From Acidobacteriota bacterium (lineage in GTDB: Bacteria > Acidobacteriota > Vicinamibacteria > Vicinamibacterales > 2-12-FULL-66-21), in NCBI GenBank assembly GCA_016184105.1, contig JACPDI010000006.1:24897-88609 (forward strand): a stretch of 63,713 nt of DNA. Direction: 5' to 3'. Positions 1 through 63,713 of the stretch are shown in pieces (the first letter of the stretch is position 1; each line of letters begins with the position of its first letter). The notes below the pieces were generated by a model. The model saw nothing but the letters and a program-made list of their open reading frames with translations, searched no databases and was not told the DNA's origin. The position numbers were made by a program, and so were the translations under genes.

Positions 1-706
1 CGCCCTCAGTGAGTTCGTAAGCATTACCGCACGAGGACCGCATCTGGAGACGGCTGGTACGACCTCCCATCTGATCTTCCACGTTTCCGGAGATCTCCCG
101 CTACCAGCTGCACTGGAGGTCAAGTCCTTCCGTCTCAAGCCGCCGCTGGCTAAGGAGTGGCGCGTCGCGCCGGTCATTGTGGTTGTGCTGCACCACTCCC
201 AGGAATCCGGCCGCAGGGCAGTCGGCCATAACCTTCGTACGCTGCTCACGAAACACCCGGACGGTCGTGTTGTCCTTACTTCTCCGGAGCTCGCCAGAGA
301 ATCGCTCGTTGTTCTCCGTAGGCGGTTGTCCAAGAAGGAATCCGGTGCGCGCGGCCTTGAAGACACGTACGTGGGAATCCTCCTGCTGAGTAGGCTCGAC
401 CGGCGTTTCTATCCGATAAGACTTCGGGCTGACACCATGGGCAATTGAACGCGCGGTGCGGTTCGGAGTCATACGGCGTACCCCTGATGTCAGCCTGCGG
501 CCTGAACTCAAGGCTCCTGGCTGCAGGCCCCCGATCGATGAGTTCCCTAATCTCTTGGTCCTTGTACTGCAGCTGATACAGCCTGGAGTAGATGCCGCGC
601 CGAACATCTGAACAACCACGCTCGAACGGGAATCTCGTCCGACGGGAGCGGCTTGCTCATCCTCGCGCTCCCAGCCTGAAGCAACACCTGTGGAGATCAG
701 CGGCGC
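1..706. other. No convincing gene; lower-GC unexplained stretch
   Basis: No open frame here has a credible start, ribosome-binding site or family resemblance. The base composition looks less GC-rich than the rest of the window. On the minus strand one frame, open from about 655 to about 285 and lacking a start codon, contains the segment GIYSRLYQLQYKDQEI (about 547-596). This resembles the extreme C-terminus of ABC exporters, but the upstream ATPase domain is absent, so at most it is a decayed remnant. A 172-codon minus-strand frame (101-619) has no recognisable domain. Being at the window edge, the stretch may belong to something that begins further left. Confidence 0.4.
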
Positions 707-1072
707 TTAACGCCGCGGCCCGCGGCGATCCCGGCCGCTGCGGCGCTCGCTCCCCGGGCGCCGCTCGCCCGCCGCGGGCGCACCGAGCAGCGCCTTTCTC
801 CGCTGGCTACTGCGCCGTTCCCGCGAGCGCCGTTCAACTCGCATGGTCGTCGCGGCAGCGGACGCCGCCGCCAGCTCGCGCTGAACCCGCACGGCTCGGC
901 GCGAGGGGTCGAGCACTTCCAGCAGCCCCTCGTACAGCGACTTCACGCGAAGATCGTCCGGAGTTCGCGCGAGCTGCTCGCGCAGGTAGCTGGCCGCCGC
1001 CATGATGTTGGCGCGCTGCCAGACATGGTGCCCGGTCTTGAAGATCCCCGAATCCCCCATCGCTGCTCCCAT
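707..1072 (-). CDS. Hypothetical protein with highly basic C-terminal tail
   Basis: A 121-aa protein starting at ATG 1072 (a second in-frame ATG lies four codons later). The first 65 residues look like a folded helical region (AAASYLREQLARTPDDLRVK). From about residue 78 to the end the chain is dominated by ERR/DRR units (ERRSGRDRR near residue 110), a highly charged tail that recurs in small unclassified proteins of Acidobacteriota and Deltaproteobacteria. There is no signal peptide, membrane segment or catalytic motif. It is transcribed divergently from the lytic transglycosylase to its right, with about 170 bp between them. Function unknown; the coding call rests on frame length and composition. 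Confidence 0.55.
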   Translation of the reverse strand: MGAAMGDSGIFKTGHHVWQRANIMAAASYLREQLARTPDDLRVKSLYEGLLEVLDPSRRAVRVQRELAAASAAATTMRVERRSRERRSSQRRKALLGAPAAGERRPGSERRSGRDRRGPRR

Positions 1073-1240
1073 TACAGAATCGAAATCACGGGTTCGAAAC
1101 AGGAACTCCCGCGCGGATGAGTTCAGACCGATACTAGCGTAAAAGGACGCGTTTTGGCGCGCCGCTGCGCACCGGCCGCCGGTACCGGCCTTGCGGGAAC
1201 CTCGACGGCACGGCTAAACTGCTGAACTGAAAACCCCCTG

Positions 1241-1930
1241 TTGACCTTGAGACGAGCAAGCGTTCTGACGCTGGTGGCCGTTGCGCTGGCTGCGTGCTTT
1301 CCTGCCGCGGCGAGCGCGCAGATCTATTCGTGGCGCGACGAGAACGGCCGGCTGGTGCTCTCCGATCGACCCCTGGGCGCGGTCGCCCGGACTTACGGGG
1401 TCCGCGAGTCGGCGATGATCCGGAGCACGCGCCGCGTGTCGATCGTGCGCGTCGGGCAGATCGCGCAGTACGACCCGCTCATCAGGGAGCACGCCGCGCG
1501 TGAGGGCGTCCGAGCGGATCTTGTCCGGGCCGTGATCCAGACCGAATCCGGGTTCAATCCGTTCGCACGTTCGTCCAAGGGGGCGCTCGGGCTCATGCAG
1601 CTCATGCCCCGGACGGCCTCCGAACTGGGCGTCGTCGACCCCTTCGATCCCGAGCAGAACATCCGCGGCGGCGTGACGTACCTCCGCCAGCTGATCGATC
1701 GGTATCGGAACAACGAAGAGCTCGCGCTGGCGGCATATAATGCGGGGCCGACCGCCGTGGATCGTTACGGCTCGGTGCCGCCGTATCGGGAAACGAGAAA
1801 CTACGTCGCGAGGGTCCGCGGCCGCACCGCGGTCACGACGCGGTCGGGCAGCACCAGGATCTATCGCACGGTCGAAGTGATCGACGGCCGCGAAGTCGTC
1901 CGCTACTCGGACCGTCCCTCCAGCCGCTGA
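1241..1930 (+). CDS. Lytic transglycosylase, SLT domain with N-terminal DUF4124-like region
   Basis: A 229-aa periplasmic peptidoglycan hydrolase expected to cleave the MurNAc-GlcNAc bond, giving 1,6-anhydro products. Residues 1-26 form a signal peptide ending ASA-Q. Residues 27-45 (IYSWRDENGRLVLSDRP) match the small DUF4124 module often found before SLT domains. The SLT domain spans about 75-195, with catalytic Glu102 in the ESGF motif, GLMQLMP (117-123) and AYNAGP (165-170). The start is TTG at 1241; a second TTG two codons on is equally possible and neither has a good Shine-Dalgarno. It is followed 45 bp later by the S4 gene. Domain assignment is secure; the physiological role is inferred from the family. 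Confidence 0.93.
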   Translation: MTLRRASVLTLVAVALAACFPAAASAQIYSWRDENGRLVLSDRPLGAVARTYGVRESAMIRSTRRVSIVRVGQIAQYDPLIREHAAREGVRADLVRAVIQTESGFNPFARSSKGALGLMQLMPRTASELGVVDPFDPEQNIRGGVTYLRQLIDRYRNNEELALAAYNAGPTAVDRYGSVPPYRETRNYVARVRGRTAVTTRSGSTRIYRTVEVIDGREVVRYSDRPSSR

Positions 1931-1975
1931 ACGCTCGGCACCCCGCCCTCGACCCTGCGGCGTCATGAAGTCACG

Positions 1976-2371
1976 ATGACCGACGACCTCAAGTCCGTCC
2001 GCCTCGACGTGTACCTCGATGTCGCATGCCTCTTCCGCACACGGTCGGAGGCCCAGCGTGCGTGCAGAGGCGGCAAGGTGGAGGTCAACCGCGTCAGCGC
2101 CAAGCCGCACCGCGAGGTGCGGATTGGCGATGAACTCGTGATTACCCGCCCCCTGGGGCGGAAGCAGCACGTGCGGATCGCCGGGCTGGCTGAGATCCAC
2201 ATCCCGAAGGCGGAAGCACGGCGCCTCTACGAAGATCTGACGCCGCCCCCGACGCCCGACGAGGTGGAAATGCGCCGGATGGCGAGGCTGGCGCGCCCGT
2301 TTATCAGCCCTTCGGGGTCTCCCGACAAGCGCGACCGCCGGCTGTTGCGAAAGATGCGCGGAAAAGGCTAG
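1976..2371 (+). CDS. S4-domain RNA-binding protein (Hsp15/HslR-like)
   Basis: A 131-aa protein with an N-terminal S4 RNA-binding fold (about residues 8-70: VRLDVYLDVACLFRTRSEAQ, then GKVEVNRV and VRIGDEL). A basic C-terminal extension ends in KRDRRLLRKMRGKG. The family includes Hsp15, which binds free 50S subunits carrying nascent chains and helps recycle stalled ribosomes. Members here are longer than a bare S4 domain because of the charged tail. The gene lies directly before rpsT, and the predicted rpsT -10 hexamer overlaps its TAG stop. Assignment to the S4 superfamily is firm; the Hsp15 role is inferred. Confidence 0.85.
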   Translation: MTDDLKSVRLDVYLDVACLFRTRSEAQRACRGGKVEVNRVSAKPHREVRIGDELVITRPLGRKQHVRIAGLAEIHIPKAEARRLYEDLTPPPTPDEVEMRRMARLARPFISPSGSPDKRDRRLLRKMRGKG

Positions 2372-2374
2372 AAT
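2345..2374 (+). promoter_or_regulatory. Candidate sigma70-type promoter for rpsT
   Basis: TTGCGA (2345-2350) and TAGAAT (2369-2374) are separated by 18 bases and would start a transcript near 2381, about 30 bases before the rpsT GTG. The -10 overlaps the stop codon of the preceding S4 gene. This is a by-eye match without experimental support. Confidence 0.4.
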
Positions 2375-2411
2375 TGGTGGTTTGTAACGCCAAGTTCAGA
2401 GGGAATATTCA

Positions 2412-2672
2412 GTGGCCAACCACAAGTCTGCGCTGAAGGCGCACCGTCAGAATGTCAAGCGCCGCGAGGCGAACCGGCAGCAGCGCAGCAAGCTGCGCAC
2501 CGCGTTGAAGACCGCGCGCGGCGGCAATGAAGGCAACGCCACCGGCAAGCCCGAGGACCTCGCGATGACCGTGTCGCTCATCGACAAGATGGCGGCCAAG
2601 GGCATCATCCACGACAACACGGCCGCCCGTTACAAGTCGCGGCTCGCCAAGCGCGCAGCGAAGACGGCCTAG
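2412..2672 (+). CDS. rpsT: 30S ribosomal protein S20
   Basis: An 86-aa basic protein beginning MANHKSALKAHRQNVKRR, the characteristic S20 start, and rich in Lys/Arg/Ala throughout. S20 binds 16S rRNA early in small-subunit assembly. The start is GTG at 2412, with AGAGGGA about 7 bases upstream as a Shine-Dalgarno. Length fits the family (about 85-90 aa). It converges on holA: the two TAG stops overlap in the shared tetramer CTAG at 2669-2672, so no terminator lies between them. Confidence 0.97.
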   Translation: MANHKSALKAHRQNVKRREANRQQRSKLRTALKTARGGNEGNATGKPEDLAMTVSLIDKMAAKGIIHDNTAARYKSRLAKRAAKTA

Positions 2673-3691
2673 CGCCGTCTGCGCGGCTCTCCGCACAGTT
2701 CCAGCACCAGCCGCTCGAGCAGGATTCGCGGGTCCCCGCCGGAGGATTTCAGGTCGAGGTCGGTGCGGAAGGCCGCCTGGACCGCCGCCGCGGCGGTCTG
2801 CGGCCGGACCCGAGGCAGTTTCTCCCGGACGAACCACGCCAGCTGCCCCAATACGATCACGGGCACGGCTCCCTCCTCCAGCGCCACGCCGAGCAGGCGC
2901 AGCGCCTCGGCAGCCTGCCCGCGCTCGATGGCGTTCACGATGGCCCAGGGATCCTGGACCCCCTCGCGGTCGCTGGAGACCGCCTCCACGTCCGCTTTCG
3001 TGATGGCGCGCTTCCCCTGCGCAAAGAGCAGCACGTGGTCGACGTCCGCCCGCAGCTTGCTGATGTCGCCGCCGCTCCGCTCCGCGAGCAGCTGCGCGGC
3101 GCCCGGCTCGAACTGCCGGCCCGTCGCGGACGCAGCCTCCCGGATGAAGGCGAGCGCGGTCCCGCCGCGCACGGGATCGCCCTCGCCCAGCCCCCGGCAC
3201 TCGACGACGGTGGCGTTCTTGTAAAGCGCTTTGACGACGGCGGCCCCCTTGTGCACGTCGGCGGCAACGAACACGAGGACCGTGCTCGGGACCGGGTGCT
3301 TCAGGTACTCGACGAGGGGCGCGAGCGCGGCCTTGTCCTCGGCGCCGCCACTCGGCTTGTCGTCTTCGCCTTCCGCCTCGCCGGCCATCTCGGACGCTGA
3401 AAGCTTCTTCGGCTTCAGCCACTTCTCGGCGCGCAGGACGGTCACGACGCGATGGGGCGCCATCATCGGCGCCGTGCGTGCCGACTCGAGCACCGTGTCC
3501 GCCGTGAGGTCCTTGTCGGTCGCGTACACGCGCTCGCAGTTGAACGCGCGCAGCCCTTCTTCCACCGTATCTGACAGGGCCGTCGCCAGCGCGTCGAGCT
3601 GGCGGTCGTCGTCGCCGACCAGCAGATAGACGGGCTGGAGCTTCCCGCCGGAGATGTGGCTGCGGAGCGTCTCGGGGCTGGCGGTGGGCAC
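2669..3691 (-). CDS. holA: DNA polymerase III subunit delta
   Basis: A 340-aa clamp-loader subunit that opens the beta clamp and helps load it on primed DNA. GKLQPVYLLVGDDDRQLD near the N-terminus corresponds to the degenerate AAA+ core of delta. The middle carries RCIG-free delta-type segments such as LLAERSGGDISKLRADVD and the C-terminal helical collar domain (QLAWFVREKLPRVR). Length is normal for HolA. The GTG start at 3691 is chosen because homologues begin near SPETLR and because it sits 2 bases after the lptE stop. The open frame extends further upstream but there overlaps lptE. Last gene of the leuS-lptE-holA run. Confidence 0.92.
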   Translation of the reverse strand: MPTASPETLRSHISGGKLQPVYLLVGDDDRQLDALATALSDTVEEGLRAFNCERVYATDKDLTADTVLESARTAPMMAPHRVVTVLRAEKWLKPKKLSASEMAGEAEGEDDKPSGGAEDKAALAPLVEYLKHPVPSTVLVFVAADVHKGAAVVKALYKNATVVECRGLGEGDPVRGGTALAFIREAASATGRQFEPGAAQLLAERSGGDISKLRADVDHVLLFAQGKRAITKADVEAVSSDREGVQDPWAIVNAIERGQAAEALRLLGVALEEGAVPVIVLGQLAWFVREKLPRVRPQTAAAAVQAAFRTDLDLKSSGGDPRILLERLVLELCGEPRRRR

Positions 3692-3693
3692 CG

Positions 3694-4239
3694 CTAGAAC
3701 GCTTCCAGGATGGCGCTGACGACCGCCCGGGCGAAGTTCTGCGCGATGCGGTCGAGCGCGTTCGCCTCCTGGCCGAAGAACGCGTTCACGTCGCTGGCCG
3801 CTTCCGCGTTGGTGACCTCGTATTCCTCGCGGAACTGCCATGACGGGTTCGACCAGAGGATCTTGTCGGCCTGAACGTCCTTGAACTCGAGCCTCGTCGT
3901 CACGACGATCGCGTAGCGCGTCGCCTGCTGTTGATCGTTGAAGCTCGACGGGGTCAGCGTGATCGACGTGATTTCGCCGGTGAGCACCGCGTCGGCCCCC
4001 GCCACCTCCGGGATGACGCGGTACCGGCCGCGGCCGATGAATTCCGAGCGCACGCGCTCGGTCAGCCGGCGCTCGATATCGAACACCGGCGTCGAATTGA
4101 CGAACAGCGGCACGCCGATCGTGCGGATCGACTCGGGCAGGAACGATCCCCGCCCGGCAAGCGTGTAGCCACAACCCGCCGAGGACAGCGCCAGGACCAC
4201 GAAGACCACCAAGCTCACAAAGGAGCGCACGCGGTTCAT
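3694..4239 (-). CDS. lptE: LPS-assembly lipoprotein LptE
   Basis: A 181-aa outer-membrane lipoprotein expected to plug the LptD barrel that inserts LPS into the outer leaflet. Residues 1-22 form a lipoprotein signal peptide with the lipobox SSAGC, making Cys23 the acylated residue, followed by GYTLAGRG as in many LptE proteins. The remainder is the LptE fold ([29 protein letters not shown]). The ATG at 4239 overlaps the leuS stop as ATGA, indicating translational coupling; the leuS-lptE-holA order is common in diderm bacteria. Confidence 0.9.
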
Positions 4240-6767
4240 GCGACCACCACGGACACGAGCTTCCCGCCCCCCGCGACGACCACCTTCTTCACCTTCTTGC
4301 CGGCCGTGTGCGCCTGCACCTGGACATCGGACAGGGCGCGCTCCCGCAGCTCGTCTTCCGCGACGTCGGCGGGCACCGTCAGACGCGCGCGCACCTTGCC
4401 GTTCACCTGCACGGGCACGACGATCTCGTCGGCTCTGGCCACTCCAGCGTCGAACGCCGGCCAGCCGGCCGCCTCGATGCCTTCGGCGTGCCCGAGCCGC
4501 TCCCATAACTCCTCGGCCATGTGCGGCGCGAACGGCGAGAGCATGCGCACGAGCGCTTCGGCGGATTCCTTCAGCACGGCAATCGTTTCGCGCCGCTCGA
4601 CGAGTCCGCGCTCCAAGGCTGCCTGGGCCTTGCGGCCGAGCAGCGAGCACTCTTCGCGATCGCAGAAGGCGTACAGCTCGTTCACCAGTTCCATCATCGC
4701 GGAGATCGCGGTATTCAGGTGCACGCGCGGATCCAGGTCCTGCGTCACGCGGCGGATCGTGTCGTGCGTCTTCCGTCGCAGCGCGCGCTCGGCAGCATCG
4801 AGCTGGAGCGCGCCGGGCGCTGGGATCCCCTCGCCGCCGATGGTGTCGGCCACCTGGTCGATCAGCCGCCAGACCCGAGCCAGGAACCTGAAGCTGCCCT
4901 CGAGCCCGGCGTCCGTCCACTCGATTTCCTTCTCGGGCGGCGCGACGAACATGATGTAGGTCCGCAGCGCGTCCGCGCCGTACTTCTGGATCATGTCGTC
5001 GGGGTCCACCACGTTCCCCTTGGACTTCGACATGACCTGGCCGTCTTTGAGCACCATGCCCTGCGTGAGCAACCGCGTGAACGGCTCGTCGAACGCCAGC
5101 ATCCCGAGGTCGCGGAACACGCGCGTGAAGAACCGCGAGTAGATCAGGTGCAGGATCGCGTGCTCGACCCCGCCGCTGTAGAAATCGACCGGCCCCCAGT
5201 ACCTGACCGTGGCGGGATCGAACGGCAGCCGCTCGTTCCGGGGATCACAATAGCGGAGGAAGTACCACGATGAGTCGACGAACGTGTCCATCGTGTCGGT
5301 CTCGCGCTTGGCGGGCCCGCCGCACTTCGGGCACTGCGCGTTGACGAACTCCGGCACGTGCGCGAGCGGCGAGTCGCCGCGCCCGCTGAACTCCGCCACC
5401 TTCGGCAGCGTGACGGGCAGCTGGCCGTCAGGGACCGGCACGATCCCGTCCGTTGGACAGTAGATCATCGGGATCGGCGTGCCCCAGTAGCGCTGCCGCG
5501 AAATCCCCCAGTCCTTCAGGCGGTACTGCACCGTCGGCTCGCCGATGCCGCGGCGCCGTGCCTCCTCGGAGAGCCGCCCGCGCGCGGCCTCGGAGTCCAG
5601 CCCGTCATAGGGGCCGGAATTCACGAGCACCCCGTCATCCGATGCGGCCGCGACGAGGTCCTCATCCGCGGGAGCAGCGGCGCCGGGCGGGCGCACGACG
5701 ACACGCACGGGAAGGCCATACTTGCGTGCGAACTCGAAGTCGCGCTGATCGTGGGCGGGAACGCCCATGACGGCGCCCGTGCCGTACTCACCCAGCACGA
5801 AGTTGGCGATCCAGACCGGCACCGGCTCGTTCGTGAACGGGTTCATCGCCGTCTTCCCCGTATCGAAGCCTTCCTTCTCGATCTCGCCGGTGAGGCGCGC
5901 CGTCCGGTCGAGAGACCGGAACTGTTGCGCGCGCTCGCGCAGCGACGGGTCGGCCCGGCTCCACTCGGCGACCAGCTCGTGCTCCGGCGCGAGCAGGACG
6001 AACGTCGCGCCGTAGATCGTGTCGATGCGCGTCGTGAACACGTCGATGGCGCCGCCGTCCGGCAGCGCGAACTGCAGCCGCGCCCCGTCCGATCGCCCGA
6101 TCCAGTTCCGCTGCATCGTCAGGACCTTTTCGGGCCAGTCCTGCAGGTGGAAGGTGGCGTCGAGCAGCTCGTCGGCGTACGCGGTGATGCGGAAGAACCA
6201 CTGCTCCAGGTCGCGCGTGTCGACCGGCGTGCCGCAGCGCCAGCAGTCGCCGTCCACGACCTGTTCGTTGGCGAGCACCGTGTTGCAGCTCGGGCACCAG
6301 TTCACCGACGAACGGCGGCGGTAGGCGAGCCCCTTCTCGAACATCCGCGTGAACAGCCACTGGTTCCAGCGGTAGTACTCCGGCGTGCAGGTGGCGATCT
6401 CGCGGCTCCAGTCGTAGCTGATACCGAGCCGCTGGAGCTGTCCCTTCATGTGGGCGATGTTCTCCAGCGTCCACGGTTCGGGATGCGTGCCGCTCTTGAT
6501 GGCCGCGTTCTCCGCGGGCAGCCCAAACGCGTCCCAGCCGAAGGGATGGAGGACGTTGAAGCCGCGCATCCGCTTCATCCGCGCGACCACGTCGCCGATG
6601 ATGTAGTTCTTGACGTGGCCGACGTGCGCGTGCCCCGAGGGGTACGCGAACATCTCGAGGCAGTAGAACTTCGGCTTCGACGGATCTTCAGCGACCTGGA
6701 ACGTCCCGCTCCGCTGCCAGCGGTCCTGCCACTTCTTTTCGATCGTTTGTGGTCTGTAGTCTGCCAA
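4236..6767 (-). CDS. leuS: Leucyl-tRNA synthetase
   Basis: An 843-aa class Ia aminoacyl-tRNA synthetase charging tRNA-Leu. The HIGH-type motif reads HVGH at residues 48-51, in the context [14 protein letters not shown]. The zinc-like insert [13 protein letters not shown] and the CP1 editing domain ([13 protein letters not shown]) follow. The KMSKS motif is [14 protein letters not shown]. The anticodon-binding domain contains [14 protein letters not shown], and the C-terminal [13 protein letters not shown] domain is complete. Length fits the bacterial family. The start is TTG at 6767, just after a short 7-base tandem repeat; no strong Shine-Dalgarno is visible. First gene of the leuS-lptE-holA unit. 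Confidence 0.97.
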
Positions 6768-6775
6768 CGGTTCTT

Positions 6776-6796
6776 CCTGAACCCTGAACCCTAAAC
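6776..6796. repeat. Degenerate heptamer tandem repeat (CCTGAAC unit)
   Basis: Three consecutive 7-base units, CCTGAAC, CCTGAAC and CCTAAAC, occupy the short gap between the deacetylase and leuS. It belongs to a set of six intergenic 7-base-period arrays in this window, each with its own unit sequence. Confidence 0.7.
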
Positions 6797-6804
6797 CTTC
6801 ACAA

Positions 6805-7830
6805 CTATATCGCAGGCCAGTGCGCCTTCTGTGCCGCGCGGACCATGCCCAGCGCGGCGCGCGCGCGATCGCTCGTGCCGGACGGGTGAAACGAGATCGG
6901 CGAGGCGACCGCGTCGAGCTCGGTCAGGGTCGCGTCCAGGCACGCCGCGAGGGCCTCGAGGTGGTAGCCTCCCTCGGTGACTGCCGCGATGCGCCCGCCG
7001 CAGGCCCGCCGGGCGGCGGCATGCAGGCGGGCGATGATGGCGGCGTAGCCGGCCGTCGTGACGCGCATGCCTGCGAGCGGATCGCGCTCGTGCGCGTCGA
7101 AGCCGGCGGACACGATGACGAGATCCGGGGCGTACTGCTCGACGATCGGGCCGATGACCCCGTCGTACACGCGCCAGTAGTCCGCGTCGGTTGCGCCCAC
7201 TTCGAGCGGCACGTTGACCGTGTACCCTGTCCCCTCCCCCCGTCCAACTTCGTCGGCGGCCCCTGTGCCCGGGTAGTACGGGTACTGGTGCGTGGAGAGG
7301 TACAGCACGCGCGGCTCGTCATAGAAGATCCACTGCGTGCCGTTGCCGTGGTGCACGTCGATGTCCACGACCGCCACGCGCGAGGCGCCGCGCGCCAGCG
7401 CGTCGGCCGCGGCTGCGGCCGCGTGGTTGTACAGGCAGAAGCCCATCGCGCGGTTCCGCTCGGCATGGTGCCCCGGCGGGCGGACGAAGGCCATCGCCGG
7501 CCCTCGCCCCTCCAGCGCGTGGCGCGCCGCCTCGATCGCGGCGCCGGCGCCAAGCAGCGCGATCTCGTGCGATTCAGGCGACGTGTAGGTATCCGGATCC
7601 AGCGCGACGGCGGATCCCTGCGTCCGGGCGATCGCATCCAGGTAGCCCTCTTCGTGCACGCGCGCCAGCTCCTCCCGCCTGGCGGGGCGCGGCGCCGCCA
7701 CCGCGCCGCCGCGCTGACGCCAGCGGGCCGCCACCGCATCGAACACCTCGGCCCGTTCGGGCCGCTCGGGATGCCCCGGCGGCGGGGTGTGCTCGGCGAA
7801 GCGGTCGGAGGTGAATAAGAGAAGGGACAT
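6805..7830 (-). CDS. Histone-deacetylase-like (AcuC/class II) deacetylase
   Basis: A 341-aa Zn-dependent deacetylase of the arginase/deacetylase superfamily; bacterial members remove acetyl groups from small molecules (polyamines, acetoin-related) or protein lysines. Visible features are [10 protein letters not shown] near residue 17, the active-site His pair in [10 protein letters not shown], the metal-binding stretch [15 protein letters not shown], and [12 protein letters not shown] supplying the third metal ligand. [10 protein letters not shown] closes the fold. The protein is full length for this family. ATG at 7830. It sits between an acyltransferase gene and leuS, separated from the former by a perfect 14-bp hairpin. 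Substrate cannot be told from sequence. Confidence 0.88.
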
Positions 7831-7839
7831 ATGACACGC

Positions 7840-7869
7840 GTAGCCGCCGGCCTAAAGGCCGGCGGCTAC
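7840..7869. repeat. Perfect 14-bp inverted repeat overlapping a stop codon
   Basis: GTAGCCGCCGGCCT (7840-7853) and its exact reverse complement (7856-7869) are separated by AA, giving a very stable GC-rich stem. It lies between the acyltransferase and deacetylase genes. The acyltransferase TAG stop (7866-7868) falls inside the right arm. Possible intergenic repeat element or transcript stabiliser; there is no T-tract. Confidence 0.8.
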
Positions 7870-8501
7870 AAGAGCAGGGCCGCCGCGCGCCTCTCGAGCG
7901 CCAGGAGCGCCTCCTCGAGTTCCAGGCGCTTCCGTTCGGTGAGATCTGCGTCAGGATCGCGGGGCACCTCGATCGGCGCGCCGATCGCGAGCGCCACCAG
8001 GCTGAACGGTTTCGGCACCTGCGTGCGATCCCAGCTGCGCGCCGTCCAGTGCCGGGCGGCCTCCGCGTGGAACGGGAGCAGAGGGTTGCCGGTCGCTCCC
8101 GCCAGCCACACGGCACCCGCCTGCGCTTTGCGAGCGGGTCCCCGCGGCCCGTCGACGGTGAAGCCGGCGGCCTTCCCCGCCGCCATGTCGCGGCGCAGCT
8201 GCAGGAGCGCCCTCTGCCCGCCGCGTGACGTCGATCCGCGCGCCGTGCCGTAGCCGAAGCGCTCGATGATCCGCGCGATCCACTCGCCGTCAAAATTCTC
8301 GCTGGTGATGACGACGATGCCGCGGCGGCGAAAGAACCAGGTGGCGGGCAGGATTCGGCCGTGCCAGAAGGCCATGACCGGAGGACGCCCCGAACGCTCC
8401 AGCGCGTCCAGGTGCTCGCGCCCGTCCACACGCCATCGCAGCGTACGGCCCAGGGCAGCGATGAGCGGATAGCCGGCGAGCGCGATCGACGCCGCCGTCA
8501 C
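7866..8501 (-). CDS. Lysophospholipid acyltransferase family protein (DUF374-like)
   Basis: A protein of about 211 aa resembling the lipid A / lysophospholipid acyltransferase-like DUF374 group. AFWHGRILPATWFF carries the histidine that replaces the HX4D motif of classical acyltransferases. ITSENFDGEWIARIIERFGY and GFTVDGPRGPARKAQAG are the family hallmarks, followed by PFHAEAARHW and a C-terminal RKRLELEEALLALE helix. Acts at the cytoplasmic membrane on a lipid acceptor; substrate unknown. GTG at 8501 is the first good start after the end of the upstream Fe-S gene (stop 8516-8518); a CTG overlapping that stop is an alternative. Its own stop lies in a hairpin. Confidence 0.8.
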   Translation of the reverse strand: MTAASIALAGYPLIAALGRTLRWRVDGREHLDALERSGRPPVMAFWHGRILPATWFFRRRGIVVITSENFDGEWIARIIERFGYGTARGSTSRGGQRALLQLRRDMAAGKAAGFTVDGPRGPARKAQAGAVWLAGATGNPLLPFHAEAARHWTARSWDRTQVPKPFSLVALAIGAPIEVPRDPDADLTERKRLELEEALLALERRAAALLL

Positions 8502-8515
8502 CCGCTGGCGCGCTG

Positions 8516-10357
8516 TCAGCCGCGCGCGCGCGGCAACCGCCCGTTGACGAATGTCATGAGGTCGACGAATTGGACCTCGCTTCCCGGCGCGCTGGCCTGC
8601 GCGCCCTTGAGCATGATGGAGCAGAACGGGCAGGCGGTGACCACCGTCCCCGCGCCCGTCTCCTGCAGCTGCTTGAATCGCACGTCGCTGATGCGCGCGC
8701 CCGGCTCCTCTTCCTTGTCCGCGAAGAGCAGCCCCCCCCCGGCGCCGCAGCAGTACGGGTTTTCGCGGTTGCGCACCGGCTCCCGCACGTCGGCGCCGAA
8801 CCGCGCCAGCAGGCTCCTCGGCTCGTCGACTTTCCCGCCGTAGCGCGCCAGATAGCACGGGTCATGATACGTGACCGCTCCGTCCGGCCCGTCACCGCCG
8901 GCGGCCAGGCGAAGGTCGCGCGTGACCTCTTCAACGAACACCGCTGAATGGACGATTTCCACTTCGTACCCGAACCGCCGGTAATCGTCGCCGATCGTCT
9001 TGACGCAGTGCGGGCACGACGTCACGATCTTCTTCGCCTTCGACGCCTTCAGGTCCGCGATGTTGGCGTTGGCCAGCTCCTGGAACATGTACTCGTTGCC
9101 GGTGCGCTTGGCGGGATCTCCCGTGCAGCGTTCCTTCGCGAGCACGCCGAACCGCACGCCGCGCGCGCGGAGGATCTCGAACAGCGACCGGAACGATTTC
9201 TGGTAGTCGGCCTCGAACGCGCCGGCGCACCCGAGCCACACGAGCACGTCGTGCCTGGCCGGGTCGAAGGTCTCGAGCGCGGCCGATTCCACGAACTTCT
9301 GCCGCTGGTCGTACCCGAGTCCCCAGATGTTGCCGCGGCGCTCGAGGAGGTTGTACATCGCGCCCAGGTACTCCGGCGCATCGCCGTTCGAGACGAGTCC
9401 GCGGCGCGATCCGATGAGGATCGGCAGGTGCTCGATCCCCACGGGGCACTGGTTCTCACACGCCCCGCACGTCGTGCACTGCCACAGCGCCTTCTCCGTG
9501 TAGATCTCCGCGAGCGTCGCGTCGCGTTTCCCGGCCAGCAGCGCGTCCTCGGTGCTGAGGATGATCGTCTTCGGGTTCAGCTCCTTGCCGGCACCCCACG
9601 CGGGGCAGTTCACCTGGCACCGGCCGCACTCCACGCACGTGAACGCGTCGAGCACCATCTTGCCGGCCAGGTCCTTGATCGTTTCGAGCCCCACCTCCTC
9701 CTTTTCGAAATCGAGGTTCGGCACGTTCCCCAGCTGCGGCGACCTGAGGAAGACCGTAATGGGCGAGAGCAGCAGGTGCAGGTGCTTCGACCCGGGGATG
9801 AGCGACAGGAACGCGAGGATGACGATGGCGTGCACCCACCAGTTCACGCGCCCCGCAACCGACGCCTCGTCGAGCCTCCATCCCAGGAGAAACGTCGCCA
9901 TCAGGGTGGCAATGAACAGCGCGATGACGACCGACTCGAGCGACACCTTTTCGCCCAGGCCGGCCGGCCTCACGAACGCCCGCCTGATCAGCAGGTAGAC
10001 GATGCCCGCCAGGACGGCGATGGCAAACGGTGTGAGGGCGGCGCGGTAGGCGCGGAACCAGCCGGCGTGGGTCAGATCGGCGATGCCGAGCCCCTTGAGG
10101 AACTCGGCGAGCGTGTACAGCCCGAACGCCACGAACCCCCAGAACACCAGGGCGTGCGCGATGCCGGCGACCGGGCGCTCGACGATCGTCTTCCGCTGGC
10201 CGACGACATCAACGAGGAACCGCCAGACGCGGAAGCCCGGGCGTTCGAGAGAAAAGTTGTTGGGGGCCGCGGCAATGAGGCGGACGCGCGTCGCCATCTG
10301 CGCGGCAAACGCGCCCACGAACAGGACCACCAGCACCCAGAGGGCGAGCGTTTCCAT
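8516..10357 (-). CDS. Membrane-bound Fe-S oxidoreductase linking ETF to quinone (EMO-type)
   Basis: A 613-aa membrane protein with three parts. Residues 1-205 contain about six membrane helices like the NarI-type haem b subunit (IAHALVFWGFVAFGLYTL, VNWWVHAIVILAFLSLI). Two [4Fe-4S] ferredoxin motifs follow, with Cys241/244/247/251 (CVECGRCQVNC) and Cys294/297/300/304 (CTTCGACENQC). Two C-terminal CCG domains contain WLGCAGAFEAD, HDPCYLARYGG and NPYCCGAGGG. Proteins of this plan next to etfAB are the proposed ETF:(methyl)menaquinone oxidoreductases. Here it is immediately downstream of etfB-etfA, supporting that role. ATG at 10357. Confidence 0.9.
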   Translation of the reverse strand: METLALWVLVVLFVGAFAAQMATRVRLIAAAPNNFSLERPGFRVWRFLVDVVGQRKTIVERPVAGIAHALVFWGFVAFGLYTLAEFLKGLGIADLTHAGWFRAYRAALTPFAIAVLAGIVYLLIRRAFVRPAGLGEKVSLESVVIALFIATLMATFLLGWRLDEASVAGRVNWWVHAIVILAFLSLIPGSKHLHLLLSPITVFLRSPQLGNVPNLDFEKEEVGLETIKDLAGKMVLDAFTCVECGRCQVNCPAWGAGKELNPKTIILSTEDALLAGKRDATLAEIYTEKALWQCTTCGACENQCPVGIEHLPILIGSRRGLVSNGDAPEYLGAMYNLLERRGNIWGLGYDQRQKFVESAALETFDPARHDVLVWLGCAGAFEADYQKSFRSLFEILRARGVRFGVLAKERCTGDPAKRTGNEYMFQELANANIADLKASKAKKIVTSCPHCVKTIGDDYRRFGYEVEIVHSAVFVEEVTRDLRLAAGGDGPDGAVTYHDPCYLARYGGKVDEPRSLLARFGADVREPVRNRENPYCCGAGGGLLFADKEEEPGARISDVRFKQLQETGAGTVVTACPFCSIMLKGAQASAPGSEVQFVDLMTFVNGRLPRARG

Positions 10358-10378
10358 GCGGGCCGCCGAAAGGCGGCG

Positions 10379-11344
10379 TCACTCCTTCAACGCAGTCGTC
10401 AGCGCTGGGACGACGTCGAACAAGTCGGCGACGATGCCATAGTCGGCCACCTCGAAGATCGGGGCGTCGGGATCCTTGTTAATCGCCACGATCGTCTTCG
10501 AGCCCTTCATGCCGACCAGGTGCTGGATCGCCCCGGAGATTCCAAGCGCCAGGTACAGCTTCGGCGCCACCGTCTGTCCCGAGCTTCCCACCTGGCGTTC
10601 CATCGGCAGCCAGCCGGCGTCGCAGATGGGGCGCGAGGCCGCGACTTCCGCGCCGAGGGCGTCGGCCAGCGCCTGCACCAGCGGCAGTCCCTCGGGCCCC
10701 TTGATGCCGCGCCCCACGCTCACGATGCGCTCGGCCTGGGAAAGATCGACGGCCTGCCGCGCTTCCTTGAACGGCGCCTCCGGCTTCTGGCGGATGGCTG
10801 ACGCGTCCACGGCCGCATCGACGGTGCGAACCGCGGCCCGCCGGCCGCTCTTCTTGAGCGCATCGACCCGGAACGCCCCGATCTGGATCGTCACGAGGTG
10901 CGGCGTCGGACCGTCGGCAACGACGTCGGCGTTCAGCTTCCCCTGGAAGACCGGCCGCGTGAACGCGCGGCCGTCGCCATGGGCCTTGATCGCGGTGCAG
11001 TCGGTGATGAGCGCCCGCTCGAGGCGCGCGGCAAGCTTCGGCGCGAAGTCGCGCGTCTGGTACGTGTGCGGCAGCACGACGAGGCCGGGCTCGGCGTCAC
11101 GAATGAACGCGGCCAGAGCCTGCACGTACCCGTCCGGCGTGTAGAGATCGAGCGCCGCGTGCTGAAGCGCGATGACTTCCGCGACCTCCGCCGCCGCAAG
11201 CTCCGCGGCCGCCGCGCCGACCTCGCGCCCGGCGATGGCGACCTTCACGTCGCCGCCGATCGACTGCGCGGCGACGATGGCTTCCCATGACGCCCGGTTG
11301 AGCGTCCCGCCCGTCTGTTCCGCGATGACGAGGATGCCCGCCAT
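10379..11344 (-). CDS. etfA: Electron transfer flavoprotein alpha subunit
   Basis: A 321-aa FAD-binding subunit of ETF, accepting electrons from acyl-CoA dehydrogenases in the cytoplasm. The N-terminal domain begins ILVIAEQTGGTLNRASWE. The C-terminal FAD domain shows SVGRGIKGPEGLPL, GAEVAASRPICDAGWLP, the QVGSSGQTVAPKLYLALGIS block and HLVGMKGSKTIVAINKDPDAP, all classical EtfA signatures. ATG at 11344, two bases after the etfB stop. Length is typical. Confidence 0.97.
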   Translation of the reverse strand: MAGILVIAEQTGGTLNRASWEAIVAAQSIGGDVKVAIAGREVGAAAAELAAAEVAEVIALQHAALDLYTPDGYVQALAAFIRDAEPGLVVLPHTYQTRDFAPKLAARLERALITDCTAIKAHGDGRAFTRPVFQGKLNADVVADGPTPHLVTIQIGAFRVDALKKSGRRAAVRTVDAAVDASAIRQKPEAPFKEARQAVDLSQAERIVSVGRGIKGPEGLPLVQALADALGAEVAASRPICDAGWLPMERQVGSSGQTVAPKLYLALGISGAIQHLVGMKGSKTIVAINKDPDAPIFEVADYGIVADLFDVVPALTTALKE

Positions 11345-11346
11345 GG

Positions 11347-12105
11347 CTAGATCACCCTCGCATCGTCACGGAGCGCCCTGACGAGCTGCCTGGCCGCATC
11401 CGCCGCGGAGCCGCCGATCATCTCGGTCTTCTTCACCTTCTGCGGCGGATACAGGTCGACGATGCGCTGGCGCGCCGCAAGGCCGGCGGGCGCCGGGACC
11501 GTGCGGATTTCCTTCTTCTTCGCGGCCATGATGCCCTTGAGCGTCGCGTACCGGAGCTGGTTGATGCCGCTCTGGATCGTGAGCAGCGCCGGAAGAGGCA
11601 TCGTGACGAACTGGAACCAGCCGCCCTCCAGCTCGCGTTTGACCCGGAGGCTGCCGCCATCCGCGTTGACTTCCATGATGATCGTGGCGTGCGGGATGCC
11701 GAGATTCTCGGCGAGCACCACGCCGACCTGGCCGAAGCCGTGGTCGTCGGACTGCAGGCCCGTGAGCACGAGGTCGAAGGCCTCGTCCTTGATGGCGGAG
11801 GCGAGCGCGCCCGCCATCGAAAACGCGTCGCCGGATCCCAGCTCCCCCTCGACGTGGATGGCGCGGTCGGCGCCGCGCGCCAGCGCCTCGCGGATGACCT
11901 GCGTCGCGCGGGCGGGGCCGGCGCTGCAGACGACGACCTCGCCGCCGTGCTTTTCCTTGAGGCGCAGCCCCTCTTCGAGCGCGTAGGCGTCAGGCTCGTT
12001 CAGCTCGAATGTCGCGTCCTGGTCGCGGATCCAGGTCTTTTGCTCGTTGACGCGGATCTGCGACTCGCGCGTGATGACCTGCTTGATGCAGACTGCAATC
12101 TTCAT
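11347..12105 (-). CDS. etfB: Electron transfer flavoprotein beta subunit
   Basis: A 252-aa partner of EtfA that holds AMP or, in bifurcating types, a second FAD. MKIAVCIKQVITRESQIRVN at the start, LNEPDAYALEEGLRLKE, LVLTGLQSDDHGFGQVGVVLAE and PALLTIQSGINQLRYATLKGI are EtfB signatures. It leads the etfB-etfA-membrane Fe-S run; a heptamer-repeat hairpin lies just upstream (12112-12178) in the gap from fabF. Which acyl-CoA dehydrogenases feed it cannot be told, but one is encoded at 55829-56971. Confidence 0.97.
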   Translation of the reverse strand: MKIAVCIKQVITRESQIRVNEQKTWIRDQDATFELNEPDAYALEEGLRLKEKHGGEVVVCSAGPARATQVIREALARGADRAIHVEGELGSGDAFSMAGALASAIKDEAFDLVLTGLQSDDHGFGQVGVVLAENLGIPHATIIMEVNADGGSLRVKRELEGGWFQFVTMPLPALLTIQSGINQLRYATLKGIMAAKKKEIRTVPAPAGLAARQRIVDLYPPQKVKKTEMIGGSAADAARQLVRALRDDARVI

Positions 12106-12111
12106 CGTATG

Positions 12112-12178
12112 GTGGTCAGTGGGCAGTGGTCAGTGAGCAGTGGTCGTTCTGGCCACTGATCACCGGCCGCCGGTCACT
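12112..12178. repeat. Heptamer-repeat hairpin (TGNYCAC unit) between fabF and etfB
   Basis: The left arm is five in-phase 7-base units: GTGGTCA, GTGGGCA, GTGGTCA, GTGAGCA, GTGGTCG (12112-12146). After TTCT the right arm has four units, GGCCACT, GATCACC, GGCCGCC, GGTCACT (12151-12178), roughly complementary in reverse. The result is an imperfect long hairpin made of degenerate heptamers, and it overlaps the fabF stop codon. Confidence 0.8.
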
Positions 12179-13418
12179 ACTCCTCGTACCTCTTGAACAG
12201 CAGCGCCCCGTTCGTCCCCCCAAAGCCGAAAGAGTTCGACAGCACGTACCGGACGGTCGCCGCCCGGGCCGTGTGCGGCACGTAATCGAGGTCGCACTCC
12301 GGGTCCGGGTTGTCCAGGTTGATCGTCGGCGGCAGCATCTGCCGCTTGACCGCGAGCGCGCTGATGCCCGCCTCGAGCCCGCCGGCCGCGCCGAGCAGGT
12401 GCCCCGTCATCGACTTGGTGGACGAGATGGCCAGCTTCCGCGCGTGGTCGCCGAAGCACTTCTTGATCGCCAGCGTCTCGAGCTTGTCGTTGTACGGCGT
12501 GGAGGTGCCGTGCGCGTTGATGTAATCGACCGCAGACGGCTCGATCCCGGCGTCCTTCAGCGCGGCGCGCATGACCCGGACGCCACCGTCGCCATCCTCG
12601 GACGGCGCGGTGATGTGGAACGCGTCGGCCGACATGCCGTAGCCGACCAGCTCGGCATAGATGGCCGCGCCGCGCGCCTTCGCGAACCCCAGCTCCTCGA
12701 GGATGATGACGCCCGAGCCCTCACCCATGATGAAGCCGTCGCGCTCGGCGTCGAACGGCCGGCTGGCGCGCTCGGGCTCGTCGTTGCGCGTGGAGAGCGC
12801 GCGCATCGCGGCAAAGCCGCCGACGCCCATCGGCGTGATGGCGGCCTCGGATCCGCCGGCGATCATCACGTCCGCCGAGTCGCGCCGGATGATTTCGTAC
12901 GCGTCGCCGATGGCGTGCGCGGAGGCGGAGCACGCGGTGCACGTGGCGGAATTGGGCCCCTTCGCGCCGAACCGGATGGAGACCTGGCCCGCCGCGAGGT
13001 TGATGATGGCAGCCGGAATGAAGAACGGCGAGATTTTCCGGGGCCCTCCCTCGAGCAGCGCCTTGTGCTCACGCTCGATGGTGCTGAACCCGCCGATGCC
13101 GGACGCGATGAACACCCCCACGCGGGGGGCGATGTCCTCCGTCACCGAGAGCCGCGCGTCGTCCATGGCGAACTGCGAGGCCGCGATGGCGTACTGGATG
13201 AAGACGTCCATCTTCTTGACGTCTTTCTTCTCGAGGAACTGGAGGGGGTCGAACCCCTGCACTTCCCCCGCGATGCGGCAGGCGTGCTGCGCAGCGTCGA
13301 AACGCGTAATCGGGCCGATCCCGCTCCGGCCGGCGCAGAGCGCGTCCCAGTTCGTTTCCGTCCCGACACCGAGCGGTGACACCAGCCCGACGCCCGTGAC
13401 TACAACCCGACGACCCAA
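12177..13418 (-). CDS. fabF: Beta-ketoacyl-ACP synthase II
   Basis: A 413-aa condensing enzyme that extends acyl-ACP with malonyl-ACP in fatty-acid elongation. The catalytic triad is visible: Cys163 in TACSAS, His303 in NAHGTSTPYND and His340 in KSMTGHLLGAAGG. GEGSGVIILEE and NSFGFGGTNGALLF are also family hallmarks. Full length. It starts at GTG/ATG 13418, 8 bases after the acpP stop, the usual acpP-fabF pairing. The stop sits in a heptamer-repeat hairpin. Confidence 0.97.
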   Translation of the reverse strand: MGRRVVVTGVGLVSPLGVGTETNWDALCAGRSGIGPITRFDAAQHACRIAGEVQGFDPLQFLEKKDVKKMDVFIQYAIAASQFAMDDARLSVTEDIAPRVGVFIASGIGGFSTIEREHKALLEGGPRKISPFFIPAAIINLAAGQVSIRFGAKGPNSATCTACSASAHAIGDAYEIIRRDSADVMIAGGSEAAITPMGVGGFAAMRALSTRNDEPERASRPFDAERDGFIMGEGSGVIILEELGFAKARGAAIYAELVGYGMSADAFHITAPSEDGDGGVRVMRAALKDAGIEPSAVDYINAHGTSTPYNDKLETLAIKKCFGDHARKLAISSTKSMTGHLLGAAGGLEAGISALAVKRQMLPPTINLDNPDPECDLDYVPHTARAATVRYVLSNSFGFGGTNGALLFKRYEE

Positions 13419-13426
13419 TGGCCCCC

Positions 13427-13669
13427 CTACTTTTTCCCCTTGGAATGCGAGTCGATGTACTCGATCGCCTCGCGGACGCGCGTGATCTTCTCAGCGTCCT
13501 CGTCCGGGATCTCGATCCCGAACTCCTCCTCGAACGCCATCACGAGTTCGACGGTGTCGAGCGAGTCGGCGCCCAGGTCGTCCACGAACGACGCATCCGG
13601 CGTCACTTCTTCTTCGTCGACCCCGAGCTGCTCCACGATGATGCTCTTGACTTTGTCTGCAACCGCCAC
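13427..13669 (-). CDS. acpP: Acyl carrier protein
   Basis: An 80-aa acidic carrier that holds growing acyl chains on 4'-phosphopantetheine. The attachment site is Ser36 in [18 protein letters not shown], followed by IPDEDAEKI; the charge pattern and length are typical. GTG at 13669 is chosen because a strong AAGGAGG lies 6 bases upstream; a longer open frame lacks any ACP homology before this point. fabG precedes it by 110 bp and fabF follows by 8 bp. That 110-bp gap contains a small GCGGGG/CCCCGC hairpin. Confidence 0.97.
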
Positions 13670-13675
13670 GTGCTT

Positions 13676-13682
13676 CCTCCTT
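13676..13682 (-). promoter_or_regulatory. Strong ribosome-binding site deciding the acpP start
   Basis: AAGGAGG on the minus strand, 6 bases before GTG 13669, one of the best Shine-Dalgarno matches in the window. It fits the very high translation expected for ACP. Confidence 0.8.
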
Positions 13683-13779
13683 GAACGCTCGCGGGGCCCA
13701 ACCCCGCTCGCCCGCGCTCGGCGGTCCCGCGCTGGAGCGCAGGACTCCCTTCCAGCGCCTCGCGCGAGCCGCAGGCGCT

Positions 13780-14520
13780 CTACATGTACATCCCGCCGTT
13801 GACCGCGAGAACCTGTCCCGTAATATACGATGCCGCGTCCGACGCCAGAAAGCAGACCGCCGACGCCACGTCCTCCGGTGTTCCGAGACGGCCCAGCGGG
13901 ATCTTCGAGGCCCACGTCTCGCGCGCGCTCGCGGTGAGCGCGCGGGTCATGTCCGTGTCAATCAGCCCGGGCGCGACGACGTTCACCGTGATCCCGCGCG
14001 AGGCCACTTCGAGCGCCAGCGCCTTGCTGAAGCCGATGATGCCCGCCTTCGAGGCCGCGTAGTTCGCCTGCCCCGCGTTGCCGGCCTGCCCCACGACCGA
14101 GCTGATGGAGATCACCCGGCCGGCCCGCTGCCGGACCATCGGCTTGAGCACCGCCTGCACGCACGAGAACATCGCCGTCAGGTTGGTCGCCACCACCGCG
14201 TCCCAGTCCTCGCGCTTCATCCGGAGCATCAGCTGGTCGCGCGCGATCCCGGCATTGTTCACCAGGACGTCGACCCGGCCGAACCGCTCCAGCGCCCCGG
14301 CGACCATCCGGTCGATCGACTCGCGATCGGTCACATCCACCGACGCCAGCTCCGCGTGCCCGCCGGCCCCGGCGATCTCGTCCACCGTCGCACGCGCGTT
14401 CTCGCCGCGCGAGGCCGCCACCACCGTCGCCCCCTGCCCGGCCAGCATCCGGGCGGTGGCCCGGCCGATACCCCGGGACGCACCGGTGACGATGGCAATG
14501 CGGCCCGAAAGATTGATCAT
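13780..14520 (-). CDS. fabG: 3-oxoacyl-ACP reductase
   Basis: A 246-aa NADPH-dependent short-chain dehydrogenase that reduces 3-ketoacyl-ACP. The nucleotide motif TGASRGIG is at residues 12-19 and NNAG at 88-91. The catalytic tetrad Asn114, Ser140/141, Tyr154 and Lys158 is intact in the context [21 protein letters not shown] and the terminal [12 protein letters not shown] are FabG-like. The ATG overlaps the fabD stop as ATGA. Context (fabD upstream, acpP downstream) separates it from other SDR enzymes. Confidence 0.96.
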
Positions 14521-15446
14521 AGAGTTTTCAGGGCCTCAGCGGCCGCGAGCCCCGATTCGTCCTCGACGTTGGCCAGGCGGGCGCCCCGGTCGATCTTCTT
14601 CACGAGACCGCTCAATACCGTTCCGGGACCCACTTCAACATATGCGCGGACGCCCTCGGACGCAAGCCGCTTGACGACGTCTTCCCAGCGGACCGGGGCG
14701 GAGACCTGCCGGATGAGGGCGTCGATGGCCGACGCGGCGTCCCGTTTCGGGACGGCGTCCACGTTGGCCACGACCGGCACCCGCGGATCCCGCGCGGCCA
14801 GGGCGCGCAGCTCAGGGGCGAGCCGTTCCTCGGCGGGCGTCATCAGCGCGCAGTGGAAGGGGGCGCTCACGGCCAGTGGAATGACACGCTTGGCGCCCAG
14901 CGCCTTTGCGCGGTCCCCCGCCCGCGCCACGGCGTCCGCCGATCCCGCGATGACCACCTGCCCCGGGGAGTTCAGGTTCGCCGGGCTCACCACGTCCCCC
15001 TCTGCGGCCTCGGCGCAGGCCTGCTCGACGAGCGCCGCGTCCAGCCCGAGAATCGCGGCCATGGCGCCGCGTCCGACCGGCACCGCCTCCTGCATGTAGC
15101 GACCGCGGTTTCGCACGACCCGGACCGCGTCGGCAAACGCGAAGGTGCCCGCCGCCACGTGCGCCGAGTACTCGCCGAGGCTATGGCCGGCCACCATCGA
15201 CGGCTCGAGGCCGCGCGAGGCCAGCAGCCGCTGAACGGCGACCGACATCGTCAGGATGGCAGGCTGGGTGTTTTCCGTGAGGGTGAGCGCGTCTTCGGGG
15301 CCTTCGAAGATGATGCGGCTGAGAGCGATGCCAAGCGCGGCGTCAGCCTCTTCGAACGTCTGGCGGCAGACCGGAAACGCGTCGGCGAGCGCCCTGCCCA
15401 TGCCGACGCGCTGCGAGCCTTGCCCGGGAAACAGAAACGCGATCAT
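14517..15446 (-). CDS. fabD: Malonyl-CoA:ACP transacylase
   Basis: A 309-aa enzyme that loads malonate onto ACP. It begins IAFLFPGQGSQRVGMG; nucleophile Ser89 lies in GHSLGEY and His198 in SAPFHCALM. GRYMQEAVPVGRGAMAA is also diagnostic. Full length. It overlaps plsX upstream and fabG downstream by 4 bases each, so the three are almost certainly co-translated. fabH, which usually lies between plsX and fabD, is absent here. Confidence 0.96.
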   Translation of the reverse strand: MIAFLFPGQGSQRVGMGRALADAFPVCRQTFEEADAALGIALSRIIFEGPEDALTLTENTQPAILTMSVAVQRLLASRGLEPSMVAGHSLGEYSAHVAAGTFAFADAVRVVRNRGRYMQEAVPVGRGAMAAILGLDAALVEQACAEAAEGDVVSPANLNSPGQVVIAGSADAVARAGDRAKALGAKRVIPLAVSAPFHCALMTPAEERLAPELRALAARDPRVPVVANVDAVPKRDAASAIDALIRQVSAPVRWEDVVKRLASEGVRAYVEVGPGTVLSGLVKKIDRGARLANVEDESGLAAAEALKTL

Positions 15447-16438
15447 GAATGAGCGACCTGGATGTCCTCAGCGATGCGCTCGACGAACCCCATGGCGGCC
15501 AAGCGAAGCGCCAGCGCGATCCCGTTACGGATCGCGCGCGCGTCGGAGCGCCCGTGCCCGATGACACACAATCCGTGGACGCCGACGAGCGGCGCGCCGC
15601 CGTACTCCGCGTAATCCAGCCTGCGGTGGAGGCGCTCGAACGCGCGTCGCGCGAGCAGGAATCCGGCGCGCGCGGTGACGGTTCGCGACAGCTCCTCGTC
15701 GAGCAGCCCCGCGATCGCCGAGGCCAGGCTCTCGCTGACCTTCAGGGCGACGTTTCCCGTGAACCCGTCGCACACGATCACGTCGGCGTGACCCGAGTAC
15801 ACGCCGCCGGCGTCCAGGTTGCCGACGAAGTTCACGGGCGATCCGCGCAGCAGGCGGTGCGCCTCGCGCGTCAGATCGTTTCCCTTGGACTCTTCCTCGC
15901 CAATCGACAGCAGGCCGACGCGCGGGCTGGCCACATCGAGCGCCACGCGGGCGACGACAGTCCCCATCGCCGCGAACTGGAACAGGTGATGCGGCCGGCA
16001 ATCCACCGTCGCACCGGCGTCGAGCAGCACGGCCCTGCCGGACTTGGTCGGAATGATCACCGCAAGCGCCGGGCGATCGACCCCGGGCAGCATGCCAAAC
16101 GCGGCGTGCGTCGCCAGGACCGCGGCCCCCGTGTGACCGGCGGAAAACACGGCGTTGGCCTCACCCCGCGTCACCGCCTCCGCCGCCACGCGGATCGACG
16201 AGCGCGGTTTCGCGCGCAATGCAGCCATGGGCGCCTCGCCCATCGCGATCACGTCGTCGGCGTGCCGCACCTCGATGTCGAGTCCGCCGGTCTCGTGCCG
16301 CGCCAGTTCGGCACGGACGGCGTCTTCGCGGCCGGCCAACACCAATGCCGCACGCAGGTCGCGGGCCGCCGCAAGCGCCCCTTCAACCGCCGCACGGGGC
16401 GCGAAATCGCCCCCCATCGCGTCAACGGCTATGCGCAT
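15443..16438 (-). CDS. plsX: Phosphate acyltransferase PlsX
   Basis: A 331-aa enzyme converting acyl-ACP to acyl-phosphate for phospholipid synthesis. The start MRIAVDAMGGDFAPRAAVEG is the family signature. LLDAGATVDCRPHHLFQFA, GLLSIGEEESKGNDLTREAH and the VCDGFTGNVALKVSES block are characteristic. Length is typical. It lies between rpmF and fabD, the standard bacterial arrangement, and overlaps fabD by 4 bases. A heptamer-repeat region separates it from rpmF. Confidence 0.96.
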   Translation of the reverse strand: MRIAVDAMGGDFAPRAAVEGALAAARDLRAALVLAGREDAVRAELARHETGGLDIEVRHADDVIAMGEAPMAALRAKPRSSIRVAAEAVTRGEANAVFSAGHTGAAVLATHAAFGMLPGVDRPALAVIIPTKSGRAVLLDAGATVDCRPHHLFQFAAMGTVVARVALDVASPRVGLLSIGEEESKGNDLTREAHRLLRGSPVNFVGNLDAGGVYSGHADVIVCDGFTGNVALKVSESLASAIAGLLDEELSRTVTARAGFLLARRAFERLHRRLDYAEYGGAPLVGVHGLCVIGHGRSDARAIRNGIALALRLAAMGFVERIAEDIQVAHS

Positions 16439-16443
16439 TCAAA

Positions 16444-16541
16444 CAGTGGGCAGTGAACAGTGGGCAGCGGGAAGGTGACCGGCACTCGGTGGCCGTTGGT
16501 CGCCGAACCCCGACGCCTCTGGTCCCTGGCCTCTGATCAGG
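16444..16541. repeat. Heptamer-repeat hairpin between rpmF and plsX
   Basis: Four 7-base units, CAGTGGG, CAGTGAA, CAGTGGG and CAGCGGG (16444-16471), are followed by a looser stretch with traces of the same period. The right part (16516-16541) reads CCTCTGG TCCCTGG CCTCTGA, roughly the reverse complement of the left units. The rpmF stop codon (16537-16539) lies inside the right part. Confidence 0.7.
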
Positions 16542-16719
16542 CTTCCTCCACCTGCCGGGCCGGTCGTCCCTTGTAGTACCCGCAGTGCGGGCACACCTGG
16601 TGTGGGCGCTTGGATTCGTGACACTGCGGGCACTGGCCGAGCGTCAGCGGCTTGAGCGCGTCGTGAGCGCGCCGCTTGGCAGTTCGCGACTTGGAATGGC
16701 GTCGTTTTGGATTCGGCAT
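16537..16719 (-). CDS. rpmF: 50S ribosomal protein L32
   Basis: A 60-aa zinc-ribbon ribosomal protein. It starts MPNPKRRHSKSRTAKRRAHD and has a zinc site made of Cys30, Cys33, Cys43 and Cys46 (CPQC and CPHC), the C+ form of L32. It is preceded by yceD and followed by plsX, a conserved neighbourhood. The last codons sit in a repeat array. Confidence 0.97.
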   Translation of the reverse strand: MPNPKRRHSKSRTAKRRAHDALKPLTLGQCPQCHESKRPHQVCPHCGYYKGRPARQVEEA

Positions 16720-16802
16720 TTTTTTAGCCCTCGCGGGGCGGCCTTCGCGCGGCGGCGTCGGTCATTCGAGTCGCAACTCTGCATCCGTGACGCCGCTTGC
16801 GC

Positions 16803-17345
16803 CTAGTTTGTCTTCTTCTCGTCGAGCAGCGACTTGAGGCCGGCGAGCCGCGGGTCTTCCCACGCCACCTTGCACTCACACGTCTCGCGATTCAGGTTCG
16901 TGCCGCACAGCGGGCAGAGCCCTCTGCAGTGCTCGTCGTGCAACGGTTTCATCGGCAGCGCCAGGTAAAACTGCTCGCGGAGCAGCCCGCCCAGGTCGAT
17001 CGTGCCATCCCGGTAAAACGAGGTGCTCAGATCGTCGTCCTGGATCTCACGCTCCGGCTCGCCGGCGTTGTCCGCCTGCGGCAGGTACGACAGGTCGAAG
17101 GGCGCGTCGATCGGAATCCGGAACGGCTCCACGCATCGGCTGCATGCCGCTTCGAGCGTGGTCCGCGCCCGGCCGACGAGGCGAAACCTGTCCTCCCCCG
17201 CCTTCTGCACTTCCAGCTCGAGATGGATTGGCGCCACGACGTCGAACTCGTCCTCGCTCGTGTCGAGCGCGCTCTCGGGCCAGGTGTAGTCGAGCCGTTC
17301 CCGGGGCGACTGTATCTTGCTGAGTTCGAGCAACATCGCGGACAT
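16803..17345 (-). CDS. yceD: YceD/DUF177 family metal-binding protein
   Basis: A 180-aa protein of the DUF177 family encoded before rpmF in most bacteria and in plants linked to 23S rRNA accumulation. The first half is a beta-rich region (LELEVQKAGEDRFRLVGRAR) with CSRCVEPF. The C-terminal half carries the metal-binding pattern CRGLCPLCGTNLNRETCEC, with about six cysteines. ATG at 17345; a TATAAT hexamer lies 35 bases upstream. The exact biochemical role is unknown in bacteria. Confidence 0.92.
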   Translation of the reverse strand: MSAMLLELSKIQSPRERLDYTWPESALDTSEDEFDVVAPIHLELEVQKAGEDRFRLVGRARTTLEAACSRCVEPFRIPIDAPFDLSYLPQADNAGEPEREIQDDDLSTSFYRDGTIDLGGLLREQFYLALPMKPLHDEHCRGLCPLCGTNLNRETCECKVAWEDPRLAGLKSLLDEKKTN

Positions 17346-17380
17346 ATAGTCGGCCCCGCCACCGGGCGGACGAAACCCCG

Positions 17381-17386
17381 ATTATA
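17381..17386 (-). promoter_or_regulatory. Candidate -10 element for yceD-rpmF-plsX-fab operon
   Basis: A perfect TATAAT on the minus strand ends 35 bases before the yceD ATG, with a weak TTGTGA-like -35 about 19 bases upstream. It lies in the short gap after dgt and is the only visible promoter-like site before this operon. Sequence match only. Confidence 0.45.
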
Positions 17387-17405
17387 TCAAAGCTGAGGCA
17401 GAGGG

Positions 17406-18467
17406 TCACAAACCGGCCGACCGTAAATCGACCCACGGCCTGGGAATGAACAGCCGCTCGAAGAGGCCGATCGCGTAGCGGTCGGTCATCCCGGCGAGAA
17501 AATCGCGCGCCGCGGCATCCAGGCCTTCGGTGGCCATGGTGCGCTGGTCGAGGAACTCTTCGGGGCGCTCACGGACTTTCTCCCACAATCCGCCGAGAAT
17601 CCCGGTCGCTTTCTTGAATTCCGCGGTGGCGATGCCGTTCTCGTAGACCGTTTCGAACAGGAAGCTCCGGAGCTGGAGGGTCGCGTCGAGGACCTCGTCG
17701 CTCATCCGAACTTCGGCCAGGTTTCCCTCGAGCGTCCGCAGCACGGCGTCGGTCACCATGGTGCCGATACGCTCGGAGGAGGTGCGTCCGAGTCGCTCGA
17801 CGGCGGCCTTCGGCAGATCTTCGCCGGTCATCAGTCCCGCGCGGACGGCGTCATCGATGTCGTGATTGACGTAGGCGATGATGTCCGCCACGCGCGCAAT
17901 CTGCCCTTCGATCGTGCTCGCGCGGTGTTCGGGCGGCGCGCCGACCGGCAGGCCGTGCTTCCCTTTCGAGTGCCGCGCGATGCCGTCACGGACTTCCCAG
18001 GTGAGGTTCAGGCCGTTGCCGTCGCGCTCCAGGACGTCGACGATGCGAAGGCTCTGCGCGTAGTGCTCGAAGCCGCCGGGCACGAGGGCGGCCAGCACGC
18101 GCTCGCCGGCATGACCGAACGGCGTGTGCCCGAGGTCGTGCCCGAGCGCGATCGCCTCGGTCAGCTCTTCGTGCAGGCGCAGCACCTTCGCGATGCTGCG
18201 GGCGATCTGCGAGACCTCGAGTGTGTGCGTGAGGCGCGTGCGATAGTGATCGCCTCGCGGCGCGAAGAACACCTGCGTCTTGTGTTTGAGCCGCCGGAAC
18301 GCCTTGCAATGGATGACCCGGTCGCGGTCGCGCTGGAACACGGGGCGGATCGGGTCCTGGGGCTCGTCGCGGAGCCGCCCCCGGCTGTCGGCGCTCTTGG
18401 CCGCCTGCGGGGCCAGGAACTCGCGCTCGCGCTGTTCGAGCTGCTCGCGGATAAGGGGGACAGTCAC
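17406..18467 (-). CDS. dgt: dNTP triphosphohydrolase, dGTPase-like HD protein
   Basis: A 353-aa HD-domain enzyme of the deoxyguanosinetriphosphate triphosphohydrolase-like family, expected to release tripolyphosphate from dNTPs. HD-site residues are visible in HCKAFRRLKHKTQVF, RLTHTLEVSQIAR and IALGHDLGHTPFGHAGE. RVADIIAYVNHDIDDAV and the C-terminal KKATGILGGLWEKV also match. The GTG at 18467 lies inside a 24-bp inverted repeat and overlaps the deoB TGA stop as GTGA, so the repeat itself provides the start. The open frame runs upstream through deoB but carries no homology there. Confidence 0.9.
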   Translation of the reverse strand: MTVPLIREQLEQREREFLAPQAAKSADSRGRLRDEPQDPIRPVFQRDRDRVIHCKAFRRLKHKTQVFFAPRGDHYRTRLTHTLEVSQIARSIAKVLRLHEELTEAIALGHDLGHTPFGHAGERVLAALVPGGFEHYAQSLRIVDVLERDGNGLNLTWEVRDGIARHSKGKHGLPVGAPPEHRASTIEGQIARVADIIAYVNHDIDDAVRAGLMTGEDLPKAAVERLGRTSSERIGTMVTDAVLRTLEGNLAEVRMSDEVLDATLQLRSFLFETVYENGIATAEFKKATGILGGLWEKVRERPEEFLDQRTMATEGLDAAARDFLAGMTDRYAIGLFERLFIPRPWVDLRSAGL

Positions 18468-18511
18468 ACTTCTTCCTCCGATCGCGGGGAAGAAGTGTGA
18501 CTGTCCCCCTT
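18453..18511. repeat. 24-bp perfect inverted repeat spanning deoB end and dgt start
   Basis: The arms at 18453-18476 and 18488-18511 are exact reverse complements (core GGGACAGTCACACTTCTT) around an 11-base loop. The left arm contains both the deoB stop and the dgt GTG. The same core recurs near 38374-38467 upstream of clpC, so it is a dispersed repeat rather than a local hairpin. Confidence 0.9.
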
Positions 18512-19678
18512 CCTGATCTCGCGCAGGAAGCTCGTCCCGTTGGCGAGCGGCCCGACGCCGAACAGATCCGCGAGCGTCTGCCCCAGGTCGGCGAACGTGC
18601 TGCGCGTGCCCACGTCGACCCCCTGTTCGACCTGCGGGCCGGTCACGAGCAGTGGCACGTACTCCCGCGAATGGTCGGTGCTTGGCGTTGTCGGATCGTT
18701 GCCGTGGTCCGCCGTGACGACCAGCAGGTCGCCCGCGCGCAGCCGCGGCAGGATCTCGGCAAGCCGCGCGTCGAAGCGCTCGATGTTCGCGGCGTATCCC
18801 GCCACGTCGTTGCGGTGGCCGAACTGCGTGTCGAAGTCCACGAGGTTCGCGAAAATCAGCCCGCGCTCGGTTTCCTCCATCATCCGCTCGACGACATCCA
18901 TCCCCTCGTCGTCGCTCGCGGTGTGGATGGCGCGCGAGACGCCGCGGCCGGCGAACAGATCCTCGATCTTGCCGACGGCGACGACCGGCCATCCAGCCGC
19001 CTGGAGCCGGTCGAGGAGCGTCTCGCCGCGCGGCGGCAGCGCGTAGTCCTTGCGGTTGGCCGTCCGCGTGAAGCGCCCGGGCACGCCCACGAAGGGGCGC
19101 GCGATCACGCGGCCGACGCCGAGCCCCTCGCCGACCATCTCGTACGCCGCCTCGCAGAAGCGATACAGCTCCGGCACGGGAACGATCTCCTCGTGCGCGG
19201 CGATCTGGAAGACGCTGTCGGCCGATGTGTACACGATCGGCAGTCCCGTGCGCATGTGTTCCGCGCCGAGCGCATCGATGATCGCGGTGCCCGATGCCAC
19301 GGTGTTGCCGAGCACGCGCCGGCCGATGCGTGCCTCGTAGGCTGCGAGCAGATCCTGGGGAAACCCCCGCGGAAACGTCGGAAACGGACTGTCGAGGACG
19401 ATTCCAGCGATCTCCCAGTGCCCGGTCACCGAGTCCTTGCCGGCCGATGCCTCCGCCATCCGGCCGTAGCACGCGATCGGACTGGCGATCGGCTCGACGT
19501 CGCGCAGCGGCACCACGCGCGGCAGGCCGAGCGAGCGGAGCGTGGGAATCTGCAGCCGCCGGTTGCGGGCGATGTTGCCGAGCGTGTTGCTCCCCTGGTC
19601 TCCGTACGCGGCGGCGTCGGGCAACTCGCCGATGCCGACGCTGTCCATGACGATGAGGATGGCGCGAGTGAAAGACAC
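18464..19678 (-). CDS. deoB: Phosphopentomutase
   Basis: A 404-aa alkaline-phosphatase-superfamily enzyme interconverting (deoxy)ribose-1- and 5-phosphates in nucleoside catabolism. The N-terminal ILIVMDSVGIGELPDA holds the metal Asp and YGDQGSNTLGNI is family-specific. GDLLVVTADHGNDPTTPSTDHSRE carries the metal ligands, and TFADLGQTLADLFGVG leads to the end. The last 15 residues (from KGDSHTSS) are encoded by an inverted repeat and look like an acquired tail. The GTG start at 19678 lies directly next to another inverted repeat, so no Shine-Dalgarno remains visible. Confidence 0.93.
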   Translation of the reverse strand: MSFTRAILIVMDSVGIGELPDAAAYGDQGSNTLGNIARNRRLQIPTLRSLGLPRVVPLRDVEPIASPIACYGRMAEASAGKDSVTGHWEIAGIVLDSPFPTFPRGFPQDLLAAYEARIGRRVLGNTVASGTAIIDALGAEHMRTGLPIVYTSADSVFQIAAHEEIVPVPELYRFCEAAYEMVGEGLGVGRVIARPFVGVPGRFTRTANRKDYALPPRGETLLDRLQAAGWPVVAVGKIEDLFAGRGVSRAIHTASDDEGMDVVERMMEETERGLIFANLVDFDTQFGHRNDVAGYAANIERFDARLAEILPRLRAGDLLVVTADHGNDPTTPSTDHSREYVPLLVTGPQVEQGVDVGTRSTFADLGQTLADLFGVGPLANGTSFLREIRKGDSHTSSPRSEEEV

Positions 19679-19684
19679 TGATAA

Positions 19685-19743
19685 AAGGGGTCGGGAGCCT
19701 TTTTCGACGGGAATCGGTGGCCGAAAAAGGCTCCCGACCCCTT
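19685..19743. repeat. 22-bp perfect inverted repeat between miaA and deoB
   Basis: The arms 19685-19706 and 19722-19743 are exact reverse complements (core AAGGGGTCGGGAGCC) around a 15-base loop. It fills the entire gap and touches both genes: the right arm overlaps the miaA stop codon. The same core occurs at 49923-49979, marking a dispersed family. Confidence 0.9.
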
Positions 19744-20677
19744 AGAGTCCCCCGATGACCTGTTCGGCCGCGTGCAGCGTGGCGGGATCTTCGCCGGCGC
19801 CGTGAATCCATCGTAGATTAGGCTCTTTCCGGAACCAGATCAACTGGCGGCGCGCGTAATGCCGGTTCTCCAGGACGATGAGCGCGCGCGTCTCCTGCTC
19901 GTCGCGCACGCCGTGCAGGTACTCGAGCACCTGCCGGTAGACCAGGCCCGTGAACGGGTGCGCGGCCTCGGGCAGCCCGCCCGCCAGCAGGCCTTTCACC
20001 TCGTCGATGATGCCGCGGGCGAACTGCGATTCGACGCGGCGCGCCACGCGGTCCGCGATGCGGTCGTTCGGCAGCGACAAGGCGATGGCCGTCACCGCGT
20101 AATCCGCGAGGGGGGCGCGCGTCTCGGCGAAATGCTGCGTGAGCGGGCGCCCCGTGAGGCAGTACACCTCCAGCGCGCGGACGATGCGCTTGAGATCGCG
20201 CGGCTGGATTCGCCGCCCCGATTCGGGGTCGATGCGCGCCAGCCAGCGATGCAGCCGCTCCGGGCCACGCTTCTCTGCGACGCGCACGAGCCGCGCGCGC
20301 ATGCGGGAGTCGCGACCGGGTCCCGGAAAGAGCCCGCGCGTGAGCGCGCGGTAATAGAATCCGGTCCCGCCGACGAGAATCGGCAGCCGCCCGCGCGCGG
20401 AGATGTCCCGAACGGCCGCCTCCGCCTCGCGCGCGTATCGCGCGGCGGAGTACTCTTCGAGCGGGTCGGCGACATTCACCATGTGATGAGGGATGCCGCG
20501 CTGCTCGACGGGCGGCACCTTGTCAGTGCCGATGTCGAAGCCACGGTACACGGCCGTGGAGTCGCACGCGACGATCTCGCCGCCGAAACGGCTGGCGAGC
20601 GCAACGCCGAGGGCGCTCTTGCCGGTCGCGGTGGGGCCGAGAACCGCGAGGAGCCGCGGAGAGGCTGGTGTCGTCAC
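19742..20677 (-). CDS. miaA: tRNA dimethylallyltransferase
   Basis: A 311-aa enzyme adding the isopentenyl group to A37 of tRNAs that read UNN codons. The P-loop GPTATGKS is at residues 14-21; CDSTAVYRGFDIGTDK and GIPHHMVNVADPLEEYSAARY follow. PILVGGTGFYYRALTRG and the C-terminal RQLIWFRKEPNLRWI match the family. GTG at 20677 overlaps the stop of a 32-aa membrane peptide (GTGA). Length is typical. Confidence 0.96.
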   Translation of the reverse strand: MTTPASPRLLAVLGPTATGKSALGVALASRFGGEIVACDSTAVYRGFDIGTDKVPPVEQRGIPHHMVNVADPLEEYSAARYAREAEAAVRDISARGRLPILVGGTGFYYRALTRGLFPGPGRDSRMRARLVRVAEKRGPERLHRWLARIDPESGRRIQPRDLKRIVRALEVYCLTGRPLTQHFAETRAPLADYAVTAIALSLPNDRIADRVARRVESQFARGIIDEVKGLLAGGLPEAAHPFTGLVYRQVLEYLHGVRDEQETRALIVLENRHYARRQLIWFRKEPNLRWIHGAGEDPATLHAAEQVIGGL

Positions 20678-20772
20678 GAGCCGAGGGCCGCGCTGCGCGC
20701 GAGCGCCAGCAGCGCGAGGAGCACGAGAAGGACCAGGAGGCCCAGCTGCTGGGAGCGCGTAAAGCGGACCAT
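20674..20772 (-). CDS. 32-aa single-span membrane peptide between tonB-like gene and miaA
   Basis: ATG 20772 to TGA 20674-20676 encodes MVRFTRSQQLGLLVLLVLLA followed by LLALARSAALGS. It has a basic start and one hydrophobic helix of about 17 residues. The start is two bases after the stop of the TonB-like gene and its stop overlaps the miaA GTG, so it fits exactly into the operon. The N-terminus recalls the membrane anchor of ComEA-like proteins, but no helix-hairpin-helix domain follows. Function unknown; it could also be a translational-coupling relay. Confidence 0.6.
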   Translation of the reverse strand: MVRFTRSQQLGLLVLLVLLALLALARSAALGS

Positions 20773-20774
20773 CG

Positions 20775-21731
20775 TCAGTTCTGCGGCGGCTGCTCGTTGT
20801 AGAAGAACGTCACCGTGAAGAACGCGCGGTCGTCCGGATACTCGGATGGCAGCGGCTGCGTGGGGTTGGACCAGGAGAGCGCGTTATACGCCGCGTTGTT
20901 GAACGCGCCGACCGCCGAGGGGCCGGCCAGCGTCAACTCGCTGATGCGGCCGTCCTTGTGCACGTAGAAGGTGAGGACCACGTGGCCGCGCATCGACATG
21001 GCGGCATACGGAATCATCCAGTTGCGTTTCACCTGCGCGATGAAGCGGCGAATCCACGGCCCGAACTCGACCCCTTTCGAGTCGAACTGGATCGTCGGGT
21101 AGTTCTGGTCCGCGCCGCCGCCGAGATTCTGAAATCGCTCTCCGGTAGCGTAGCGCTGGATGTTCCGCAGCGCGTCGCCAATCACGCCGCCGGAGCCGCG
21201 CTCTGTGCCCGGCCGCGTCTCGCGCGGGATCGTCATCGCGCCGGCGGGCGCCTGCGGCAACGGCGCGATGCTGGTGCCGTTGCTGCCGGCGGCGCTCCGC
21301 GACTCCTCCATCGCCTGCCGCTGCCGGCGCGCCAGGTCGGAATCCACCTTTTCCGTGGTGTTGCCGCGCGAAAACGGCATCGGGTTCGTCGGGTCGACCG
21401 CCCGCTCGGGTCCGCCGGCGACGCGGTCGCGATCCGAAAGCTCCGGCCGTCGCGCGGGCGTCCGGGGCGGCGGCATCTCGACGCGCGGCTGCATGAAGAC
21501 AAAGCGCGGCTGCTGCTGGCGCTGCTGCTCGAGGAGCTCGGCGCGGCGCTGTTCTTCCGCCTGCTGCTGCTCGGCGAGGAACGCGCGGATGAAGGGCAGC
21601 CTGGGCCCCGCAAGAATCAGGACGACGAGGACCAGGTGCGCGATGATCGACAGCAGCACCCCCTCGCGCAGCGAGATGGGAGCCGTCAGCGTCGGCGTTT
21701 CCGGGTGCGCGTCCTCGAAGTCGAAGTACAT
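20775..21731 (-). CDS. TonB-family energy-transducer-like protein
   Basis: A 318-aa protein with one N-terminal membrane anchor (about residues 27-45, LLSIIAHLVLVVLILAG). A Gln/Glu- then Pro/Arg-rich periplasmic spacer (45-115) follows, then a C-terminal domain (about 210-315) with the TonB pattern WMIPYAAMSMRGHVVLTFYV, HKDGRISELTLAGPSAVGAFNNAAYNAL. Such proteins couple the proton gradient to outer-membrane transport or form TolA-like links. The C-terminal end YPDDRAFFTVTFFYNEQ is typical. No exbB/exbD lie nearby. ATG at 21731 is only 12 bases from a TATAAT hexamer. Confidence 0.85.
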   Translation of the reverse strand: MYFDFEDAHPETPTLTAPISLREGVLLSIIAHLVLVVLILAGPRLPFIRAFLAEQQQAEEQRRAELLEQQRQQQPRFVFMQPRVEMPPPRTPARRPELSDRDRVAGGPERAVDPTNPMPFSRGNTTEKVDSDLARRQRQAMEESRSAAGSNGTSIAPLPQAPAGAMTIPRETRPGTERGSGGVIGDALRNIQRYATGERFQNLGGGADQNYPTIQFDSKGVEFGPWIRRFIAQVKRNWMIPYAAMSMRGHVVLTFYVHKDGRISELTLAGPSAVGAFNNAAYNALSWSNPTQPLPSEYPDDRAFFTVTFFYNEQPPQN

Positions 21732-21743
21732 CAGCTATTTACG

Positions 21744-21749
21744 ATTATA
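21744..21749 (-). promoter_or_regulatory. Candidate -10 element just before tonB-like gene
   Basis: TATAAT on the minus strand is separated by 12 bases from the ATG, implying a very short 5' leader. It abuts a repeat element (21750-21792). Sequence match only. Confidence 0.4.
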
Positions 21750-21792
21750 GGGGTCAGATCCCGAAATATCACTTTTTTCGTGGCCTGACCCC
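21750..21792. repeat. Degenerate copy of the GGGGTCAGATC repeat family
   Basis: GGGGTCAG (21750-21757) and CTGACCCC (21785-21792) bracket an AT-rich centre with CACTTTTTTC. The same elements occur in the long palindrome at 57481-57583. It lies in the gap between menG and the TonB-like gene. Confidence 0.7.
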
Positions 21793-21800
21793 GCGTTCGT

Positions 21801-22514
21801 CTATTTTCGGGCACTAAAGAGATAGACGACGCCGAAGGTCAAAGAGACGACACGGACGTCGGAAAAACCGGCGTCACGGAGGAGCGCGAGAAAGGCGTCG
21901 GGCGACGGAAACGCCGCGACGGAGGCCGGCAGATACGAATACGCGTCGTTATGACGTGAGATCAGGCGGCCGATGAGGGGCAAGACGCGCCGGAAATAGA
22001 ACAAATACGCCGCGCGCAGGCCTGGCAGCGTTGGAGTGCCGAACTCGAGGATCGCCAGCCGGCCGCCGGGTTTCAGGACGCGGACGATCTCCCGCGTCGC
22101 CACGTCGGGGCGCTCCACGTTTCGGATGCCGAACCCGATGGTGACGGCGTTGACCGACTGGTCCGGCAGCGGCAGGTGCATCGCGTCGCCGCGAGCGAGC
22201 GCGACGCGCGGTTCGCCGAGCCGCGCGAGCTTCTCGCGTCCACAACGCAGCATGGCCGCGGAGAAATCGATGCCGATCACGGATCGACCGGCGTCGCGCG
22301 GGCCCTCGAGCGCGGCAAGCGCAAGATCCGCCGTCCCGGTGCAAAGGTCCAGCACGCGGCTTCCCTGCGCCAGCTCCAGCTCGCGCACCGCGCGCCGCCG
22401 CCAGCGGCGATCGATCCCGAGGCTCAGGAGATGATTCAGGAAGTCGTACCGGCCCGCGATCGCGTCGAACATCTGCGCGATCTTCTGAGGGCTCTTGTCA
22501 GGGGCGCTGGGCAC
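21801..22514 (-). CDS. menG: Demethylmenaquinone methyltransferase (UbiE/MenG)
   Basis: A 237-aa SAM-dependent methyltransferase catalysing the last step of menaquinone synthesis. IAQMFDAIAGRYDFLNHLLS is the family start, VLDLCTGTADLALAALEG the SAM site, and GDAMHLPLPDQSVNAVTIGFG and RNVERPDVATREIVRVLKPGG are conserved. GTG at 22514 is chosen because homologues begin around here and the ubiX stop is 12 bases away; the frame is open further upstream. It ends the mqn run, which fits menaquinone rather than ubiquinone. Confidence 0.92.
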   Translation of the reverse strand: MPSAPDKSPQKIAQMFDAIAGRYDFLNHLLSLGIDRRWRRRAVRELELAQGSRVLDLCTGTADLALAALEGPRDAGRSVIGIDFSAAMLRCGREKLARLGEPRVALARGDAMHLPLPDQSVNAVTIGFGIRNVERPDVATREIVRVLKPGGRLAILEFGTPTLPGLRAAYLFYFRRVLPLIGRLISRHNDAYSYLPASVAAFPSPDAFLALLRDAGFSDVRVVSLTFGVVYLFSARK

Positions 22515-22525
22515 CGGCGTCGCGA

Positions 22526-23140
22526 TCAGCCTTTCCACGCCGGATACAACTCGTGCGTGAAGCCGAGCGCGGAGAGAATCTTGCCGGCCATGAAATCCGC
22601 GAGGTCGTCGATCGTCTTCGGCATCTGGTAGAAGGCGGGCATCGCCGGCAGAATCATCGCGCCCGCTTCGGCGCACAACGCCATGTTCCGAAGCTGCGGC
22701 AGGCTCATCGGCGTCTCGCGCGGGACGATCACCAGCGTGCGCCGCTCCTTCAGCATGACGTCCGCGGCACGCTCCACGAGGTTGCGCGAGAGGCCATGGG
22801 CAACGCCGGCCAGCGTCTTCATCGAACACGGTACGATCGCCATCGAGTCGCAGCGGTGGCTGCCACTCGCGATCGCGGCACCGAGGTCCCTGTTGCTGTG
22901 CAGCTCGAACGAGCCCCGGGTCACATCGCTGCCGTACTTGGACTCGAGAAAGGCGCCCAGCCGCTCGACGGCGGCCTCCTCGCCCAGCTCGTCGCGGAGC
23001 AGGCGGCGGCCGTAGTCCGAGACCACCAGCTCCAGGTGACACCCGCGCTCGAGCAGCGCGGCCATCGTGCGCACCGCGTAGAGGGCGCCGCTCGCGCCGG
23101 TCATCGCGATCGCAATCGTGCGGCGGGCGTCAGCCGGCAT
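22526..23140 (-). CDS. ubiX: Flavin prenyltransferase UbiX (MqnM role)
   Basis: A 204-aa enzyme that makes prenylated FMN, the cofactor of UbiD-type decarboxylases. IAIAMTGASGALYAVRTMAAL is the flavin site; IVPCSMKTLAGVAHGLSRNLVERAADVMLKERR and IVPRETPMSLPQLRNM are hallmarks. Full length. In futalosine-pathway clusters this homologue is called MqnM and serves the UbiD-like MqnL, which is encoded at 28061-29536. It overlaps mqnP by 11 bases. Confidence 0.95.
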   Translation of the reverse strand: MPADARRTIAIAMTGASGALYAVRTMAALLERGCHLELVVSDYGRRLLRDELGEEAAVERLGAFLESKYGSDVTRGSFELHSNRDLGAAIASGSHRCDSMAIVPCSMKTLAGVAHGLSRNLVERAADVMLKERRTLVIVPRETPMSLPQLRNMALCAEAGAMILPAMPAFYQMPKTIDDLADFMAGKILSALGFTHELYPAWKG

Positions 23141-23984
23141 AGAGCGCCGCCGCGGTGGTCAGGAAGTACACGATGCCGACGTACCCGTTCATGTCGAAAG
23201 CCTTCTTGACCTGCGAGAGGTCGTCCTCGCGCACGAGCGACTGCTCGTAGACCAGGAGTATCGCGACAAAGGCGACGCCGGCCAGGTAGATGCCGCCGAG
23301 CGGCACGATGGCCGCCAGGGCGGCGAGCGCCACCACCGTGACGACGTGCATGACACGGGAGATGACGAGGGAGCGCCGTACGCCGTACTTCACGGGAATC
23401 GACCGCAGGCCCTGCGCGACGTCATGCGGCAGATCCTGGCAGGCGTAGAGCACGTCGAAGCCCCCCACCCACGCGCCGATCGCGATCGCGAGCAACCACG
23501 GCTCCCAGCCGCCGCGCCCACCGGCCGCCAGCCAGCCACCGACCGGCGCCACGGCCATCGCGAGGCCGAGGAACAGTTGCGTGTAGGCGGTGTACCGCTT
23601 CGCGAGCGAGTACCAGAAGACGATCGCGAGGGCGACCGGCGACAGCGCCAGGCAGATGGGGCCCAGGCGATACGCGGCATACACGAACACCGCCGCGGCG
23701 ACGAGAACGAAGGCGGCGGCTTCGCGCTCGGACATCACGCCGCGGGGCAACTCGCGACTGGACGTGCGCGGATTCTGCGCGTCGTACCGCGCGTCGGCCA
23801 GCCGGTTGAAGCCCATCGCGGCGCAGCGCGCAGCTACCATCGCGACGACGATCCAAAGCACGCGCGCCCAGGTCAGCGGCACCTGGCGCGACGCCAGCAG
23901 CGCGCCCGTCAGGGCGAACGGCAGGGCAAAGACCGAGTGGCTGAAACGAACGAACGAGGCGTAGGTTCGGATGCGCGTCAACAT
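23130..23984 (-). CDS. mqnP: UbiA-family prenyltransferase (MqnP role)
   Basis: A 284-aa integral membrane prenyltransferase with about eight hydrophobic segments. The first Asp-rich motif is GFNRLADARYDAQNPRTSSR and the second is in AWVGGFDVLYACQDLPHDVAQ, both with the Asp residues that bind Mg-diphosphate. In a futalosine cluster the UbiA homologue (MqnP) attaches the polyprenyl chain to the naphthoate ring. ATG at 23984. The 30-bp gap to mqnX is filled by a heptamer array. Confidence 0.9.
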   Translation of the reverse strand: MLTRIRTYASFVRFSHSVFALPFALTGALLASRQVPLTWARVLWIVVAMVAARCAAMGFNRLADARYDAQNPRTSSRELPRGVMSEREAAAFVLVAAAVFVYAAYRLGPICLALSPVALAIVFWYSLAKRYTAYTQLFLGLAMAVAPVGGWLAAGGRGGWEPWLLAIAIGAWVGGFDVLYACQDLPHDVAQGLRSIPVKYGVRRSLVISRVMHVVTVVALAALAAIVPLGGIYLAGVAFVAILLVYEQSLVREDDLSQVKKAFDMNGYVGIVYFLTTAAALYAG

Positions 23985-24017
23985 TTCAGAGGCCAGGTAC
24001 CGGAGGCCAGATTGTCA
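23983..24017. repeat. Heptamer array (AGGCCAG unit) between mqnX and mqnP
   Basis: In-phase units are ATTTCAG, AGGCCAG, GTACCGG, AGGCCAG and ATTGTCA. The array touches the mqnP start on one side and the mqnX stop on the other, filling the whole gap. Confidence 0.6.
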
Positions 24018-25250
24018 GGCGAGCCAACGGACGGAGTCCGGCTGGATCCCCGAGCACAGACATTCTTCCACATCCGTCGTCCCCGCGGGGACGCCGACGG
24101 CGATGAGGTCGGCGCGCCGCCCTGCGGACAACGCGCCGTGCTCGCCAGCACACCCGAGCGCCTCGGCGCCCGCCAGCGTGGCGCTGTGCAGCAGGCGTGA
24201 GGCAGGCACGTCCGGCGCGAGGCGCCGCATTGCGGCCAGCTCGGAAAACAGATTCAGGTCGGGACAGCTTGCCAGGCTGTCGGTTCCCACCGCAACGCGG
24301 ACGCCGGACGCGTAGAAGCGCGCAATGGGCGCCTGCCCCGCCCCCACCCACTCGTTGCTGCGGGGACAGGTTACGACGGTCGCGCCCCTGTCGCGAACTC
24401 TCGCCAGGTCATCGTCGGTGAGCTGCACGCCATGGACGATGAGCGTGCGGCGCGTGAGAGCGCTCAGCGTGTCCAGGTACGCGACCGGGCCGCATCCCGG
24501 CGCGCGCCACCCGTCGTTCCAGACGCCGAGCTCCTCGATCAGATCGCGCCACGGCCCGCGCCCGGTGCGCAGGAACTCGATCTCCTCGGCAGACTCGCCG
24601 AGATGCACGCTGGTGACCCACTGCTCCGCCTCGGCCAGCGCGGCGATCTCGCGGAAGAGCGCCGGCGAGACCGAGTAGGGTGCGTGCGGGACAACTGAGG
24701 CGCGCACTCGCGGGCCTGGAAGGCCCGCGCCACTGCTGCCGGCGTCCGCGGCGCGCCGGTTCGCCTCTCGTGTCATCGCGGCGGCTTCAGCCACGCGCTC
24801 GGCCGGCCGCGGGTGATTGAATCCGAGCAGCTCGTAGAAGACGCAGCCGCCGATCGGGCTCGCCGCGAGCGCATGGAAACTCGCAAACGTGTTCGTGATG
24901 TCGCCGACAAGCGACGTGCCGCATCGCCTCAGCTCGCCGACCGCCGCCGCCATCGCGAGCGGATCGTCGCGATGCCCCTCCCGTCGCAGCCGCATGAGAT
25001 CGCGGATCCAGCCGGACACGCGGGAGGATGGAGGCACGCGCCCGCGCATCCCGGACAATTCCAGATGCGTGTGGGCGTTCACGAGGCCTGGCAGGACGGC
25101 AACCGATCCGAGGGTCGCCTCGTTGCGGACCGGCGGAGGCGGACCGGCTCCCACCTCCGCGATGCGGCGTTCGTCCACCAACACCCAGCCGTCATGGATT
25201 GGCGGCGACTCGATGGGAAGAATCCAGTCCGCCCGGTAGAGCGTGCTCAC
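24015..25250 (-). CDS. mqnX: Amidohydrolase, probable aminofutalosine deaminase (MqnX)
   Basis: A 411-aa metal-dependent amidohydrolase. Metal ligands are His60 and His62 in NAHTHLELSG, His189 in PHAPYSVS, the VHLGESAEEIEF segment and Asp in AVGTDSLASCPDLNLFSEL. HTHLELSG is characteristic of the MqnX group, which converts aminodeoxyfutalosine to futalosine. Location between mqnC and mqnP supports this. GTG at 25250 overlaps the mqnC stop (GTGA). A 9-bp-arm palindrome (24709-24729) lies in frame and encodes residues about 174-182 just before the His189 motif. Confidence 0.85.
   Translation of the reverse strand: MSTLYRADWILPIESPPIHDGWVLVDERRIAEVGAGPPPPVRNEATLGSVAVLPGLVNAHTHLELSGMRGRVPPSSRVSGWIRDLMRLRREGHRDDPLAMAAAVGELRRCGTSLVGDITNTFASFHALAASPIGGCVFYELLGFNHPRPAERVAEAAAMTREANRRAADAGSSGAGLPGPRVRASVVPHAPYSVSPALFREIAALAEAEQWVTSVHLGESAEEIEFLRTGRGPWRDLIEELGVWNDGWRAPGCGPVAYLDTLSALTRRTLIVHGVQLTDDDLARVRDRGATVVTCPRSNEWVGAGQAPIARFYASGVRVAVGTDSLASCPDLNLFSELAAMRRLAPDVPASRLLHSATLAGAEALGCAGEHGALSAGRRADLIAVGVPAGTTDVEECLCSGIQPDSVRWLA
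24709..24729. repeat. In-frame palindrome inside mqnX
   Basis: CGCGGGCCT (24709-24717) and AGGCCCGCG (24721-24729) are exact reverse complements around a 3-base loop. It encodes a Gly/Pro-rich stretch (GAGLPGPR) that looks like a surface loop before the conserved PHAPYS motif. Confidence 0.6.
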
Positions 25251-26458
25251 TGGAGGGCGCGGCGGCGTTTTTCCGAGGCGCTTCTGGCGGGGTAATTCGC
25301 CAGCTCGGCGGGCACCGAGCCGTCCCCTTCTTCGCGGGCCACGGCGAGATTCAGCATGCGCCGCACCTCTTTCTGGCGGAAGATGGGCTCCCCGAGGATC
25401 TCGTAGTGCATGTTGCGCCGCCTGGCGGTGAAGCCGGCATCCTCGATGTTGCGCACGATCTCCACTTCGTCCATGCAGTACGCGGCGCCCGCCGCGCGGA
25501 CGACGTTTTCTTCGATCATGACGCTGCCCATGTCGTTCGCGCCGTAGGCGAGGCTCAACTGCCCGACCTTCCCCCCCTGCGTCACCCACGACGCCTGGAG
25601 GTTGGGGAAGTTGTCCAGCACGAGACGCGCGGTGGCGAGCGTGCGGAGATACTCGAGGCCGGTCGCCTGCACGCCTCCAAGCTCGGTGTGCTCCGGCTGG
25701 TAGCTCCACGCGATGAACGCCGTGAAGCCTCCCACCTCGTCCTGCAGCGCCCGCAGCCGCAGCATGTGCTCGATGCGCTCGTCGGGCGTATCGACGGTGC
25801 CGTACATCATCGTGGCGGTGGTGCGAAGGCCGGCGCGATGCGCCTGGCGCATGACCTCGAGCCACTCGTCCGACGTGGCCTTGTTGTAGCAGTTGAGCGC
25901 CTTGCGGACACGGTCGACCAGGATCTCGGCGCCGCCGCCCGGGATGCTGTCGAGGCCGGACGCGATCAGCCGCTCGATCACGCCTGCGATCGACAGCCGC
26001 GACATGCGCGTGAGGTGAATGATCTCTGGCGGCGAGAGGGCGTGAAGGCGGAAGGAGGGATAGCGCGCCTTCACCGCGCGAAACAGGTCTTCGTACCACT
26101 CCAGCGGCAGGTCGGGGTTATGCCCCCCCTGCAGCAGGAGCTGGCCGCCGCCGAGTTCGATCGTCTCGTCGATCTTGCGGAAGATCTCGTCGAACCCGAG
26201 CACGTAACCGTCCGACGACCCCACGGGGCGGTAGAACGCGCAGAAGCTGCACCGCGCCACGCACACGTTGGTGTAGTTCACGTTGCGATCGATGATGTAG
26301 GTCGCCACGCGCCGGGGGTGCTTGCGCTCGCGGACCACGTCCGCCAGCTCCCCGAGGAGCGGCAGCGGCGCGTGAAGGTACATTTCCACCGACTCGGCCG
26401 GCGTCAGCCGTTCGCCGTCGCGGACCTTGGCAGCGGCACGTGCGATGATGCTCGTCAT
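25247..26458 (-). CDS. mqnC: Dehypoxanthine futalosine cyclase (radical SAM)
   Basis: A 403-aa radical SAM enzyme that cyclises dehypoxanthine futalosine. The [4Fe-4S] site is Cys66, Cys70, Cys73 in NVCVARCSFCAFYR. QGGHNPDLPLEWYEDLFR, ALSPPEIIHL, GLDSIPGGGAEIL and TATMMYGTVDTPDERIEHM are MqnC-type. The C-terminal half has the CofH/MqnC region (LDNFPNLQASWVTQGGKVGQ, LSLAYGANDMGSVMIEENVV). ATG at 26458 shares its A with the mqnA stop (TGATG); a TTG three bases earlier is an alternative. Confidence 0.95.
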   Translation of the reverse strand: MTSIIARAAAKVRDGERLTPAESVEMYLHAPLPLLGELADVVRERKHPRRVATYIIDRNVNYTNVCVARCSFCAFYRPVGSSDGYVLGFDEIFRKIDETIELGGGQLLLQGGHNPDLPLEWYEDLFRAVKARYPSFRLHALSPPEIIHLTRMSRLSIAGVIERLIASGLDSIPGGGAEILVDRVRKALNCYNKATSDEWLEVMRQAHRAGLRTTATMMYGTVDTPDERIEHMLRLRALQDEVGGFTAFIAWSYQPEHTELGGVQATGLEYLRTLATARLVLDNFPNLQASWVTQGGKVGQLSLAYGANDMGSVMIEENVVRAAGAAYCMDEVEIVRNIEDAGFTARRRNMHYEILGEPIFRQKEVRRMLNLAVAREEGDGSVPAELANYPARSASEKRRRALQ

Positions 26459-27249
26459 CAATCGAACAATCGCGGTGTTCTGGCCGCGGGAGCAAGACCA
26501 AGCGCCGCGGCTTCGCGGTAGTACGTGGCGAGCGCGGCCTGCTCGGACCCGCCGAGCCCGTAGCGCATATTATCCCTCAGATAACGCGTGCCGATCGCGG
26601 CGCGGCGGCCGTCTCCTCGGGAATAGTCCGCCGCGATCTCGTCGGTGTGCGCCAGGCCCTCGTCGCGCGCGCGCTGCAGGCGGCGGATGACGGCGGCATC
26701 GGCGGCGCCCGGCCGTCCGACCCACATCGCCCACACGAACGGCTGCCCCGTCAGGGCGAGCCACTCCGCCCCGAGGTCGACCTTCAGCACACCCATCGCG
26801 TCCTGGTCGAGGAACAGCGCGGGGTCGCCGATGATCAACGCGGCGTCGCACGCGGCGAGCATCCGTTCCGGGTCGGGCGCCATCGGCCGCAGGTCCGGCA
26901 TGATGCCGAACCGGCGGGCGCACAGAATCTGCAGCAGCGCGACGGAGGTCCGCGAGCTGGTGTCGGCCGCGATCGTGCGCACCCGCTCGACGGGCACCCG
27001 CGAAAAGAGCGCAACCGACGCGACCTCTCCCAGAGACGAAATCGACAGGCCAGGCACGATCCGGTAGTCGTCGGCCCGCGCGTATTCGATCGAGGGAATC
27101 GTGCCGAGATCGATGGCTCCTTCAGCGAGCAGCGTGGCGCAGCGCGACGGCGCATCGAACCGCAGGTCGAAGAGCGGATCCTCGTGGAGCCGATAGATCA
27201 GCGGCCGTACGTTCAGGTAATGGACGGCCCCGAGCCGCGCGCGGGTCAT
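26458..27249 (-). CDS. mqnA: Chorismate dehydratase
   Basis: A 263-aa periplasmic-binding-protein-fold enzyme that dehydrates chorismate to 3-enolpyruvylbenzoate, the first step of the futalosine pathway. LGAVHYLNVRPLIYRL is the family start; APSRCATLLAEGAIDLGTIPSIEYA, ALIIGDPALFL and EWLALTGQPFVWAMWVGRPG are diagnostic. Length fits. It overlaps the upstream MqnE-like gene by 4 bases and mqnC downstream by one, so the three are tightly coupled. Confidence 0.94.
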   Translation of the reverse strand: MTRARLGAVHYLNVRPLIYRLHEDPLFDLRFDAPSRCATLLAEGAIDLGTIPSIEYARADDYRIVPGLSISSLGEVASVALFSRVPVERVRTIAADTSSRTSVALLQILCARRFGIMPDLRPMAPDPERMLAACDAALIIGDPALFLDQDAMGVLKVDLGAEWLALTGQPFVWAMWVGRPGAADAAVIRRLQRARDEGLAHTDEIAADYSRGDGRRAAIGTRYLRDNMRYGLGGSEQAALATYYREAAALGLAPAARTPRLFD

Positions 27250-28076
27250 GGCTCGGGAATCGCCTCGAACCGGGCGTCGCGCATCACCGGCGTCCGTGAG
27301 GCCGCGCGGATGTTACGCCTCACCTCCTCGATCGTCGCGCGCCGCGGGCCGAGCAGGCTGGCGCCGCCGGATTCTGCCGGCACGCCATCCAGATCGTCCG
27401 CCCCGAAGGTCAGCGCGACCTGCGCCAGTTTCGGCCCGTACAGCGACCAGTCAACGGAAATGGAGGCGACCTCCGGCAGGAACAGGCGCGCCACCGCCAC
27501 GACCTTCACGTCCTCATACCCGGTGGTGGGCGACACCGGATCGATGGCGCGCGGCAGCGGCGCGAACGAGCGCAGCGGTCCGAGCGCACGCACGTGCTCG
27601 AACAGGTCGAGCGTGGCCAGCGGCGTGTACGACTGCACGACCCACCGCGCCACGTCCAGCCCCGCCGCGCGCACATCGTCGATGGCGGAGCGATCGAGCC
27701 GGCGATCGACGGCGGCCTCGGCGACCAGCGCCGCGCCCGCCGCCTTCATGCGCTTCGCGAACGCGCCTGAAATCTCGTGAAGCGCCCCCGCGCTGACCGG
27801 CACGCCGCCGGCACGGGCCGCCACCTCGCGGATGCGCGCAAGCGCCGACTCGGAATCGGGGGCGAGGCCGAGAATGCGAATCTCGCCGGTATCCGGCGCG
27901 ACGGCGGGCACGGGGCCTTCCGCAGGCACGTCGAGCACGCGGAGGAACGTCACGTTGTCACCGCGCAGCTGCCGCCGCCGGTCGTCGGCCTGCACGCCCA
28001 CGGCAATCAGGTCCTTCGTCTCGAGCAGCCGCTCCGCGTCGGCTCGCGTCACGCCGGCGATCACTTCGCGCTCCAT
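27246..28076 (-). CDS. MqnE/CofH-like protein lacking the radical-SAM cysteines
   Basis: A 276-aa protein whose C-terminal half matches aminofutalosine synthase (MqnE) and the CofH/MqnC C-terminal region: SPTTGYEDVKVVAVARLFLP (182-201) and GPKLAQVALTFGADDLDGV (214-232), then TIEEVRRNIRAASRTPVMRD. The N-terminus begins MqnE-like (ADAERLLETKDLIAVGVQAD, 12-31), but the CxxxCxxC loop is missing. The whole protein contains no cysteine and is roughly 100 residues short. It therefore cannot bind the SAM cluster. It occupies the mqnE slot between ubiD/mqnL and mqnA. ATG 28076 overlaps ubiD by 16 bases; GTG 28064 (GTGA overlap) is an alternative. Function unknown: partner subunit, scaffold or degenerate copy. 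Confidence 0.8.
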   Translation of the reverse strand: MEREVIAGVTRADAERLLETKDLIAVGVQADDRRRQLRGDNVTFLRVLDVPAEGPVPAVAPDTGEIRILGLAPDSESALARIREVAARAGGVPVSAGALHEISGAFAKRMKAAGAALVAEAAVDRRLDRSAIDDVRAAGLDVARWVVQSYTPLATLDLFEHVRALGPLRSFAPLPRAIDPVSPTTGYEDVKVVAVARLFLPEVASISVDWSLYGPKLAQVALTFGADDLDGVPAESGGASLLGPRRATIEEVRRNIRAASRTPVMRDARFEAIPEP

Positions 28077-29536
28077 CCTCTGGCAATCTTCAACCACAAC
28101 TCCTGCGCGCGCCGGCCGGCGGCCTCGCTCGTGGCGATGCGCTTCGGCCACTCGCGCGTGAAGCCTTCCGACGCCCATTTCCGCGTCGCGTCGATGCCCA
28201 TCTTCCCGCCGTAGGCCGGAACGTTCGACGCGTTCTCCAGGTCGTCCATCGGCCCGGTCGTGAACTGGATATCGCGGGCCGGATCGACGTGCGTGCCCGC
28301 GATCCACGCCACTTCGTGCTCGTCCTGCACGTCGACGTCCTTGTCCACGATGACCACGCACTTGGAGAACATCAGCTGGCCGAGGCCCCAGACCGCGTTC
28401 ATGATCTTGCGCGCGTGTCCTGGATAGCGCTTGTCGATCGAGATCAGCACGATGTTGTGGAAAATCCCCGCCGCCGGGAAGTGCATGTCCACGATTTCCG
28501 GGAGCGTCTTCCTGATGAGCGGCAGGAAAATCCGCTCGCTTGCCTTTCCAAGGTAGTAGTCCTCCATCGGCGGCACGCCTACCACGGTCGTGAGGTAGGT
28601 GGGGTTCTTCCGGTGCGTGATGCACGTCAGGTGGAAGACGGGATACTCCTCCGCGAGGGAATAGAAGCCGGTGTGATCGCCGAAGGGCCCCTCGACGCGC
28701 CGCTCGCCCGGCTCGACGTATCCCTCGAGAACGATGTGGGCGTTGGCGGGCACCTCGAGGTCCGACGTGACGCACTTCACCAGGTCGACGCGCTCGCGCC
28801 GGATGAAGCCGGCGAGCATCAGCTCGTCGAGCCCCTCGGGCATCGGCGCGGTCGCCGAGTACGCGAGCACGGGGTCCGGGCTGAGCGCGACGGCGACATC
28901 GAGCCGCCGCCCGAGCCGCTCGGCCACGCGGTGATGCTGCGCGCCGCCCTTGTGCCGCTGCCAATGCATGCCGGTCGTCCGGCCGTCAAAGACCTGCATG
29001 CGATACGTGCCGATGTTGCGCATGCCCGTCTCCGGGTCCTTCGTGATGACCAGGGGCAGCGTGATGTAGCGGCCGCCATCCTCCGGCCAGCATTTGAGGA
29101 TGGGAAGGTCGTCGAGCGTGCCGTCGCGGCGCACCACCTCCTGGCACGGCGCGTCCTTCACGATGCGCGGCATGACGTCCTTGATGCGCGCCAGCATCGG
29201 CAGCATCCTGACCGCGTCCAGCAGGCCACCGGGCATCTTCGGCGTGGTCAGCTCGTCGACCTGGTGCGCGAGTTCGTCGAGCGTCTTCACGCCGAGCGCG
29301 AGACAGATGCGGCTCATCGATCCGAAGAGATTGACGGCGACGGGCACCTGGAACCCGGCCGGCTGCTCGAACAGCAACGCCGGACCGCCGCCGGGGCTCT
29401 TCGACACGCGATCGGCGACGGCGCAGATCTCGAGGTCCGGCGAGACCGGCTCGGTGATGCGGGCCAGCTCGTGGTGCTTGTCGAGTGCGGCGACGAAGTC
29501 GTTGATGTCGTTGAACACCGCAGTGAACCCGTTCAC
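28061..29536 (-). CDS. mqnL: UbiD-family decarboxylase (MqnL role)
   Basis: A 491-aa prenylated-FMN-dependent decarboxylase. LPILKCWPEDGGRYITLPLV, MRNIGTYRMQVFDGRTTGMH, the ALSPDPVLAYSATAPMPEG block and EGPFGDHTGFYSLAEEYPVF (with the catalytic Glu region) are UbiD signatures; the C-terminal KMGIDATRKWASEGF motif is present. In futalosine clusters (MqnL) it removes the ring carboxylate before or around prenylation. GTG at 29536 overlaps the oxidoreductase stop; an internal GTG six codons on is also plausible. Full length. Confidence 0.93.
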   Translation of the reverse strand: MNGFTAVFNDINDFVAALDKHHELARITEPVSPDLEICAVADRVSKSPGGGPALLFEQPAGFQVPVAVNLFGSMSRICLALGVKTLDELAHQVDELTTPKMPGGLLDAVRMLPMLARIKDVMPRIVKDAPCQEVVRRDGTLDDLPILKCWPEDGGRYITLPLVITKDPETGMRNIGTYRMQVFDGRTTGMHWQRHKGGAQHHRVAERLGRRLDVAVALSPDPVLAYSATAPMPEGLDELMLAGFIRRERVDLVKCVTSDLEVPANAHIVLEGYVEPGERRVEGPFGDHTGFYSLAEEYPVFHLTCITHRKNPTYLTTVVGVPPMEDYYLGKASERIFLPLIRKTLPEIVDMHFPAAGIFHNIVLISIDKRYPGHARKIMNAVWGLGQLMFSKCVVIVDKDVDVQDEHEVAWIAGTHVDPARDIQFTTGPMDDLENASNVPAYGGKMGIDATRKWASEGFTREWPKRIATSEAAGRRAQELWLKIARGWSAK

Positions 29537-30468
29537 ATTCCTGCCTGGATCTCGCGCGTGATCTGGTCAGCCAGAACCACCGCGCGGCGGCCGTCCTCGC
29601 CAGTCACCATCGGTTGTCGCCGCTCCCGTGCGGCCGCCACGAAATCCGCCAGCTCCAGCGCGAGCGGCTCGTCCTGCGGCACCGGCAGCTTGCCCCCTTC
29701 GATCGCGGGCCGCTGGCCGTCGCGCCGCGCCAGCCGATACGCCTCGACTTCTTTCGCGGCGTAATCGATCGAGATGTACGCATCCGGCTGGAAGAACCGG
29801 ATCTTTCGCACGCGGTCGCGGCTGATCCGGCTGGCGGTGATGTTCGCAATACAGCCGGACTCGAAACGCAGCCGGGCGTTGGCGATGTCCACGCGCGGCG
29901 TCAGCACGGGAATGCCGACCGCCTCGATCGACACCACCGGCGAGCGCACGAGGGCGGACACGACGTCGAGGTCATGAATCATCAGGTCGAAGACGACGTC
30001 GATGTCCAGCGAGCGCTCCGGGAAGACGCCGAGCCGGTGCACCTCGACGAACCGGGGCGTGGTGACGAGCGGCAGTGACGCCTGGACGGCCGGGTTATAT
30101 CTCTCCGTGTGGCCGGCGGCCAGCACCGCGCCCCCCTGTTCAGCCGCGGCGACGAGCGCGTCGGCTTCCTCCACGGAGCGCGCAATCGGCTTCTCCACGA
30201 GGGTCGCGATGCCACGCTCGAGGAACGGACGGGCCACGTCCAGGTGGCGCTCGGTGGGCACCGCGACGCACACCGCGTCGACGTCGCCTAGCACCGCGCG
30301 GGAGTCGGTCAGCGCGCGCGTGCCGTGCTGCGCCGCGACGTCCTTCGCGCGGGCCTCGTTGATGTCCACGACCGCCACGAGCCGCGCGCCGGCCAGCGAC
30401 GCCAGGATTCGCGCGTGGTGCTTTCCAAGGTGGCCAACGCCAATCACCGCGATGCGGACGTCGCTCAC
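29533..30468 (-). CDS. Gfo/Idh/MocA family oxidoreductase
   Basis: A 311-aa NAD(P)-dependent sugar oxidoreductase. The Rossmann motif is [17 protein letters not shown], followed by [20 protein letters not shown] and TLVEKPIA with the catalytic Lys. [16 protein letters not shown] is in the substrate region, and [19 protein letters not shown] carries the usual IHDLD. GTG at 30468 has GGGAGG 8 bases upstream and overlaps the lpxI stop. Its position right after fabZ-lpxA and lpxI suggests a nucleotide-sugar substrate in lipid A synthesis (compare GnnA), but no aminotransferase partner is present, so this is speculation. Confidence 0.85.
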
Positions 30469-31286
30469 CGCTGCCTCCCGACGATGGCGATGCCCGCCTC
30501 GTTGGCCGAGTCGAAGAACGCGTCGCCGTCGAGCACGAGCGTCTTCCCCGCGTCGATGGACAACGCCGAGGCCCCCGCGCGCCGCATGGCCGTCATCGTC
30601 AGCAACCCCACAACGGGCACGTCGAATCGCATGTCCTGCCCCGGCTTTGCGACCTTGACGACGCGCACACCGGGCCCGGCGAGGTATCCCGCACGGCCGA
30701 TCACCTCGTCGGTCCCCTCCATGGCCTCGACCGCCACGACCGCCTTGTGCTTCACGGCGATGGTCTGCCCCACGTCGAGCGCCGCGATGGCATCGGCGAT
30801 CCGGTAGCCGAACGCGAAATCCCCGCGCTCTTCGTCCGTGGGGGCACGCCGCGTCAGGACCCCCTCGCGCGCCAGCAGCGGCGCGAGGAACGTCGTCGAG
30901 TCGATGAGATCGATGCCGTGCTCGCGCATGACGTCGGCGACCGCGGAAATCAGCGCGTCCGTGTTGCGCGCCGTGAGCCGGCGCAGGACGGAGAGCAGCG
31001 TGAGGTCCGGAACGATGCCCGAGAAGATCTTCACGTGCTTGACCTGCCCCGCCATGACCGCGCGCGTGACGCCCGCCGTCTTGAGCACGTCGATGGCCTT
31101 CCCGAGCTGGCCGAGCGACATCCAATGCACGGCCGACTTGCGCCCGCCGCGTGCCGCCGCCTCGTCGATTTCGGGGAACGTCTCTTCCTTGATGGCCACG
31201 ACCGTGACGTCGTGGCCCATGCTGCGCGCGCCGTCGAGCACGAGGAACGGGAACCGGCCGTTTCCCGCAATGAGGCCGATGTGCAT
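30465..31286 (-). CDS. lpxI: UDP-2,3-diacylglucosamine pyrophosphatase LpxI
   Basis: A 273-aa enzyme hydrolysing UDP-diacylglucosamine to lipid X, replacing LpxH in many bacteria. [19 protein letters not shown] at the start, [19 protein letters not shown], and [19 protein letters not shown] with [12 protein letters not shown] are family hallmarks; the C-terminal domain has [12 protein letters not shown] and DAGKTLVLD. Starts at ATG 31286, sharing a base with the lpxA stop (TGATG). Full length. Confidence 0.95.
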
Positions 31287-32533
31287 CAGTCGTCGGCCAC
31301 CATTTCATCGCGGCGGGTCGGGCGCCGCAGGACCACGCCGCGCTTCGAGCTGCGGATGAAGTCGAGCAGGTAGCGGACCTCGTCGCACTGCAGCTCCGGA
31401 TCGTGCTCGATCTGGTGGAGCGCCCGGCTGGTGTTCAGCTTCGAGACCATCAGGAGCCGGTACGCGCGCTTGAGCTTTGCCACCACGTCGGGCGGAAACC
31501 CGCGGCGGACCAGGCCGATCGTGTTCAGGCCGTAGAGGCGCGCGCGGTTGCCGACCGACTTCGCGAACGGCAGCGCATCCTTCGTCACGATCGACGCGCC
31601 GCCGATGAACGCGTGCCGCGCGATCCGGCAGAACTGGTGCACGGCGGAAAACGCGCTGATCGTCGCGAAGTCGTCCACCTCGACGTGGCCGCCAAGCGTG
31701 GCGGCATTGCCGAAGATCGTATGGCTGCCCACGTGGCAGTCATGCGCGACGTGCACGTAGGCCATGAAGAAGTTGTGATCGCCGACCGTCGTGACGCCGC
31801 CGCCGCCGTGCGTCCCGCGATGGATCGTGACAAACTCGCGGAACACGTTCCGGTCCCCGATCTTGAGGCGCGTCTTCTCGCCGTGGAACTTGAGGTCCTG
31901 CGGCACGAGCCCGATCGAGCACATCGGGTAGACCTCGCATTCGTCGCCGATTTCGGTCCAGCCGTCGATCACGCTCGACGCGCCAATCGAGCAGCGGCGC
32001 CCGATCCGGACATCCGGGCCGATGATCGCATGCGGCCCGATGACCGAGCCGTCGCCAATCGCGGCGCCCGGGTGGACGATCGCCGTCGGGTGAATCGCCG
32101 CCACGTCCTCGGTGACGGTCATCACCAGCTCCGCCTCGGCGACGACATTCTGCTCGACGCTCGCCACCGCCTGCGCGCGGGTCACCGCGCCGCGCCGCCT
32201 GCCAAGCGTCACCTCCAGCGTCAGCCGGTCGCCGGGAACCACCTGCCGCCGGAACTTCGCGTTGTCGACGCCACGCAGCCGGGCGCGCAGCGCCGGCCCC
32301 CCGCTCTCCTGCATCAGCAGCAGCGTGGCCGCCTGCGCCAGCGTCTCGATCATGAGCACGCCGGGCATCAGCGGCGCCCCCGGAAAATGCCCCTGGAAAA
32401 AATCCTCGTTGACGGTGACGTTCTTGACCGCGACGATGCGCCGGCCCGCCTCGTACTCCACCACGTCGTCGACGAGCAGCGAAGGATAGCGGTAGTGGAG
32501 GCGATCGAGAATCTGGGGGATGGACGAGGGCAC
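31286..32533 (-). CDS. lpxA: Fused 3-hydroxyacyl-ACP dehydratase (FabZ) and UDP-GlcNAc acyltransferase (LpxA)
   Basis: A 415-aa single-frame fusion. Residues 1-142 are a complete FabZ hot-dog domain ([20 protein letters not shown]; catalytic His49 and Glu63 in [33 protein letters not shown]). Residues about 146-415 are LpxA: hexapeptide repeats from [16 protein letters not shown], catalytic His264 in [20 protein letters not shown]-like turns and the C-terminal helices with [17 protein letters not shown]. The frame has no stop at the junction ([14 protein letters not shown]). FabZ and LpxA are usually separate adjacent genes. GTG at 32533 is chosen since upstream codons come from a repeat array. 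The fusion would put dehydration and lipid A acylation, competitors for 3-hydroxyacyl-ACP, on one chain. Confidence 0.93.
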
Positions 32534-32551
32534 GAAAGAGAACTGTATCAA

Positions 32552-32611
32552 GAATTTGAGGATTTGAGGATTTGAGGATTTCGAATCCTCAAATGTCAAA
32601 TCCTCAAATTC
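32552..32611. repeat. AT-rich hairpin of GATTTGAG units upstream of fabZ-lpxA
   Basis: The left arm is three copies of a roughly 8-base unit (ATTTGAGG, 32554 onward). The right arm is the reverse complement (CCTCAAAT...CAAATCCTCAAATT). It is strikingly AT-rich against its surroundings and lies between ompH and the fabZ-lpxA start. Confidence 0.8.
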
Positions 32612-32619
32612 GTCCCGCT

Positions 32620-33270
32620 CTACTGCTTGGGGGCGGCGGTCGCCCTCGTGTCGAGGCGCTTGATGACTTCCTGCGTCAGGTCGAGCCCCGGGTTGGCGTA
32701 GATGAAGCCGGCATCGCCCGCGCTGAAGATGAAGTGGAGCCCGCGCTCCTCGCCGATCTGGTTCAGGATCGGCACCAGCTTCTGCCGGAACTGCTCCTGC
32801 AGGTCTGCCGTGAGGTCCTGGACTTCCGCCTGCGCGTTCTGCTGCGCGAACTGGATTTCACGCTGCTGGCGCTCGATATCCTTTTCGAGCTGGGCGCGCG
32901 CCTGGTCGTTCAGGACGGTGCCGCCCGACGTGAGCTTCTGCTGCGCCGCCTGGAGCGACTTGTTCTTCTCCTGCAGCTCCACCTGCTTCTTCGACTGCAG
33001 CTCCTGGATCCTCGCCGAGGCCGCCTTGCCCTCCGTGGAGTTCTGCGCGATGAGCGGCAGCTGCACGTACGCGATCTTCGCCCCCTCGGGGAAGGGGCGC
33101 GGCGGCTGCGGCTGCGCCGCGGGCGGCTGCTGGGCGGGGGCGGGCTGCGCGGGGGCCTGGGTGGCAGGGGCGGCCGGCTTTGGCGCGGGCTGCTGCCCGG
33201 CAGCCTGCGCAAACACAGGTGCGGCACCGAGCATGACGGCCAGCACCGCGGGAATCATTACGCCTCTCAT
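32620..33270 (-). CDS. OmpH/Skp family periplasmic chaperone
   Basis: A 216-aa periplasmic protein. A signal peptide covers residues 1-22 (ending VFAQA). A long Ala/Pro/Gln-rich linker (24-60) is unusual for Skp. The OmpH/Skp domain follows: KIAYVQLPLIAQNSTEGKAAS, a long coiled coil (about 85-165, QSKKQVELQEKNKSLQAAQQ) and the base-domain end FIFSAGDAGFIYANPGLDLT. Skp holds unfolded outer-membrane proteins on the way to BamA, encoded just upstream. ATG at 33270 (a second Met is four codons in). Confidence 0.9.
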   Translation of the reverse strand: MRGVMIPAVLAVMLGAAPVFAQAAGQQPAPKPAAPATQAPAQPAPAQQPPAAQPQPPRPFPEGAKIAYVQLPLIAQNSTEGKAASARIQELQSKKQVELQEKNKSLQAAQQKLTSGGTVLNDQARAQLEKDIERQQREIQFAQQNAQAEVQDLTADLQEQFRQKLVPILNQIGEERGLHFIFSAGDAGFIYANPGLDLTQEVIKRLDTRATAAPKQ

Positions 33271-33298
33271 ACTGTCGTCGTCCTCTCCAAGTAAGTGT

Positions 33299-33676
33299 CT
33301 AGAAGGTCGAACCCACCGCGAACCGGAAGTTGAACTTCTGCTGCGGCCGGAAGCTGTTGTCCAGCACGCCTTCGCGCTGCGGATTGTAGGCGAAGATCAG
33401 CCGGAATGGCACGTTCAACACCGGCATGAAGAACCGGACTTCGGCCCCCGTCGACGTCCGGAAATCGCGCATCGCGAACTTGCGCCCTGCATCCTGCACC
33501 TGGCCGGCGTCGTAATACAGCACGAGCCGCACAGGCCCGGCAATCGAAATCAGGTACTCCGCATTGAACAGCAGGCTCTTGTTGCCGCCGATGACGATGG
33601 CCGTCTCGGGGTCGCGCGGCCCGCTGGTCCGGATGTCGAAGCCGCGCACGCTGTATTCGCCGCCGAGGAACAACAC
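33299..33676 (-). CDS. bamA: BamA C-terminal barrel fragment (frame-shifted)
   Basis: A 125-aa frame carrying the last beta-strands of BamA: FLGGEYSVRGFDIRTSGPRD (containing the VRGF loop-6 motif that locks the barrel), LVLYYDAGQVQDAG, GAEVRFFMPVLNVPFRLIFA and a terminal Phe as expected for an outer-membrane protein. It is in a different frame from the preceding 750 codons. It is not a stand-alone gene: no Shine-Dalgarno precedes it, and the two frames join near 33665-33685, where about a dozen residues expected in BamA also appear to be missing. Confidence 0.85.
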   Translation of the reverse strand: MLFLGGEYSVRGFDIRTSGPRDPETAIVIGGNKSLLFNAEYLISIAGPVRLVLYYDAGQVQDAGRKFAMRDFRTSTGAEVRFFMPVLNVPFRLIFAYNPQREGVLDNSFRPQQKFNFRFAVGSTF

Positions 33677-35799
33677 GGCGCGATGTACTGCGCCTGCGCC
33701 CGGAGGCCAATCGAAACGCGGCGCGACTGCGGGATGTACCAGACGCCTTCGACCGTCGGGCTGTAGAAGTTCGTGTCGCCGCCGATGCCCGCGTAGTCGA
33801 TCGACGCGGTATAACGACGCCCGGCGGTGGGGAAAATCGGGTTGTCCACCGTGTTGTGGACCACGCTCGGCGTGATCTTGCTGATCGTCCGCCGCCCTCC
33901 CTGGCCGAGCAGGAGCGAATCGGCCAGGAACGGGTTGCGCGCCTGGACCTCCGGATCGAGGTACGCGTCGTTCAGCTCCTTCACCTTCGTCCGCTCGTAG
34001 CTGTAGTTCACGAACATGCGCGTGAAATCGCGCAGCGGGAAGCCGAAGACGAAATTGCCGCCCGCCGAGGCCTGCGTGAACAGCCCGATGTACCGGATTT
34101 CCCGGATGAAGGTGTCGATGCCCGCGGTGATCGGCCGGTCGAACAGGAACGGCTCGGTGAATGCGATCTGGTAGTTCTTCGCCCGGACCCCCTGCTGCGC
34201 CGAGAGCGTGAACGTCTCGCCGCGGCCGAGGAAGTTCGACGTCTGGAACGACAGCTGGCCGAAGAAGCCCTCGAACTGCGACACGCCCGCGCCGAACGTG
34301 AGCTGGTTGCGGTTCTGCTCCTCGAACTTCAGCGTGACGTCGACCTTGTTCTCTTCGCTGGGCGATTTCTGGACGTTGATGGAATCGTTGCCCTCGAGCG
34401 GCTTGAAGTACCCGAGCTGGTTGAGGCGCTTGATGCTGAACTTCAACGCCTCGGTGTTGAACACGCCGGCCTCGAACAGCCGCATCTCGCGGCGGATGAC
34501 GTTGTCGCGCGTGGTCGTATTGCCGACGAAGATGATCCGGTTGACGAAGTACTGCTTGCCGGGCTGCATCCTCATCGTCACGTCGACGATGGGCGCGCCT
34601 TTGACCTGCTGCCCTTCGCGCGGGCTCAGGTCCGGGAAGCCGGTGAATTCCATGTACCCGCCGGAGCCGAAGATCTCCTGCGATTTCTGCAGCCCCTTGC
34701 GGATGTCCTTCTCGTTGTACCAGTCGCCCGCCTTGACCTTGAACAGCGGCCGCAGCGCCTCGTCCTTGACGACGGTCTGCCCCTCGAACTTGAAGTCGCC
34801 GACGCGATACCGCTGCCCCTCGGTCACCGGAATGCGGAGTTGGATCCAGCGCGACTTCTTGTCGGTGGAGTCCTCGAGGACCTTCAGCTCGGGATTCCCG
34901 ACGCGGGCACCGATGTAGCCTCTCTCGCGGTAGTACTCCGTGACCTTCTCCGCGTCCTCGGCGAACTTGTCTTCCTTGTAGGTGCCCCCGCCGGTGATGA
35001 ACGAGAAGAAGCCCCTGGCTTTGTTCTCCTTCATCTTGCCCGCGAGCTTGCCGTCCGAGATCGCCTGGTTCCCCACGAACTCGACGTCGCGGATCTTCAC
35101 CTTCGGTCCCTCGTCGATGGTGAAGGTGAGGTGCACCAGCTTGGGGCCGCCCGCGATCGGCTTGATCTCGGGGGTGACGGTTGCGTAGAGATAGCCCTTC
35201 TCCGCGTACAGCTCGTGGACCGTGTTGCGGACGCGCTGCACGAGACCCGGATCGATGAACGAGTCCATCCGGATCTGCGAGTTCTTCTCCCGGAGCTTCT
35301 CTTCGATCTTCGCTTGCTCGACCCGCTTCGAGCCCACGTAGTCGACGATCTTCACGCGCTGGCGCTCTTCGAGGTCGAAGATGATGTGCTTCCCGATGAC
35401 GCCGTTCGGATACGGGGCGTCCTTCACGTCGATCGTGAGGTCATCGAGGAAATTCGTCGCCCACAACCGCTTGAAATCCTCGAGCACCACCTGCTCGCTG
35501 TACGGCACCCATCGGCCGAACTGCGCCGAGCTCGGCTTGGTCTGGATGTAATAGAGGTAGGTCTCCGGATCAATCGCGAGCGCGTCGTTCTGCTTGGTGG
35601 ACTTGATTTCGACAAAGCGGACGACGGGCGGCGACCCGGCGGGCGGCAGGGCCGCAGACGGCGTCTGCGCCGGCAGTTGCGGAACAGGGGCCTGCCCCGC
35701 CGAAGCCGGCGAAGTCTGCTGGCCGGCGAAGGCGGACGTCGTGATCCCGACAGCAATCAACACGCCCGCCAGCGGGCGGGTACACGCTTGTAGCACCAT
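33550..35799 (-). CDS. bamA: Outer membrane assembly factor BamA, N-terminal part (frame-shifted)
   Basis: The main part of BamA, the central subunit that folds beta-barrel proteins into the outer membrane. A signal peptide ends ATSAFA-like (GITTSAFAGQ, about residue 25), followed by a Pro/Ala-rich region, POTRA domains (about 60-430; GKHIIFDLEERQRVKIVDYV, VHLTFTIDEGPKVKIRDVEF) and the start of the barrel (LTFGAGVSQFEGFFGQLSFQ). After QAQYIAP the frame leaves BamA and reads nonsense to 33550, while the barrel end continues in another frame (33299-33676). The gene is near-essential, so an assembly or sequencing error is as likely as a real mutation. ATG at 35799. Confidence 0.88.
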   Translation of the reverse strand: MVLQACTRPLAGVLIAVGITTSAFAGQQTSPASAGQAPVPQLPAQTPSAALPPAGSPPVVRFVEIKSTKQNDALAIDPETYLYYIQTKPSSAQFGRWVPYSEQVVLEDFKRLWATNFLDDLTIDVKDAPYPNGVIGKHIIFDLEERQRVKIVDYVGSKRVEQAKIEEKLREKNSQIRMDSFIDPGLVQRVRNTVHELYAEKGYLYATVTPEIKPIAGGPKLVHLTFTIDEGPKVKIRDVEFVGNQAISDGKLAGKMKENKARGFFSFITGGGTYKEDKFAEDAEKVTEYYRERGYIGARVGNPELKVLEDSTDKKSRWIQLRIPVTEGQRYRVGDFKFEGQTVVKDEALRPLFKVKAGDWYNEKDIRKGLQKSQEIFGSGGYMEFTGFPDLSPREGQQVKGAPIVDVTMRMQPGKQYFVNRIIFVGNTTTRDNVIRREMRLFEAGVFNTEALKFSIKRLNQLGYFKPLEGNDSINVQKSPSEENKVDVTLKFEEQNRNQLTFGAGVSQFEGFFGQLSFQTSNFLGRGETFTLSAQQGVRAKNYQIAFTEPFLFDRPITAGIDTFIREIRYIGLFTQASAGGNFVFGFPLRDFTRMFVNYSYERTKVKELNDAYLDPEVQARNPFLADSLLLGQGGRRTISKITPSVVHNTVDNPIFPTAGRRYTASIDYAGIGGDTNFYSPTVEGVWYIPQSRRVSIGLRAQAQYIAPCCSSAANTACAASTSGPAGRATPRRPSSSAATRACCSMRST

Positions 35800-35834
35800 A
35801 GTGAAGGGACGCGAAACAGCTAGTCTACTGGACT

Positions 35835-37112
35835 TTAGACGTTCGTGGCCAGTAGCCGGCCGGAGCCGGTCTGCCCGGCGGCGCGCCAGGCGAGCTGCCC
35901 GCCATCGAGATAAACCTCGATCGTGCCTTCCTTTAGCTGCCCCCTGATGAGCTCCTCGGAGAGCGGGTCTTCGACATGACGCTGGATCGCCCGCCGCAGC
36001 GGACGCGCGCCGTACGAGCGGTCCTTGCACGTCACGTCGATGATCCAGTCGACCACATCCGGCGTCAGCGCCACCTGCAGGCGGCGATCGGTGAGGTTCA
36101 GGTTCAACTGGTCCACGAGCAGCCGCGTGATCAGCCGCAGGTCGTCATCCGACAGCGGATCGAACACGATGATCTCGTCGATGCGGTTGATGAACTCGGG
36201 GTTGAAGGTGCGCTTCACCTCGCCGAGCACCATGTCCGACACGCTCTTGTTGATCTCGCGCTGATCGCTCGACGCGAATCCCATCGACGCCTTCTTCTGG
36301 ATGAAGCGCGCGCCGATGTTCGACGTCATGATGATGATCGTGTTCTTGAAGTTCACCCGGTTGCCGAGGCCGTCCGTCAGGTGGCCGTCCTCGAAGACCT
36401 GCAGCAAAATATTGAACAGGTCCGGGTGCGCCTTCTCGATTTCATCGAGCAGCACCACGCAGTAGGGCTTCCTCTTCACCTTCTCGGTCAGCTGCCCGCC
36501 CTCTTCGTGGCCGACGTACCCCGGAGGGGAGCCAATCAGCTTGGACACGGAGTGCTTCTCCATGTACTCGGACATGTCGAAGCGAATCAGCGCGCTGTCG
36601 CTGCCGAACAGGAAGTTGGCGAGCGCGCGCGCCAGCTCGGTCTTGCCGACACCGGTCGGCCCGAGAAACACGAAGCTGCCGACCGGGCGCGTGGGCGCCT
36701 TCAGCCCGGCGCGCGAGCGGCGGATCGCCCGCGAGAGCGCGGAGATGGCGCGCTCCTGGCTGATGACGCGGCGGTGCAGCTCCCCTTCCATGCGGAGCAG
36801 CTTCTCGCTCTCATCCTGGTTGAGCGACGCGACGGGGACGCCCGTCCACTTCGCCACCACTTCGTCGATGTCACCCTTGCCGACGACGACGCGGCGCGAG
36901 CTGGTTTTCACGTCGAACTTCTCGCGGACGAACTGCAGGCTCTCGCGCGCGACGGCCTCCTGCTCGCGGAACGCTTCCGCCTTCTGGTAGTCCTTCGCCG
37001 CGACCGCGGTCTCCATCTGCTCGACGGCCACGCGGATCGACTTGTTGATCTCGCCTAACTCCTCGCTGTAGCCCGCCTCGCGCAGCTTCGCCCGCGCGCC
37101 CGCCTCGTCCAC
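35835..37112 (-). CDS. clpC: ClpC, C-terminal part (second AAA+ module; frame-shifted)
   Basis: A 425-aa frame that continues ClpC from the middle. It begins at DEAGARAKLR, the conserved end of the first AAA+ module, then a UVR-like coiled segment (KDYQKAEAFREQEA). The second ATPase follows with Walker A GPTGVGKTE, Walker B VVLLDEIEKAHPD and sensor MTSNIGA. SYGARPLRRAIQRHVEDPLS marks the C-terminal small domain. It lacks its own start: ATG 37112 lies inside a conserved element. ClpC unfolds substrates for ClpP. Confidence 0.88.
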   Translation of the reverse strand: MDEAGARAKLREAGYSEELGEINKSIRVAVEQMETAVAAKDYQKAEAFREQEAVARESLQFVREKFDVKTSSRRVVVGKGDIDEVVAKWTGVPVASLNQDESEKLLRMEGELHRRVISQERAISALSRAIRRSRAGLKAPTRPVGSFVFLGPTGVGKTELARALANFLFGSDSALIRFDMSEYMEKHSVSKLIGSPPGYVGHEEGGQLTEKVKRKPYCVVLLDEIEKAHPDLFNILLQVFEDGHLTDGLGNRVNFKNTIIIMTSNIGARFIQKKASMGFASSDQREINKSVSDMVLGEVKRTFNPEFINRIDEIIVFDPLSDDDLRLITRLLVDQLNLNLTDRRLQVALTPDVVDWIIDVTCKDRSYGARPLRRAIQRHVEDPLSEELIRGQLKEGTIEVYLDGGQLAWRAAGQTGSGRLLATNV

Positions 37113-37120
37113 CAGGTCGA

Positions 37121-38233
<1,113 letters not shown>

Positions 38234-38287
38234 CCTGACGTCCTAGGAGAAGGGGGTGCGGTCGCTCGGCATCGGCAACCTGGGGTC

Positions 38288-38293
38288 ATTATA
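38288..38293 (-). promoter_or_regulatory. Candidate -10 element for clpC
   Basis: A perfect TATAAT on the minus strand, 54 bases before the clpC ATG. No convincing -35 (CTGGCG-like at best). No CtsR, HspR (HAIR) or CIRCE operator was recognised in the 38234-38475 gap. Confidence 0.4.
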
Positions 38294-38373
38294 AGGCAAA
38301 GCTCCCCCCTCCGCCAGCAGTCCTCGCGTCTAAGTCCGCAGCACACTGGGCTTTACCGCGACTGACCTAGAAA

Positions 38374-38467
38374 AGGGGACCGTCACACTTCTCCCCGGCC
38401 GGAAGTGGGACAGTCACACTTTCCAGTAGCCGCTCCTGGGGAAAGTGTGACTGTCCCACTTCCGGCC
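38374..38467. repeat. 28-bp perfect inverted repeat plus partial direct copy
   Basis: The arms 38397-38424 and 38440-38467 are exact reverse complements (core GTGGGACAGTCACACTTTCC) around a 15-base loop. A third partial copy (GGGACCGTCACACTTCTCC) precedes them at 38374-38393. The same core as the repeat at 18453-18511. It lies between the BON gene and clpC. Confidence 0.9.
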
Positions 38468-38475
38468 GTCCTCTT

Positions 38476-38919
38476 TCACGGCAGCCGCAGGCGATCGATC
38501 ACCAACTTCACGCCGGCAGTCTCGCGTGCGAGCGCAAGGGCGCGATCGCGCTCGGCCGCCGTGCGCACGGTTCCCGACAACGTGACGTGACCATCCGTCG
38601 TCGTCACGGTGATGTCGAGCGCCTTCACGGTGTCATCGAGCGCCATCTTCGACTTGATCTTCGTCGTCAGCGACACGTCGCTGATGACTTCCGCCGCGCG
38701 GTTGCCAGCATCGGCGATCGACTCGCCCGCTTCCGCACCGCGCTTGCGCGCCTCCGAGGTATCGATCGGCGCATCCGTCCGGCCGGCCGTGCCCACGGCA
38801 CGCTCCCGGTCCCCGGGCGCGACGAGCCGGCCGTTCGCCAGCCGATAACCGGCGAAGAACGCGAGCGCCGCCACGACGATCACCACGACGACGATCGCCC
38901 GCACCAGCGAACGCAGCAT
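38476..38919 (-). CDS. Membrane-anchored BON-domain protein
   Basis: A 147-aa protein with one N-terminal membrane anchor (about residues 5-27, SLVRAIVVVVIVVAALAFFAGY), a charged linker, and a single BON domain (about 80-145: VSLTTKIKSKMALDDTVKAL, VTLSGTVRTAAERDRALALA, LVIDRLRLP). BON domains bind phospholipid or act in envelope-stress proteins such as OsmY. ATG 38919 rather than 38937 is chosen because AAGGAGG lies 6 bases upstream. Not clearly linked to neighbours. Confidence 0.85.
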   Translation of the reverse strand: MLRSLVRAIVVVVIVVAALAFFAGYRLANGRLVAPGDRERAVGTAGRTDAPIDTSEARKRGAEAGESIADAGNRAAEVISDVSLTTKIKSKMALDDTVKALDITVTTTDGHVTLSGTVRTAAERDRALALARETAGVKLVIDRLRLP

Positions 38920-38925
38920 GACGTT

Positions 38926-38932
38926 CCTCCTT
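38926..38932 (-). promoter_or_regulatory. Ribosome-binding site fixing the BON protein start
   Basis: AAGGAGG 6 bases before ATG 38919; it excludes the longer ATG/GTG starts in the same frame. Confidence 0.7.
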
Positions 38933-39024
38933 CCCACCTCGTCGCCGCCGGGTCAGCAGTAATGATCTCCTGGGGAAGACGCACGGCGACCTCCACCGGT
39001 CGCCCATTGCAGCCGGCGTGCCGG

Positions 39025-39237
39025 ATGATCGGTCGAGATGGCCCGGCACGGGGAAGCGGGAGGCCTGGCCAGGCTGGACGCGAGGACCGCGAGCTCACAA
39101 ACACGTGGGACCTGGAGGGCCAGCGCGAACTCGAGCAGGCCGACGCGGGGTATGCGCCCGGCATGGGCGCGCTCCAGGATTATCAGGCCGGGTACCGCGC
39201 GGGCTATCGCCAGGGATTCGGACCGCGTGTGCCCTGA
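39025..39237 (+). CDS. Small Gly/Tyr-rich hydrophilic protein
   Basis: A 70-aa candidate starting at ATG 39025. The first third is Arg/Gly-rich; then come ELTNTWDLEGQRELEQADAG and DYQAGYRAGYRQGFGPRVP. The Tyr/Gly pattern YQAGYRAGYRQGFG resembles short repeat-rich proteins of unknown function found in Acidobacteriota. There is no signal peptide and no good Shine-Dalgarno. It converges with mltB, overlapping its 3' end by 34 bases. The coding call is moderate. Confidence 0.45.
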   Translation: MIGRDGPARGSGRPGQAGREDRELTNTWDLEGQRELEQADAGYAPGMGALQDYQAGYRAGYRQGFGPRVP

Positions 39238-40292
39238 GGGCAGTCGGCAGTAGGGCTCGCGCCACGGCCTCTGGCGGCGTCAGCGGCGGGCGCGATCTTG
39301 TCGGCGAGTTGCGCGACGCTCAACGCGTAGGAGTGCGCGCAGTTGTAGGCGAGCAGCGCCTCGTAGTTCGCCGTCACCAGGTAACTCGCGCGACCGAGTG
39401 TGAGCAGCGAGTAAGGGCGGCGTGCGTCACCGGCCGCACCGGCCGGGCGCACGCCCGCTTTCCGCCACACAGCCAGCGGCGCAGGGGAGGACAGGTCGCG
39501 CTCCGCGCCGCACCCGGCGCCACGCGGCGCCGCCAGGGACACGAAAGCCTCGGACTCTTTGGCGGGGCGCTTGACTCGCACGCCCCAGCGCACACCCCCC
39601 TGCCAACCCCGCTCGCGGAGGTAGTTCGCGATCGAGGCAAACACGTCGGCGCGCGATTCCCAGATGTCCTTGCGCCCATCGCCGTCGAAGTCCTGCGCGT
39701 AGGCCACGTACGACGTCGGCAGGAACTGCACCTGCCCCATCGCGCCGGCCCACGATCCGCGCAGCCGATCGAAATCGACTTCGCCGCGATCCAGGATTCC
39801 CAAAGCGGCGAGCAGCTGCTGTCGAAACAACGCCTCGCGGCGTCCCTCCCACGCGAGCGTGGCCAGCGCCTGGATGGTCGGGCGCACGCCCCTGAACCGC
39901 CCGAAATTCGACTCGAGGCCCCAGACAGCCACCACGATCTGGCGGGGCACGCCGTAGGTGCGCTCGACCCGACGGAGCAGCCCGGCATGGGCGGCTACCG
40001 CCCGCCGCCCTGTTTGGACCACGCCCGCCGTGACGCGCTGCTCCACGTATTGCTGCACCGTCAGAATCAGCTCCTTCTGGGTGCGGTCTCGCTCGACAAT
40101 GACGGGAAGCGGTTCGAGGCCGTCGAACGCGCGCTCGAGCGTGGCGGCGCCGATGCCTTCCTGGAGCGCGACTTCACGAAACTGCCGGAGCCAATCGGCA
40201 AATGCGGGACGCAGGGGCCCGGGCGTCTGCCCGGCAGCCGGCGTAACGGTGATGAAAAAGGCGGTCAGGGCCGCCGAGAGGCGGTTATGCAT
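39204..40292 (-). CDS. mltB: Lytic murein transglycosylase B family
   Basis: A 362-aa periplasmic lytic transglycosylase (MltB/SLT_2 family). A signal peptide covers about residues 1-22 (ALTAFFITVTPAAGQ). The catalytic Glu lies in VVAVWGLESNFGRF, and SWAGAMGQVQFLPTSYVAYA and DGDGRKDIWESRADVFASIANYL are diagnostic. PYSLLTLGRASYLVTANYEALLAYNCAHSYA-type motifs follow near the end, where the short tail after DKIAP is Arg/Pro-rich. ATG 40292 gives a proper signal peptide; longer starts overlap the divergent small gene. Confidence 0.9.
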   Translation of the reverse strand: MHNRLSAALTAFFITVTPAAGQTPGPLRPAFADWLRQFREVALQEGIGAATLERAFDGLEPLPVIVERDRTQKELILTVQQYVEQRVTAGVVQTGRRAVAAHAGLLRRVERTYGVPRQIVVAVWGLESNFGRFRGVRPTIQALATLAWEGRREALFRQQLLAALGILDRGEVDFDRLRGSWAGAMGQVQFLPTSYVAYAQDFDGDGRKDIWESRADVFASIANYLRERGWQGGVRWGVRVKRPAKESEAFVSLAAPRGAGCGAERDLSSPAPLAVWRKAGVRPAGAAGDARRPYSLLTLGRASYLVTANYEALLAYNCAHSYALSVAQLADKIAPAADAARGRGASPTADCPQGTRGPNPWR

Positions 40293-40345
40293 CGGGAGGT
40301 TCGACGTTGGCTCAGCTGTTGCATTCAAGACACCGGGAGAACCCA

Positions 40346-40636
40346 ATGGGACCGACGGAAGAACGGAATCCCGCAGAATTCCTTGAACTGTTGACGGTCG
40401 GACGCTGCGAGCCGCTCAAGGCGGGGGTTCACTGTGTCCTGATGGCCACAGTCGCCGTGTGTGCCGTCTACAACGTGGCCGCCTGGCTGAAACGGCGCGA
40501 GCCGCACCTGGCGTTCAACTCCCTGGTCTACGGCTGCGCGGCCATCTGGGAACTGAACCACGTCCAAGGGCACCTGGCATGCCGTCCCGCGCAGGCAGCG
40601 GAACCCGACGCGCCAGTGCTTCGCGACGTGGCGTAA
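40346..40636 (+). CDS. Small membrane protein of unknown function
   Basis: A 96-aa protein from ATG 40346, with GGGAGA 5 bases upstream. One clear hydrophobic segment (about residues 27-47, AGVHCVLMATVAVCAVYNVA) and a second weaker one (LAFNSLVYGCAAIWEL) are followed by NHVQGHLACR. Several Cys and His residues (CEPLKAGVHC, HVQGH) could bind metal. It is divergent from mltB, 53 bp away, and converges on the acyl-CoA synthetase fusion. No family recognised with certainty. Confidence 0.6.
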   Translation: MGPTEERNPAEFLELLTVGRCEPLKAGVHCVLMATVAVCAVYNVAAWLKRREPHLAFNSLVYGCAAIWELNHVQGHLACRPAQAAEPDAPVLRDVA

Positions 40637-40701
40637 TCACGCCTGGAGTCTCGCGAATTATAGACGATGCGGTCGAGTGGGAATGGCGAGCGGGAGTGCC
40701 T

Positions 40702-43329
40702 TCAGGGCCGCCGCCGGTCTTGATGCAGCGCGTCCCACATGGCGACCACGCGGGTGCGCAGCCGCTCGGTGTGCGCCGCGTAGGTGGCATCGGAGGCCGG
40801 TTCGAGCGGGGCGCCGAACTCGAGCCGCGCACGCGCCGGCGACCACGGCAGCAGCGATGACCAGCGCGGGCTCCGCCCGCGGGCCCAGATGTCCCAGGCC
40901 CCGTCGATCGCGACCGGCACGATCGGGACGCGTGCGTGGTGGGCCAGGATCGCGGCCCCCTTGCGAAAGGCCTTCACCGTTCCGTCGATCGAACGTTCGC
41001 CTTCCGGGAACAGAATCATCACCTTGCCGAGGCGCAGCCCGTACGCCCCGGCCTGCATCGCGCCCACGAGGTTCGCGTCGGCGTCGATCGGCACGACGTT
41101 CAACGTGCGCGCAAGCCAGCGCATGAACGGCGCCTCGAAGTACTCCGCGGCGCCGACGAAGAACATGTCTTTGAACGCGCGGAACGGCAGCGCGCCGACG
41201 AGCAGGAACGCATCGACGTAGCTCTGGTGGTTCGGGCTGATCACGTACGGCCCGCGCGCCGGCACGTGCTGCTGCCCGCGGACCCGCAGGCCGGCGGCCA
41301 CGTGAAAGAAGACCGACAGCAGCTTGACGGCGACAAACAGCAACGCCGCGCGCACGCGCTTCGGCTTCTGCAGCTCGCGGAGGAATTCGCCGTCAGCCGG
41401 CGGCTCCTGGAGCAGCCGCTCCCAAGGCTGCACGCGCCCGGCGGTATCCCATCCCTCGCGCAGGCGCGAGCGGCACGCCTCGACGAGATCCCCAACCGTG
41501 TGCAGCTGCTGCGCCACGTCGTCCGGGATCTGGATCTGCAGGGTGCCGGTGAGATGCACGAACAGCTCGACCCGTTCCATCGAGTCGAGCCCCAGGTCCA
41601 GCTCGAGGTGCGCGTCGCGGCGCAGGCCGGCGCCGGCGGGCACCGCTTCCCGCATGACGGAGAGAATCGTGGCGACCTGCGGATCCGCGCTCCACTCGTC
41701 GGGCACCCGCGCGGCGGGACTCGTCATCTCCGCGCGTTCCGCCTCTGCCGCGCGCTGTTCGAGCTGCTTCTGGATCTCGAAGCGTTTCAGCTTCCTCGTC
41801 GTCGTGCGCGGAAGCGGATCGAGCGTGACGTCGTAGCCCAGGATCCGCTTGTGCGCCGGGAGCTGCACGGAGAGCCCTTCAAGCTCGAAGCGCAGGAGCT
41901 CGCGGATGTTCACCGCGCCGCGCGCCCGCAGCGCCGCCGCATCCGGCCGCACGAGCGCGTGGAGCCGCTCCGAGGTCGGCTCGCCCGGCCGCGAGAGCCC
42001 GACGACGCACAGCTCCTCGATGAACGGCGAGCGCTCGTAGTGCGCCTCGATCTCTTCCGGGTAGATGTTCTTGCCAGACCCGAGGACGATGACCTCCTTG
42101 CTGCGGCCCGTGACGAACAGGCGGCCGTGGCCGTCCAGGCGTCCGAGATCGCCGGTGTGCAGCCAGCCGCCGGCGAGCGTCGCCGCGTTCTGTTCGGGCC
42201 GGTTGAAGTACCCCTGCATCACGATCGGCCCGCGGACGAGCACTTCGCCGTCGGCGCCGTCGGACGGCGCGATCCGGATTTCGTTTCCCGGCAGCACGCG
42301 GCCGACCGACCCGAGATTCGGGTCGCCATCGTCGGAAATCGTGGCCGCGCCCGAGCACTCGGTGAGGCCGTAGGCCTGGCGGATGGAGAACCCGAGCGCG
42401 AACAACGATTCGTTGATGAGCGGATCGAACCGGGCGCCGCCGGTCACCAGCAGGCGCAGGTCGGGCCCCAGCGACCGGTGGATTTTTCGAAAGAGCGCAC
42501 GGCCGGGATTGAGGCGCGTGGCGCGTCGAACGCGGAGATTGAACGCCGAGAGCATCCGGACGACGGCGCGCGCGGCAAGCGGCAGAGCGCGAATCTCGGA
42601 TTCGATCCGCTGGTGCAACAGGTAGAAGAACTGCGGGACGCAGACCAACGCCGTGATGCCGCGTTCCCGGAGCGCGCGCGTGAGCTCGGTGGTGTTGAGC
42701 GTCTCCAGGTACACCACCCGCGCGCCCACGGAGAACGGCAACAGCAGGTTGGCCATCTGCGCGAGCGCGTGAAACAGCGGCAGGACGCTGAGGATCGCGT
42801 CGCGCTCGTCCACGTGCACGAGATGAAACGCGGCGGTCCGCTCGGCCACGATGTTGTCGTGCGTCATCACGACCCCTTTGGGATCGGCGGTCGTGCCGGA
42901 CGTATAGAGGATCACGGCCGGGTCGCTGTCCCCGACGGGGGCCGGGGCCCCAGGCCCGTCGCAGGCGGCGAAATCACGGTGAAGGTTCGCGACCGCCACG
43001 ATCGCCGGGGCGATCGCGGCCACCGCGGCCCGGGCGGTCTCGGCAAAGCGGTCGCTGGTGAACACCGCCGCCGCGCCGCAGTCCTTCAGGAGCTTCGCGA
43101 CCTGCTCCACGCTGTAGGTGGTGTCGAGCGGCACCGCGACCGCGCCGGCCCGGAGGACGCCCAGGTACGCCCCACACCACTCGCCGTCGTTCTCCGCAAG
43201 AATGGCGACACGCGATCCGATCGCCACGCGACGGGCGTCGAGCCATGCCGCGGCGCGACCGGCGATCGCGGCCAGCTCGCGATACGTCAGGCGGTCAACG
43301 CGGTCGCGGCGCTGCAGCTCGGTGGCCAC
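40702..43329 (-). CDS. Acyl-CoA/ACP synthetase - carrier domain - 1-acyl-glycerophosphate acyltransferase fusion
   Basis: An 875-aa three-part enzyme. About 1-500 is an AMP-binding acyl-activating domain (ILYTSGTTADPKGVVMTHDN; GYFNRPEQNAATLAGGWLHTG; GSGKNIYPEEIEAHYE). About 545-620 is an acyl-carrier-like domain with the phosphopantetheine Ser in LDLGLDSMERVELFV. About 655-870 is a PlsC-type acyltransferase (NHQSYVDAF, VPIDADA, LFPEGERSIDG). It resembles Aas-type enzymes with a built-in carrier, probably activating and transferring fatty acids to phospholipid. Start uncertain: GTG 43329 is given, but PDNFYDLFARAADRFGDR upstream looks family-like and would need ATT at 43386. Lies downstream of lolD. 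Confidence 0.88.
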   Translation of the reverse strand: MATELQRRDRVDRLTYRELAAIAGRAAAWLDARRVAIGSRVAILAENDGEWCGAYLGVLRAGAVAVPLDTTYSVEQVAKLLKDCGAAAVFTSDRFAETARAAVAAIAPAIVAVANLHRDFAACDGPGAPAPVGDSDPAVILYTSGTTADPKGVVMTHDNIVAERTAAFHLVHVDERDAILSVLPLFHALAQMANLLLPFSVGARVVYLETLNTTELTRALRERGITALVCVPQFFYLLHQRIESEIRALPLAARAVVRMLSAFNLRVRRATRLNPGRALFRKIHRSLGPDLRLLVTGGARFDPLINESLFALGFSIRQAYGLTECSGAATISDDGDPNLGSVGRVLPGNEIRIAPSDGADGEVLVRGPIVMQGYFNRPEQNAATLAGGWLHTGDLGRLDGHGRLFVTGRSKEVIVLGSGKNIYPEEIEAHYERSPFIEELCVVGLSRPGEPTSERLHALVRPDAAALRARGAVNIRELLRFELEGLSVQLPAHKRILGYDVTLDPLPRTTTRKLKRFEIQKQLEQRAAEAERAEMTSPAARVPDEWSADPQVATILSVMREAVPAGAGLRRDAHLELDLGLDSMERVELFVHLTGTLQIQIPDDVAQQLHTVGDLVEACRSRLREGWDTAGRVQPWERLLQEPPADGEFLRELQKPKRVRAALLFVAVKLLSVFFHVAAGLRVRGQQHVPARGPYVISPNHQSYVDAFLLVGALPFRAFKDMFFVGAAEYFEAPFMRWLARTLNVVPIDADANLVGAMQAGAYGLRLGKVMILFPEGERSIDGTVKAFRKGAAILAHHARVPIVPVAIDGAWDIWARGRSPRWSSLLPWSPARARLEFGAPLEPASDATYAAHTERLRTRVVAMWDALHQDRRRP

Positions 43330-43403
43330 GCGATCCCCAAAGCGGTCCGCGGCCCGCGCGAAGAGGTCGTAAAAGTTGTCCGGAATGGTGGCGGAATTCT
43401 ATA

Positions 43404-44078
43404 TCAGGCGGGCTCGAGCCGGCCATCGTGCAGGCGCAGCACGCGATCGCACGCCGCCGCGAGGCGGGGGTTGTGCGTCGCGATGATCGACGTGAGGTGC
43501 CGCTCGCGGTGCATCTCGCGCAGCAGGCCGTGCAGCGCGTCCGCGGTGGTCTCATCGAGGTCGCCGGTGGGTTCGTCCGCGAGGAGCAGATCCGGCGCCA
43601 TCACGAGCGCGCGGGCCACCGCGACGCGCTGCTGCTCGCCGCCTGACAACATGCCGGGACGATGGTCCAGGCGCTCCGCGAGGCCGACGCGCGTCAGCAC
43701 CTCGCGGGCGCGCGCGTTCCGCGGCGGCCCATCGGCGCGGGCGATGCGCAACGGCATCTCCGCGTTTTCCTGCGCGGTGAACTCCGGCAGCAGGTGATGA
43801 AACTGGAACACGAACCCGATGTGGCGGTTCCGGAACGTCACGCGGTCCGCATCCGCCATCGCGGTGAGGTCCGCCTCCGCGACGCGGACCCGACCGCCGT
43901 CCGCCGTATCGAGACCGCCGAGCAGGTGCAGCAGCGTGCTCTTCCCCACGCCCGATGCGCCGATGATCGCGACCATCTCGCCGCGGTCCACCAGGAGATC
44001 GAGGCCGCGCAGGACGCTCAGCGAGCGGCCGCCTACCGGGTACGCCTTGCTGAGCCCGGAGACGGTGACAAACGACAT
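43404..44078 (-). CDS. lolD: Lipoprotein-releasing ABC transporter ATPase LolD
   Basis: A 224-aa ABC ATPase driving release of lipoproteins from the inner membrane to LolA. Walker A GASGVGKS, Q-loop FVFQFHHLLPEFTAQEN (the LLPEF stretch is typical of LolD), signature LSGGEQQRVAVARAL, Walker B LLLADEPTGDLD and switch His ATHNPRL are all intact. ATG 44078 shares a base with the permease stop (TGATG). Encoded directly after its permease. Confidence 0.95.
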   Translation of the reverse strand: MSFVTVSGLSKAYPVGGRSLSVLRGLDLLVDRGEMVAIIGASGVGKSTLLHLLGGLDTADGGRVRVAEADLTAMADADRVTFRNRHIGFVFQFHHLLPEFTAQENAEMPLRIARADGPPRNARAREVLTRVGLAERLDHRPGMLSGGEQQRVAVARALVMAPDLLLADEPTGDLDETTADALHGLLREMHRERHLTSIIATHNPRLAAACDRVLRLHDGRLEPA

Positions 44079-45312
44079 CACGAGTACCGCAGCGCCTGCG
44101 CCGGGTCGAGCCTCGCGGCCTGGCGGGACGGGTAAATCGTCGCGACAAAGCAGATCAGCACGGCGGATGCGATGACGACGAGCAGGTCCAGCGGCTCGAC
44201 GACGAAGGGCACGTACGAAATCTGGTAGACATCGGTGGGAACGCGGATCAGTTTGTACCTGTCGAGCACGTACGACGCTCCGAGGCCCAGGACCGTCCCG
44301 GCGGTCGTGCCGACGAGGCCGATGAGCAGCCCCTGCAGCATGAAGATCGTGCGGATGCTCGCGGCCCCCGTCCCCATCGTCTTCAGAATCGCGATGTCGC
44401 GGTTCTTCTCCATGACGAGCAGCACGAGCGACGCGACGATATTGAGCGCGGCGACCATGACGATGAGCCCGATGGTGATGGAAATCGCCATTTTCTCGAG
44501 CCACAGCGCCGAGAAGAGCGAGCGGTTCATGTCCGCCCAGTCCTGGGTGATGTAGCTCTCGCCGAGCTGCCGCTCGTACTCCTCCGCGAGTCTCGGCGCG
44601 GCGTACATGTCGTCCACACGCGCCTCGATGTAGTCGGGGCGATCGCGGTTGAGCAGGTGCCCCGCGACGTCCATGCGCACGTAGCCGTACGCCGCATCGA
44701 ACTCGAACAACCCGAGGCTGAAGATGCCGACGACGCGGAAGCGGCGCGTGCGCGGGATCATGCCCATCGGAGAGAGCGTCCCCTCCGGCGTCAGCACCGA
44801 GACGTCATCCCCCAGCGACACGGACAGCTGCGCGGCCAGCTCGCGGCCGATCACGATGCCGTCAGGCCGGTCCGTGGTGCTCGCCTCGAGCGCTGCCAGC
44901 GATCCCTGCTGCATGGCGCGGCCGACGTCGGTCACCGACGCCTCGAGCCTCGGGTCGATCCCTTTGATGGTGATGAACGCCTTCTCGCGCCCCGAGTCCA
45001 CGAGCGCCTTGCCGATGATCACCGGCGCCGCACCCACCACGCGCGGAAGGGCCCGGACACGTTTCGTGTCCTGCTCCGGCTCGGTGATGCCGCCGCCGCC
45101 CACCTTCCACACGTAGATGTGCGCCGCCGAGCCGACGATGCGGTTGCGAAGCTCCCCCTGGAGACCGGTCATGAGCGCCAGCGCCAGGATGAGCGCCATC
45201 ACGCCGACGGCGACCCCCAGCGTGGAGATGAACGAGATCAGCGAGATGAACGCCTGCTTGCGCCGGGCGAGCAGGTACCGCAAGGCGACGAACAGCTCGA
45301 ACGGCAGTTCCC

Positions 45313-45316
<4 letters not shown>
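44078..45316 (-). CDS. lolC: Lipoprotein-releasing system permease (LolC/E)
   Basis: A 412-aa permease with one N-terminal membrane helix (ISFISTLGVAVGVMALILAL), a large periplasmic MacB-like domain (about 50-270, with IKGIDPRLEASV and YIEARVDDMYAAPRLAEEYE), and three C-terminal helices (ISITIGLIVMVAALNIVASL, MLQGLLIGLVGTTAGTVLGL, LLVVIASAVLICFVATIYP). The ending PSRQAARLDPAQALRYS is typical. Only one permease gene is present, suggesting a homodimeric LolCE-type (LolF) arrangement rather than a LolC/LolE pair. Overlaps lysS by 4 bases. Confidence 0.92.
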
Positions 45317-46837
<1,521 letters not shown>

Positions 46838-46845
<8 letters not shown>

Positions 46846-47269
46846 GTCGCTTCGCGAGGCCGTCGAGCACGCCGTTGATGAACCGCACCGAGTCCTCGCC
46901 GCTGAACGTGCGGGCGAGCTCGAGCGCCTCGTTGATCACCACGGGCGCGGGCGCGCCGGGCTGGTGCCGCAGCTCGTAGGCGGCGAGCCGCAGGATGAGA
47001 CGATCGATGACGGCCATGCGCGACAGCCGCCAGTGCTCCGCCCGCGCCTCGATGAGCGGGTCGAGCTCGGGCAGCCGCTCGGCGGTGCCGCGCGCCAGCG
47101 TCGCGGCGTACTCGCGGTCCACCGCGGGAGGGGTGCCCTCGGCCGGATCCTGCTCGCGAACGTCCCAGTAGGCCGCCAGCGTGTCATCGAGCGATGCGCC
47201 GCCGATCTCCCATTGGTACAGGATCTGGAGCGCCGCCTCGCGCGCCCCGCGCCTCTCTTCGCGGTTCAT
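46838..47269 (-). CDS. nusB: Transcription antitermination factor NusB
   Basis: A 143-aa all-helical RNA-binding protein acting with NusE (S10) on boxA in rRNA antitermination. MNREERRGAREAALQILYQW is the family start; LARGTAERLPELDPLIEARA, LSRMAVIDRLILRLAAYEL, VVINEALELARTFSGEDSVR and FINGVLDGLAKR are diagnostic. ATG 47269 overlaps the ribH stop (ATGA), the common ribH-nusB pairing; the longer open frame upstream is just ribH read out of frame. Confidence 0.96.
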
Positions 47270-47715
47270 AAGCTCCTGAAAAGCGCGGCCATTTCGAGCG
47301 CGGCCAGCGCGGCCTCGCGCCCCTTGTTCGCCGGGCCGGGCGCGCTCCGCTCGAGCGCCTCTTCCACCGAGTTGGTGGTCAGCACGCCGAACGCCATGGG
47401 CACGCCGGTCCGGATCGAGGCGGTCGTCACGCCGTGCGCGACCGCCGACGAGATGTACTCGAAATGTGGCGTGGCGCCGCGGATGACGCACCCGATGCAG
47501 ACGAGCGCGTCCACGCCGCCGGCGGAGGCCACCGCCGCCGCGGCCTGCGGGATCTCGTACGCGCCCGGCACGGCGTGCACGCGAACGTTCTCGCGTGGCA
47601 CGCCCGCCTCGACGAGCGTCTCCAGCGCCGCATCGCGCAGCGGATCGGTGACGAACTCGTTGTAGCGGGACACGACGAGCGCGATTCGAACGCCGCGCCG
47701 CGCGTGATCAGCCAT
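47266..47715 (-). CDS. ribH: 6,7-dimethyl-8-ribityllumazine synthase
   Basis: A 149-aa enzyme making lumazine, the riboflavin precursor, usually as a 60-mer shell. IALVVSRYNEFVTDPL at the start, VHAVPGAYEIPQAAAAVA, CIGCVIRGATPHFEYISSAV (catalytic His in PHFEY) and IPTG-equivalent RTGVPMAFGVLTTNSVEEALER are signatures; NKGREAALAALEM ends the fold. ATG 47715. No FMN riboswitch was seen upstream and the other rib genes are elsewhere. Confidence 0.96.
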   Translation of the reverse strand: MADHARRGVRIALVVSRYNEFVTDPLRDAALETLVEAGVPRENVRVHAVPGAYEIPQAAAAVASAGGVDALVCIGCVIRGATPHFEYISSAVAHGVTTASIRTGVPMAFGVLTTNSVEEALERSAPGPANKGREAALAALEMAALFRSL

Positions 47716-47726
47716 GATGCGTGGCG

Positions 47727-48509
47727 CTAGCGCCCCTTGAACCCCGCCTTGCGCTTCTCGAGAAACGCTCTCGTGCCTTCGCGCATGTCCTCGGTGCTCG
47801 AGACCAGGCCGAACAGCGTGGCCTCGTTGGTCTGCGCATCCGCCAGGCTCATGTCGAGCCCCTGGTTGACCGCGTCGATGATGTAGCGCACGGCAATCGG
47901 CGCTTTGGCGGCCAGCGCGTGCGCGAGCGCCCTGGCCTCGGTCATCAGCGATGCCGCCGGCACCACGCGGTTGACCAGGCCGATCCGCCACGCGTCCTCC
48001 GCGGTGACGGGGTCCCCCGTCAGCAGCAGTTCGAGCGCGCGCCCCTTGCCGACCAGGCGCGGCAGCCGCTGGCTGCCCGCGTACCCCGGCATGATGCCCA
48101 GGTTGATCTCCGGCTGGCCGAGCCTCGCCGTGTCGGCCGCGATGCGCAGCGTGCAGGCCATCGCCAGCTCGCATCCGCCGCCGAGCGCGACGCCGTTGAT
48201 CGCGGCGATGACCGGCTTGCCCAGATGCTCGACCAGGTCGAAGACGTGCTGGCCGGTACGGGCGTGATCCCGCCCGCCCACCGGCGTCAGCACCGCCAGC
48301 TCGTTGATGTCCGCACCCGCCACGAACGCCTTGTCGCCGGCGCCGGTGATCACCACCGCCCGCACGCCATCGTCGCGCTTGATGTCCAGGACCGCGCGCC
48401 GCAGCTCGTCGATCGTGTCGCTGTTGAGCGCATTGCGCTTCTCGGGCCGGTTGATGGTGACGACCGCGACGCCGCCGTCACGCTCGAGGAGGAGGTTCGT
48501 GTACGCCAT
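47727..48509 (-). CDS. Enoyl-CoA hydratase/isomerase family protein
   Basis: A 260-aa crotonase-fold enzyme. VVTINRPEKRNALNSDTIDE, the oxyanion-hole segments AGDKAFVAGADINEL and INGVALGGGCELAMAC, and the two catalytic glutamates' regions (QPEINLGIMPGYAGSQRLPR) match enoyl-CoA hydratases of beta-oxidation. FLEKRKAGFKGR is the usual C-terminus. ATG 48509 overlaps the 3' end of the VanZ gene by 32 bases. It probably acts with the ETF-linked acyl-CoA dehydrogenase system; exact chain-length preference unknown. Confidence 0.9.
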   Translation of the reverse strand: MAYTNLLLERDGGVAVVTINRPEKRNALNSDTIDELRRAVLDIKRDDGVRAVVITGAGDKAFVAGADINELAVLTPVGGRDHARTGQHVFDLVEHLGKPVIAAINGVALGGGCELAMACTLRIAADTARLGQPEINLGIMPGYAGSQRLPRLVGKGRALELLLTGDPVTAEDAWRIGLVNRVVPAASLMTEARALAHALAAKAPIAVRYIIDAVNQGLDMSLADAQTNEATLFGLVSSTEDMREGTRAFLEKRKAGFKGR

Positions 48510-48882
48510 GACGCCTCTCGCGAGATCGCGAAAAATGCCTGATTATACTCCACGCCCACGCGCCTCCGGCGGCCACCGACGAGCCCGCCGCGTCAGAGAC
48601 GACGTCGCGCCACTCGCTCGCGCGCCCCGGCACGAAGGACTGGTGCCACTCGTCGGTGAGCGCGTACGCCGTGCTCGCCGCCAGCGCGGCGAGCGCCGTC
48701 CGCCACGTCACGCACCGCCATTCCGCGCGGGCGATCGCGCGCACCAGGAGGGCCGAGAGCACCAGGTACTCCGCCCCGTGCAGCGTCGAATCCGCGAAGC
48801 CGCCCGGCATCGCCCCGACGTCGGGAATGGAGGAGACGGTGAAGATCACCGCCATCCAGAGCACCGCGGGAAGCCAGATCAA
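48478..48882 (-). CDS. VanZ family membrane protein
   Basis: A 134-aa membrane protein with about four hydrophobic segments. WLPAVLWMAVIFTVSSIPDV, the ADSTLHGAEYLVLSALLVRA block (His typical of VanZ) and TDEWHQSFVPGRASEWRDVV with its DxxxG-like continuation are VanZ-family hallmarks. The family includes a teicoplanin-resistance protein, but most members, as here, have no assigned function. TTG 48882 overlaps the stop of the 57-aa protein (TTGA). Its 3' end runs 32 bases into the hydratase gene. Confidence 0.85.
   Translation of the reverse strand: MIWLPAVLWMAVIFTVSSIPDVGAMPGGFADSTLHGAEYLVLSALLVRAIARAEWRCVTWRTALAALAASTAYALTDEWHQSFVPGRASEWRDVVSDAAGSSVAAGGAWAWSIIRHFSRSRERRHGVHEPPPRA
48542..48547 (-). 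promoter_or_regulatory. Candidate -10 element inside vanZ for the enoyl-CoA hydratase
   Basis: TATAAT on the minus strand, 32 bases before the hydratase ATG and within the vanZ coding region. No good -35 is visible. It would allow the ribH-nusB-lysS run to be transcribed apart from the membrane genes. Confidence 0.3.
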
Positions 48883-49052
48883 AGCGGGAAGGGGTACATC
48901 AGCCAGCCCAGCGCAACCGCCACGGCGAGAAATCCGCCGAAGAGCCGCGCGCCGAGCGCGAGTTGATCCCGCGGGGTGTCGCGCAGCAGCGTCGCGAACA
49001 CCGCGGAGACCAGCGCCGCGAACAGCGCCATCAGGAGGAGGTGACTGGTCAT
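48879..49052 (-). CDS. 57-aa two-span membrane protein
   Basis: ATG 49052 to TGA 48879 encodes MTSHLLLMALFAALVSAVFA, a charged loop RDTPRDQLALGARL, and a second helix FGGFLAVAVALGWLMYPFPL. The ATG overlaps the stop of the 137-aa protein (ATGA) and its stop overlaps the VanZ TTG, so it is seamlessly embedded in the operon. GGAGG lies about 6 bases to the wrong side, so translation probably depends on coupling. Function unknown. Confidence 0.75.
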   Translation of the reverse strand: MTSHLLLMALFAALVSAVFATLLRDTPRDQLALGARLFGGFLAVAVALGWLMYPFPL

Positions 49053-49462
49053 TTCCGGCCGAGCGCGATGTCGTAGGCGTCGAGCAGCACGAGGAAATTC
49101 AACAGGCCCGCGACGATGATGAAGGCGTTGCCGTATTCGAAGGTGAGCGAGATCACGCGACCGGCACCGAGGCCGAACATCTTCGCGGCGAGAAACGGCG
49201 CTCCCAGCCCGACGTCCGCGACCGCGGCGAGGGCGACGAGCGGCTGCGACACGTCGAAGGGAAACAGCCGCCCATCGAGCGCGAGCCCGATGGCGAACAT
49301 CAGGGGCAACACGATCAGGAACACGAGCCCCTTCTGCCGGCGCCCAAGCCACAGGTGCGCGGCCCCGGGGACGGCCCAGGCAGCGATTTCGAGCAGGATC
49401 AGTCCGGTTTTGTCGACCTGGGGCGCGGCGGCGGCCGTGGCCGCCTTGGCGGAATTCCTCAC
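49049..49462 (-). CDS. Multi-span membrane protein of unknown function
   Basis: A 137-aa protein with three to four hydrophobic helices: LEIAAWAVPGAAHLWLGRRQ (the PG-hxxLGRRQKG pattern recalls TM2/DUF6677-like proteins), LVFLIVLPLMFAIGLALDG, VALAAVADVGLGAPFLAAKM and YGNAFIIVAGLLNFLVLLDA. The ending DAYDIALGRK is cytoplasmic. It overlaps the 57-aa gene by 4 bases. Family named only tentatively; role unknown. Confidence 0.75.
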   Translation of the reverse strand: MRNSAKAATAAAAPQVDKTGLILLEIAAWAVPGAAHLWLGRRQKGLVFLIVLPLMFAIGLALDGRLFPFDVSQPLVALAAVADVGLGAPFLAAKMFGLGAGRVISLTFEYGNAFIIVAGLLNFLVLLDAYDIALGRK

Positions 49463-49472
49463 TGGATTCAGT

Positions 49473-49916
49473 CTACATCACCCGAGCGCCGGCCCCCCGG
49501 CGCTCCGCGGCGATTGCCGCGGCGACGACCAACGCCGCGCCGCCGCCGAGCGGGAGCGCCGTCAGAAACCGTGTCATGTTGCCCACCGGCCATCCGGCAA
49601 TCCATTCGGCCGCCAGCGTCAGCACCGTCGGGATCGCGCAGAGCGCCAGCAGCGCGCGCGCCACCGCCGGCGTGAGGTGCGGCGCCTTGATGCGCCACGA
49701 TCCGCCGGCAACGAGACCGGCGAGCCCGCCCACGTACAAACCGAGGCAGCGCGCGCAGACGGCGACCGGCCCGGCCGCGACTTGAAAGGTTCTTTCCGGA
49801 ATCTGGTGACAGACGAGCGCGGCGGCGGCGTAGATGAACGACGCGTCGAGCAGCGGCGCCGCGATGACGGCGAGCGTCCAGACCGCGGCGGATGCGAGGA
49901 GCAGCGGCAGGAGCAT
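49473..49916 (-). CDS. DUF2085 family membrane protein
   Basis: A 147-aa membrane protein. LVCHQIPERTF and VCARCLGLYVG, with conserved Cys and His residues, are the DUF2085 signature and suggest a metal or thiol site at the membrane surface. Helices lie at about residues 3-22, 55-72, 84-105 and 115-135. It is the first gene of the four-gene membrane-protein run leading to VanZ; an inverted repeat (49923-49979) lies just upstream. Function unknown. Confidence 0.85.
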   Translation of the reverse strand: MLLPLLLASAAVWTLAVIAAPLLDASFIYAAAALVCHQIPERTFQVAAGPVAVCARCLGLYVGGLAGLVAGGSWRIKAPHLTPAVARALLALCAIPTVLTLAAEWIAGWPVGNMTRFLTALPLGGGAALVVAAAIAAERRGAGARVM

Positions 49917-49922
49917 GATGAG

Positions 49923-49979
49923 AAGGGGTCGGGGCCTGTTTCCTGATGCGGGAGAGAGGAAAAAGGCTCCCGACCCCTT
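49923..49979. repeat. Inverted repeat, second copy of the AAGGGGTCGGGAGCC family
   Basis: The left arm AAGGGGTCGGGGCCTGTTTCC (49923-49942) and right arm ending GGCTCCCGACCCCTT (49958-49979) are near-complementary. The core matches the perfect repeat at 19685-19743. It lies between the VWFA protein and the DUF2085 gene. Confidence 0.85.
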
Positions 49980-49987
49980 TTTATCAC

Positions 49988-50998
49988 CTATCGCCGCGGC
50001 AGTGGGGCGCTGGCCGTGTTCGCCGCGGCTGTCGACCCGCGCGCGCGTTCCGCGAAGTACCCGGTGCGGGCGCGCAGCCGCAGCTCGGGCCGCGAGACCA
50101 CCTGCACGATGACGCGGCGAAAACGGCCGTCCGCCCGGCCGTTCTTCGGCGAGTAGCCGATCGCGTACTGGTGTTCGAGCTCGTCGGCGATCTTTCCGTA
50201 GACGCCACTCAGGTCCTCGATCGCTGCGGGGAAGAATGCCAGCGCGCCGGTCTCCTGTGCCAGCGTTTTCATCGAATACAGCGCCGTGGAAAAAGTGCCG
50301 TGTTGCCTGGGGCCCAGGCGCATGCGCAAGGAGATCGTGTAGATGCCCACCCCGCTCTTCTTCGCCTCGCCCAGCACGTCGTCGAACGAGATGAGGCTGC
50401 AGGTGTCGTCGCCGTCCGAGAGCACCGCGATCGCCTGGCGGCGCACCTCCCCGGACTGACGGGCGGAGCGGCCGAATTCCTTCAGGGCCACGTAGATCGC
50501 GTTGTTCAGCGCCGTCGCTCCACTCGGCTGCGTCGAACGGACCGCGCGTTCGAGGCTCGGGAAATCGCCGGTGAGCGCCTGCAGAACCTGCACGCCATCG
50601 TTGAAGGCGACGACGGCCCCGCGGTCCTGCCCTCGCAACGTGCGCAGGAAGCCCAGGGCCGCCTCGTGCACCGATTTCATCTTGTCGCTCATGCTCGCGC
50701 TGGTGTCGAGGAGGAGGATCAGATCGAGCGGGACGTCGGAGGTCGCGAAGAAGGAGACGTCCTGCTGGACGCCGTCTTCGAACACGGCGAAGTCGGTGGC
50801 GGCCAGGCCCCGAACGAAGTGCTGGTTGCGATCCAGCACGGCGACGCTGAGCGCGACAAGCTCCGCGCCGCTGCGAAAGACGGGCGGCGGCACCTGCGCA
50901 ACAGTGTCTTTCAGCGCCGGGACCGGCGGGAGCAGCTGTGCGTGCGCCGCAGCCGCGACGCTCAGCACCGCGAGAAACGAGAGACCCAGTCGCCGCAC
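49988..50998 (-). CDS. Secreted VWFA-domain protein (Acidobacteria-type)
   Basis: A 336-aa exported protein. The signal peptide is residues 1-20 (LSFLAVLSVAAAAHA-Q). A short beta-rich region VALSVAVLDRNQHFVRGLAA precedes the von Willebrand A domain, with the MIDAS motif DTSASMS at about residue 95 and the metal residues SDGDDTCS. The C-terminal YAIGYSPKNGRADGRFRRV and RTGYFAE end is that of the 'VWFA-related' family greatly expanded in Acidobacteriota. Presumed extracellular or periplasmic binding role; ligand unknown. Confidence 0.9.
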   Translation of the reverse strand: MRRLGLSFLAVLSVAAAAHAQLLPPVPALKDTVAQVPPPVFRSGAELVALSVAVLDRNQHFVRGLAATDFAVFEDGVQQDVSFFATSDVPLDLILLLDTSASMSDKMKSVHEAALGFLRTLRGQDRGAVVAFNDGVQVLQALTGDFPSLERAVRSTQPSGATALNNAIYVALKEFGRSARQSGEVRRQAIAVLSDGDDTCSLISFDDVLGEAKKSGVGIYTISLRMRLGPRQHGTFSTALYSMKTLAQETGALAFFPAAIEDLSGVYGKIADELEHQYAIGYSPKNGRADGRFRRVIVQVVSRPELRLRARTGYFAERARGSTAAANTASAPLPRR

Positions 50999-51122
50999 AG
51001 CACGCCTCCTTGCCGACGTCCCGTCAGGTGCTCAGCAAGTGACATACCGCACCGCGCCGACCCGGCGGCGTGCCCCTCGGAGCCCGGCAGTATGTCGTGC
51101 GCGACCCAGTTGCGCTCCGGGA

Positions 51123-51830
51123 CTACCAGCCGGCAAGCGATGTGAGTAAATGCCTCCACACCGGCGCGGCCAACGCCTTGAGGAGCACGTCCGCCACCAG
51201 CCCGGCCATCGCCAGCACGGTCCAACGCCGGGGTTCGCCGTCCCATCGCCACCGGCCGCCGCCGACGGCGCAGATGACGGGGCCCGACAGGACGACGCCG
51301 AGCACGACAAAACTTGTTATCCGGATTACAGACCAGGGATGCCACGCCGCTGCGAGCAGCCAGGGCGACCCGCCGTGATGGGCCAGCGCTCCCACGTAGT
51401 GCCCCATGTAGTTCATCAGCGCGGCCCCCATGGGCATCGAGAGGGCACTGCCCGTCGCGAGCGAAAGGCCCGAAAACACCGCGGCCTGGCCGAGGTGCTG
51501 TGGGATGGACTCGCGGGGGCGGCTCTCGCGTCCATCGCTCGTCGCGACCCACGTGAACATCTCGCGCTCGTACGCGGCGGCGTTCAGGAAGAGGCGTGCG
51601 GTCGTGGCAGGGCGCGCGTAGGCGAGGGCCGTCGCAAACACGCCCATCGACAGCGCCCAGACGAGCATGAGCCCGATGGCGGTCCGCAGCTGGCCCCGCC
51701 GCACGGGAGCGATCATGAAGGGATATCCCGCCAGCGCGTTCAGGACAGGAACGAGATACGGCAGGCCGACGACCCAGCCCGCGATGTACGATGCCGCCGT
51801 CGCGCACACGACGACGGGGGCGGCGTTCAC
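51123..51830 (-). CDS. Multi-span membrane protein of unknown function
   Basis: A 235-aa integral membrane protein with about five hydrophobic segments (AAPVVVCATAASYIAGWVVG, LRTAIGLMLVWALSMGVFAT, FSGLSLATGSALSMPMGAAL, ITSFVVLGVVLSGPVICAVG, MAGLVADVLLKALAAPVW). A soluble loop between helices 2 and 3 includes FLNAAAYEREMFTWVATSDG. GTG 51830 overlaps the kinase stop (GTGA). No family recognised; a Yip1-like fold is conceivable but unproven. Last gene of the mtnP-kinase run; the 124-bp gap to the VWFA gene shows nothing. Confidence 0.65.
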   Translation of the reverse strand: MNAAPVVVCATAASYIAGWVVGLPYLVPVLNALAGYPFMIAPVRRGQLRTAIGLMLVWALSMGVFATALAYARPATTARLFLNAAAYEREMFTWVATSDGRESRPRESIPQHLGQAAVFSGLSLATGSALSMPMGAALMNYMGHYVGALAHHGGSPWLLAAAWHPWSVIRITSFVVLGVVLSGPVICAVGGGRWRWDGEPRRWTVLAMAGLVADVLLKALAAPVWRHLLTSLAGW

Positions 51831-52762
51831 AGCCTGAGCGGGCCGAAGTGCCGCTCGTACCGGTCTCTGAAGTCGTCCCACGAATACGAGTGGCTGCTGC
51901 CGCCGAGATGTTCCAGCGCGTAGGTGGCGGCGACCGATCCAAGCCGCGCGCAGGTGACGTAGTCCGCGCGGCGCGCGAGCCCCTTCATGAAGCCGCCGCG
52001 ATAGGCATCGCCCACCCCCGTGGGATCCGCCTCGCGCTCGGGTGCGACGGCCGGCACGTCGACGGCCTGCCGTTCCGCGGTAATCGTCGCCCCCTTCTCG
52101 CCGCGCGTGACCACGAGGACCCGGACCTGCGACAGGAGGTCGGCGTCGGAGAGCCCCGTTTTCTCGCGGATCAATTCGAACTCGTAGTCGTTGCAGATCA
52201 GGATCTCCGCGCCGCGCAGGCCGTGCCTCAGCTCGTCGCCGGTGAGCCGGGCGCACTGCTGTCCGGGATCGAAGATGAACCGGACGCCCAGCGCGCGGCA
52301 CTCGTCGGCGTACTGCAGCATCGCTTCGGGATCGTTGGGCGCGATGATCGCGAGCCCGCAGCCGTCGATCGTGCGGAACGACAGCTCCGCGGCGTTCGCC
52401 ATGGCGCCGGTGTAGAACGAGGCGATCTGGTTGTGCTCCGCATCGGTCGAGCAGAAGAACGACGCGGTGAACTTCCCCGCGATTTCCTTCACGAGCGACG
52501 TGTCCACGCCGGCGGCCTCCAGCCAGCGGCGGTAGTCGCCGAAATCCTCGCCCGCGGTGGCCATCAGGTGCGGCCGCTCGCCGAGCAGCGCGAGCGTGTA
52601 CGCGATGTTCGGCGCACAGCCGCCGCGCCGCTTGTCCATGGAATCGACGAGGAACGACAGGCTCACCCGGTTGATGTGCTCCGGCAGGATGTGGTCGGTG
52701 AACTTCCCGGGGAACGACATCAGGTAATCGAACGCGATGGAACCCGTGACGACAATCTTCAT
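51827..52762 (-). CDS. PfkB-family kinase, possibly adenosine/nucleoside kinase
   Basis: A 311-aa ribokinase-fold kinase. VVTGSIAFDYLMSFPGKFTD at the start, RRGGCAPNIAYTLALLGERP (substrate glycines), ICNDYEFELIREKTGLSD, TRGEKGATI, and the PfkB signature DPTGVGDAYRGGFMKG with the catalytic Asp are intact. Directly downstream of methylthioadenosine phosphorylase with a 4-base overlap, so a nucleoside or released sugar/adenine-related substrate is plausible. Sequence alone does not fix the substrate. Confidence 0.85.
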   Translation of the reverse strand: MKIVVTGSIAFDYLMSFPGKFTDHILPEHINRVSLSFLVDSMDKRRGGCAPNIAYTLALLGERPHLMATAGEDFGDYRRWLEAAGVDTSLVKEIAGKFTASFFCSTDAEHNQIASFYTGAMANAAELSFRTIDGCGLAIIAPNDPEAMLQYADECRALGVRFIFDPGQQCARLTGDELRHGLRGAEILICNDYEFELIREKTGLSDADLLSQVRVLVVTRGEKGATITAERQAVDVPAVAPEREADPTGVGDAYRGGFMKGLARRADYVTCARLGSVAATYALEHLGGSSHSYSWDDFRDRYERHFGPLRL

Positions 52763-53622
52763 GAAAGATATTTTCCGATGATCGGCGCCAGATCGCGCTT
52801 GACGCGCTCGGGCACCGCCTCAGGCCTGGTGATGATGGCGTACCGCAGCGCATGCGCGCATTCGCAGTCCCGCGCGATCGGGAGGCGCCCGACGGCTTCG
52901 GCAATCACGCGCTGCGCCGTCCTGGCGTTGGCGACGAGGTTGTCCACGATCATCTCGACGGTCACCGCGTCGTGGTCCGGGTGCCAGCAGTCGTAATCGG
53001 TCACCAGCGCGATCGTCGCGTAGCAGATCTCCGCCTCCCGCGCGAGCTTCGCCTCCTGGAGGTTGGTCATGCCGATGATGTCCATCCCCCAGCTGCGATA
53101 CAGCTTCGACTCGGCGAGCGTCGAGAACTGCGGCCCCTCCATGCAGACGTACGTGCCGCCGCGATGCACCGTGGCGCCCGCCGTCACGCTGCTCTCGTAC
53201 GCGATCTCCCCCAGCGCGCGGCAGATCGGATGGGCAAACCCGACGTGCGCCACCAGGCCGTTGCCGAAAAACGTGCTGACGCGCCCCCGGGTGCGGTCGA
53301 AGAACTGGTCGGGAATGACCAGATGCTGCGGCACGTACCGTTCCTGCAGCGAGCCCACCGCGCTCGCCGACAGGATGAATTCCACGCCGAGCGTCTTCAT
53401 GCCGAAGATGTTCGCGCGGTAGTTCAACTCGGTCGGCATGTAGCGGTGTCCCGCGCCGTGCCGCGACAGGAACGCCACGCGCCGCCCGCGCAGCGTCCCG
53501 ACGACGTACGGCGCCGACGGGTCGCCGAACGGCGTGGTCAACGTCACCTCGTCCCGGTCCGTCAGCTCCGGCATGTCGTACAGGCCGGAGCCGCCGATGA
53601 TGCCAATCTGGATGTCGCTCAT
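52759..53622 (-). CDS. mtnP: S-methyl-5'-thioadenosine phosphorylase
   Basis: A 287-aa nucleoside phosphorylase cleaving methylthioadenosine to adenine and methylthioribose-1-phosphate. IGIIGGSGLYDMPEL is the family start, FLSRHGAGHRYMPTELNYRA the phosphate/ribose site, and TYVCMEGPQFSTLAESKLYR, IIGMTNLQEAKLAREAEICY and LVTDYDCWHPDHDAV are diagnostic for MTAP. ATG 53622. A TATAAT hexamer 16 bases upstream overlaps the stop of the MBL gene, so it may have its own promoter. Salvages the by-product of polyamine synthesis. Confidence 0.94.
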   Translation of the reverse strand: MSDIQIGIIGGSGLYDMPELTDRDEVTLTTPFGDPSAPYVVGTLRGRRVAFLSRHGAGHRYMPTELNYRANIFGMKTLGVEFILSASAVGSLQERYVPQHLVIPDQFFDRTRGRVSTFFGNGLVAHVGFAHPICRALGEIAYESSVTAGATVHRGGTYVCMEGPQFSTLAESKLYRSWGMDIIGMTNLQEAKLAREAEICYATIALVTDYDCWHPDHDAVTVEMIVDNLVANARTAQRVIAEAVGRLPIARDCECAHALRYAIITRPEAVPERVKRDLAPIIGKYLS

Positions 53623-53638
53623 GTGAATGAATCCGTGA

Positions 53639-53644
53639 ATTATA
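53639..53644 (-). promoter_or_regulatory. Candidate -10 element for mtnP
   Basis: TATAAT on the minus strand, 16 bases before the mtnP ATG and overlapping the MBL stop codon. It would give a leader of about 10 bases. Sequence match only. Confidence 0.4.
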
Positions 53645-54497
53645 CGTGCAGCTCGACTGGTTCGACGAACGGCCGGCCGGCCCGTTCCCTGATGATCCCG
53701 GCGGCGACCTTCGGATCGTGCTCGAAGAACACGAGGTACTCGCGGTCAATCGCCTCGCGGAGGAAGGCCCGCTTGAATTCCAGCGTCTCCATCGGATACA
53801 GGTCGTATGCCATGATCCACGGCGCATCGACGTGGGCCGTCGTCGGCATGAGATCGGCGGCGAACACGGCGACCTCGGATTTCGACTCGATGTAGATGAT
53901 GGTGTGGTGGCGCGTGTGGCCACCCGTGCGAACGGCCCGGATGCCGGGAATCGCCGCCGGCGCGACCTCGCCATCACCGTCCATGAACCGGACGACGCCG
54001 GCGTCCATCAACGGGACAAAGTTTTCGGGCAGGTAGCTCGCGCGACTCCGCTCGTGCGGGTGGGTGGCATCGTCCCACTCGCCGCGCCGGATGACGTACT
54101 CCGCGCGGGGGAACAGCGGGTGGAGCGCGCCGGTCGCGTCGCGACGCGTGAAGCCGCCGACGTGGTCGAAGTGCAGATGGCTGGCCAGCGCGACGTCGAC
54201 GTCCGCGAGCCCGACCCCGGCGGCCTGGAGCGTCTCCTCGAGCGACCGCTCGCGGCGGATGCCATAGATGTCCGTGCTCTTCGCGTCCATCTTCTCGCCG
54301 ATGCCCGCGTCGATGATGAGCGTGCGGCCGTGGCCGCGCACGACGAGCGGCCGCATGCCGAGCGCGATGCGGTTCCGCGCGTCGGCCGGCGCGCGCCGCT
54401 CCCAGAGCGGCTTGGCCACCACGCCGAACATCGCGCCGCCGTCCAGATGGAAATAGGCGTCGCAGACGGAGATGAGCTCGAGGTCCCCGACAATCAC
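53640..54497 (-). CDS. MBL-fold metallo-hydrolase
   Basis: A 285-aa metallo-beta-lactamase-fold hydrolase. Zinc motif SHLHFDHVGGFTRRD, later His in VRTGGHTRHHTIIYI, Asp in AVFAADLMPTTAH and His in FFEHDPKVAAG complete a two-metal site. The N-terminal DAYFHLDGGAMFGVVAKPLW segment is typical of the AHL-lactonase/alkyl-sulfatase-like branch of unknown substrates. GTG 54497 overlaps the mce stop (GTGA). Placed after the methylmalonyl-CoA genes, but a CoA-thioester substrate is only a guess. Confidence 0.85.
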   Translation of the reverse strand: MIVGDLELISVCDAYFHLDGGAMFGVVAKPLWERRAPADARNRIALGMRPLVVRGHGRTLIIDAGIGEKMDAKSTDIYGIRRERSLEETLQAAGVGLADVDVALASHLHFDHVGGFTRRDATGALHPLFPRAEYVIRRGEWDDATHPHERSRASYLPENFVPLMDAGVVRFMDGDGEVAPAAIPGIRAVRTGGHTRHHTIIYIESKSEVAVFAADLMPTTAHVDAPWIMAYDLYPMETLEFKRAFLREAIDREYLVFFEHDPKVAAGIIRERAGRPFVEPVELHV

Positions 54498-54895
54498 GGC
54501 TTCTGGATCAGCTCCACCAGCACGCCGTGCGCGGCCGAGGGGTGGATGAACGCGACGAGCGAGCCGTGCGCGCCGGGGCGCGGCTCCTGGTCGATCAGGC
54601 GGACGCCGCGGGCCTTGAGGTGCGCCAGGGCGGCGCGGATGTCGTCCACGCGCAGCGCCACGTGGTGCAGGCCGGGCCCGCGCTTCTCGACGTACCTGGC
54701 GATCGGCGAGTCGGGCGCGGTGGCCTCGAGCAGCTCGAGAAACCCCTCGCCTGCCGGTATGAAATGCGCGCGCACGCGCTGTGACGGCACGTCTTCCGGC
54801 GCCGCAATCTCCAGACCGAGGATGTCGCGATAGAGCGCCAGCGAGGCCTCGAGGTCGCTCACCGCGATGCCGATGTGATCGAGGATCGCCTTCAT
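54494..54895 (-). CDS. mce: Methylmalonyl-CoA epimerase
   Basis: A 133-aa vicinal-oxygen-chelate enzyme interconverting (S)- and (R)-methylmalonyl-CoA. LDHIGIAVSDLEASLALYRD holds the first metal His, LLEATAPDSPIARYVEKRGP and GLHHVALRVDDI the next, and IHPSAAHGVLVELIQK the last. Length is normal. ATG 54895 overlaps the meaB stop (ATGA). The mce-meaB pair points to propionate/methylmalonyl-CoA metabolism via a B12 mutase not encoded in this window. Confidence 0.95.
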   Translation of the reverse strand: MKAILDHIGIAVSDLEASLALYRDILGLEIAAPEDVPSQRVRAHFIPAGEGFLELLEATAPDSPIARYVEKRGPGLHHVALRVDDIRAALAHLKARGVRLIDQEPRPGAHGSLVAFIHPSAAHGVLVELIQKP

Positions 54896-55827
54896 CCCAA
54901 CGCTCTCCTGAGCAGGTCCGCCGTGGCGGTGTACGGGTCGGTCTCGCGCGCGGCAATGCGATCCAGCAGCGCGTCGAACTCTCCCGGCTCCAGCACCTGC
55001 TCCTCGACGTGCTGCATGAACCTCCGCCCGAGCAGCTCGCGCAGGCGGAACTCGGCGCGCGCACGCCGGCGCGCGCCCTGCGCCTCCCGCATGTGCTCGC
55101 GGAACCGTTCTATGGTATCGAGCAGCTCCGGCAGGCCGCGCCCCGTCGTCGCCTCGGTCTTCAGGATCGGCGGCCGCCACGCCCCGTCGTTCCACGTCTC
55201 GAGGGCCAGCATCGCTTCAAGCGACGCGGCGGTGCGATCCGCCCCCTCGCGGTCCGCCTTGTTGACGACGAAGATGTCGGCGATCTCCATGATGCCGGCT
55301 TTGAGGGCCTGCACCTCGTCGCCGGTCCCCGGCACGATGACCACGATCGACACGTCGGCGGTGCGGACGATATCCACCTCGTCCTGCCCCACGCCCACCG
55401 TCTCGATGATGACGAGGTCCTTGCCCGCCGCGTCGAGCACGAGCGCGGCTTCGCCGGTGGCGCGCGCCAGGCCCCCAAGGTGGCCGCGCGTGGCCATGCT
55501 GCGGATGAACACGCCGGGATCGGCCGCGTGGGCCTGCATCCGGACGCGGTCGCCGAGAATCGCGCCGCCGGTGAACGGGCTCGTGGGATCGACGGCGACG
55601 ATGCCGACGCTCGGCCCGCGCCGGCGGATCTCGGCGGTCAGCCGGTCGACCAGCGTGCTCTTGCCGGCGCCCGGGGCGCCGGTGATGCCCACCAGGTAGG
55701 CGCCGCCGGTGCGGGGGAAGATCGCGCGCACGAGGCCCGCCGCTTCCGGCGCCTCGTCTTCGATGAGCGAGATGCCGCGCGCGATCGCGCGCGGGTCGCC
55801 GGCGAGGATACGGTCCGACAGCGCCAC
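54892..55827 (-). CDS. meaB: MeaB/ArgK GTPase, chaperone of methylmalonyl-CoA mutase
   Basis: A 311-aa G3E-type GTPase that loads and protects B12 on methylmalonyl-CoA mutase. P-loop GAPGAGKS; VAVDPTSPFTGGAILGDRVR; RSMATRGHLGGLA; VGVGQDEVDIV; and the guanine motif NKAD are all present. A C-terminal dimerisation arm (RRRARAEFRLRELLGRRFM) follows. GTG 55827, 2 bases after the acyl-CoA dehydrogenase stop. Confidence 0.95.
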   Translation of the reverse strand: MALSDRILAGDPRAIARGISLIEDEAPEAAGLVRAIFPRTGGAYLVGITGAPGAGKSTLVDRLTAEIRRRGPSVGIVAVDPTSPFTGGAILGDRVRMQAHAADPGVFIRSMATRGHLGGLARATGEAALVLDAAGKDLVIIETVGVGQDEVDIVRTADVSIVVIVPGTGDEVQALKAGIMEIADIFVVNKADREGADRTAASLEAMLALETWNDGAWRPPILKTEATTGRGLPELLDTIERFREHMREAQGARRRARAEFRLRELLGRRFMQHVEEQVLEPGEFDALLDRIAARETDPYTATADLLRRALG

Positions 55828-55828
55828 G

Positions 55829-56971
55829 TCACTGTCCCAGCAGCTGCCGCGCGATGACGAGCCGCTGGATCTCGCTCGTGCCTTCGCCGATCGTCGTGAG
55901 CTTCACGTCGCGGAAGAACTTCTCGGCCGGGTAGTCCTTCACGAAGCCGTAACCGCCGTGAATCTGCACGGCGTCTTCGGCCGCGCGAACGGCCGTCTCG
56001 CTCGCATAGAGCTTCGCCATCGAGGATTCGCGCGTCATCCGCTGCCCCTGGTCCTTCAGGAAGGCCGCGCGATAGGTCAGCAGCCGCGCCGCCTCGATGC
56101 GCGTGGCCTGGTCCGCCAGCTTCCACTGGATCGCCTGGAAGGCGGCAATCGGCTGTCCGAACTGCCGCCGCTCGAGCGCGTAACTGCGGGCGCACTCGTA
56201 GGCGCCCTGCGCCAGCCCCACCGACAGCGCCGCGATGCCGATCCGCCCGGCATCGAGCACCTGGAGCGTGTTGATGAAGCCCTGTCCTTCCTCGCCGAGC
56301 AGCTGGCCGGCCGGCACCCGGCAGTCCTGGAAGAGCACCTCGCTCGTATCGCTCGCGCGCATCCCCAGCTTGTTTTCCTTTCGGCCGGGCGTCATCCCGC
56401 TCGTGCCCGCGTCGACGATGAACGCCGAGATGCCGCGATGCCCCCTGGTGCGATCCGTCACCGCCATCACGACCATCACCCCGCCGACCGTGCCGTGCGT
56501 GATGAACTGCTTGGAGCCGTTGATGACCCACGAATCACCGTCCCGGCGCGCCACGGTCTTCATGCCTGCCGCGTCGCTGCCCGCCCCCGCCTCGGTGAGC
56601 CCCCACGCGCCGAGCATCTTGCCCTGCGCGAGCGGGGCGAGCCACCGCGCCTTCTGGACGGGCGTGCCGAACATGTTGATGTGAGCGGAGCACAGGCCGT
56701 TGTGCGCCGCGATCGACAGCGAGATGGAGGGGTCGACGCGCGCCAGTTCCTCGATGCAGATGCAGTACTCCACGGCGCTCATCCCCGCGCCGCCGTACTC
56801 CTCGGGGAACTGGATGCCGGCCAGGCCTAGCTCGGCGAGCCGGGCCAGGAAATCGGGTGGAAACGACTGCGCTTCGTCCCACTCCATGACGTGCGGGCGG
56901 ATTTCGGCTTCGGCAAACTCCCGGACCGTGCGGCGCAGCAGCGCCTGCTGGTCGGTGAAGGACAGATTCAC
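55829..56971 (-). CDS. Acyl-CoA dehydrogenase
   Basis: A 380-aa FAD-dependent dehydrogenase passing electrons to [23 protein letters not shown], the flavin signature [60 protein letters not shown] and the C-terminal [20 protein letters not shown] with [18 protein letters not shown] are hallmarks. The catalytic Glu is expected in [11 protein letters not shown] 56971. It heads the meaB-mce run, suggesting a branched- or short-chain acyl-CoA feeding the methylmalonyl-CoA route; EtfAB are encoded at 10379-12105. Confidence 0.93.
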
Positions 56972-56998
56972 ACCAGAATCTTACGTTAGAATGGCCGC

Positions 56999-57481
56999 AT
57001 GTTGCGCTTCCGCCTGTGGTCGCTGTCGGCCCTGTTCGTCATGCTTGGTGCCTCGCCCGCCTTCGCCGATGCGACGGCATTCATCGGCGCGACGCCGACC
57101 CCCTCGAGCCGCGTGTCCAAAGGACTGGCGATCGGGATCACGGTCCTCGTGGTCGGGTTCGAGTTCGAATACAGCGACACGGTCGAGGACCTCGAGGCCG
57201 CCGCGCCGTCGCTGCGCAGCGGCATGGGCAACGTGATCGTGCAGACGCCGATCGCGGTATCCGGACTGCAGTTCTACGCCACCGCCGGCGGTGGCATCTA
57301 CCGCGAACGCCTCGCTGACGTGCAGGAAACGAACCTCGGGATGAACATCGGGGGCGGAGTGAAGGTCTCGCTGCTCGGGCCGCTGAAGCTGCGGCTGGAT
57401 TACCGGCTGTTCACGCTGCGGGGCGCGCCGCTGCACAGCAAGCCGCAGCGGGTGTATGCGGGGCTGAACCTGGCGTTTTAG
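56999..57481 (+). CDS. Small outer-membrane beta-barrel protein
   Basis: A 160-aa exported protein. Signal peptide residues 1-23 (LFVMLGASPAFA-D) are followed by alternating strands ending in Phe (VYAGLNLAF), the outer-membrane protein terminal signature. FIGATPTPSSRVSKGLAIGI, FEFEYSD and GAMNIGGGVKV-like strands resemble OmpA/OmpW-type small barrels. Divergent from the acyl-CoA dehydrogenase with only about 27 bp between, where a TAGAAT hexamer sits close to the ATG. Its TAG stop is completed by the first base of a long palindrome. Confidence 0.8.
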   Translation: MLRFRLWSLSALFVMLGASPAFADATAFIGATPTPSSRVSKGLAIGITVLVVGFEFEYSDTVEDLEAAAPSLRSGMGNVIVQTPIAVSGLQFYATAGGGIYRERLADVQETNLGMNIGGGVKVSLLGPLKLRLDYRLFTLRGAPLHSKPQRVYAGLNLAF

Positions 57482-57583
57482 GGGTCAGATCTCGAAAACA
57501 CACTTTTTTCTAGGTCTGACCCTTTTCCCCAAAAGGGTCAGACCTAGAAAAAAGTGTGTTTTCGGTTTTCGAGATCTGACCCC
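57481..57583. repeat. Long palindrome (about 46-bp arms) between convergent genes
   Basis: The left arm 57481-57526 starts GGGGTCAGATCTCG. The right arm 57531-57583 is its reverse complement except for a 7-base tandem duplication of GGTTTTC at about 57564-57570. The loop is CCCC. The arms contain CACTTTTTTC runs, so both strands end in T-tracts and it could terminate both flanking genes. A degenerate relative lies at 21750-21792. Confidence 0.92.
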
Positions 57584-57590
57584 TAAGCGT

Positions 57591-58103
57591 CTACTGGACG
57601 GGCTTCGAAAAATCCGCCACGAGCGTCAGGTTGGCAATGCTCTGGCCGGCAAACGCGTCCTTGATCTTCTCGTAGATCGCCTGCGCCTCGCTCGGCAGCG
57701 TCTCGGCAATGATCTTCGTCGCCGTGTAGTCCGCTCCGGCGACCGCCGGGTCGATGAAGTAGATGTACATCACGTTGCCGCCGCTGGCCTCGGACATCTT
57801 GTACACCTTCCAGCCGGCGGCCTGCTGCTTGCGCACCGGGTCCGCGCTCTTCTGCAGCGACTCGTGCAACTTGGCCAGGAACGCCTCGAAGTCAGCGGTC
57901 TTTTCGGGCTTGATGATGTTGAACAGCAGGCCGGCCGGCCCGTTGAATTTGCGGCCCGGGTCCGCTGCGGGCTGTTGCTGCGCGGGCTGCTGCGCCTGTG
58001 TCTGGGGCTGAGCCGGCGGCTGCTGCTGTTCCGAAGTCTGGGCGAACGCCGCGGCCGGAACCGCGAGCACGAGTGCGAGCGTGAAACGCGCGAGAAACCG
58101 CAT
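57591..58103 (-). CDS. Secreted protein of unknown function with Gln/Pro-rich linker
   Basis: A 170-aa exported protein. Signal peptide residues 1-21 (LALVLAVPAAAFA-Q) precede a Gln/Pro/Ala-rich linker (23-50). A folded domain (about 55-170) follows: GLLFNIIKPEKTADFEAFLA, AAGWKVYKMSEASGGNVMYI, FIDPAVAGADYTATKIIAET, ending VADFSKPVQ. The pattern resembles Dabb/ABM-like small ferredoxin-fold domains but no family is certain. ATG 58103 has AGGAGG 7 bases upstream. It stands alone between a palindrome and hemW. Confidence 0.75.
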   Translation of the reverse strand: MRFLARFTLALVLAVPAAAFAQTSEQQQPPAQPQTQAQQPAQQQPAADPGRKFNGPAGLLFNIIKPEKTADFEAFLAKLHESLQKSADPVRKQQAAGWKVYKMSEASGGNVMYIYFIDPAVAGADYTATKIIAETLPSEAQAIYEKIKDAFAGQSIANLTLVADFSKPVQ

Positions 58104-58160
58104 TCAATCCTCCTGAAAGAGCCCTGACGGGGAGCCGATACTTTAACGTACTGGCGGGCG

Positions 58161-59279
58161 TCAGACGAATACCGACAAAATTTCGTTGGCGACCAGCATA
58201 CCCCGGCGTGTCAGGCGCAGCCGTGATTCGTCGCCGACGACCAGCCCCGCCGCCTCGTACGGTTCGAGGGAAGCGCCGTAGCGGGCGTGAATATCCGTGT
58301 CATAGCGCGCACCGAGCGCCTTCACATCCACGCCGTCAGCGAGGCGGAGGCCGGTAAAGAGCGCGTCCTGGAGTCGCTCGTCGCGGCTGAGGGGCCGGCG
58401 CTCCGCGACCACCGGTGCCCCGGCATCGATCTTCGCGATGTACTCGCCGGTGCCGGACACGTTCCGCCAGCGCACGCCGTCACGTGTCGAGTGGGCGCCG
58501 CAGCCGAACGCCAGCCACTCGCCGTCCTGCCAGTATTTGAGATTGTGGCGCGACTCGCGGCCGGGGCGCGCCACGTTGGAGATCTCATACTGCCGGTACC
58601 CGCCCTCCTCCAGCGCCGCCATGCTCCACTCGTACATCTCTGCCGCGTCATCGTCTGGCGCCTGCGACCAGCGCGCGCGCGCCATCTCTTCTTTCAGCGG
58701 CGCGTTGGGATACAGCTCCAGGATGTAGAGCGACGCGTGGTCGGGACCCACGGCGATGAGCTCGCGCACGTTCGCCTGCCACTCTGCCAGCGTCTGCGCC
58801 GGCAGCCACATCATCAGGTCGAGGCTGATGTTGTCGAACCCTGCCGCCCGTGCCTCCCGCACCGCATCGCGCGCGCGCCGCGCGTCGTGCAGCCGCCCGA
58901 GCCGCCTCAACTCCTCGTCGTGAAACGATTGGACGCCGAAACTGATGCGGTTCACTCCGGCGCTCCGGAACGCAGCAAGCCGCGCCGCATCGACCGTTTC
59001 AGGGTTGGTCTCGAGGGTAATCTCCGTGGCCGGCGCGAGGACGAACGCGTCGGCGCACGCGGCGATGAGACGGCCGACTTCTTCCGGCTCGAGCAGCGAC
59101 GGCGTGCCGCCGCCGAAGTACATCGTGTCCGCCGCGTGGCCGTCCGCGGCCGTACGGATCTCACGCTCGATCGCCTCCACGTACCGCCGCTTGAGCCCGG
59201 CGTCGAGCAGGCCCCGGTTGAAGTTGCAGTAGTTGCAGATTGCGCTGCAGAACGGAATGTGAAGATACAGCCCGAGCAT
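58161..59279 (-). CDS. hemW: Radical SAM haem chaperone HemW-like
   Basis: A 372-aa radical SAM protein. Cluster cysteines are Cys11, Cys15 and Cys18 in PFCSAICNYCNF; the fourth Cys typical of true CPDH (CxxxCxxCxC) is replaced by Phe/Asn, as in HemW. YFGGGTPSLLEPEEVGRLI, NRISFGVQSFHDEELRRLGR and NISLDLMMWLPAQTLAEWQA match. The C-terminal HemN_C domain is present (LFTGLRLADGVDVKALG). HemW inserts haem into respiratory proteins. ATG 59279. It is the last gene of the dnaK-side run. Confidence 0.9.
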   Translation of the reverse strand: MLGLYLHIPFCSAICNYCNFNRGLLDAGLKRRYVEAIEREIRTAADGHAADTMYFGGGTPSLLEPEEVGRLIAACADAFVLAPATEITLETNPETVDAARLAAFRSAGVNRISFGVQSFHDEELRRLGRLHDARRARDAVREARAAGFDNISLDLMMWLPAQTLAEWQANVRELIAVGPDHASLYILELYPNAPLKEEMARARWSQAPDDDAAEMYEWSMAALEEGGYRQYEISNVARPGRESRHNLKYWQDGEWLAFGCGAHSTRDGVRWRNVSGTGEYIAKIDAGAPVVAERRPLSRDERLQDALFTGLRLADGVDVKALGARYDTDIHARYGASLEPYEAAGLVVGDESRLRLTRRGMLVANEILSVFV

Positions 59280-59295
59280 TGCAGAGTACAGATTG

Positions 59296-60135
59296 CTAGG
59301 ATCCCGCCTTCCCCCCGCTCCATCCAAGTTCGCGCCCCGGCCTGAGCTGCGCCTTGATCCGCGACGGCGCCGCGCGGCTGGGCAGGGTCGTTTTCGACTT
59401 CTTCCCCCCCTTCCAGAGCATCTGCAGGTCCTCGGCGCCGCCGTTCGGCGGGAGGTGGCGGTAATCGGCCCCGTCGAAGTCGTAGAAGTCGCACATTTCG
59501 CGGAGCCTGGAGTGAATCCGCGACCCAATCCGGCAGATGAGCGCGTTCGGGTCGTCCACGTCCGGGCTGTCCTCGTAGTTCGAGGTGAAGATCGTGATCT
59601 TCCGGTCGTTGTACCGGGTCGTGACGATGAGATTCATCGTTTCTTCGACCCAGTCCGAGAACCGCTCCTTGCCGATGTCGTCGAGGACGAGGACGTCGGT
59701 GTCGAGGACGGGGCGGAGGATCTGGAACTCCTGCCCGGGCACGCCAGGGTCGTACGTGCTGCGGATCTCGCGAAGCAGCACGGTGCTGTCGTAAAAGATC
59801 CCGCGGGCGCCGCGGTCGCGAATAAGTTGCCGCAGCACGGCGACGGCCAGATGCGTCTTGCCGATCCCGTGCGGGCCGACGAAGCACAGGCCCTTGTCGA
59901 CATTCGGAAAGTCCTCGACGAACCGTCGCGCGGCGGCGTGCGCGCGCTTGAGCCCCGGGTTGTCGTAGAGGACGAAGTTCTCCAGCGAACACCGCGAGTA
60001 CCGCCGATCGACCCGCGCCGCCGCGAGCACGCGCGCGATCGATTCCTTGCGCCAGCACTCGCAGCGCTCGACGCGACGCACGCCGTTCACGTCAACAGGA
60101 CGCCAGCCGGTGTCTTCGCAGTGGGGACACGACAT
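59296..60135 (-). CDS. DnaC/IstB-like AAA+ ATPase with N-terminal zinc motif
   Basis: A 279-aa helicase-loader-type ATPase. The N-terminus has CPHC (3-6) and CEC (25-27), a small zinc ribbon seen in DnaC/DnaI-like proteins. Walker A is GPHGIGKTH, Walker B VLVLDDIGKERFSDW, and sensor IFTSNYEDS; SRIHSRLREMC closes the ATPase domain. A basic C-terminal tail (KGGKKSKTTLPSRAAPSRIK) is less conserved. No transposase lies next to it, so a chromosomal DnaC-like helicase loader is more likely than IstB. ATG 60135. Confidence 0.85.
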   Translation of the reverse strand: MSCPHCEDTGWRPVDVNGVRRVERCECWRKESIARVLAAARVDRRYSRCSLENFVLYDNPGLKRAHAAARRFVEDFPNVDKGLCFVGPHGIGKTHLAVAVLRQLIRDRGARGIFYDSTVLLREIRSTYDPGVPGQEFQILRPVLDTDVLVLDDIGKERFSDWVEETMNLIVTTRYNDRKITIFTSNYEDSPDVDDPNALICRIGSRIHSRLREMCDFYDFDGADYRHLPPNGGAEDLQMLWKGGKKSKTTLPSRAAPSRIKAQLRPGRELGWSGGKAGS

Positions 60136-60254
60136 GTCGGAGAGAGACGACAGGATAGCATCAAACGCCGCACCGCGGAACTCGCAGAAGGCGCGGAACA
60201 CTTCTTTCATCCGACCAACACATTCTCTTGCGCCTTCCGCGTGTTCTGCGACGG

Positions 60255-61124
60255 TCAGTTCAGATAGCTGCGGAGTCCGACGGCGCGCTTCGAGTGCCGC
60301 AGCTTCGCCTTGGCTCGCGATTCGATCTGCCTGATGCGCTCGCGGGAGAGCCGCAGCCGATCGCCGATCTCCTGCAACGTGCGCGGCTCCCCTTCGCGCG
60401 TGAGGCCGAAGCGAAGGCGGACGATCTCCCGCTCCTTCACGTCCAGCTCCGAGAGCGCGCAGGCGAGCTGCTCGGCGAGGTGGCGCCGGATCACGTCGTC
60501 TTCTGCCGGCGGGACGGCGACCTGGTGGATCGTGTCTTCCATGTGCACGCCGTCGGTGCCCTCGCCCGCGACCAGGTCGCTCAGCGAGACGTCGGTGGCG
60601 CCCAGCTCGGTCAGCGATTCGATTTCGGCCGGTGACAGACCCAGTCGGGCGCCGATTTCCTCCATCGAGGGGGCGCGGTCCAGTGTTTCGGCGAGCGCCG
60701 CCACGTCGCGCCGGAACTTCAGGGCGGCGCCGGACACCTTCTGCGGCAGCGAAAACACGCGCGATTGCGACGACAGCGCGTGCAGGATGCTCTGGCGCAC
60801 CCACCACACGGCGTACGTGATGAACTTGACGTGCCGGCCCGGGTCGAAGCGCTTTGCCGCTTCGATGAGGCCGAGATTTCCCTCGTGAATCAGGTCGAGG
60901 AACGGCACGCCGAAGTCGCGGTACCGCTTCGCGTAATGCACGGCAAACCGCAGATTCCCTTCGACGAGCCGCCGCAGCGCATCGTCGTCGCGGCCGCGGC
61001 TCTGCTGGATGCGGTGCGCGAGCGCCTGCTCCTCTTCAGGAGTGAGGCGCGGGGCGCGCGCAATCGCGCGCAGGTAGGCGCGCAGCGCGTCATCATCCGC
61101 AGGATGGGATCGCCGGGCCACCAC
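60255..61124 (-). CDS. RpoD-family (group 2-like) RNA polymerase sigma factor
   Basis: A 289-aa sigma70-family factor lacking the long region 1.1. Region 1.2 is [20 protein letters not shown]. Region 2 reads NLRFAVHYAKRYRDFGVPFL, DLIHEGNLGLIEAAKRFDP and FITYAVWWVRQSILHALSSQ, with -10 recognition residues intact. Region 3 has LDRAPSMEEIGARLGLSPAE and region 4 the helix-turn-helix TLQEIGDRLRLSRERIRQIE. Short like RpoS/HrdB-type alternative factors, so probably not the housekeeping sigma. Encoded just after hspR, it may link heat stress to wider expression. Confidence 0.92.
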   Translation of the reverse strand: MVARRSHPADDDALRAYLRAIARAPRLTPEEEQALAHRIQQSRGRDDDALRRLVEGNLRFAVHYAKRYRDFGVPFLDLIHEGNLGLIEAAKRFDPGRHVKFITYAVWWVRQSILHALSSQSRVFSLPQKVSGAALKFRRDVAALAETLDRAPSMEEIGARLGLSPAEIESLTELGATDVSLSDLVAGEGTDGVHMEDTIHQVAVPPAEDDVIRRHLAEQLACALSELDVKEREIVRLRFGLTREGEPRTLQEIGDRLRLSRERIRQIESRAKAKLRHSKRAVGLRSYLN

Positions 61125-61133
61125 GGGATGATA

Positions 61134-61577
61134 TCAGCTCTGTTTGCGCTCTTTCGGCCGGGGCTCGTCGTGCACGACGACGCCGGTACGCGCGCGGACG
61201 AGATCGCCGGGCGCGGCCTTGACGATGGCCGTGCTGAGGCGCTGCTCCCAGTCGCCCAGCCCGCGTGCGAGCTCGTGCTTCACGTACTCCATGAACTCGT
61301 TGACCTCGCGCTGCATCTGCTCCATCTTGCGGCGCATGTTCAGGATGATCTCCACGCCGGCAAGGTTGACGCCGAGGTCGCGCGTGAGCGAGAGGATGGT
61401 TTCGAGCCGCTCGAGGTCTTCCTCGGAATAGAGGCGGGTGTTCCCCTCGGTGCGCGATGGCTTGAGCAGCCCTTCGCGCTCGTAGAGGCGGAGCGTCTGC
61501 GGGTGGATGTTGTACTTCTGCGCGACGGCGCTGATCATGTAGTACGCCTTGCCGCCGCCTTGCCGCTTCGCCGCCAT
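61134..61577 (-). CDS. hspR: MerR-family heat-shock repressor HspR-like
   Basis: A 147-aa MerR-type regulator. The winged helix reads YMISAVAQKYNIHPQTLRLY, EREGLLKPSRTEGNTRLYSE and DLERLETILSLTRDLGVNLA. A coiled-coil dimer helix (LNMRRKMEQMQREVNEFMEY) and a short tail follow. Third in dnaK-dnaJ-hspR, the classic HspR autoregulated order, in which HspR with DnaK as co-repressor binds HAIR sites upstream of dnaK. That operator would be beyond the right edge. ATG 61577, 2 bases after the dnaJ stop. Confidence 0.9.
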   Translation of the reverse strand: MAAKRQGGGKAYYMISAVAQKYNIHPQTLRLYEREGLLKPSRTEGNTRLYSEEDLERLETILSLTRDLGVNLAGVEIILNMRRKMEQMQREVNEFMEYVKHELARGLGDWEQRLSTAIVKAAPGDLVRARTGVVVHDEPRPKERKQS

Positions 61578-61579
61578 CG

Positions 61580-62662
61580 TTACACGCCCAGATCTTTGCG
61601 GACGTCGTCCGCGTTGAGCCGCGCGAACTCACGCATCAGCTCCTTCGATCGCTCGTCGCGCAGCTGCGGGACCACGATCCGCACCTCCACGACGAGGTCC
61701 CCGGCGCGCCCGTCCGCCGTCGTGACGCCGCGCCCGTGCAGCCGGAAGCGCTGGCCTGTCTGGGTCCCGGGCGGGACGCGCACGCGCGCCACGCCGTCGG
61801 GCGTCGGCACGTCAATCTTCGCGCCGAGCGCCGCCTCGTGCACCGCGATCGGCGCGACGAGGTGCAGATCGTCTCCCTCGCGCCGGAACAGCCGGTGCGA
61901 GGCCACGCGGACGGTCACGATCAGATCCCCCGTGGATCCGCCGAACCGGCCCGCGTGCCCCTTGCCCGGGACACGCACGCGGGTGCCGTCCGCGATCCCC
62001 GGCGCGAGCCGCACGAGAACCGTCTCGGTCCGCGGGTGCATGCCGTGCCCCGCGCACGACGGACAGGGCTCCTGGCGGAGACGCCCCGTGCCGCCGCAGG
62101 ACGTGCAGGCGCGGCTGAAGACCATGTGGCCGCGCGTCCACCGGATGTTGCCGCTGCCGTGGCACGCCAGGCACTGCCCGCCGGCCGTGCGGATCGCCCC
62201 GCGCCCCTCGCAGGGGGCGCACGTTTCCTGCCGCGTGATCGTCATCCGCCGCTCGGCGCCGCGTACTGATTCCTCGAAGGCGAGCGGCACCTCCGCGTGA
62301 ATGTCGGCGCCAGACACGGACCGCGTCTCGTCGAGCCCGGCCGAGCGCTGGAAGACGTCGGCGAACAGCTCGCTGAAGGTCGCCCCGGTCCGCGCGTCGC
62401 TCACCACGGAGAAATCAAACCCGTCGAACGACAGCGGGCTGACATCCTGGTGCTCGGCCGCGCCGCCGGTGTCGTACGTCCGCCGCCGCTGCGGATCGAC
62501 CAGCGTCTCGTACGCCTCCGCGATGCGGCGGAAGAGCGTCTCGGCCGTGCGATCGCCCGGGTTGATGTCCGGGTGATACTTCCGCGCCAGCCGCCGATAG
62601 GCGCGCTTGATCTCGCCTTCGCTGGCGCCGGGACGCAGACCCAGGATGACGTAGTAGTCCAT
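61580..62662 (-). CDS. dnaJ: Chaperone protein DnaJ
   Basis: A 360-aa type I J protein. The J domain begins DYYVILGLRPGASEGEIKRA, with HPD in KYHPDINPG. The Gly/Phe-rich linker is short (DGFDFSVVSDARTGATFSEL). Four zinc repeats CAPCEGRG, CLACHGSG, CTSCGGTG and CPSCAGHG are intact, then the C-terminal substrate domains (RVRVPGKGHAGRFGGSTGDL). ATG 62662 is preferred; a GTG 24 bases upstream falls inside a heptamer-repeat array and is unlikely. No grpE lies between dnaK and dnaJ. Confidence 0.95.
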   Translation of the reverse strand: MDYYVILGLRPGASEGEIKRAYRRLARKYHPDINPGDRTAETLFRRIAEAYETLVDPQRRRTYDTGGAAEHQDVSPLSFDGFDFSVVSDARTGATFSELFADVFQRSAGLDETRSVSGADIHAEVPLAFEESVRGAERRMTITRQETCAPCEGRGAIRTAGGQCLACHGSGNIRWTRGHMVFSRACTSCGGTGRLRQEPCPSCAGHGMHPRTETVLVRLAPGIADGTRVRVPGKGHAGRFGGSTGDLIVTVRVASHRLFRREGDDLHLVAPIAVHEAALGAKIDVPTPDGVARVRVPPGTQTGQRFRLHGRGVTTADGRAGDLVVEVRIVVPQLRDERSKELMREFARLNADDVRKDLGV

Positions 62663-62682
62663 ACCTTCGGTGGCGAAGTCAG

Positions 62683-62753
62683 GCACGAGTCATCAGACAC
62701 AAGGCACGAGGACCGACTCCGAAACCTTGTGCCTCGTGCCTCCTGCCTCGTGC
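62683..62753. repeat. Heptamer-repeat hairpin (CTCGTGC unit) between dnaK and dnaJ
   Basis: On the minus strand the left arm holds CTCGTGC, CTTGTGT, CTGATGA, CTCGTGC (62683-62710). On the plus strand the right arm holds CTTGTGC, CTCGTGC, CTCCTGC, CTCGTGC (62726-62753). The two arms face each other around 15 bases and can pair imperfectly. It fills most of the dnaK-dnaJ gap. Confidence 0.8.
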
Positions 62754-62758
62754 CCGAT

Positions 62759-63713
62759 TTACTTCTTCTCGTCCTCGACCACTTCCGCGTCGATCACTTC
62801 CCCTTCGCGCGCGCCGCCGGCCGGCTGGCCCGCCGCGGCGCCGCCCGGGGCGCCGGCCTCGGCGCCCCCCTGCTGCGCCTGGCGATACAGCACTTCGGCA
62901 GCCTTGTGTTGCGCCTGGGTGAGCTGATCCATGCCGCGCTTCATCGCGTCGAGGTCGTTCTTCTCGATCGCCGACTTCAGCGACTCCATCGCGGACTCGA
63001 TCGCCTGCCGATCGGACGCCCCCAGCTTGTCGCCGGTGTCCTTCAGCAGGCGCTCGGCCGCGTAGACCGCCTGGTCCGCGTGGTTGCGCGTCTCGATCTC
63101 CTCGCGGCGCTTCTTGTCCTCCTCGGCGTGCGACGATGCCTCGGAGACCATCTTGTCGACCTCGTCCTTGCTGAGGCCGCTCGACGCCGTGATCGTGATC
63201 TTCTGCTCCTTCTGCGTGCCGAGATCCTTGGCCGACACGTTCACGATGCCGTTGGCGTCGATGTCGAACGTGACCTCGATCTGCGGCACGCCGCGGGGCG
63301 CCGGCGGGAGCCCCACCAGGTGGAACCGCCCCAGCGTGCGGTTGTCGCGCGCCATCGGGCGCTCCCCCTGGAGGACGTGCACTTCGACGCTCGTCTGGTT
63401 GTCCGCCGCGGTCGAGAAGATCTCGCTCTTGCGCGTCGGGATCGTCGTGTTGCGCGTGATGAGCGTCGTCATGACGCCGCCGAGCGTTTCGATGCCGAGC
63501 GAGAGCGGCGTGACGTCGAGCAGGAGCAGGTCCTTGACCTCGCCCCCCAGCACGCCAGCCTGCACCGCCGCCCCGACCGCAACCACCTCGTCGGGGTTGA
63601 CCCCCTTGTGCGGATCCTTGCCGAACAGCTCGCGCACGATCTGCTGGACGCGCGGAATACGGGTCGAGCCGCCGACGAGCACCACTTCATCGATCTTCGA
63701 GGTGTCGATCCCC
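62759..63713 (-). CDS. dnaK: Chaperone protein DnaK (C-terminal half; runs off the right edge)
   Basis: The last 318 codons of Hsp70. The end of the ATPase domain ([35 protein letters not shown]) leads through the linker [15 protein letters not shown] to the substrate-binding beta domain ([20 protein letters not shown]). The helical lid ([20 protein letters not shown]) and a Gly/Ala-rich tail ending [13 protein letters not shown] follow, the EVVDAE-type tail typical of bacterial DnaK. The N-terminus and promoter lie outside the window. First gene of dnaK-dnaJ-hspR. Confidence 0.97.

Follow-up and report, generated by a model that had tools for sequence, protein, structure and literature searches.

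A long palindrome between convergent genes of an Acidobacteriota bacterium resembles REPINs and matches the ends of a Y1 transposase gene

Results

The palindrome at 57478-57586 of the window (the whole stretch of 63,713 nucleotides analysed here, on contig C6) is, judged from sequence, very probably a non-autonomous, REPIN-like element of the TIRYT/TIRtron kind, and its dispersal was most likely driven by a Y1 (HuH) transposase whose gene lies on contig C17 of this genome. This reading draws on the dispersal of the family, the flanking of the cognate gene by its units, the domain and motifs of the transposase, and the covariation of the arms, all of which were observed here; its mobility part comes from a single draft genome of one strain. 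Since the palindrome is a copy of a scattered family that matches the ends of a transposase gene, it looks like a further case of a known kind of bacterial repeat, not like a dedicated terminator.

The features of the window are as follows.
57478..57586, no strand: whole palindrome, REPIN-like inverted doublet, outer GGGG/CCCC at 57481-57583
57481..57524 (C6:82377-82420), + strand: unit 1, 44 nt, match to model R1 at E 3.5e-10
57533..57583 (C6:82429-82479), - strand: unit 2, inverted, 44 nt plus the 7-nt tandem duplication, match to model R1 at E 1.1e-6
57558..57571, + strand: 7-nt tandem duplication, GTTTTCG x2, arm 2 only
21750..21793 (C6:46646-46689), + strand: single family unit between codirectional genes, unit-model match
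56999..57481, + strand: upstream ORF, 160 aa, weak OMP beta-barrel similarity (E 0.028, below cut-off)
57591..58103, - strand: convergent ORF, 170 aa, no family above cut-off

Structure and position of the palindrome

As the initial annotation had it, the palindrome is the longest inverted repeat in the window (arms at most 200 nt apart), carries a 7-base duplication in one arm, and starts at the last base of a stop codon. The left arm measures 49 nt and the right arm 56 nt; the palindromic arms, which had been put at about 46 bp, are slightly longer than that (44-nt units plus TTA/TAA). Two perfect inverted repeats, one of 34 nt (57493-57526/57531-57564, 100% identity) and one of 22 nt (57478-57499/57565-57586, 100% identity), overlap to form a single hairpin. 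The excess length of the right arm is one 7-nt tandem duplication, the sole difference between the arms; the perfect tandem is GTTTTCG x2 at 57558-57571, and the GGTTTTC given earlier is one possible phase of the insertion. The predicted RNA fold reaches -81.9 kcal/mol, while 200 dinucleotide shuffles averaged -25.7 (sd 3.3; z -17) and none of them was as stable. The palindrome is built of two inverted 44-nt units, GGGGTCAGATC...CTGACCC, each of which is an imperfect hairpin on its own, with GGGGTCAG pairing with CTGACCCC. The ORF at 56999-57481 (+) has TAG as its stop codon, on whose G the element starts, and the convergent ORF at 57591-58103 (-) stops 7 nt past the element.

The duplication had also been linked to period-7 behaviour of other arrays. 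TRF at a low threshold gave period-7 rows at 6776, 12112, 23374, and 62725 with unrelated units, and the duplication was found in this copy alone among the seven doublets compared, so that link was dropped.

A dispersed family of units in the genome

The lead towards a repeat family in the initial annotation was right, and the palindrome belongs to a dispersed one. At E 0.1, a covariance model built from 18 units returned 39 rows, or 26 places once the 13 rows that were opposite-strand reads of the same hairpins are set aside. The genome thus holds at least 26 units, a lower bound since scoring covered 150 of the 1071 first-look candidates; the window element itself, used as query, had 27 matches. 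Seven close inverted pairs were found, on C35, C49, C22, C6 (the window palindrome), C34, C31 (40729/40773), and C17 (53500/53614). The remaining units comprise two that flank the transposase gene, two at contig ends (C39 and C53), and eight singles.

When 18 units of the genome were aligned, the left terminus proved invariant, and the TTTTC stretch almost so. Of the 13 pairs in the consensus single-unit hairpin, none (0/13) shows two-sided changes. The units start with GGGGTCAG preceded by variable bases, and the GT[AG]G head is absent from them; therefore, we do not call the palindrome a classical REP. As in a REPIN, inverted REP-like units form one hairpin and the copies are mostly extragenic, 13 of the 15 classified sites lying between genes with several overlapping gene ends. 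A literature search with the literal motif returned, among the matches listed, no title on bacterial repeats.

Gene context and the terminator reading

Genes around the family sites were called with an ad hoc codon-usage gene caller, leaving out the two transposase flanks and the two contig-end units; the context of site C31:41344 was taken from its neighbour's gene list. Eleven of the 15 sites lie between codirectional genes, two between convergent genes, and two inside ORFs. The 66 gene junctions of the window comprise 60 codirectional, three divergent, and three convergent ones, so convergent sites are few in family and window alike.

The initial annotation had considered the palindrome a bidirectional terminator with T-runs in both directions, that is, a structure selected to insulate the two convergent genes. 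A very stable hairpin does stand precisely between two stop codons, and a pattern scan gives four terminator-like sites against 1.1 expected. However, no U-tract such as an intrinsic terminator carries follows the stem on either strand; the T-runs are present, but they lie inside the stem, and the T-run tails reported by the scanner are stem sequence of the palindrome. In addition, the family resides mostly between codirectional genes or within ORFs, and the palindrome has the sequence of a dispersed repeat. We therefore regard a terminator as quite an improbable identity for the palindrome. An incidental effect on the 3' ends or termination of the flanking transcripts is possible, and would be secondary if any.

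One unit (2262-2305 of locus L020; C31:10179-10222) lies in frame within a rarA-like AAA ATPase gene, at a point where the alignment shows E. coli RarA to be shorter. A second unit, just ahead of the start codon of this gene, makes up the 3' end of the gene upstream.

Symmetry and covariation of the arms

Over 43 positions in the seven doublets of this family (family a), agreement is 96% between the arms of one doublet and 81% (maximum 93%) between arms taken from different doublets, the 7-nt duplication being skipped in the second arm of the window palindrome. None of 1854 derangements reached the observed within-doublet agreement. In an alignment of six doublets, from which the degenerate C17 pair was left out, 16 of the 43 pairs of the long hairpin show two-sided changes and 98.4% of the cells pair; 0 of 500 shuffles reached this, and slid versions gave at most four such pairs. 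Family-a doublets thus carry compensatory changes between their arms, as already published for REPINs in the portion of Bertels and Rainey available to us (PMC3116915). Beyond 15 nt outside the elements, arm symmetry is at chance level.

These doublets also bear on a false inverted duplication made by the assembler. Palindromes are hard to assemble and units do stand at the ends of C39 and C53, but six further inverted doublets have distinct arms and loops at separate loci and the second arm of the window palindrome has its private 7-nt duplication, which makes such an artefact very improbable.

Swapped-arm tests also gave excess within-doublet symmetry, at some of the positions, for family b (18), family c (20), and genome G038 (15). 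Genome G017 speaks against a general rule: 20 single hairpins there showed no arm covariation (0.64 vs 0.75 swapped). A separate local inverted duplication for each doublet would also yield arm covariation, and the arm data cannot separate selection on pairing from inverted duplication at each site or from copying between arms.

The cognate Y1 transposase on C17

The transposase ORF on C17 encodes 287 aa (1505-2368 of locus L006, - strand) and lies between inverted units of the family (C17:40493-40536 and 41510-41553), as the cognate gene of a REPIN does; its last codons are inside a flanking unit. GGGGTCAG stands at both ends of the gene and fits the GGGGWSAS of TIRYT/TIRtron repeats. A whole-genome Pfam search gave two Y1 genes without this one, which a direct scan and a protein search recover. 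The protein matches Pfam Y1_Tnp with 38.8 bits (cut-off 23; E 1.2e-9) and NCBIfam REP_Tyr_transpos at E 3.1e-19, although with 69 bits, under the 80-bit cut-off. In an alignment of 39 proteins, its HuH motif (HYH 60-62) and Tyr119 align with those of its relatives, and it thus has the Y1_Tnp domain with HuH and Tyr of classical REP/RAYT systems. At the C-terminus, HTH_38 (E 7e-6) and HTH_23 (E 8e-5) score just under the Pfam cut-offs; this HTH-like region is conserved, and helical in homologues.

A PDB sequence search with the C17 transposase gave nothing at E 0.1. The predicted structure of its homologue L223 (14-sequence alignment; pLDDT 86) has as its best match in a fold search (E 1.3e-7) PDB entry 4ER8, a REP-associated tyrosine transposase in complex with a REP hairpin. 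The match supports the predicted fold of the transposase family, through the homologue rather than the C17 protein itself.

The Y1 nature of the cognate gene also tells against a MITE of a DDE-type transposon, which would have terminal inverted repeats and a target duplication: the element is short and non-coding with inverted ends, but no target-site duplication of at least 3 nt was found in six family-a copies and none of at least 5 nt in 79 copies of five sets, and we consider this origin highly unlikely.

Relatives in other genomes

Among 40 genomes including the present one, the unit model matched eight and an L006-like protein was found in 17. In 162 genomes of the order, 11 were positive for the unit model (1e-4) and 21 for the protein (1e-30). 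The protein occurred in six of the 11 model-positive genomes and 15 of the 151 model-negative ones (Fisher p 7e-4, the genomes not being phylogenetically independent). Five of the 11 model-positive genomes have no L006-like match at E 1e-30, although two of these are listed as 100% complete.

Exact inverted arms of at least 14 nt surround 17 of 29 transposase genes of relatives, compared to 3/174 among swapped flanks. The excess was weaker for the loci from other phyla (9/24 vs 8/144 swapped), perhaps because swapped flanks share the motif. The C17 gene itself scored as a miss in this test because one unit overlaps its 3' end; the whole locus shows a 20-nt inverted arm. In the clade of the C17 protein the arms are often GGGGTCAG[A/G]TC (e.g., L102, L223, L228, L236, and L241). 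In the other supported clade most arms are GGGGTCGG or GGGGACA, and two rows have GGGTCAGACCC or its inverse; rows lacking such arms are present in both clades. Loci L152-L161 of genome G038 hold nested palindromes; in several of them each arm has two GGGGTCAG-like boxes, and the variable parts match.

Other Y1-linked repeat families in the genome

The genome holds 46 exact GGGGTCGGGAGC cores (one for the reversed-pattern control), 34 of which form 17 close inverted pairs, and two flank the second Y1 gene. For GTGTGACTGTC the number of exact cores is 221 (control 0), and copies surround the third Y1 gene. In the window, REPIN-like inverted repeats of the AAGTGTGACTGTC family (GTGTGACTGTC cores) were seen at 18453-18511 and 38376-38468, and the Y1 transposase gene on C18 carries a repeat of this family on both sides. 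The GGGGTCGGGAGCC family (46 exact genomic cores) has REPIN-like repeats in the window at 19685-19743 and 49916-49986; the Y1 gene on C21 is flanked by repeats of this family, and its ORF ends inside one. At 32552-32611, an 8-nt tandem repeat of ATTTGAGG is followed by its inverted repeat.

Discussion

In the mechanism we propose, two inverted 44-nt units with GGGGTCAG termini make up one long hairpin, and the likeliest driver of dispersal is the single-copy cognate Y1 (HuH) tyrosine transposase on C17, of the TIRYT/RAYT type ('TIRtron'). The transposase would recognise the folded single strand, its tyrosine may cut at the foot of the hairpin, and it would then move or copy the doublet. At the window site, the element occupies the space between the convergent genes and contributes the final base of one stop codon.

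The accessible text of Di Nocera et al. (2013, PMC3733652) describes TIRYT/TIRtron as a Y1 gene flanked by terminal inverted repeats with GGGGWSAS, the repeats being dispersed as moderate families, partly as dimers. The present family is likewise dispersed and partly dimeric with a Y1 gene between fitting repeats; it differs in consisting largely of inverted doublets with co-varying arms, and is likened to TIRYT by its repeats rather than by protein alignment. From what is available of Bertels and Rainey (2011, PMC3116915) and Nunvar et al. (2010, PMC2817692), it shares with REPIN/RAYT systems the long-hairpin inverted doublets, a cognate gene with two inverted flanking units, and compensatory arm changes. 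Unlike them, it has no GT[AG]G head and numbers tens rather than hundreds of copies. The C17 protein also resembles TnpAY1 subclass 2.1 in its Y1 core, and perhaps in a C-terminal helix-turn-helix, for which its HTH_23/HTH_38 matches fall below the Pfam cut-offs. The accessible part of the 2018 survey (PMC6006769) reports no REP-like sequences near subclass 2.1 genes, whereas a dispersed cognate family exists here.

As to how arms stay alike, one tentative idea, which we hold rather less likely than its negation, is that the arms of a doublet are kept identical by copying, through either hairpin-templated template switching or transposase-driven conversion. A REPIN would then evolve as a palindrome by concerted change, not by selection on pairs of mutations, and three REPIN families of different sequence with three Y1 transposases in one genome would show the process side by side.

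The element is ordinary in kind and unusually complete, and a previously unexplained palindrome is now assigned to a complete element-transposase system. It is a clear added case of a transposase resembling subclass 2.1/TIRYT with its own dispersed hairpin doublets, absent from the 2018 survey as far as its accessible part goes (PMC6006769). The strong identity of arms within doublets gives a simple way to test how REPINs keep their symmetry.
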